In this document: in pieces, positions 1 through 23,085 of the stretch
How positions within the stretch are numbered: the stretch's first letter is position 1
Layout: each line of letters begins with the position of its first letter
Virus record (IMG/VR): IMGVR_UViG_3300025818_000207
Location: 1 to 23,085 of that record
Origin: a virus
Direction: 5' to 3' (one strand)
Length of the DNA stretch: 23,085 nucleotides
Position numbers and translations under genes: made by a program
The notes under the pieces: generated by a model
What the model was told of the DNA's origin: nothing
Database searches by the model: none
Seen by the model: only the letters and a program-made list of their open reading frames with translations

Positions 1-96
1 GGTATTTCTGACCCCGATTACAATCTTTATCCTCATGAAATCATTTTGATTTTCTTTCACAACACTTTGATAAAGCACCAGCCGGATGAACGTTGA
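1..96 (+). CDS. 3' end of an unidentified upstream gene (partial)
   Basis: Frame 1 is open from the first base and reads 31 residues (ending in HQPDER) before TGA at 94-96. The stop lies 11 bases inside the methyltransferase gene that starts at 86, the same kind of short overlap found at most junctions downstream. The peptide (aromatic and charged, no low-complexity run) looks like ordinary protein, but I do not recognise it. The next gene has no clear Shine-Dalgarno, which fits translational coupling to this one. A chance open frame of this length is possible, so confidence is limited. Confidence 0.4.
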   Translation, partial: GISDPDYNLYPHEIILIFFHNTLIKHQPDER

Positions 97-1309
97 AAAC
101 TGGCCTATCAGCAAACCAATTCCCTATTCACGCAATCCAAGGCGCAACGAAGCAGCCATCTCCAAAGTGGCAGGCTCAATCAAGGAATTTGGCTGGCGTC
201 AGCCCATTGTGGTGGACACCGAAGGCGTCATTATCGCAGGACACACCAGACTTTTGGCAGCACAGCACCTGCGACTTCAAGAAGTTCCGGTTCATGTTGC
301 GACTGACCTTTCACCGCAACAAATCAAAGCCTACCGACTGGCCGACAATCGAGTGGCGCAGGAAGCCGAATGGGACAATGACCTGCTCAAACTAGAACTC
401 AGCGAGCTGGAAGAAGAAGGCTTCAGCCTAGACCTGACCGGATTCAGTGAAGACGAACTTGAAGCTTTGCTTGCAGAAGGAACTGAAGACGGATTGACCG
501 ATGAAGACGAAACGCCAGAAGTCGAAGAAGAAGCCATCACGCTAGAAGGCGACCTTTGGATTCTAGGCAAGCACCGATTGCGTTGTGGCGACAGCACAAA
601 CGCAGAACACGTTGCCGATTTACTGCAAAACGTTCAACCGCACCTGATGGTCACAGACCCACCTTATGGGGTCGAGTATGACCCGAAGTGGCGAGCGCAA
701 GCTGGAATTAATAATAACAAACAGAAAATGGGCGAAGTTTTAAACGATGCTAGAGCTGATTGGCGTGATGCTTGGGCGCTGTTTCCAGGTGACGTTGCTT
801 ATGTCTGGCATGATGGCAAAAATGGCAGCACGGTGCAGGAGTCATTGGAGGCAGCCGATTTTTTCATCCGATGTCAAATTGTGTGGGCAAAGGACCGATT
901 TGCATTAAGTCGTGGCGACTATCACTGGCAGCACGAGCCATGCTTGTATGCGGTGCGAAACACAAAAACTGGGCATTGGGCTGGCGACCGAAAGCAGAGT
1001 ACTCTGTGGACCATAAAGACACGGGATGATAATGGTGTGGGACATGGGACACAAAAGCCGGTGGAGTGCATGAGAAAGCCAATTGAAAACAACTCATCAC
1101 CTGGACAAGCGGTTTATGAGCCTTTCAGTGGCAGCGGCACAACCATCATTGCAGCCGAAACAACCAGTCGAGTCTGTTACGCAATGGAACTTCATCCGCC
1201 TTATGTTGACGTTGCCGTCAAGCGTTGGCAGCAATTCACAGGCAAGGAAGCGATTCTGGAAAGTAGCGGCAAAACCTTTGCCGAGGTAGAAGCAGAAAGA
1301 AAAGCATGA
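86..1309 (+). CDS. ParB-domain / DNA (N4-cytosine or N6-adenine) methyltransferase fusion
   Basis: The 407-residue protein has two parts. Residues about 6-130 look like a ParB/Srx-type nuclease-fold domain, with GHTR at 52-55 in the usual place. Residues about 150-400 form an AdoMet-dependent DNA methyltransferase: DPPY at 191-194 (catalytic motif IV), GTQKP at 321-325, and FSGSGT at 347-352 (AdoMet motif I). Motif IV before motif I is the beta-class order, and DPPY fits amino methylation of adenine or cytosine. An acidic linker (about 130-150) joins the halves. No restriction endonuclease is adjacent, so it is probably an orphan phage enzyme protecting or marking phage DNA before packaging; the adjacent terminase genes support that. 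The ATG at 86 has little Shine-Dalgarno and overlaps the end of the upstream frame. The stop overlaps the next start as ATGA. The target sequence cannot be read from here. Confidence 0.9.
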   Translation: MNVENWPISKPIPYSRNPRRNEAAISKVAGSIKEFGWRQPIVVDTEGVIIAGHTRLLAAQHLRLQEVPVHVATDLSPQQIKAYRLADNRVAQEAEWDNDLLKLELSELEEEGFSLDLTGFSEDELEALLAEGTEDGLTDEDETPEVEEEAITLEGDLWILGKHRLRCGDSTNAEHVADLLQNVQPHLMVTDPPYGVEYDPKWRAQAGINNNKQKMGEVLNDARADWRDAWALFPGDVAYVWHDGKNGSTVQESLEAADFFIRCQIVWAKDRFALSRGDYHWQHEPCLYAVRNTKTGHWAGDRKQSTLWTIKTRDDNGVGHGTQKPVECMRKPIENNSSPGQAVYEPFSGSGTTIIAAETTSRVCYAMELHPPYVDVAVKRWQQFTGKEAILESSGKTFAEVEAERKA

Positions 1310-1893
1310 ACACTTGCAGCACAGCGACCTTGAGTGGCTACCTAGACTTGACACCGCAACGCTTGAACCAACTGGCAAAAGAAGGCTGGTTGGTCAAGGC
1401 AGACCACAACCGCTGGGATACGCTCAAATCCATTCGTGGTTATATCCGGTTTCTGAAGCAACGGGTGGACAAGTATGCGGCAGGAGGAATCAGCCTCGAT
1501 GACGCAAAGCTTCGACGTTGGAAAGCTGACGCTGAAACAATGGAATTAAAGCTCAAACTCGCCAAAGGCCAAGTGGTTGACATTTCCTTTGCGACTGAGC
1601 TGCTGGTCAACATTCTCGAATCGGTGCAATCACAGCTTCAATCCATGCCAACCAGACTTGCACCGTTGTTGTTGGGGCAATCTGAATATCGAATTGTGGA
1701 GAAAGTCATTTCAGATGGAGTCAACCGAATTCAAAACGAAATCTCAGGAACTGATATTACCGACAGACTCAGGAGAATGGGCGTTAATAGCAAGGTTGCA
1801 GAGCAGCTTGCAGAACTTGAAGCCACCAGTACGGCAGGACATTCCGAACTGGGCGGAAACGAACCGGAAGCTGACGCACGAATCAGCGGCTGA
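1306..1893 (+). CDS. terS: terminase small subunit (Nu1-like DNA-packaging protein)
   Basis: 195 residues. Residues about 8-50 form a winged-helix-like N-terminus (TLSGYLDLTPQRLNQLAKEG, then a conserved W and a YIRFLKQR helix), as in the Nu1/small-terminase family that recognises the packaging site. A charged helical middle (65-95, DDAKLRRWKADAETMELKLK) and a longer helical region follow, suited to oligomerisation. It is immediately followed by, and overlaps, a GpA-type large subunit, which makes the assignment firm despite low sequence conservation in this family. The start overlaps the methyltransferase stop (ATGA). The C-terminal 60 codons are read in a second frame as the N-terminus of the large subunit, an unusually long overlap. 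Confidence 0.82.
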   Translation: MNTCSTATLSGYLDLTPQRLNQLAKEGWLVKADHNRWDTLKSIRGYIRFLKQRVDKYAAGGISLDDAKLRRWKADAETMELKLKLAKGQVVDISFATELLVNILESVQSQLQSMPTRLAPLLLGQSEYRIVEKVISDGVNRIQNEISGTDITDRLRRMGVNSKVAEQLAELEATSTAGHSELGGNEPEADARISG

Positions 1894-3604
1894 AGCTGGT
1901 TATTACTCACTAGCCCGAACGCCTTACCTGCGCGAACCGCTCAGAGCCTTTGATGACGGAACCAACACCGTTGTTTTGATGTTTGCCTCGCAGACCGGAA
2001 AGACAGAAGCTTGCTTGTCTTTGCTGGGCTATCACGTTGCATCTGATCCTTGCCCAATCCTGCTACTCTTACCAAATATCGAATTTGCCAAGCAGTTTGC
2101 AAAAGACCGATTGCAACCATTGTTTGCCAATGCCGATTGCTTCAACGGAATCATTGAAGACCCAAAGCGAGGTGACAAGCAGAACACCTTGCTACACCGC
2201 AGCTTTGTAGGCGGACGACTCACGCTCGCACCAGCCACCACTGCAACTGCTTTGGCTTCAAAAGCCATTCGTCTTTTAGTCGCTGATGAGATTGACCGAT
2301 TTGAACATTCGGCAGGAATCGAAGGCGACCCAGTAGACCTAGCGATTCAAAGAACCGTCACCTTTGCCCACTCTCGAAGAATTCTTCTGACCAGCACCCC
2401 AACCTTGAAAGGCGTAAGCCGCATTGAAAAGGCTTTTGACGATTCGCGCCAATCTTTCTTTTTTGTGCCGTGTCCACATTGCCAAGAATTTCAGCGGTTG
2501 GTTTGGTCAAACGTCCGGTGGCAGCACAACGAACCGGAAACCGCTCATTACGTTTGCCAGGAATGCGAAACGAGTTGGACAGAAGGCGAGCGATTAGCCA
2601 GTTTGCAGTCTGGCAAGTGGGTTGAACAGTACCCACACCGCAAGACCAAAGGCTATCACTTATCCGGTTTATACTCGCCTTGGGTAAGCTTGGTTGATGC
2701 CGTGACGCGATTTCTGGAAGTCAAGAGCGACCCAGAGCGGTTGAAGGTTTGGACGAATGTTTATTTAGCTGAAACTTGGGAAGACCAAGGCGAAACGATA
2801 GACGAGCATGGTCTATACAACCGTCGAGAGGTCTACAAAGCACCAGCGCCTTCAGAAGTGCTTGTAATTACCGCAGGAGTGGACGTTCAGGATGACCGAT
2901 TAGAAGTGACGTTTCTGGGAACAGGCAAGGACAACGAAGGCTTTGTCTTAGACCACCAGATTCTACATTCAGATCCAGCGGCACCGCAGACTTGGTTGCA
3001 GCTCGACAGACTTCTGAGAGAAAGGTGGCGTTGTGCGGATGGGCATGAGTTGCCAGTGCAAGCGGCTTGTATTGACTCCGGTGGACACTACACCCAAGCA
3101 GTTTATGAATTCGTCAGAAGCCGAACAACTGCGAGAATCTATGCAATCAAAGGCGTGGGAGGTGAAGGAAAGCCACCAATCGGCAGACCGTCAAGAAACA
3201 ATTCCGGCAGAATCAAACTCTTTCCGGTTGGTGTGGATACGATCAAACAAGCGATTTTTGGCAGGCTTCGCATTGCCAGCGGACCCGAAGCGCTAAGATT
3301 TCCGAAACACTTGGATGAAGAATATTTCGCACAACTCACGGCTGAGAAAATCGTCACCAAGTATCACAAAGGCTTTCCAAGGCGCGAATGGATAAAAATC
3401 AGACCACGCAATGAGGCTTTAGATTGTTTAGTTTATAGTTTAGCAGCACTTAGTTCGCTAAACATTCGGGATTGGAAAAGACTACAGAGAACTGCTAAAA
3501 TAGCCGAAAAAGTGGAATCAGCGATTCCAGAATCACCGGAAGCACCAAGACGAAGAACTTTGAAACCTGCGCGAAGACCACAATCTTGGATTCAAAGGTT
3601 TTAG
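1715..3604 (+). CDS. terL: terminase large subunit, GpA family (ATPase/nuclease)
   Basis: The packaging motor that translocates DNA into the prohead and cuts it. With the ATG at 1715 it is 629 residues, close to lambda gpA (641). Visible motifs: the GpA-type N-terminus (PPVRQDIPNWAETNRKL, then SAAEAGYYS and APYLRE-like RTPYLREPL), Walker A-like SQTGKTE at 92-98, Walker B LLVADEID at 187-194, LLTSTPT at 224-230, two Cys pairs CPHC (253-256) and CQEC (281-284), then the nuclease domain with GVDVQDDRLEV, CIDSGG and the C-terminal ALDCLVYSLAAL. The open frame runs up to 1577, but that N-terminal stretch is antique-looking Cys/Trp-rich shadow of the small subunit. ATG 1715 follows GGAGAAAG (1697-1704); a TTG at 1796 is the alternative. 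The conserved N-terminus begins near 1815, so overlap with the small subunit is unavoidable. Confidence 0.93.
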   Translation: MESTEFKTKSQELILPTDSGEWALIARLQSSLQNLKPPVRQDIPNWAETNRKLTHESAAEAGYYSLARTPYLREPLRAFDDGTNTVVLMFASQTGKTEACLSLLGYHVASDPCPILLLLPNIEFAKQFAKDRLQPLFANADCFNGIIEDPKRGDKQNTLLHRSFVGGRLTLAPATTATALASKAIRLLVADEIDRFEHSAGIEGDPVDLAIQRTVTFAHSRRILLTSTPTLKGVSRIEKAFDDSRQSFFFVPCPHCQEFQRLVWSNVRWQHNEPETAHYVCQECETSWTEGERLASLQSGKWVEQYPHRKTKGYHLSGLYSPWVSLVDAVTRFLEVKSDPERLKVWTNVYLAETWEDQGETIDEHGLYNRREVYKAPAPSEVLVITAGVDVQDDRLEVTFLGTGKDNEGFVLDHQILHSDPAAPQTWLQLDRLLRERWRCADGHELPVQAACIDSGGHYTQAVYEFVRSRTTARIYAIKGVGGEGKPPIGRPSRNNSGRIKLFPVGVDTIKQAIFGRLRIASGPEALRFPKHLDEEYFAQLTAEKIVTKYHKGFPRREWIKIRPRNEALDCLVYSLAALSSLNIRDWKRLQRTAKIAEKVESAIPESPEAPRRRTLKPARRPQSWIQRF

Positions 3605-3605
3605 T

Positions 3606-3785
3606 ATGCGACACCGAAGAAACCGATATTTGACACCAAAACAATTGGCGGATGAACTTGACGTTACCGAGCGCACCGCAGTCCGATTCTGCAATAGCGG
3701 ATTAGTTCCAGCCTTTAAGGTTGGCGGACGCTGGCGGATTGAATCAAACACTTCCTACCTCGACCAGTTCGCAAGGCTTCAGTAG
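3606..3785 (+). CDS. small excisionase-like helix-turn-helix DNA-binding protein
   Basis: A 59-residue gene that starts two bases after the large-terminase stop, with AAAGG about 7 bases before the ATG. The sequence YLTPKQLADELDVTERTAV, followed by RFCNSGLVPAFKVGGRWRIE and YLDQF, is the standard pattern of the MerR/AlpA/excisionase-type HTH (HTH_17): a recognition helix after DVTERTAV, then the wing with VGGRWRI. The family includes phage excisionases (recombination directionality factors) and small regulators. Its place between packaging and head genes is odd for an excisionase, which would normally sit near the integrase about 18 kb away. A role in late gene regulation, or a mobile-cassette origin, is possible. 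Short repeats and a hairpin lie directly downstream and could be its targets (inference). Confidence 0.85.
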   Translation: MRHRRNRYLTPKQLADELDVTERTAVRFCNSGLVPAFKVGGRWRIESNTSYLDQFARLQ

Positions 3786-3799
3786 CCATTCGGACAAAT

Positions 3800-3830
3800 C
3801 AGACATTTCAGACAGTTCAGACCACAGACT
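3800..3830 (+). repeat. cluster of four CAGAC motifs
   Basis: CAGACA at 3800-3805, CAGACA at 3809-3814, CAGACC at 3818-3823 and CAGACT at 3825-3830 recur at 9, 9 and 7 bases, in the 70-base gap between the HTH gene and the next gene. This is one of very few non-coding gaps in the operon. The repeated short site next to a gene for a DNA-binding protein suggests an operator or a binding array, but no -35/-10 pair is convincing here. Function is inferred only. Confidence 0.4.
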
Positions 3831-3839
3831 TGACAAAGT

Positions 3840-3855
3840 GCGCTAACAATAGCGC
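3840..3855 (+). promoter_or_regulatory. hairpin abutting the start codon of the gpW-like gene
   Basis: GCGCTA (3840-3845), loop ACAA, TAGCGC (3850-3855) is a perfect 6-bp inverted repeat. Its last base touches the ATG at 3856. It takes the place where a Shine-Dalgarno should be, and none is visible for that gene. The stem could hold the start region in the mRNA, or be a dyad operator in DNA for the neighbouring HTH protein. The structure is seen; the role is inferred. Confidence 0.45.
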
Positions 3856-4452
3856 ATGGCAACCAATCTATTCGACCGAGCAAACTACCCCACTACTGAA
3901 CCAGATCGTCTTGTAGCTGGCGAACGCTGGCTTTGGCGCAAGGACGATTTAGCATCTGATTATCCTCCCGATTCTTATCAGCTCAAGTATTTCGGCAGAA
4001 GCCAAGAAGCTTCGAGTACCGAGATTGCGATCACGGCTGTTGAAGCAGATTCAACCTACTATATCGAAGTCTCATCCGCAGACACGCAATCCTACCCAAC
4101 CGGACAAGTCACTTGGCAAGCCTGGATTGTTCGGACTAGCGACGATCAGAAAATCAAGGTTAGCGAAGGCCAATGGTTCATTGACCAGGACACGGACGTA
4201 GCGCATGACCCAAGAACTCATGCGGAAATCATGTTGCAGAAGATTCAATCTCTTCTCGAAGGCCGCGCAGACAATGACGTCGAAGAATACAGCATTGGCA
4301 ACCGCTCACTGACCAAGCTTTCCATTACCGATTTGATGAAGTGGCGCGACTACTATAAGAGCGAAGTCATCAAGGAACGCCAGCAAGCTCGCGTCAGAAG
4401 TGGGAAGCGACCAGCCAACATGGTGAAGGTTGAGTTTAGGAGAGCAGGATGA
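3856..4452 (+). CDS. gpW-like head-tail connector with N-terminal extension domain
   Basis: 198 residues. The C-terminal third (about 120-198) has the gpW-like layout: a helix HAEIMLQKIQSLLEGRA, the turn YSIGNRSLTKLSITDLMKWR, then a basic helix (YYKSEVIKERQQARVR). In lambda, gpW is a 68-residue protein that closes the filled head and lets FII join. The N-terminal 115 residues are beta-rich (LVAGERWLWRKDDLASDYPP, then alternating hydrophobic strands to EGQWFIDQD) and resemble domains seen in longer head proteins of marine phages. The position between terminase and portal matches lambda W. The stop overlaps the portal start. The two-domain reading is by eye. Confidence 0.6.
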   Translation: MATNLFDRANYPTTEPDRLVAGERWLWRKDDLASDYPPDSYQLKYFGRSQEASSTEIAITAVEADSTYYIEVSSADTQSYPTGQVTWQAWIVRTSDDQKIKVSEGQWFIDQDTDVAHDPRTHAEIMLQKIQSLLEGRADNDVEEYSIGNRSLTKLSITDLMKWRDYYKSEVIKERQQARVRSGKRPANMVKVEFRRAG

Positions 4453-5945
4453 TCGCTGAAGCAATGTGGTGGCTCACCGATAGAGTGCATAGACAAGCAC
4501 CAGAGAATCCAAGTCCAAAGCAGAAGAAGCGTCGCTATGATGGCGCGGCTGGTTCAAGATTCTTAGCTGATTTCATTGGCTCCACTACTTCAGCCGATGC
4601 CGAGCTGCAATATAGCCTTCGCAGAATCAGAGACAGAGCCAGAGAACTTTGCCGCAATGACGATTACGCCAGACGGTACCTGCAACTGATGAGTTCTAAC
4701 GTCATTGGTGAGCATGGTTTTCAGCTTCAAAGCCGAGCCAGAAATCTAAACGAGCCGAATGTTGGAGAGTTGGACAGTGCTGGCAATGCCATCATTGAAC
4801 GAGCCTTCAAAAGATGGGGCAAGCGATGCAGTGCGAGCCGCAAGCATAGCTGGCTAGACATTCAGAGGCTAGTGGTTCAAGGACTTGCTAGAGATGGCGA
4901 AATTCTGATTCGCTTCGTCCGAGGCCAGAAATGGACGGATGGGCTAGCGTTGCAGATTCTTGAGCCGGATTATTTGGATGAAGAATATTTCACCACTGAG
5001 CCAAAAGGCCGCAGAGTGGTCATGGGCGTTGAGTTGGACGAGTTTGACGCTCCAGTTGCTTACTACTTGAAATTAGGCCAAGGCCATCCATTCGATACGT
5101 TTGGACAAAGGCGTTCAGACAAACGCACCAGAGTTGACGCTAACGACATTCTGCACATTTACTTACCGGACAGAGCGCAACAGACGAGAGGCGTTTCTTG
5201 GTTTGCTTCAGCAATGACGAGAATGAGAATCCTCTCAGGTTATGAAGAAGCCGAACTGATTGCAGCAAGAACCGCAGCCGCAAAGATGGGGTTTTTGGTT
5301 TCGCCAGACGGTGAAGGCTTCATTGGAGACGAAAGCGCAGACGGCAACCAGATCATGTCAGGCGAACCTGGAAGTATTCAACAGCTTCCGGCTGGAATGA
5401 GCTTTCAAGAGTGGAATCCTAGCCATCCAACCAGTGCTTACGCTGAATTTCACAAAGGCATTTTGCGAGGCATTGCCAGTGGACTTGGCATTTCGTACAC
5501 AAGCCTTTCAAACAACCTTGAAGGCGTCAGCTATTCATCCATTCGGCAAGGCGCACTAGAAGAACGCGACCTCTACAGACAACTGCAAAGTTTCTTGATT
5601 CAGCACCTTTGCGAGCCTGTTGCTCAAGAGTGGCTGAAGATGGCAATGACTTCTGGCTCAATCCCCATTCCGATTACTCGCTTCGACAAATTTTCAAACA
5701 CTCTTGAGTTTCGAGGCAGAGGTTTCAGTTGGGTGGACCCAGCCAAAGAAATCAGAGCCGAAGTCGAAGCAGTTAGAAATGGCTTCAAGTCATTGAATGA
5801 CGTAGCGCGGCAATACGGGCGTGACGTTGAAGAGGTGTTCCAGCAAATGCAAAACGACAAGTTGATGGCGGAACGCTACGGAATCAGCCTAGCCTTTGAG
5901 CCTTTAGGCAGTCCACACGGACCAGTTGAGCCAGAGGTTGAATAG
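4449..5945 (+). CDS. portal protein, lambda gpB family
   Basis: 498 residues, near the family norm (lambda B is 533). The family signature is clear: an N-terminal helical part (YDGAAGSRFLADFIGSTTSA, ADAELQYSLRRIRDRARELCRNDDYARRYL), NVIGEHGFQLQSRA, the wing-region W-D/GE with GLARDGEILIRFV and LQILEPDYLDEEY, then DILHIYLPDRAQQTRGVSWFASAM and the clip and stem-helix region with GISYTSLSNNLEGVSYSSIR. Twelve copies would form the ring at the capsid vertex through which DNA enters and to which the tail joins. The start has a strong Shine-Dalgarno, AGGAGA at 4438-4443, and overlaps the upstream stop by 4 bases. The stop shares a base with the next gene's GTG. Confidence 0.93.
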   Translation: MIAEAMWWLTDRVHRQAPENPSPKQKKRRYDGAAGSRFLADFIGSTTSADAELQYSLRRIRDRARELCRNDDYARRYLQLMSSNVIGEHGFQLQSRARNLNEPNVGELDSAGNAIIERAFKRWGKRCSASRKHSWLDIQRLVVQGLARDGEILIRFVRGQKWTDGLALQILEPDYLDEEYFTTEPKGRRVVMGVELDEFDAPVAYYLKLGQGHPFDTFGQRRSDKRTRVDANDILHIYLPDRAQQTRGVSWFASAMTRMRILSGYEEAELIAARTAAAKMGFLVSPDGEGFIGDESADGNQIMSGEPGSIQQLPAGMSFQEWNPSHPTSAYAEFHKGILRGIASGLGISYTSLSNNLEGVSYSSIRQGALEERDLYRQLQSFLIQHLCEPVAQEWLKMAMTSGSIPIPITRFDKFSNTLEFRGRGFSWVDPAKEIRAEVEAVRNGFKSLNDVARQYGRDVEEVFQQMQNDKLMAERYGISLAFEPLGSPHGPVEPEVE

Positions 5946-8194
5946 TGGCGGAAAACCACAAACCAACCGAGGGCATGATTGCCGAGGCCAATCGTGGCCT
6001 AGAGTGGAGACGAGAATTTGGCAGAGGCGGAACGTCTGTAGGTATCGCTCGCGCCAGAGACATCAGCAACGGCAAGAGCCTGCCACTGGCAACCGTCAAG
6101 AGAATGAAGTCCTTTTTTGCGAGGCATGAGGTTGACAAAAAAGCTGAAGGATTTCGACCAGGAGAGAAAGGTTATCCAAGTAATGGCAGAATCGCTTGGG
6201 CTATGTGGGGTGGAGATGCTGGCAAAAGTTGGAGTGAAAAAATCGTGAATCAAAGCGAGAGAAACATGGATTTAACTAGCATGACCGAAAGGCACGTCAT
6301 TGACGTCGAAGAAACGCAAGACGAGTTCATTGTGGCTTTTGCCAAAGCTCAAGAAGTCGCAGAAGAGCCGGAAGAAAGAGAAGTTGAACAAGTCGAAACA
6401 AGAGACTTACCAGTTCAGACCCAGTACCGAACCGGAAGCGTTCGGATGATGGATGACGAGTCTGACAGAAGAGTGATGATGTCGATTAGTTCAACGAATC
6501 CGGTTGAAAGAGAATTTGGTTACGAGGTGCTTGAACACAATGCCGGAAGTGTAGACATGGAATTCATGTCTTCAGGCAAAGCACCATTGCTTTTAGACCA
6601 TGACGCAAGGCAACAAATTGGAGTTGTAGAACGGGCATACATGGACAAGGACAAACTCAGAGCGCAAGTCCGGTTCTCAAAGAGCGCACTTGCCGAAGAA
6701 GTTTACAGAGACGTAGTTGACGGAATCAGAGGCAATGTTTCGATTGGCTACCAGATTCAAGGCATGACGAAAGACGAGAACGGCTATAAAGACAAGCCTC
6801 TCTACAGAGTCAATATGTTTAAACCGCTCGAAGTGAGCATGGTTTCCATTCCTGCTGACTCCTCTGTGGGGGTAGGCAGATCCAAGCCGGAAATTTCCGG
6901 TAATGACAATTCTGCAATTCAGGAGAAAACAATGAGCGCAGAAGTAGTTCAAGAGCCGGTAAACACACGGCAACCAGAAGACCAACTGAAAGAGTACCGC
7001 AACCAATCCAGCCAGATTCTCGAGCTGGGCAAGCGGCACGATGAATATGATTTAGCGTTTCGCGCACTTCAAGAAGAAAAGTCACTAGCTGAATTCCAGG
7101 CCATGCTTTTAGAGAAGAAGACCAGCAAGCCAATCGACTTCAGCGTTGACGCCACACCAAAGGAAAAGCGCAACTACAGCTTGGTAAGAGCCATTCAAGC
7201 CGCTGACGCAAAGGATTGGAGCAAGGCCGGATTTGAATTGGAAGTCAGCAAGGAACTGGCAAAGAAGCAATCTCGACAACCCAAAGGATTTTTTGTTCCT
7301 GACTTTGGCTGGCAGACTCGAACGGTATCAACCGCAGCAGGCGCAACTTTTGGCGCAGGAAGCAATATTGTGCCGGAAGACTACCGAGGTGACCGCTTTA
7401 TCGACGCTTTGATTTCAACGTCGATTTTGGGACAAGTAGGCGCAACCGTGTTGAATGGTTTGTCTGGAAATGTTGCGATTCCCAAGATTTCAACCAGCAC
7501 CGCAGCGGCTTTCATTGCGGAAGGCGGAAGCGTTGGAAACAGTGAGCCAGACTTTGCTCAAGTCACTATGACCCCAAAGCTTTTGGCGAACAAGGTTGCC
7601 GTGACTCGCGAGTTGATGATTCAGTCTGACCCAAGCGTAGAGCAGTTGATTCGCAATAACATGGTTCGAATCTTCGCAGCCAAAATTGACAACGTTGCTC
7701 TCAAAGGTGGCGGATCAAACGAGCCAACCGGAATCCTTGGAACTTCTGGAATCGGTGACGTTTCCTCTGGCGGAACCTCTGGCAACGCCAATCTGACGTA
7801 TGGCAATGTCGTTGATATTATGACGGAAGTTTCACAGGACAACGCTCTGCTTGGCAATTTGCGATGGGTAACCCATCCGGCAGTAGTTGGGAAACTGATG
7901 CAGACCTTGGTGGCTGCTAGCACAGACAGTCGAATGATTATGTCTGGGCCTGACAGCATGATGGGTTATCCGGTTGTTCAGACAACCCAAGCGCCCTCAA
8001 GTTCGCCTTACTCGCTGATCTTCGGGAACTTTGCTGACTTGTATGTCGGCTTCTTCTCAGCACTCGACGTTCTCGTAGATCCATATGGCAGTGCAGGAAC
8101 AGCCACAACAAATTTGTATTTCTACCAAGACTGCGACATTGCGGTTGCTCACGCTGAAAGCTTCGCGGCAGCGCAGGACGTTACCGTAAGCTGA
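5945..8194 (+). CDS. fusion: small N-terminal phage domain + HK97-type prohead protease + major capsid protein
   Basis: 749 residues in three modules. Residues 8-100 are a compact domain (GLEWRREFGRGGTSVGIARA, VKRMKSFFARHEVDKK, GYPSNGRIAWAMWGGDAG) recognised from other phage head proteins but of unknown function. Residues about 115-310 are a U35-like prohead protease: catalytic His in LLLDHD (H219), Ser in GNVSIGY (S266), and EVSMVSIPADS (E296). Residues 330-400 are a helical, charged scaffold-like delta domain; from about 410 on is the HK97-fold capsid protein (PEDYRGDRFIDALI, AAFIAEGG, KVAVTRELMIQS, NEPTGIL, HPAVV, GYPVV). The protease presumably releases the capsid domain in the prohead. 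Start is GTG at 5945 with AGAGG at 5933-5937. A strong internal ribosome-binding site precedes M330, so a separate capsid product is likely. Confidence 0.92.
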   Translation: MAENHKPTEGMIAEANRGLEWRREFGRGGTSVGIARARDISNGKSLPLATVKRMKSFFARHEVDKKAEGFRPGEKGYPSNGRIAWAMWGGDAGKSWSEKIVNQSERNMDLTSMTERHVIDVEETQDEFIVAFAKAQEVAEEPEEREVEQVETRDLPVQTQYRTGSVRMMDDESDRRVMMSISSTNPVEREFGYEVLEHNAGSVDMEFMSSGKAPLLLDHDARQQIGVVERAYMDKDKLRAQVRFSKSALAEEVYRDVVDGIRGNVSIGYQIQGMTKDENGYKDKPLYRVNMFKPLEVSMVSIPADSSVGVGRSKPEISGNDNSAIQEKTMSAEVVQEPVNTRQPEDQLKEYRNQSSQILELGKRHDEYDLAFRALQEEKSLAEFQAMLLEKKTSKPIDFSVDATPKEKRNYSLVRAIQAADAKDWSKAGFELEVSKELAKKQSRQPKGFFVPDFGWQTRTVSTAAGATFGAGSNIVPEDYRGDRFIDALISTSILGQVGATVLNGLSGNVAIPKISTSTAAAFIAEGGSVGNSEPDFAQVTMTPKLLANKVAVTRELMIQSDPSVEQLIRNNMVRIFAAKIDNVALKGGGSNEPTGILGTSGIGDVSSGGTSGNANLTYGNVVDIMTEVSQDNALLGNLRWVTHPAVVGKLMQTLVAASTDSRMIMSGPDSMMGYPVVQTTQAPSSSPYSLIFGNFADLYVGFFSALDVLVDPYGSAGTATTNLYFYQDCDIAVAHAESFAAAQDVTVS
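6921..6934 (+). promoter_or_regulatory. internal ribosome-binding site and ATG for stand-alone major capsid protein
   Basis: AGGAGA at 6921-6926, five bases of spacer, then ATG at 6932, in frame with the fusion (codon 330). This is one of the best Shine-Dalgarno/ATG pairs in the window and stands at the exact boundary between protease and delta domain. Starting here gives a 420-residue protein with the typical length and layout of an HK97-type capsid precursor. It would allow many capsid subunits per protease-bearing copy. Use of the site is inferred; the sequence itself is plain. Confidence 0.7.
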
Positions 8195-8734
8195 GTGTAT
8201 CAGCTTGATGAGTTGCAAGGTTGGGGTGCTGCTCGACCTTGTATTCTCTTGTGTGGCGGACCTTCTGCGCCTTCCGATTTAGCGAAAGCCAAGGCGCAGA
8301 TTGGTTCCAAAGACTACGATTTAGCCGGAGTCAATAATCACGGCTTACTTTTTCTTGGGGAACTCTCCTGGTGTTACGCGCATGATGTGCGGATGGTAGC
8401 GCACCTTAAAGAGTACGATTCACCAGCCATTGTTCACCATGACCCAAAGAATCTAAGAGACAAAGATATTCACGGTGGAATTGTCCCATTTATCAGACTT
8501 TCAGGGCCTGAAGCACTTTGGACAGCAGATTATTTGGGCTACTCAAAGATCTACATTTGCGGTGTCGATTTCTACACCGGACCACGCAGATACTGGCACC
8601 AGTGGGACTTAGACAAGAAACCAACAAGAGTTCAGGAAGATCAACAAGGTAAGTGGATAGAAGCACGGGACCAATTGCAAAATCCTGGGCGAATCGTGAC
8701 ATACAACGAAAGGCTTCAAAGGATATTCCAATGA
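8195..8734 (+). CDS. putative Rossmann-like enzyme resembling GT42 sialyltransferase / MptE-type proteins
   Basis: 179 residues. Near the N-terminus is a strand-turn CILLCGGPSAPSDL (GGPS at 21-24), and near 116-130 GYSKIYICGVDFYTG. The pairing of an N-terminal GNGPS/GGPS loop with a late 'IYIxGxDFY' strand is typical of the GT42 sialyltransferase and DUF115/MptE-like Rossmann families, where the loop binds a nucleotide-linked substrate. The middle has several His residues (HH at 81-82, H93). At 179 residues it is shorter than CstI/CstII-type enzymes, so activity is uncertain. It lies between capsid and head-completion genes; a virion-modifying or surface-sugar role is only inference. The start is GTG directly after the capsid TGA (TGAGTG); a TTG at 8213 is an alternative. 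Confidence 0.5.
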   Translation: MYQLDELQGWGAARPCILLCGGPSAPSDLAKAKAQIGSKDYDLAGVNNHGLLFLGELSWCYAHDVRMVAHLKEYDSPAIVHHDPKNLRDKDIHGGIVPFIRLSGPEALWTADYLGYSKIYICGVDFYTGPRRYWHQWDLDKKPTRVQEDQQGKWIEARDQLQNPGRIVTYNERLQRIFQ

Positions 8735-8940
8735 AGATTCAAATTATCAGAGGCACGGTGGCAAACGGTGGACCTGTTCGGGTTGGACAAGTCATTAGCG
8801 TTGACCCAACTGAAGCAAATCAACTGGTGAACATGGGCAAAGCGATTATTTATGAGAATCGCGCCAAAGGACTTGAGCCAGAAGAAGCACCACCAGTGAC
8901 CACTCGAACGACTAAAACCGCTCGCAAGCCTAAAAAATGA
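8731..8940 (+). CDS. small conserved phage protein of unknown function
   Basis: 69 residues from ATG 8731, preceded by AAAGGA about 6 bases upstream and overlapping the previous stop (ATGA). An in-frame GTG further upstream (8653) would lie deep in the preceding gene, so ATG 8731 is preferred. The core (KIQIIRGTVANGGPVRVGQV, then VDPTEANQLVNMGKAI) matches a type of small phage protein often found between capsid and head-completion genes, with an SH3-like pattern 'GTVxxGxPVxxGxVIxV' and a 'NMGKA' helix. The C-terminus is rich in Lys/Arg/Thr (TTRTTKTARKPKK), possibly contacting nucleic acid. No function is assigned. Confidence 0.75.
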   Translation: MKIQIIRGTVANGGPVRVGQVISVDPTEANQLVNMGKAIIYENRAKGLEPEEAPPVTTRTTKTARKPKK

Positions 8941-9224
8941 GTGTTGAAACCGCAGCGGACAGAAGCGCATTGCTAAACGACTACGGAACAACCGTAACCA
9001 AGACAGACGCCAGCACCTTCACAGGGATTTTTGACAATGACTTTCTTGCAGTCGATTTGGACGAGTCAGAAGTGGAAAGCTCAGAGCCAACACTGCTGGC
9101 AAGAACCGCTGACGTTTCGAGCTTGGCGCATGGCGACACTCTGACCATTTCAGCAGTGAGCTACACGGTTCGAGGGATTCAGCCCGATGGGACAGGCATG
9201 ACGCAAATCATGTTGGGTGTCTAA
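8937..9224 (+). CDS. head-tail joining protein, lambda gpFII-like
   Basis: 95 residues. The C-terminal two thirds fits the FII/Phage_attach pattern: IFDNDFLAVDLDESEVESSEP, then LLARTADV, GDTLTISAVSYTVRGIQPDG and a final strand TQIMLGV. In lambda, FII (117 residues) forms the ring on the head to which the finished tail binds. The order here, directly before a gpU-like gene, supports this. ATG 8937 overlaps the previous stop by 4 bases; its stop shares the A of the next ATG. Confidence 0.8.
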   Translation: MSVETAADRSALLNDYGTTVTKTDASTFTGIFDNDFLAVDLDESEVESSEPTLLARTADVSSLAHGDTLTISAVSYTVRGIQPDGTGMTQIMLGV

Positions 9225-9652
9225 TGGCGCATAAACGAGCGCAGATCAAAGCAAGAATCCAAACGGTTCTGACCGGATTGTCAACCACTGGCTCAAATGT
9301 CTTTCTCTCAAGAACTTATCCAATCGCAACGAGTGATTTGCCTGGGCTACTGATTTACGCGAATTCTGAAAGCATTGAACGACTAGAGATTGGCATTCAG
9401 AACAGGCAACAACGAACACTTGATTTGTCCATTGAAGCCATTGCGAAAGGAAACACCGCAGAAAGCACACTGGACACAATCACGGTTGAAGTCGAAGAAG
9501 CCATGGCGAACGACCAGACACTCAATGGGCTGGCAATAGATTCTCGCATCACTGACACGCAGATCCGGCAAGCATCTGCCGAAAGTGAGTTTTTCATAGC
9601 CACATTACGGTATGAGATTCTTTACCGTACAACTGAAAACGATGTCGAATAA
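9224..9652 (+). CDS. tail terminator / minor tail protein, gpU-like
   Basis: 142 residues, close to lambda gpU (131). The pattern is typical: an N-terminal helix (AHKRAQIKARIQTVLTGL), a strand with NVFLSRTYPI, DLPGLLIYANSE, a long strand RTLDLSIEAIAKG, the helix STLDTITVEVEEAMA, and a last strand (FIATLRYEILYRT). GpU caps the tail tube when it reaches full length and binds the head. It lies between the head-tail joining gene and the major tail gene, as expected. Start ATG 9224 shares a base with the previous stop. Confidence 0.75.
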   Translation: MAHKRAQIKARIQTVLTGLSTTGSNVFLSRTYPIATSDLPGLLIYANSESIERLEIGIQNRQQRTLDLSIEAIAKGNTAESTLDTITVEVEEAMANDQTLNGLAIDSRITDTQIRQASAESEFFIATLRYEILYRTTENDVE

Positions 9653-9664
9653 TAAGGAGACAAA

Positions 9665-10918
9665 ATGGCAATTCCAGATCGTTACTTACGGTTAAGAAGT
9701 TCTCAGCCGTATATTACAACCGAAACCACTGCTGGCAGTTATGTCGCAGTTTCTGCTTCTGACGGATTCACCACAACCGAACCTTTGGCACTGAGCCAGA
9801 CGTTCAACACCTCAGATATTTCTGAAGTCGGCACAAGGCTTTTACAGAACAGAAGTTTTGTGAATTATGCCGAGCGAGCAACCTTTGACATTCCTTTTCT
9901 TGTCAAACCTTCTGGTTCAGCCGGAACTGCACCAGCAGAAGATACTTTGCTGCAAAAGGTGTTTGGGACACTGACCACTTCTGCTGGAGTATCAAACACT
10001 TACAGTTTCAGCCGAGTCAGCGACACGTTTCAGGTTGCGCAACTGGTAGACACCTACAAAATCTATGTGAGCAACGGGACCGTTGTTGAAGGCTTCTCTG
10101 TAGACATTACCAGAGATGGCGTCTTCACCATGTCCGCCAATTGCCGAGCAAGCCGAATCCGCTACTCTGGACCAGTGAACGCGACAGGAACAGACGTCTC
10201 TGTTACCGATTCCTCGCCTGCCACCGTTACCTTAGATCCTGCCTCAAACGCAGTCGCAGCAGATTACTTCTTCGCTGGACAACTGGTTGATATTTACGAT
10301 TCAAGCGACTCGCAGGTGAACACTGGCGGTGCTGCAACCATCAGCTCACCAAGCACAACAGCCGCAACGGTTGGAGTGCAAGCTGCTTCAGGTGATTCTT
10401 TCACAGTCAGCGCGACGGATTATTTAGTACCTCACCTGCCAGCCGCGACTCTCAGCACTTATGAGCCAATCGCCACTTCAGCCGCTCAAGTTTACCTAGC
10501 AGCACAAAACACCGCAGCCGGAAGCTTGATTGCTTCAGCTAACGAGTTCTTGGCAACTGGTTTTAGCATGAGCGTCAGCAAAAACCTTGGTGACCCAGGC
10601 TTGGCAGAGATGACCGGAGACAAGTATCCAGCCGCTGCTTATGTGAGTAACGATATTACCGTGACAGGCTCTTTTGATTTCGTTATGCGACCAGCGCAAG
10701 CCTACCGATTCGAGCAGTTTGCCCGATTGGAGCAAATCGCAATTGGCGTTCAGGTTGGCGACACCGCAGGTTCAATTGTTCAGATTATCATTCCATCCGC
10801 TCGCGTTTCCATTTCTGGAACTGAGCAGGACGGAGCCGCAGCGGCTTCAGTGGACTTTGCCTTGACTCAAGGCTCTTCTGCTACGGACGCAGCCGCATTT
10901 TCACTCATTTATAAGTAA
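9665..10918 (+). CDS. major tail tube protein
   Basis: 417 residues. Preceded by the strong Shine-Dalgarno TAAGGAGA at 9653-9660, fitting high expression. The protein is beta-rich, Thr/Ser/Ala-rich and without transmembrane parts. It begins with a tail-tube-like stretch (ALSQTFNTSDISEVGTRLLQ, then NRSFVNYAERATFDIPFLV) and ends with strands such as ITVTGSFDFVMRP, the FEQFARLE helix and IIIPSARVSISG. It is longer than lambda gpV (246), so residues about 165-260 (VSVTDSSPATVTLDPASNAV onward) may be an added surface domain. The place before the G/GT chaperones and tape measure supports the role. No sheath protein is found, so the tail is non-contractile. Confidence 0.85.
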   Translation: MAIPDRYLRLRSSQPYITTETTAGSYVAVSASDGFTTTEPLALSQTFNTSDISEVGTRLLQNRSFVNYAERATFDIPFLVKPSGSAGTAPAEDTLLQKVFGTLTTSAGVSNTYSFSRVSDTFQVAQLVDTYKIYVSNGTVVEGFSVDITRDGVFTMSANCRASRIRYSGPVNATGTDVSVTDSSPATVTLDPASNAVAADYFFAGQLVDIYDSSDSQVNTGGAATISSPSTTAATVGVQAASGDSFTVSATDYLVPHLPAATLSTYEPIATSAAQVYLAAQNTAAGSLIASANEFLATGFSMSVSKNLGDPGLAEMTGDKYPAAAYVSNDITVTGSFDFVMRPAQAYRFEQFARLEQIAIGVQVGDTAGSIVQIIIPSARVSISGTEQDGAAAASVDFALTQGSSATDAAAFSLIYK

Positions 10919-10924
10919 TAATTC

Positions 10925-11281
10925 ATGCCATCTATTTTTGATGTCCAGCGAGCAAACGAAGTAACAATCGACTTCAATGACGCAGACCTGGACCTAGAAG
11001 CAACCTTTCAATGCGTTTTACCTCACCAAAAGCTTTTGACTGAGGCTCTGAACGCAGCCACGAAGACACAGAAAGGCAAGCAAACGATTGATTCTCTTAT
11101 GTTTGCTCGAAAGCTTTTTGTGCCTTGTGTGACCTCCTGGTCATTCGACGAAGAGTGCAGTGTTGAGAACAAAAGTCTGTTTGTTGGAGAAGACGCTGCG
11201 CTCAATAAAATGGCAACGCATGTTAGTTTGAAGCTGATGCGTTTGGCCCAGGCGAAAGTCGACGACGAAGAGGGAAATTAA
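10925..11281 (+). CDS. tail assembly chaperone, G-type (zero-frame product)
   Basis: 118 residues, acidic start and helical (LPHQKLLTEALNAATKTQKG, DSLMFARKLFVPCVTSW). It sits between the major tail protein and the tape measure, the place of lambda G. Normal termination is at TAA 11279-11281, but the last codons GAG GGA AAT contain the slippery heptamer GGGAAAT, so a share of ribosomes should go on in the -1 frame and make the longer GT-like product. In lambda, gpG and gpGT bind the tape measure and recruit tail tube subunits; neither stays in the virion. No good Shine-Dalgarno is visible, so translation may be coupled to the major tail gene six bases upstream. Confidence 0.85.
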   Translation: MPSIFDVQRANEVTIDFNDADLDLEATFQCVLPHQKLLTEALNAATKTQKGKQTIDSLMFARKLFVPCVTSWSFDEECSVENKSLFVGEDAALNKMATHVSLKLMRLAQAKVDDEEGN

Positions 11282-11328
11282 AAAGTTACCTAGATCTGGT
11301 TCTTGAAAAAGCAACTTATCTAGGTGAC
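11272..11328 (+). promoter_or_regulatory. programmed -1 ribosomal frameshift signal (slippery heptamer + stem-loop)
   Basis: Zero-frame reading across the site is GAG GGA AAT TAA. The heptamer G GGA AAT (11272-11278) is the X XXY YYZ form and differs only in its last base from lambda's GGGAAAG. After a 6-base spacer (11279-11284) come GTTACCTAGAT (11285-11295) and ATCTAGGTGAC (11318-11328), an 11-bp stem with one G-U pair and a 22-base loop. The -1 frame is then open to 11727. Heptamer, spacer and stem all match the standard layout. Confidence 0.88.
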
Positions 11329-11727
11329 TCGCAAGAGCATGGCATTCAGGAAGGCGACCGATACCAAGCGGTTTGGTGTTGCAAATCAGCGGACAATGTC
11401 TGGCAGGAAGACGAAGAGCCGCCTTGTGCAGTTTGTCCAAACAATTTGACGCTGACCGAGAGAAACTTGGCAGCGGTTCAGGCGTTCAGAGACTTGGACA
11501 CAACCGGACGAGACTTGGGTTTTGACATTGGTTTTCTGCGCGAAGAAGCAATTGATTGCTACTTGAGAAGAGCAGAAATCAATACCGTTGAAGTCTACAC
11601 CGCACTGGTGACGATAGACAGAGAAGTCACTAGCCACAGAAAGAAAGAGAACGAGCGCAAACGAGACTTGCAAAAGAAGAAGTCTAGCACCGCTCGACCT
11701 ACCCCAAAGCCTAGAAGAAAACGATAA
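11278..11727 (+). CDS. tail assembly chaperone, T-type extension (made as GT-like -1 frameshift fusion)
   Basis: After a -1 shift at GGGAAAT, reading resumes at TTA 11278-11280 and runs 149 codons to TAA 11725-11727. The fusion would be 267 residues (118 + 149). There is no ATG with a ribosome-binding site; the first start-like codon is a TTG at 11446, which would cut away a conserved-looking part with Cys residues (VWCCKSADNVW, then PPCAVCP). The T part is helical later on (LTERNLAAVQAFRDLD, DIGFLREEAIDCYLRR) and ends in a strongly basic tail (KKKSS...PRRKR). The next base after the stop is the tape-measure ATG, as for lambda T and H. Confidence 0.85.
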   Translation, partial: LKSYLDLVLEKATYLGDSQEHGIQEGDRYQAVWCCKSADNVWQEDEEPPCAVCPNNLTLTERNLAAVQAFRDLDTTGRDLGFDIGFLREEAIDCYLRRAEINTVEVYTALVTIDREVTSHRKKENERKRDLQKKKSSTARPTPKPRRKR

Positions 11728-14700
11728 ATGGCAAACGCAGCCTCTACCATTGAAATCGAACTAGAGATACGCGACGCCATTAACCGTTTGGGAAAGCTCG
11801 AAGGCGAACTCAAAAAGTCTTCAAGTGCAATGGACCGAGTGGCGAACTCAACCAGAAAAATGGAATCGGCTTTCAAGTCTGCGAAGAATGCCGCTTCTGC
11901 TTTGGTTGCTGCGATCAGTGTTCAGCAAATCGCACAAGCCGCGGACACCTTTACCAATTTTGCCAACCAAATCCGCATTGCAACGAATTCAGCCGCTGAA
12001 GCCGCAGCGGTTCAGAAAGAGTTGTACCGAGTCTCACAGACTACCGGAACCGCAATTGAGGACACCACCAAGCTTTACGCTCGCCTTCGTGTTGCTGCTG
12101 ACCAGTTAGGTTCCAGCCAAGCCGAAACTATCCGCATTACCGAAATCGTTGCCAAATCTTTAGCCGCAGCCGGAACCAGTAGCACAGAGGCTTCTGGGGC
12201 ATTGCTGCAACTCGCGCAAGCCTTGAATTCGCCAAAGGTTCAGGCCGAAGAGTTCAATTCGTTGATTGACGGAATGCCCAATCTGCTCAAGGAAGTAGAG
12301 AAGCAACTTGGACTTACGGCTGGAAGTCTGAAGAAGTTTGTGACGGATGGCAACCTAACGAATCAGCTATTTAAAGACGCAATCCTTGGGTCTGCTGAAG
12401 CCATTAACGAACAGTTTGGCGCGGCACAAGATACGATTGCGACCTCGCTGACCCGAATCAGCAATAGCTTTACGTTACTGATTGGCAAGGTGGAAGAATC
12501 AACCGGAATTTTCAGCGGAACCGCAAAGGTTATGACAGACCTAGCTGGTGAATTTGACAAGTCTGACGGGATCGTTCGAGACTTTGCTGAAGGTATCAAA
12601 ATTCTTGGAATTGCTTTTGACAAGCTCAAGCAGCTTGCGATCAATCTGACCAAGCCATTGCGAGACGCATTCAGCAGTTTCACAGGTGGCGAGTCTAACC
12701 CAATCGTCACCACACTCAACTACATTCAAGCTGGCTTTGGCTTTCTTTCGGTTGCTGCTCAATACGAAACGCAAAACGCAGCACTTAATATTGAACGCCT
12801 CACTCTACACGTTCGAGATTTCTTCATTGGCATGATTGCTAATATGTTCAGCTTTTTTGAAAAGGTGGACAACTTCTTCATCAATCAAATCAACAAAATC
12901 ATTGGCTATTACAACAGTGCCGCAAATGCGATTGGCATGGACGGAGATGTTGCGCCTATTGCGACTTCAACCGAAGCGCAAGAGTCAGCTCTCAAATTTG
13001 AGAGAGATTCAGCTTTTGAACTAGCTGAAAATTACCGGAAAAGTGCAGATTTATGGACGCAATACAAGGCAGCACTTGAAGGCGTAGCTGGAGAATTCAG
13101 AGGACTTCAGAATCAGATTGATTCTGGGACACTAATCAAGACTGAAGAGCAACTGGGCAATGTAAACCTTGAAGCTGCAAATGCCGCCTCATCAGTTGAG
13201 AAGCTGAAAGAAAAAATCGAAGAAGTCAAAGAGATTGAATACACCGATTTCACAGGCAAGCTTTCACAGGAACAACAAGACCGATTCACAGAAGCACTGG
13301 AAGAAGAGTTCCGAATTCGCAGAGAAATGGGACAACTGACCGAAGAGCAGCAAGGTCGTTTTACGCAAGGACTAGAAGAAGAGTTTCGACGAGTCACAGA
13401 AATCAACGCTTTGACAGAAGACAAAAATAGACTTTACGAAGAAAGCCTTTTCCCGAAAGCCAGAGAGTTGACATACCTCGAAGAAGTCACTGCTGAATTG
13501 AAAACGCAGCTTTTACTTCAGGGACAACTGAACGAAGAAGCAGAAAGAACCGCAGGAGCCATTGTTTCCGGTGTTTCTGGCGCAGGTCCAAACGCTAGTC
13601 GAGCCATGTTCATCGCTCAATCGAAATCACCAGAGGAAGTCGCTGCAAAACTAATCTTGAGCAACGAAAAGGTTGCCGCTTCGATTGAAGAATACTTCAC
13701 CATTCTCTTCGACACACTTGACCCATTCATTGACATTCTTGGCGATTTGCAGAGCGCGATCAATCGGTTGGTGAAGGCCTTGATTGAAGGCGTAGGTAAT
13801 GCGATCGAACGAAACCTCGACGCAATCGGGTTAGGCCCAAACAGTTATTATGGAGGTGGCGGATTCACCAGAGACATTGAGGCGCTTGGAGGTGCGGCTG
13901 GTGGAGGCAGTAGACCAACAAATGCCGAGCAAGCGGTGTTGGCTGCAATTTCTAGCCTAGACTCATTGACTTCTGAGAGATCCGCAGTTGTTCAAAATTT
14001 AATCGAAACCGCTGAAGCTTCAGGAGATATTCAGGCAACCATCATTGCATTTAGGGATTCCGTTGACGCATTAATTAACCAAATCGGTGTAAATTATGCG
14101 GCAACCTATGGAGACTCACCAGACTTTATGGAGTCTTTTGCAAATGCGGCTCAAATGCTTGAAAACATGATTCAGCGAGGCACCTATAGCAGCTATCAAG
14201 ACTTTGTTGAAAATTATAATCCCATCATGACAGGTCCACAAGGAAGTGAATCTCTTCGTGAAGACTCCGCAATTCTGCTTGCAGTAGCAAATGCTGAAAT
14301 AGCAATTGAGGAATTAGTTGGTGGGATTGCTGGATCATCAACTGATATTTCTGAAGGATTTGAAGCAGTTTCTGACAAAATCTTTGAAACCGCAGAAGAG
14401 CAGATAAGATCCATTCAGTTTCAACAGTTGAGTGCAGAAGAACAAATTGAGACTCTGCATGAACAAGCAATGGCTGCACTGGAAAGTCAGAAGGCTTTAC
14501 TTTCCTTAATTGAAAGTGAAGAGCGTCGAGCAGAATTACTAGGGCAAATTGAAGCCGCTGAAGGAAAACAACTTGAACTCTACAATCTACAGATCAGCGA
14601 GCTGCAAAAACTCAACGAAGAACGCGAGCGAGAAGCCAATCTGCTTGCTTTGCAAAACATTGAATCTGGGTTGCAAGCACTGCTTCGAGATTTTGAAAGA

Positions 14701-16224
14701 ACGATTGAAAACATCGCTGATCTGGTGCAAGGATTATTCGATCAAGTCAACGAGTTGCTTTTCAGTGATTTCAATCTTGCCTCACCACAAGAGACTTTTT
14801 CTCTTGCACAAGACACTTACGAAAGCTTGCTGGAAAATGCTTTTGACCAGGACGCAACTGAAGACGATATAAAAGCACTTCAAGCCTTCGTCAACGAATA
14901 CCTCACCGCAGCCAGAAACGTTTTTAAGTCCTCCACAGCCTTTACAACCATTTTTGAAGGTGTTCTGAGTGACTTGGCGCTGCTTGGTACTCAGTACGGA
15001 TTTAACGCACCGATTGCCGCAGCTAGCTTACTTAGTTCAGGCGCAGAGGATTTGCTAGGTGACTTACCAGAAGAATTGCAAACCGCAGTCTCTGATTTAA
15101 TCTCTGGAATCAACCTAGCCACACTTGCCTTTGCTCAACAGCAGGTTGAATTCCTGACAACCGTCTACCAAATTCCCATTGAACTGAAAGATGGCAATTT
15201 CATTGTTGACACTTCAGGAGTCAATAAGCCTATCAGCCTCAACAGCGGCAACTTCAGTTTGGATTCCTCACGGTTGAATCTTTCTCTGCTGATGTCCACG
15301 AGCATGTTCAGCGTGAACACTTCTGGACTGAATTTTGGGACAATCACACCAACAGCGAACGCTGGCAGACCTCACTTGGGGACAATCACTCCAACCGTAA
15401 ATCTCAATACTTCATCTGTGACAAGTTCATTCAATTCTTTCAGTGCAGCAATTAACAACGCAATCACCAGTCTAGTTCAATCAATTAACACAGCAACCAC
15501 AACGATTAGCACCGGATCAAGTGGAGGAGGTGGTTCTTCTGTTAGTTATCCACCATTAGATTTGAGTTTCACAAACACACTTGGCCCTGGCTCCTTTTAT
15601 GGAAGCTATCCAAGACTTGATAATTATTCATTGAATTCGCTTCTCGGTGAATTACAACGGCAATTTCAAACAGGAACACATGGGTTGGGTCAAAATATAG
15701 CGAATCGAACGGATCTGACAAAATTTTTCATTGCCAAACCCACCGACAGCAGACAAACGGGATTTTTTATTGTTTCAAATGAAGCAGATTTATCAAACGC
15801 GCAGATTTACGCCAGATTATTTGGTGCAAGATACCCGTATCAAAACAGTGGATACCAATTTGACGAAATCGCTAATTTTTCATTCAGAGATGGCGGATTG
15901 GTCCCTGACCCAATGGACACCATTCCAGCCATGCTGAGTCCTGGCGAATACATTCTATCCCCAGAAACCGTCCGCAGATATGGCGTCAGCAACCTCAACC
16001 GCTTGAACTCTGGCGACACCGCAGCAATCAACGCAACCTCAGACCCAGAGGTGAAAAGATTACTGGCTGAATTGATTGTGGCAGTTCGCGAGAATGACAC
16101 CGAAGTAAATGTTTATACGGATATGGCTGGCCAGACCAAGGCTGGTATTGAAGAGTTCAGAAGCGAACTGAGAGAAAGAACCAGACGGCAAGGCGACAAG
16201 TTTCTTCCTGCTAGGTACATCTGA
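11728..16224 (+). CDS. tail tape measure protein
   Basis: 1498 residues, the longest gene. Residues about 1-90 are a coiled coil (EIRDAINRLGKLEGELKKSS) and 90-240 the conserved tape-measure domain (TNFANQIRIATNSAAEAAAV, LYARLRVAADQLG, SLAAAGTSSTEASGALLQLA, LIDGMPNLLKEVEKQLG). Three 25-residue repeats lie at 512-586. Gly-rich linkers occur near residues 708-730 and 1264-1270. The C-terminal part has FRDGGLVPDPMDTIPAMLSP and GEYILSPETVRRYGV, the usual tape-measure ending. It sets tail length and is ejected with the DNA; at about 0.15 nm per residue a tail near 220 nm is expected (rule of thumb). ATG follows the GT stop with no gap; the stop shares its last base with the next ATG. No transglycosylase or peptidase motif was noticed. 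Confidence 0.93.
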   Translation: MANAASTIEIELEIRDAINRLGKLEGELKKSSSAMDRVANSTRKMESAFKSAKNAASALVAAISVQQIAQAADTFTNFANQIRIATNSAAEAAAVQKELYRVSQTTGTAIEDTTKLYARLRVAADQLGSSQAETIRITEIVAKSLAAAGTSSTEASGALLQLAQALNSPKVQAEEFNSLIDGMPNLLKEVEKQLGLTAGSLKKFVTDGNLTNQLFKDAILGSAEAINEQFGAAQDTIATSLTRISNSFTLLIGKVEESTGIFSGTAKVMTDLAGEFDKSDGIVRDFAEGIKILGIAFDKLKQLAINLTKPLRDAFSSFTGGESNPIVTTLNYIQAGFGFLSVAAQYETQNAALNIERLTLHVRDFFIGMIANMFSFFEKVDNFFINQINKIIGYYNSAANAIGMDGDVAPIATSTEAQESALKFERDSAFELAENYRKSADLWTQYKAALEGVAGEFRGLQNQIDSGTLIKTEEQLGNVNLEAANAASSVEKLKEKIEEVKEIEYTDFTGKLSQEQQDRFTEALEEEFRIRREMGQLTEEQQGRFTQGLEEEFRRVTEINALTEDKNRLYEESLFPKARELTYLEEVTAELKTQLLLQGQLNEEAERTAGAIVSGVSGAGPNASRAMFIAQSKSPEEVAAKLILSNEKVAASIEEYFTILFDTLDPFIDILGDLQSAINRLVKALIEGVGNAIERNLDAIGLGPNSYYGGGGFTRDIEALGGAAGGGSRPTNAEQAVLAAISSLDSLTSERSAVVQNLIETAEASGDIQATIIAFRDSVDALINQIGVNYAATYGDSPDFMESFANAAQMLENMIQRGTYSSYQDFVENYNPIMTGPQGSESLREDSAILLAVANAEIAIEELVGGIAGSSTDISEGFEAVSDKIFETAEEQIRSIQFQQLSAEEQIETLHEQAMAALESQKALLSLIESEERRAELLGQIEAAEGKQLELYNLQISELQKLNEEREREANLLALQNIESGLQALLRDFERTIENIADLVQGLFDQVNELLFSDFNLASPQETFSLAQDTYESLLENAFDQDATEDDIKALQAFVNEYLTAARNVFKSSTAFTTIFEGVLSDLALLGTQYGFNAPIAAASLLSSGAEDLLGDLPEELQTAVSDLISGINLATLAFAQQQVEFLTTVYQIPIELKDGNFIVDTSGVNKPISLNSGNFSLDSSRLNLSLLMSTSMFSVNTSGLNFGTITPTANAGRPHLGTITPTVNLNTSSVTSSFNSFSAAINNAITSLVQSINTATTTISTGSSGGGGSSVSYPPLDLSFTNTLGPGSFYGSYPRLDNYSLNSLLGELQRQFQTGTHGLGQNIANRTDLTKFFIAKPTDSRQTGFFIVSNEADLSNAQIYARLFGARYPYQNSGYQFDEIANFSFRDGGLVPDPMDTIPAMLSPGEYILSPETVRRYGVSNLNRLNSGDTAAINATSDPEVKRLLAELIVAVRENDTEVNVYTDMAGQTKAGIEEFRSELRERTRRQGDKFLPARYI
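13261..13485 (+). repeat. three tandem 25-residue repeats in the tape measure
   Basis: 13261-13335 encodes LSQEQQDRFTEALEEEFRIR plus REMGQ; 13336-13410 encodes LTEEQQGRFTQGLEEEFRRV plus TEINA; 13411-13485 starts LTEDKNRLYEESLF and is degenerate. The first two share about 14 of 25 residues, in the pattern L-(S/T)-x-E-Q-Q-x-R-F-T-x-x-L-E-E-E-F-R. They are diverged at DNA level, so the duplication is not recent. Helical repeats of this kind could change tail length in steps. Confidence 0.7.
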
Positions 16225-17261
16225 TGAGCCAGCTACTTGCCACGATCACGGTTGATGGTACGGATTACCGAGGTTCGATTCGTGGCTTTGCTGGGCAAAA
16301 TTTTTACCAGCCTTTTGTCAAGAGAATGCCGAGCTTGGAATTGGGGCAAGTTGAGGATAGTGGCAAGATTGGCGTGAAGTTCGGCAATATTACACTGACC
16401 AACGACTACCTGAATGCAAGCCATCCATTCGCCTTGCAGAGATACGAAGATTTACTGACCGCACCTGGGCTTTACTCGACGTCCTTAAAGTGGGGCGAAG
16501 CAGGAAGTGACTTATTCACTGGCAGCATTTTTCTTCAAAGCGTCACGGATACCGAATTGACGTTTGCTCTCACAGACACCGAGTTTACCAAAGGTGCTAG
16601 ACCTTTTACGCTTACTGAAAATTTCGCTTTTGTGGAAGCCGTTATTTCTTCAGGCGCAGGAACTCCTGTTTCAATTACTGCACTAAATCACGGCTTTGTC
16701 ACAGGCACGGTTGTGATTTTCGAGCAAATGGATTCGTACGGTGAACTGCTGGAATATCAATCAGTTGCAGTGGACAATTACTATTATGTGGTTCGCACTG
16801 GTTCAAATACCTTCACGCTACAAGATAAGAACTTCATCCCTGTGACAAGTGGCTATGGCACAACCGGAACGTTTACCTCTGACGGTAACACGCACCGAGT
16901 TGGTGTGCCACTGAGAATTCCGTTTTCTTGGGGCATTGTCAAAAACGTGACGCCTGTGATTAAGAAAAGAGATGACGAAGTAGCGAACCCAGATTTGCAA
17001 ACCAATAACAGCAGCTACCCAATCGAAATCCGTGAGGATGGCGTTTTGATTTACTCGACGGATAACACTTCGAGCGAGTTCTGGAACGGTTCAGGCGGAA
17101 GTGGCGTTGCGCCAACCAGCACAGTGATTAAATTGAACTCTGCAACCACTGGAGGTGTGCTTTCAATTTCTGGAATCAGCAACAGAGGTTCAACGCTGGC
17201 GAGTTTTTACAATCACGTTGCGACTGAATTAAGCCTAACTTTAGACACGAGCTATGCCTAA
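16224..17261 (+). CDS. minor tail / tail tip protein with an inserted beta domain
   Basis: 345 residues. It starts QLLATITVDGTDYRG, with a later GKIGVKFGNITLTNDYL and LLTAPGLYSTSLKWGE, and the C-terminal part PFSWGIVKNVTPVIKK plus EIREDGVLIY, a style known from tail-tip proteins that follow tape measures in non-lambda siphophages. Between residues about 141 and 225 lies a stretch (PVSITALNHGFVTGTVVIFE, SNTFTLQDK...TSGYGTTGTF) with the 'HGfxTGtvVxf...Nt(F/Y)tLxd' pattern of the FCCH-like beta domains often scattered in phage tail proteins. The stretch looks inserted between PFTLTENFAFVEA and GVPLRIPFSWG. The exact function is unknown. One-base overlap with the tape measure and with the next gene suggests tight coupling. 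Confidence 0.6.
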   Translation: MSQLLATITVDGTDYRGSIRGFAGQNFYQPFVKRMPSLELGQVEDSGKIGVKFGNITLTNDYLNASHPFALQRYEDLLTAPGLYSTSLKWGEAGSDLFTGSIFLQSVTDTELTFALTDTEFTKGARPFTLTENFAFVEAVISSGAGTPVSITALNHGFVTGTVVIFEQMDSYGELLEYQSVAVDNYYYVVRTGSNTFTLQDKNFIPVTSGYGTTGTFTSDGNTHRVGVPLRIPFSWGIVKNVTPVIKKRDDEVANPDLQTNNSSYPIEIREDGVLIYSTDNTSSEFWNGSGGSGVAPTSTVIKLNSATTGGVLSISGISNRGSTLASFYNHVATELSLTLDTSYA

Positions 17262-17434
17262 TGGCTGGCGTTAACTACAACACTGATACGACGATTAGCG
17301 ACGAGCAAGTAAACGACTCACCAGTGGAAGTTCGACTTAGCGTAACAGTAGAAATAGATACAAACGGAACGTTGACCGTTCGCTCGCTGACGGTAGCCAC
17401 GACAGCTTCAGAAGTTGAAATTTATTCGCCTTAG
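17261..17434 (+). CDS. 57-residue protein of unknown function in the tail operon
   Basis: ATG 17261 shares a base with the preceding TAA, and the stop TAG (17432-17434) is 2 bases before the next ATG. The peptide (MAGVNYNTDTTISDEQVNDS, then PVEVRLSVTVEI...) consists mainly of beta strands with acidic and Thr residues, no signal peptide and no membrane segment. Its exact fit between two tail genes and codon use like theirs support a real gene. It may be a small tail-tip component. No family is recognised. Confidence 0.7.
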   Translation: MAGVNYNTDTTISDEQVNDSPVEVRLSVTVEIDTNGTLTVRSLTVATTASEVEIYSP

Positions 17435-17436
17435 TT

Positions 17437-18000
17437 ATGGCACAAGCAACCACTAGAAACGAGCCACTGATTGACTTCGCGGCAGATACTGCCAAGGCTG
17501 CGAATCTTCTGCTTCAGATTAGCGGCTCTACTTTACGAGTCATTAACCGGATTCAAACTGGTGTCGCAGCCGCAACGGTGAGAACGCCAGAATTGCTTCA
17601 GTTGCAATTAGCGCCAGCCTTCCCAATCAAAAAGGTTTTTAGCGAGTATGAATTCAACACACCTTACCCAGACTCAGTAACACTCGCACAAGAAACAAAA
17701 TACGTTGAAGTTCCGAACTTAGGCTATGGGGAAGAACAAGGTTATGACGCACTGTCAACAATTGAAGAGAAAGTCATTGAATATTTAAGAGCCATTTTGC
17801 AAAGCGAATCCGCGCCAATCTGCACGGCTCGAATTTTTGGGATTAAAGACAATTACCTTTTGGGTTATCGAATCATCTGCATTGACGAAAAGCAATCAAT
17901 CAAGGCCACGATTACGATTACCAGCATTATCTATAGCTTTGATGCAGAAGAAACCACGATAAGCGGACCAACAGAAATCGACTTTGTAAGGTTTGAGTGA
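17437..18000 (+). CDS. tail-associated protein of unknown function
   Basis: 187 residues. ATG 17437 lies 2 bases after the previous stop; its TGA overlaps the next gene's GTG. The N-terminal part is Ala-rich and helical (DFAADTAKAANLLLQISG). The middle has short strands with PAFPIKKVFSEYEF and a Tyr/Gly-rich loop (NLGYGEEQGYDALSTIEEKV). The end is beta-rich (IKATITITSIIYSF...EIDFVRFE). There are no catalytic motifs, signal peptide or membrane segment. The setting between tail-tip proteins and the fibre suggests a baseplate or tip-complex protein (inference). Confidence 0.6.
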   Translation: MAQATTRNEPLIDFAADTAKAANLLLQISGSTLRVINRIQTGVAAATVRTPELLQLQLAPAFPIKKVFSEYEFNTPYPDSVTLAQETKYVEVPNLGYGEEQGYDALSTIEEKVIEYLRAILQSESAPICTARIFGIKDNYLLGYRIICIDEKQSIKATITITSIIYSFDAEETTISGPTEIDFVRFE

Positions 18001-18965
18001 AAATCATTTACACGAATTCAATCACAAGCGTTACCAGTTCAGCGACTCAGCTTGCTAGTGATTATGCAATCGCCAAAGTTGAGAACAATTATCCACGGCA
18101 GCCTTATATTTCAGACGCTGCAACGGCAACGGTGACGGTGACTTGTGCAGGAGCGGAAGCAATATTTTTTAGCTACTTGGCAGAATCTGTCACGGTAACA
18201 TTCAAGGATTCTGGTGCAAGCACCTTGTCGACAGAAACGTACTCGAACACCTACACACTGACCGAGCAATATTTACTCAATGAAAAAACACATTGGAATG
18301 ATTCGGTTTTTGTGGCTTGTCCAGCAACCACCAACACGGTTGAGATTGCTTTGACCAATTCAACGGACGTCAAAGGCAGCCTGGACGGTTGGGTAACTGC
18401 CAGTAATGGCAATCTAGGAAGACTTCAAGCGAGTGCTGCAAACATTTATTTTGAAGACTACCCACAAATCAAACTTGGAACCTTTGTCTCTGATGGGGTC
18501 TTTACCGAGCAGCTCAACCGGATTACTGGTGACGGAACAGGCTCAGAAGATTTGCAACTGACCGGAAATGGTGGCGCGAACTTTACGGTTTCTTCAATGA
18601 AGTTACCGCTGATCGTCAACACGATTCGAGCCGGAAAAGTGCTGGAGACTTACAATCCAAACGTAGGCATGTCGATCAGTCGAGACAGCTTTGGGATAAG
18701 ACAAGAGCGAGACAGTGGGATGGTTTACCGATTGGGCGAGATTCGCAGAAGATTCAGCGGTTCAGTGCAAGTCTTAGAATCCGAGAGAGACACCGCAACC
18801 AAAGTCTTTGCTGGCCTAAGAATGCAACCTGTGGCTGCTCAGATTCTAGGCTATCAAACAAACACCGCTGTATTCGGCAGTTTTTTTGAGCCTGCCAGCA
18901 TTGCTTATTCTTATCCTGGCAGTCAACTCTATGACTACAACTTTGAATTTGTTGAGCTTATCTAA
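17997..18965 (+). CDS. probable minor tail protein
   Basis: 322 residues from GTG 17997, overlapping the preceding stop as GTGA. No ATG is near the N-terminus and the GTG start gives KIIYTNSITSVTSSATQLAS. The N-terminal half (to about 140) is Thr-rich beta (TATVTVTCAGAEAIFFSYLA, ESVTVTFKDSG), like a galectin-type or other beta-sandwich adhesin module; a C-terminal part (LPLIVNTIRAGKVLETYNPN, GMVYRLGEIRRRFSGSVQVL) is mixed. This type of two-domain protein is common just before the fibre in marine siphophages, and the product may link fibre to tip. The assignment is by position and style only. Confidence 0.55.
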   Translation: MKIIYTNSITSVTSSATQLASDYAIAKVENNYPRQPYISDAATATVTVTCAGAEAIFFSYLAESVTVTFKDSGASTLSTETYSNTYTLTEQYLLNEKTHWNDSVFVACPATTNTVEIALTNSTDVKGSLDGWVTASNGNLGRLQASAANIYFEDYPQIKLGTFVSDGVFTEQLNRITGDGTGSEDLQLTGNGGANFTVSSMKLPLIVNTIRAGKVLETYNPNVGMSISRDSFGIRQERDSGMVYRLGEIRRRFSGSVQVLESERDTATKVFAGLRMQPVAAQILGYQTNTAVFGSFFEPASIAYSYPGSQLYDYNFEFVELI

Positions 18966-20147
18966 ATGAGTTTATTAAAAACAAACGAAATCCAGAATTA
19001 CAACGGTTCGAGCCTAACGCTAACTGCCAGCACGGTTTCGACTTCTGCACAGCTAAACACGGGCGGAAATATCAGCGTAACAGGTTCTTTAAATGTTTCT
19101 GATGATTCGACCACAAGAACCAATTTAGGATTGGGAACGATTGCCACGCAAGATTCAGATTCAATCACAGTTACTGGTGGAACGGCAACACTAGGAGCCT
19201 TGACCGTCTCTGGCTCAGATTCTGGAGACTTAGTTAGAATTACGCAAACAGGTACTGGTAATGCGCTAGTTGTGGAGGATTCTACGAATCCAGACAGTAC
19301 CCCGTTTTTGATAAATGCTAGTGGGGGTGTTTGTGTAGGTACAACATCTCCTCATTCATCCAACCCTGGAATAACTATTGGAAATCCAGATATTAACGGA
19401 TCTTCAGGGGAAGCTGGAGTATGGATTGGTGATAACGGAGTACCTCGCACCAGTACCGATTCAAGCGTTGGGTTGTACATGAACGACAGTTCATCTTCAG
19501 CAGGCACGCACAACTACATTAGCTTCCGTTACCAAGGTTCAACCATTGCTGATATTGACACTACTGATAACACAACACTCCGCTATAACACATTCACTGG
19601 GGGTCACTGGACACAGTTTGAAGATGGGACGCAGCAGAATCTTCCTTTAGGAACTGTTCTTTCAACGGTTGATGATTTATTACAATGGACTGAATACGAA
19701 TACACTGACGAAAACGGTCAAACTAACAAAACAACTGTTGCAGGATTTGACCCGATTGGTGAAACAAAAACCATCTATATTGACGAAGACGGAGCAACTG
19801 CTGAAGGTACTGCGTTATCTCACGACACAGCAAGACGTATTGCAAAATGTAAAGTATCTGATGTGGCAGGTGATAAATGCGTCTATGGGGTATTTGCTGG
19901 ACATTATAAAGACGGGGATTCATCTGTTGAATCCTTGGGCCTTGGCATTATCCGCATTGGCTCTGGCGTAACTGTAAAACGTGGTGATTTGCTTGAATCA
20001 GCAGGAGATGGTACTGCCTGTCCGCAAACAGGTGATTTCCCCGATCTTTTTAAAGCAGGAACAATTGCTAAAGTAACAAGTACGACCATTGTCGAAACCT
20101 ACGATGATGGGTCATATACAGTTCCTTGCACGTTACATTGTGGTTAA
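18966..20147 (+). CDS. tail fibre protein
   Basis: 393 residues. The N-terminus (MSLLKTNEIQNYNGSSLTLT) and the segments with TRTNLGLGTIATQDSDSITV, TGGTATLGALTVSG and FLINASGGVCVGTTSPH are the usual beta-helical repeats of tail fibres. The C-terminal 110 residues (RIAKCKVSDVAGDKCVYGVF, SLGLGIIRIGSGVTVKRGDL, GTIAKVTSTTIVETYDDGSY, ending CTLHCG) match a fibre head domain common in marine phages and related to the Peptidase_G2/IMC self-cleaving type; I do not see a proven catalytic pair. From about 19.2 kb the gene is richer in A/T-ending codons than its neighbours, suggesting that the receptor-binding part came by recombination. It is the likely host-range determinant. Confidence 0.85.
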   Translation: MSLLKTNEIQNYNGSSLTLTASTVSTSAQLNTGGNISVTGSLNVSDDSTTRTNLGLGTIATQDSDSITVTGGTATLGALTVSGSDSGDLVRITQTGTGNALVVEDSTNPDSTPFLINASGGVCVGTTSPHSSNPGITIGNPDINGSSGEAGVWIGDNGVPRTSTDSSVGLYMNDSSSSAGTHNYISFRYQGSTIADIDTTDNTTLRYNTFTGGHWTQFEDGTQQNLPLGTVLSTVDDLLQWTEYEYTDENGQTNKTTVAGFDPIGETKTIYIDEDGATAEGTALSHDTARRIAKCKVSDVAGDKCVYGVFAGHYKDGDSSVESLGLGIIRIGSGVTVKRGDLLESAGDGTACPQTGDFPDLFKAGTIAKVTSTTIVETYDDGSYTVPCTLHCG

Positions 20148-20151
20148 GCAA

Positions 20152-20250
20152 ATGCTTAAAGCAATCCAAGAACAACAAACCCTCATCGAATCCCAGCAGT
20201 CACAAATTGACGCACTTACTGCAAGAATTGAAGCACTAGAGGCCAACTAA
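20152..20250 (+). CDS. 32-residue coiled-coil ORF, possible leftover fibre terminus
   Basis: ATG 20152 starts 5 bases after the fibre stop in another frame. The sequence MLKAIQEQQTLIESQQSQID then ALTARIEALEAN is a plain coiled coil. It closely resembles the last 30 residues of S74-type (endosialidase-chaperone) tail fibres and related proteins, where 'vxAiqE(L/Q)...ltaRieaLE' ends the protein. The TAA (20248-20250) overlaps the next ATG, so it also works as a translational link. It may be a remnant of an earlier fibre, or a small fibre accessory protein. There is no clear Shine-Dalgarno. Confidence 0.5.
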   Translation: MLKAIQEQQTLIESQQSQIDALTARIEALEAN

Positions 20251-20522
20251 TGAAATACTTATTCCTACTCCCACTCGCACTGTTTGCCTGTTCAGACTGG
20301 CCTACAAAGGACTCTCAAGAAAACGAGCAGAATCCGATAGAAATCAATATCGACATCAATAACTCGCTGAACGATCCTGCAGATAACGACACCACCGAAA
20401 TTGATGTGGATTCGCAAAGTGACTCGCAAAGCGATTCTGATAGCAGTAGCGATAGCAGCAGTGAATCTACGATTGACAACAGCACTGGAATTCAAGTCTA
20501 CGAATTTAATTCAATTCTATAA
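20250..20522 (+). CDS. small acidic Ser/Asp-rich lipoprotein
   Basis: 90 residues. MKYLFLLPLALFACS is a lipoprotein signal: hydrophobic core and lipobox LFAC with Cys14; Ser at +2 favours the outer membrane. The mature part is very acidic, with DVDSQSDSQSDSDSSSDSSSES encoded by short DNA repeats (20412-20462). In a lysis cassette, a small lipoprotein could be an outer-membrane spanin, but known o-spanins are usually Pro-rich, not Ser/Asp-rich. It could also be a surface-exclusion factor. ATG 20250 overlaps the TAA of the coiled-coil ORF. Confidence 0.65.
   Translation: MKYLFLLPLALFACSDWPTKDSQENEQNPIEINIDINNSLNDPADNDTTEIDVDSQSDSQSDSDSSSDSSSESTIDNSTGIQVYEFNSIL
20412..20462 (+). repeat. paired 12-bp tandem repeats in the lipoprotein gene
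   Basis: TCGCAAAGTGAC (20412-20423) is followed by TCGCAAAGCGAT (20424-20435), and GATAGCAGTAGC (20439-20450) by GATAGCAGCAGT (20451-20462). Units are 12 bp, so slippage would change the Ser/Asp tract by four residues without shifting frame. Confidence 0.6.
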
Positions 20523-20535
20523 CTGAGGCCGAGCA

Positions 20536-20877
20536 ATGCCAGCAGAACCCAACACAATGATTCAATTAGTCCAAGATTTAGGTTTTGGCATGGCTTCTCT
20601 GACTTTCAGCGGTTGGTTGATCGTGTTTCTTTTAAGAGGTTTTGAAAAGGAGCGAAATATTTGGCTAACTAAGGACTCTGAAAGCGATATTCGCGTCAGC
20701 GAGCTATTACGGGAAAATTCACAACTTCAACAGGCCACCACAGAAAAGCTCGCAAACCTTCAGGCTGCGCAGTCTCAACAACTTTTGGCAGTTCACGAAA
20801 AACTCAACACTACTTTGACAAACATGACCGTTGCGATTAGCGAGCTAAGTCAAAAAATGGATAATCTAAAAAAATGA
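20536..20877 (+). CDS. membrane-anchored coiled-coil protein (i-spanin-like or holin-like)
   Basis: 113 residues. Residues about 14-35 (LGFGMASLTFSGWLIVFLLR) form one membrane segment. Everything after it is a polar, helical coiled coil (ELLRENSQLQQATTEKLANL, QSQQLLAVHEKLNTTLT, ISELSQKMDNLKK). One TM plus a long coil is the layout of inner-membrane spanins (Rz) and also of BhlA/UviB-type holin-like proteins. The lipoprotein gene just upstream makes a spanin pair conceivable, although their order differs from lambda Rz/Rz1. The ATG at 20557 is an alternative start. Its stop overlaps the next ATG. Confidence 0.6.
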   Translation: MPAEPNTMIQLVQDLGFGMASLTFSGWLIVFLLRGFEKERNIWLTKDSESDIRVSELLRENSQLQQATTEKLANLQAAQSQQLLAVHEKLNTTLTNMTVAISELSQKMDNLKK

Positions 20878-21188
20878 AACCGATTCTCGCAGGCTTGGCT
20901 TTACTGATTTCTACTTCAGCCCACGCTTTGCCTGTTGAGTACAAAACGCTTCACTTAGTCAGTTGGGCTTACCAATGCTCACTTCGACTAGCACCGACTT
21001 ATCAAATGCAAGGCATGACTTCAAACTTAGCCATGCAGTCCGCCATTCAGCTTTGCAGTTGTGTGATTGACCACTACCGAGAAAACCATAGATATGTAGA
21101 CCTTCAACTTATGCCGTTGCCTCAACGAGAAGCGTTTGGTGAAATGTATTCTCAAGAGTGTATTGATTACCCAGAAAAGGAGACTTGA
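20874..21188 (+). CDS. secreted cysteine-containing protein of unknown function
   Basis: 104 residues. MKPILAGLALLISTSAHA is a standard signal peptide with SPase I site AHA-LP (after residue 18). The mature part of 86 residues has four Cys (C35, C61, C63, C96), with LCSC in the middle of a helix-like stretch (MQSAIQLCSCVIDHYRENHR); two disulfides in the periplasm are plausible. The Shine-Dalgarno is weak (A-rich), but the ATG overlaps the previous stop by 4 bases. It lies between membrane protein and endolysin, so a periplasmic role in lysis or superinfection control is possible. I do not recognise the family. Confidence 0.65.
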   Translation: MKPILAGLALLISTSAHALPVEYKTLHLVSWAYQCSLRLAPTYQMQGMTSNLAMQSAIQLCSCVIDHYRENHRYVDLQLMPLPQREAFGEMYSQECIDYPEKET

Positions 21189-21577
21189 TGGAATTTATTG
21201 ACCACTCAGAGCATTTTTCGAGGGACGAGTTGAAGTGTAAATTTACTGGTGAATGCAAGGTTTCGAGTTCGTTTCTTACTAAACTGGAAACGTTGAGGAC
21301 TCATTACGGCAAACCCATCAGATTGACGTCAGCATATCGCTCGCCAGAGCATCCGGTTGAAAAAGCTAAATGGAAAGACGGGAAGCCAAAATCAACAGGT
21401 TATCATGTATTAGGTCGAGCAGTGGATATTGCTTGCTGGAATGCCGATGGAGCAAGACTCTTAGAAATTGGAATTCAGATGGGCTTGTTCGGTGGGTATG
21501 GCTTCAGTTTCACAGGCAGTCAAAGATTTCTGCATGTAGACGATAGAGAAGGCGGTTTAATGATTTGGAGTTATTAA
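21188..21577 (+). CDS. endolysin, peptidase M15 family (D-Ala-D-Ala carboxypeptidase-like)
   Basis: 129 residues. The Peptidase_M15_3 pattern is clear: SEHFSRDELKCKF at the start, LRTHYGKPIRLTSAYRSPEH, then GYHVLGRAVDI with H73 and D80 as zinc ligands, and RFLHVD with H116 as the third. The enzyme should cut peptide bonds of peptidoglycan cross-links at the end of infection; similar proteins are endolysins in many phages of Gram-negative hosts. There is no signal peptide, so release needs a holin. ATG 21188 follows AAGGAG (21177-21182) with a 5-base spacer; the TTG one codon earlier is less likely. A virion-associated role is the alternative, but the setting favours lysis. Confidence 0.88.
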   Translation: MEFIDHSEHFSRDELKCKFTGECKVSSSFLTKLETLRTHYGKPIRLTSAYRSPEHPVEKAKWKDGKPKSTGYHVLGRAVDIACWNADGARLLEIGIQMGLFGGYGFSFTGSQRFLHVDDREGGLMIWSY

Positions 21578-21736
21578 ATGGAAATCTTTTTTGAATATTT
21601 CAATTCTGCTGTAGAATCCGGTGGCGTTGAGCTAATCTTGACAGCAGTAGGGTTGCCAATGGCAGCGGCAGGTGTGGGCGTTTATAGAAGAATGAGGAAG
21701 GCAAAGAAGCTAAAAGAGGCAATCACTGGCGGATAG
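21578..21736 (+). CDS. 52-residue one-TM protein, holin candidate
   Basis: ATG 21578 directly follows the endolysin TAA. The peptide has an acidic N-terminus (MEIFFEYFNSAVESGG), one hydrophobic segment (VELILTAVGLPMAAAGVGVY, residues about 17-36) and a strongly basic tail (RRMRKAKKLKEA). This layout, acidic out and basic in, fits small class III-type holins or antiholins and short pinholin-like proteins. It is the last gene of the late operon. No family match is certain. There is no Shine-Dalgarno, so it probably depends on coupling to the endolysin gene. Confidence 0.6.
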   Translation: MEIFFEYFNSAVESGGVELILTAVGLPMAAAGVGVYRRMRKAKKLKEAITGG

Positions 21737-21748
21737 GCAGAACCGCCA
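21727..21748 (+). terminator. possible hairpin at the end of the late operon
   Basis: TGGCGG (21727-21732) and CCGCCA (21743-21748) form a perfect 6-bp GC-rich inverted repeat with a 10-base loop that covers the last stop codon. No T-run follows, so intrinsic termination would be weak. A second repeat (GCCACTT 21745-21751 / AAGTGGC 21777-21783) overlaps it and excludes it. It may belong to the attachment-site region instead. Confidence 0.25.
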
Positions 21749-21779
21749 CTTACCGGAGGTGTCACAAATCGGCTGGAAG

Positions 21780-21827
21780 TGGCTCCCCAAGCTGGACTCG
21801 AACCAGCGACCCAATGATTAACAGTCA
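21780..21827 (-). other. attP core: 3' half of a tRNA-Asn(GUU) gene
   Basis: On the minus strand these 48 bases read from TGACTGTTAATCATTGGG through the T-arm CTGGTTCGAGTCCAG to the acceptor end and an encoded CCA. The loop CTGTTAA carries anticodon GUU. The 5' half of the tRNA (acceptor, D arm) is absent: identity stops at the 5' anticodon stem, 2 bases before the integrase stop codon at 21830. This is the normal form of an attP that restores the host tRNA after integration. The gamma-proteobacterial style and encoded CCA indicate host type. It is not a working tRNA here. Confidence 0.85.
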
Positions 21828-21829
21828 CC

Positions 21830-22999
21830 TTAGTTCTTTCGGCTATAGGCTAGACGAATGCTGGGCTTGCTGGATTCTTTCAATTTTTTCTTGCCAGTGT
21901 TTCCGCCAGTGTTGCCTAGTTTATTAACGAGATCCACTTGCTGTAAATGGTCACTATTTAAATAAGACATGGTTGTTTGAATGCTTTCATGTCTTAGTAG
22001 CATTTGAACATGCACCGGATTCGCAGACTCACCGGAAAGCAACTCAGTCGCAACCGTACTTCTAAACGAATGCAGCGGTTTCGCGTTCTCAATCCCCACC
22101 TTTAGCAGCGCCTTCCTCATGGATTTGGTCAAATCCCCAAGCGAACTATAAAGCGGCTGACCTTTGCCGTTGTCCAGCACATAACGCTCGCCTTGAATAT
22201 CCTGCGCCTGAATAAATTCTTTTAAATCTTCAGCTATTGGGACGATTGCGTCTTTTCGACCTTTGACTTTCCAATCTCGCGTTGAGCGAAGTTCGATTCG
22301 GTCTGGGTAAACGTTGTCCCATTTCAGCGCCAGCAGCTCACCACCACGCATTCCGGTATAGCGCAAAAACCACCAGGCGCGAAGCAGCACCAGAAACCGT
22401 CTTCGTTTGGTTTCCTGCCAGCCTTGTTCTAGGTGTTGCCGCAAATCTTCTAGTTGTTGCTGAGAGAAGACAGCAGGCAGCGGTTTGGACGAGCGAACGC
22501 TTTTGACTTTGATGGCTGCCGGAATCTGACCTTGTTCCCAAGACCAATTTAATACGGCTCGAACTGCTCGAAGGTAAGAATTACAACTATGGTCATTCAG
22601 TCCAGCCTTACGAAGAGCCAGAACGAACTTGTCAGTCAACTGTGAGGTGTGAAGCCTTATACGATAATCCCCAACTATCTTTTGGTAGCGAAGCAATTGC
22701 TGCCGATATTTACCAACCGTTCGCTCGTCACGGTTTGCTTGAACGTGCGCCAAGAACAAATCCAACAGTTCTGAAAAGAACAAACCTTGTTCATCAGTTG
22801 CTCGTTCGACTTCTCGACTCAGCTTTTCTTTCAGCACCAGAAATCGCTCAACGAGCAAAGCGTTCAACTCGTCAGGCTCTAAGCCTTCAGCTTCCACAAA
22901 ACGAATCAAGACTCGACGGTATCTTTTCTTACCAATCCACAACTGACCAACATAGGCTTTTTGCCGTTGGTCATGGACGATTTCGTTTTTGTGGCTCAA
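21830..22999 (-). CDS. int: tyrosine-family integrase
   Basis: 389 residues. An N-terminal arm-binding-like part (VGQLWIGKKRYRRVLIRF), a SAM-like core-binding domain (about 75-165: FSELLDLFLAHVQANRDERT), and the catalytic domain: R218 in TGMRGGELLAL, Lys near 246 in WKVKGRKDAIVPI, H310 and R313 in LHSFRSTVA, H337 in LLRHES and nucleophile Y346 in TTMSYLN. It should recombine the adjacent attP with a host tRNA-Asn gene. The start is TTG at 22999: an in-frame TAA lies two codons upstream and no ATG is available in the N-terminal part; a GTG near residue 35 would remove the arm-binding part. It is convergent with the late operon and ends 2 bases from the attP core. A weak start could limit integrase. 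Confidence 0.93.
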   Translation of the reverse strand: MSHKNEIVHDQRQKAYVGQLWIGKKRYRRVLIRFVEAEGLEPDELNALLVERFLVLKEKLSREVERATDEQGLFFSELLDLFLAHVQANRDERTVGKYRQQLLRYQKIVGDYRIRLHTSQLTDKFVLALRKAGLNDHSCNSYLRAVRAVLNWSWEQGQIPAAIKVKSVRSSKPLPAVFSQQQLEDLRQHLEQGWQETKRRRFLVLLRAWWFLRYTGMRGGELLALKWDNVYPDRIELRSTRDWKVKGRKDAIVPIAEDLKEFIQAQDIQGERYVLDNGKGQPLYSSLGDLTKSMRKALLKVGIENAKPLHSFRSTVATELLSGESANPVHVQMLLRHESIQTTMSYLNSDHLQQVDLVNKLGNTGGNTGKKKLKESSKPSIRLAYSRKN

Positions 23000-23085
23000 A
23001 TTTTATATTTGGTTATGTGAATATATGTGTGAATAAATTGGGGGGGGGTAGCTTTTTTGTAACACAATGAACAAAAGAAGAGCAG
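23000..23085. promoter_or_regulatory. upstream region of the integrase, with direct repeats and a G9 tract
   Basis: 86 bases up to the window end. TGTGAAT occurs at 23016-23022 and 23028-23034 (12-bp period). On the minus strand TATAAAAT just before the TTG could be a -10 element, without a well-spaced -35. Nine G in a row lie at 23040-23048. An ATG on the + strand at 23067 reads MNKRRA to the window edge without a Shine-Dalgarno; too short to call. Confidence 0.35.

Follow-up and report, generated by a model that had tools for sequence, protein, structure and literature searches.

The question raised by this locus is how the second of two overlapping reading frames, T, which lies between a short gene, G, and the tape measure gene of a virus, is translated. 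The window, i.e., the whole stretch of 23,085 nucleotides that was analysed (IMG/VR virus record IMGVR_UViG_3300025818_000207), has a siphophage-like gene order: terminase, portal, a protease-capsid fusion, head-tail attachment protein and tail terminator are followed by a 417-residue protein in the tail-tube position, G, T and a tape measure protein of 1,498 residues, with an integrase on the opposite strand. The G/GT class of frameshifts has been known in phage lambda since 1993 and is widely conserved. In the window, a programmed -1 ribosomal frameshift very probably lets a single gene encode two tail-assembly chaperones, G and G-T. The features that bear on this reading are the following:

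10925-11281, plus strand: G frame, 118 aa, the predicted short tail-assembly chaperone product (open reading frame, conservation in viral contigs, weak PHROG matches)
11267-11281, plus strand: invariant 15-nt block GAAGAGGGAAATTAA
11272-11278, plus strand: slippery heptamer G GGA AAT, in phase and invariant among relatives
11279-11281, plus strand: 0-frame stop codon TAA adjoining the heptamer, with a like arrangement in five remote relatives
11278-11727, plus strand: T frame (-1), 149 codons and a stop, predicted to be made only as a 267-aa G-T fusion
11284-11295, plus strand: 5' arm of the putative stimulatory stem, after a spacer of 5-6 nt
11298-11316, plus strand: inner helix nested in the loop, pairing 11298-11304 with 11309-11316 and conserved less well
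11318-11329, plus strand: 3' arm of the putative stimulatory stem
11728-16224, plus strand: tape measure protein, 1,498 aa, directly 3' of T (PF20155, phrog_339)

The 3' end of G reads GAG GGA AAT TAA, and the heptamer, phased as X XXY YYZ, extends over the last two sense codons of G, exactly where an earlier reading of this DNA, made from the sequence alone, had placed a GGGAAAT a few codons before the first frame ends. That sequence-only reading had also described the -1 frame as open for 149 codons up to the tape-measure ATG, and T does run from 11278 to a TAA at 11725-11727, immediately 5' of the ATG at 11728; adding 118 and 149 residues gives the fusion near 267 residues that it had predicted. 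Over the junction, the predicted fusion sequence is ...DDEEGN-LKSYLDLVLEK..., and the junction peptide of the predicted G-T is ...DDEEGNLKSYLDLVLEK. Most ribosomes would read GGA-AAT-TAA and terminate to release the 118-residue G, while a minority, aided by the downstream stem-loop, would shift from G GGA AAT by one base backwards to GGG AAA and continue through TTA AAA AGT... for 149 codons to produce the 267-residue G-T. Taken singly, such a heptamer is only moderately surprising, since an in-phase XXXYYYZ occurs within the 45-nt overlap in 5.5% of codon-order shuffles of G and one abutting the stop in 0.5%; chance is excluded because the heptamer is conserved across relatives.

Viral contigs scanned with T and G provided 42 full junctions, which together with the window amount to 31 distinct sequences. 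While the sequence-only reading had regarded the lack of a conserved heptamer in homologues as evidence against frameshifting, the opposite was found: all 15 bases of the block that contains it are invariant in 31/31 distinct junctions, with ~1,500-1,900 inferred changes elsewhere across the 747 bases of the region. This block is the longest invariant run of the region, the runner-up measuring 8 or 11 nt according to which sequences are included. Part of this conservation reflects shared descent, as the close relatives form one narrow lineage in which T is 87-100% identical across its aligned part. In four contigs (L036, L038, L039 and L040), a divergent G (~52% identical, 116 aa) precedes the usual T, with the same 15-nt junction between them; by sequence comparison, this suggests an exchange of modules whose breakpoint falls at the frameshift site or immediately before it. 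These four contigs are not counted as independent because recombination just upstream could explain them; their G rows were misaligned in one of the change counts, and the count was repeated without them. In two further contigs (L042 and L043, ~2440-2620), the tape measure apparently starts at a GTG that overlaps the 3' end of T, which is slightly longer there, and the N-terminal sequence of the tape measure is divergent.

Downstream of the heptamer, the 6-base spacer and 11-bp stem with one G-U pair and a 22-base loop noted earlier are present as described: the core stem pairs 11285-11295 with 11318-11328 (11 bp, one U-G pair) around a 22-nt loop that is able to pair further within itself, and an added A-U pair (11284/11329) extends the stem to 12 bp with a spacer of 5 nt. 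A spacer of 5-9 nt between the slippery site and the 3' structure is the range used in most studies (PMC5009743). The minimum free energy of the stem is -21.8 kcal/mol compared with -9.05 +/- 2.71 for shuffled sequences (z = -4.70; 0/200 equally stable), and its core was recovered unprompted by RNAalifold from the alignment of relatives. That the heptamer alone drives the shift, the stem being no stimulator and its conservation having some other cause or reflecting only the coding constraint on T, is unlikely, even though some tailed-phage shifts are said to operate without stimulatory signals (PMC5009743) and no unusually stable hairpin was found 3' of the heptamer in the remote relatives CRP-406, CRP-811 and Tlacuache. 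In the window's own lineage, the stem is conserved and is preserved by double changes: 96.8% of the cells at its pairs are paired in the alignment of relatives, four pairs carry double changes, and the covariation score is 0.199 versus 0.142 for shuffles, which do not control for relatedness among the sequences (0/500 reach 0.199), and <=0.064 for versions of the stem slid along the alignment. The lineage is narrow, and two or three events may account for all these double changes. In L036, L039 and L042, the 3' arm carries amino acid replacements (CTA to TCA, Leu to Ser; GGT to GAT, Gly to Asp) for which synonymous substitutions in the 5' arm (CTA to CTG, TAC to TAT) compensate, so that pairing is kept while the protein changes. 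Third-position changes are depressed in the stem arms, where their mean is 1.1-1.4 compared with 3.9-4.3 for T as a whole and 5.1-5.3 for the loop, and the value at the real stem is the lowest of 117 placements of identical geometry. Across the 31 distinct junctions, heptamer and stem are kept and third positions vary outside the arms, the pattern for which a homologue alignment had been proposed. The stem is best regarded as a putative stimulator situated 5-6 nt 3' of the heptamer, within the usual range of 5-9 nt, and kept by compensating changes that stem from few independent events.

It is very unlikely that T is instead a separate gene with its own start, whether TTG 11446 or a non-standard start after the G stop, reached by coupling or reinitiation. 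The TTG exists in the window and at the same place in 15/31 distinct junctions, but it is not conserved in the others and no Shine-Dalgarno sequence is visible at it. No start codon common to the T frames was found among the 31 distinct junctions, the independent start that the sequence-only reading had set against its own proposal being absent there: the first ATG, GTG or TTG of the frame lies at five different offsets, and in 14/31 junctions it is at least 222 nt into T, the first 70 codons of these 14 containing none. Read in the 5' direction from the heptamer, the -1 frame runs into a stop after 3, 6 or 9 nt in 30/31 junctions, the sole exception being the window's own sequence type, in which it is open for 45 nt. 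Between 11282 and 11445, i.e., 5' of the TTG, 88, 37 and 268 changes fall at codon positions 1, 2 and 3 of the -1 frame, a pattern indicating that this frame is translated and constrained upstream of any TTG. A separate start would also leave the invariant heptamer unexplained. Polymerase slippage usually requires runs longer than those present at this site. That the frames are joined by transcriptional rather than ribosomal slippage is extremely unlikely, although AAATTAAAAAG is A-rich: the frame change is needed before TAA 11279-11281, where the longest single-base run is three, and the A5 run at 11280-11284 overlaps the stop, so that insertion of an A leaves TAA in frame. A sequencing error was likewise rejected, since over 40 contigs have the same junction.

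With a -1 ribosomal frameshift as the preferred reading, the window adds a further example to the lambda G/GT class, whose mechanism is itself long known. In lambda, -1 frameshifting takes place at a low level and yields G and GT in a molar ratio of ~30:1, on which tail assembly crucially depends (PMC5009743); the slippery site is G_GGA_AAG (PMC7618472). The two systems share overlapping frames just 5' of the tape measure gene, the phase of the heptamer, the -1 extension and six of the seven heptamer bases, the single-base difference having been pointed out beforehand; in contrast, homology between the lambda and window G/T proteins was not detected, the only matches being weak ones to PHROG families. 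By analogy with lambda, G would bind along the length of the tape measure protein and tail-tube subunits would be brought in by the T portion of G-T, and the G:G-T ratio would for that reason matter for tail assembly.

The departures from the lambda class are mild and consist of the covarying 3' stem and the A-site codon, which is AAT (Asn) in the window versus AAG (Lys) in lambda and is of a type inefficient in E. coli. An Asn codon also occupies the A site in the tail chaperone heptamers of the Caulobacter phages phiCbK (AAAAAAC) and Colossus (GGGAAAC) (PMC3556154) and of the haloarchaeal virus HCTV-1 (G_GGA_AAC) (PMC5009743); those of Colossus and HCTV-1 are one base off that of the window, with a final C for T. 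In E. coli, the best motifs end in AAG, whereas A_AA.A_AA.C and G_GG.A_AA.C have low efficiency, yet are used by IS elements (PMC4066793). As X_XXA_AAY is inefficient in E. coli, which may not be the host, the shift rate may be low. Neither a rate for G_GGA_AAU nor a paper connecting GGGAAAT with tail-assembly frameshifting was found in the literature text searched, a full-text search that is far from complete. A more elaborate proposal, itself unlikely, is that the Asn codon and the adjoining stop are integral to the mechanism: the shift would take place in part with the stop codon already waiting in the A site, which would couple frameshifting to termination, and the stem would compensate for the weak heptamer. 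Codon and stop at the site are AAT TAA in the window and AAC TAA or AAC TGA in roseophages and cyanophages.

Judged by the portal, the nearest annotated phages are CRP-group roseophages (46-51% identity) and cyanophage S-LBS1 (37%), and the tail terminator connects the window to the roseophages and to S-CBS3. In CRP-406, CRP-811, CRP-831, S-LBS1 and S-CBS3, the gene preceding the tape measure ends A AAA AAC followed by TAA or TGA, and the -1 frame is open toward the tape-measure gene. These phages are like the window in being portal and/or tail-terminator relatives with an in-phase heptamer abutting the stop and an open -1 frame, but the heptamer there is AAAAAAC and homology to G or T is not detectable; that the same architecture occurs with a different heptamer and with dissimilar proteins speaks for a mechanism and not for one sequence. 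Among the remote relatives, a clearly unusual post-heptamer stem is found in S-LBS1 only (z -5.6). CRP-406, CRP-811 and CRP-831 each show, between the gene in the chaperone position and that of the tape measure, an unannotated gap of ~138 bp (L201, 9521-9660; L202, 10480-10619; L203, 10654-10793) that holds the open -1 frame reached from the in-phase AAAAAAC, with no T annotated; in the S-LBS1 and S-CBS3 records, the -1 frame is annotated as short pieces only. The roseophage paper mentions tail assembly chaperones and does not mention frameshifting.

The G/GT-like label applied by the sequence-only reading is based on the position of the site just 5' of the tape-measure gene, on the architecture of the signal and on protein matches that are weak. 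The tape measure itself matches PF20155 TMP_3 (E 1.2e-54) and phrog_339 (E 3.6e-60), and a search with its N-terminus returned six remote prophage-like matches. For G and T, the chaperone-family matches are phrog_3817, tail chaperonin (E 0.0055), and phrog_15027, tail assembly chaperone (E 0.073), both weak. T had no tblastn match in annotated phages, none was found in GTDB genomes and a profile scan gave nothing beyond the close lineage, while G had a single weak match among annotated phages, gp13 of Serratia phage Tlacuache. This remote G relative (L206, 2806-3497) has an in-phase AAAGGGT in the G-T overlap and an open -1 frame, and the annotation makes the second frame a gene of its own, gp14. 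The AlphaFold models of G and T (pLDDT 53 and 45) were too poor for a fold search, and no Rfam family was found in the window at the gathering threshold.

The comparative case is unusually clean; the kind of system is ordinary. For annotation, it brings a correction: in the window, as had been calculated, calling genes by start codons would miss 56 codons of T or begin it at TTG 11446, and such callers generally lose at least 56 T codons or the whole of T, the same gap being exposed in the isolated roseophages CRP-406, CRP-811 and CRP-831. The relatives also constitute a natural series of junctions, with a fixed heptamer, a covarying stem, an Asn slip codon and an abutting stop, that is useful for measuring how stem and stop codon tune weak bacterial slip sites.

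Elsewhere in the window, the 417-aa protein in the tail-tube position (9665-10918, plus strand) is well conserved in related viral contigs; it matched neither PHROG nor Pfam, and tblastn found nothing like it in annotated phages. A prohead protease (Peptidase_S78) and an HK97-type major capsid protein are fused in a 749-aa open reading frame (5945-8194, plus strand), and, 5' of the terminase genes, a ParB-like N-terminal domain is fused to an N6/N4 DNA methylase (86-1309, plus strand).
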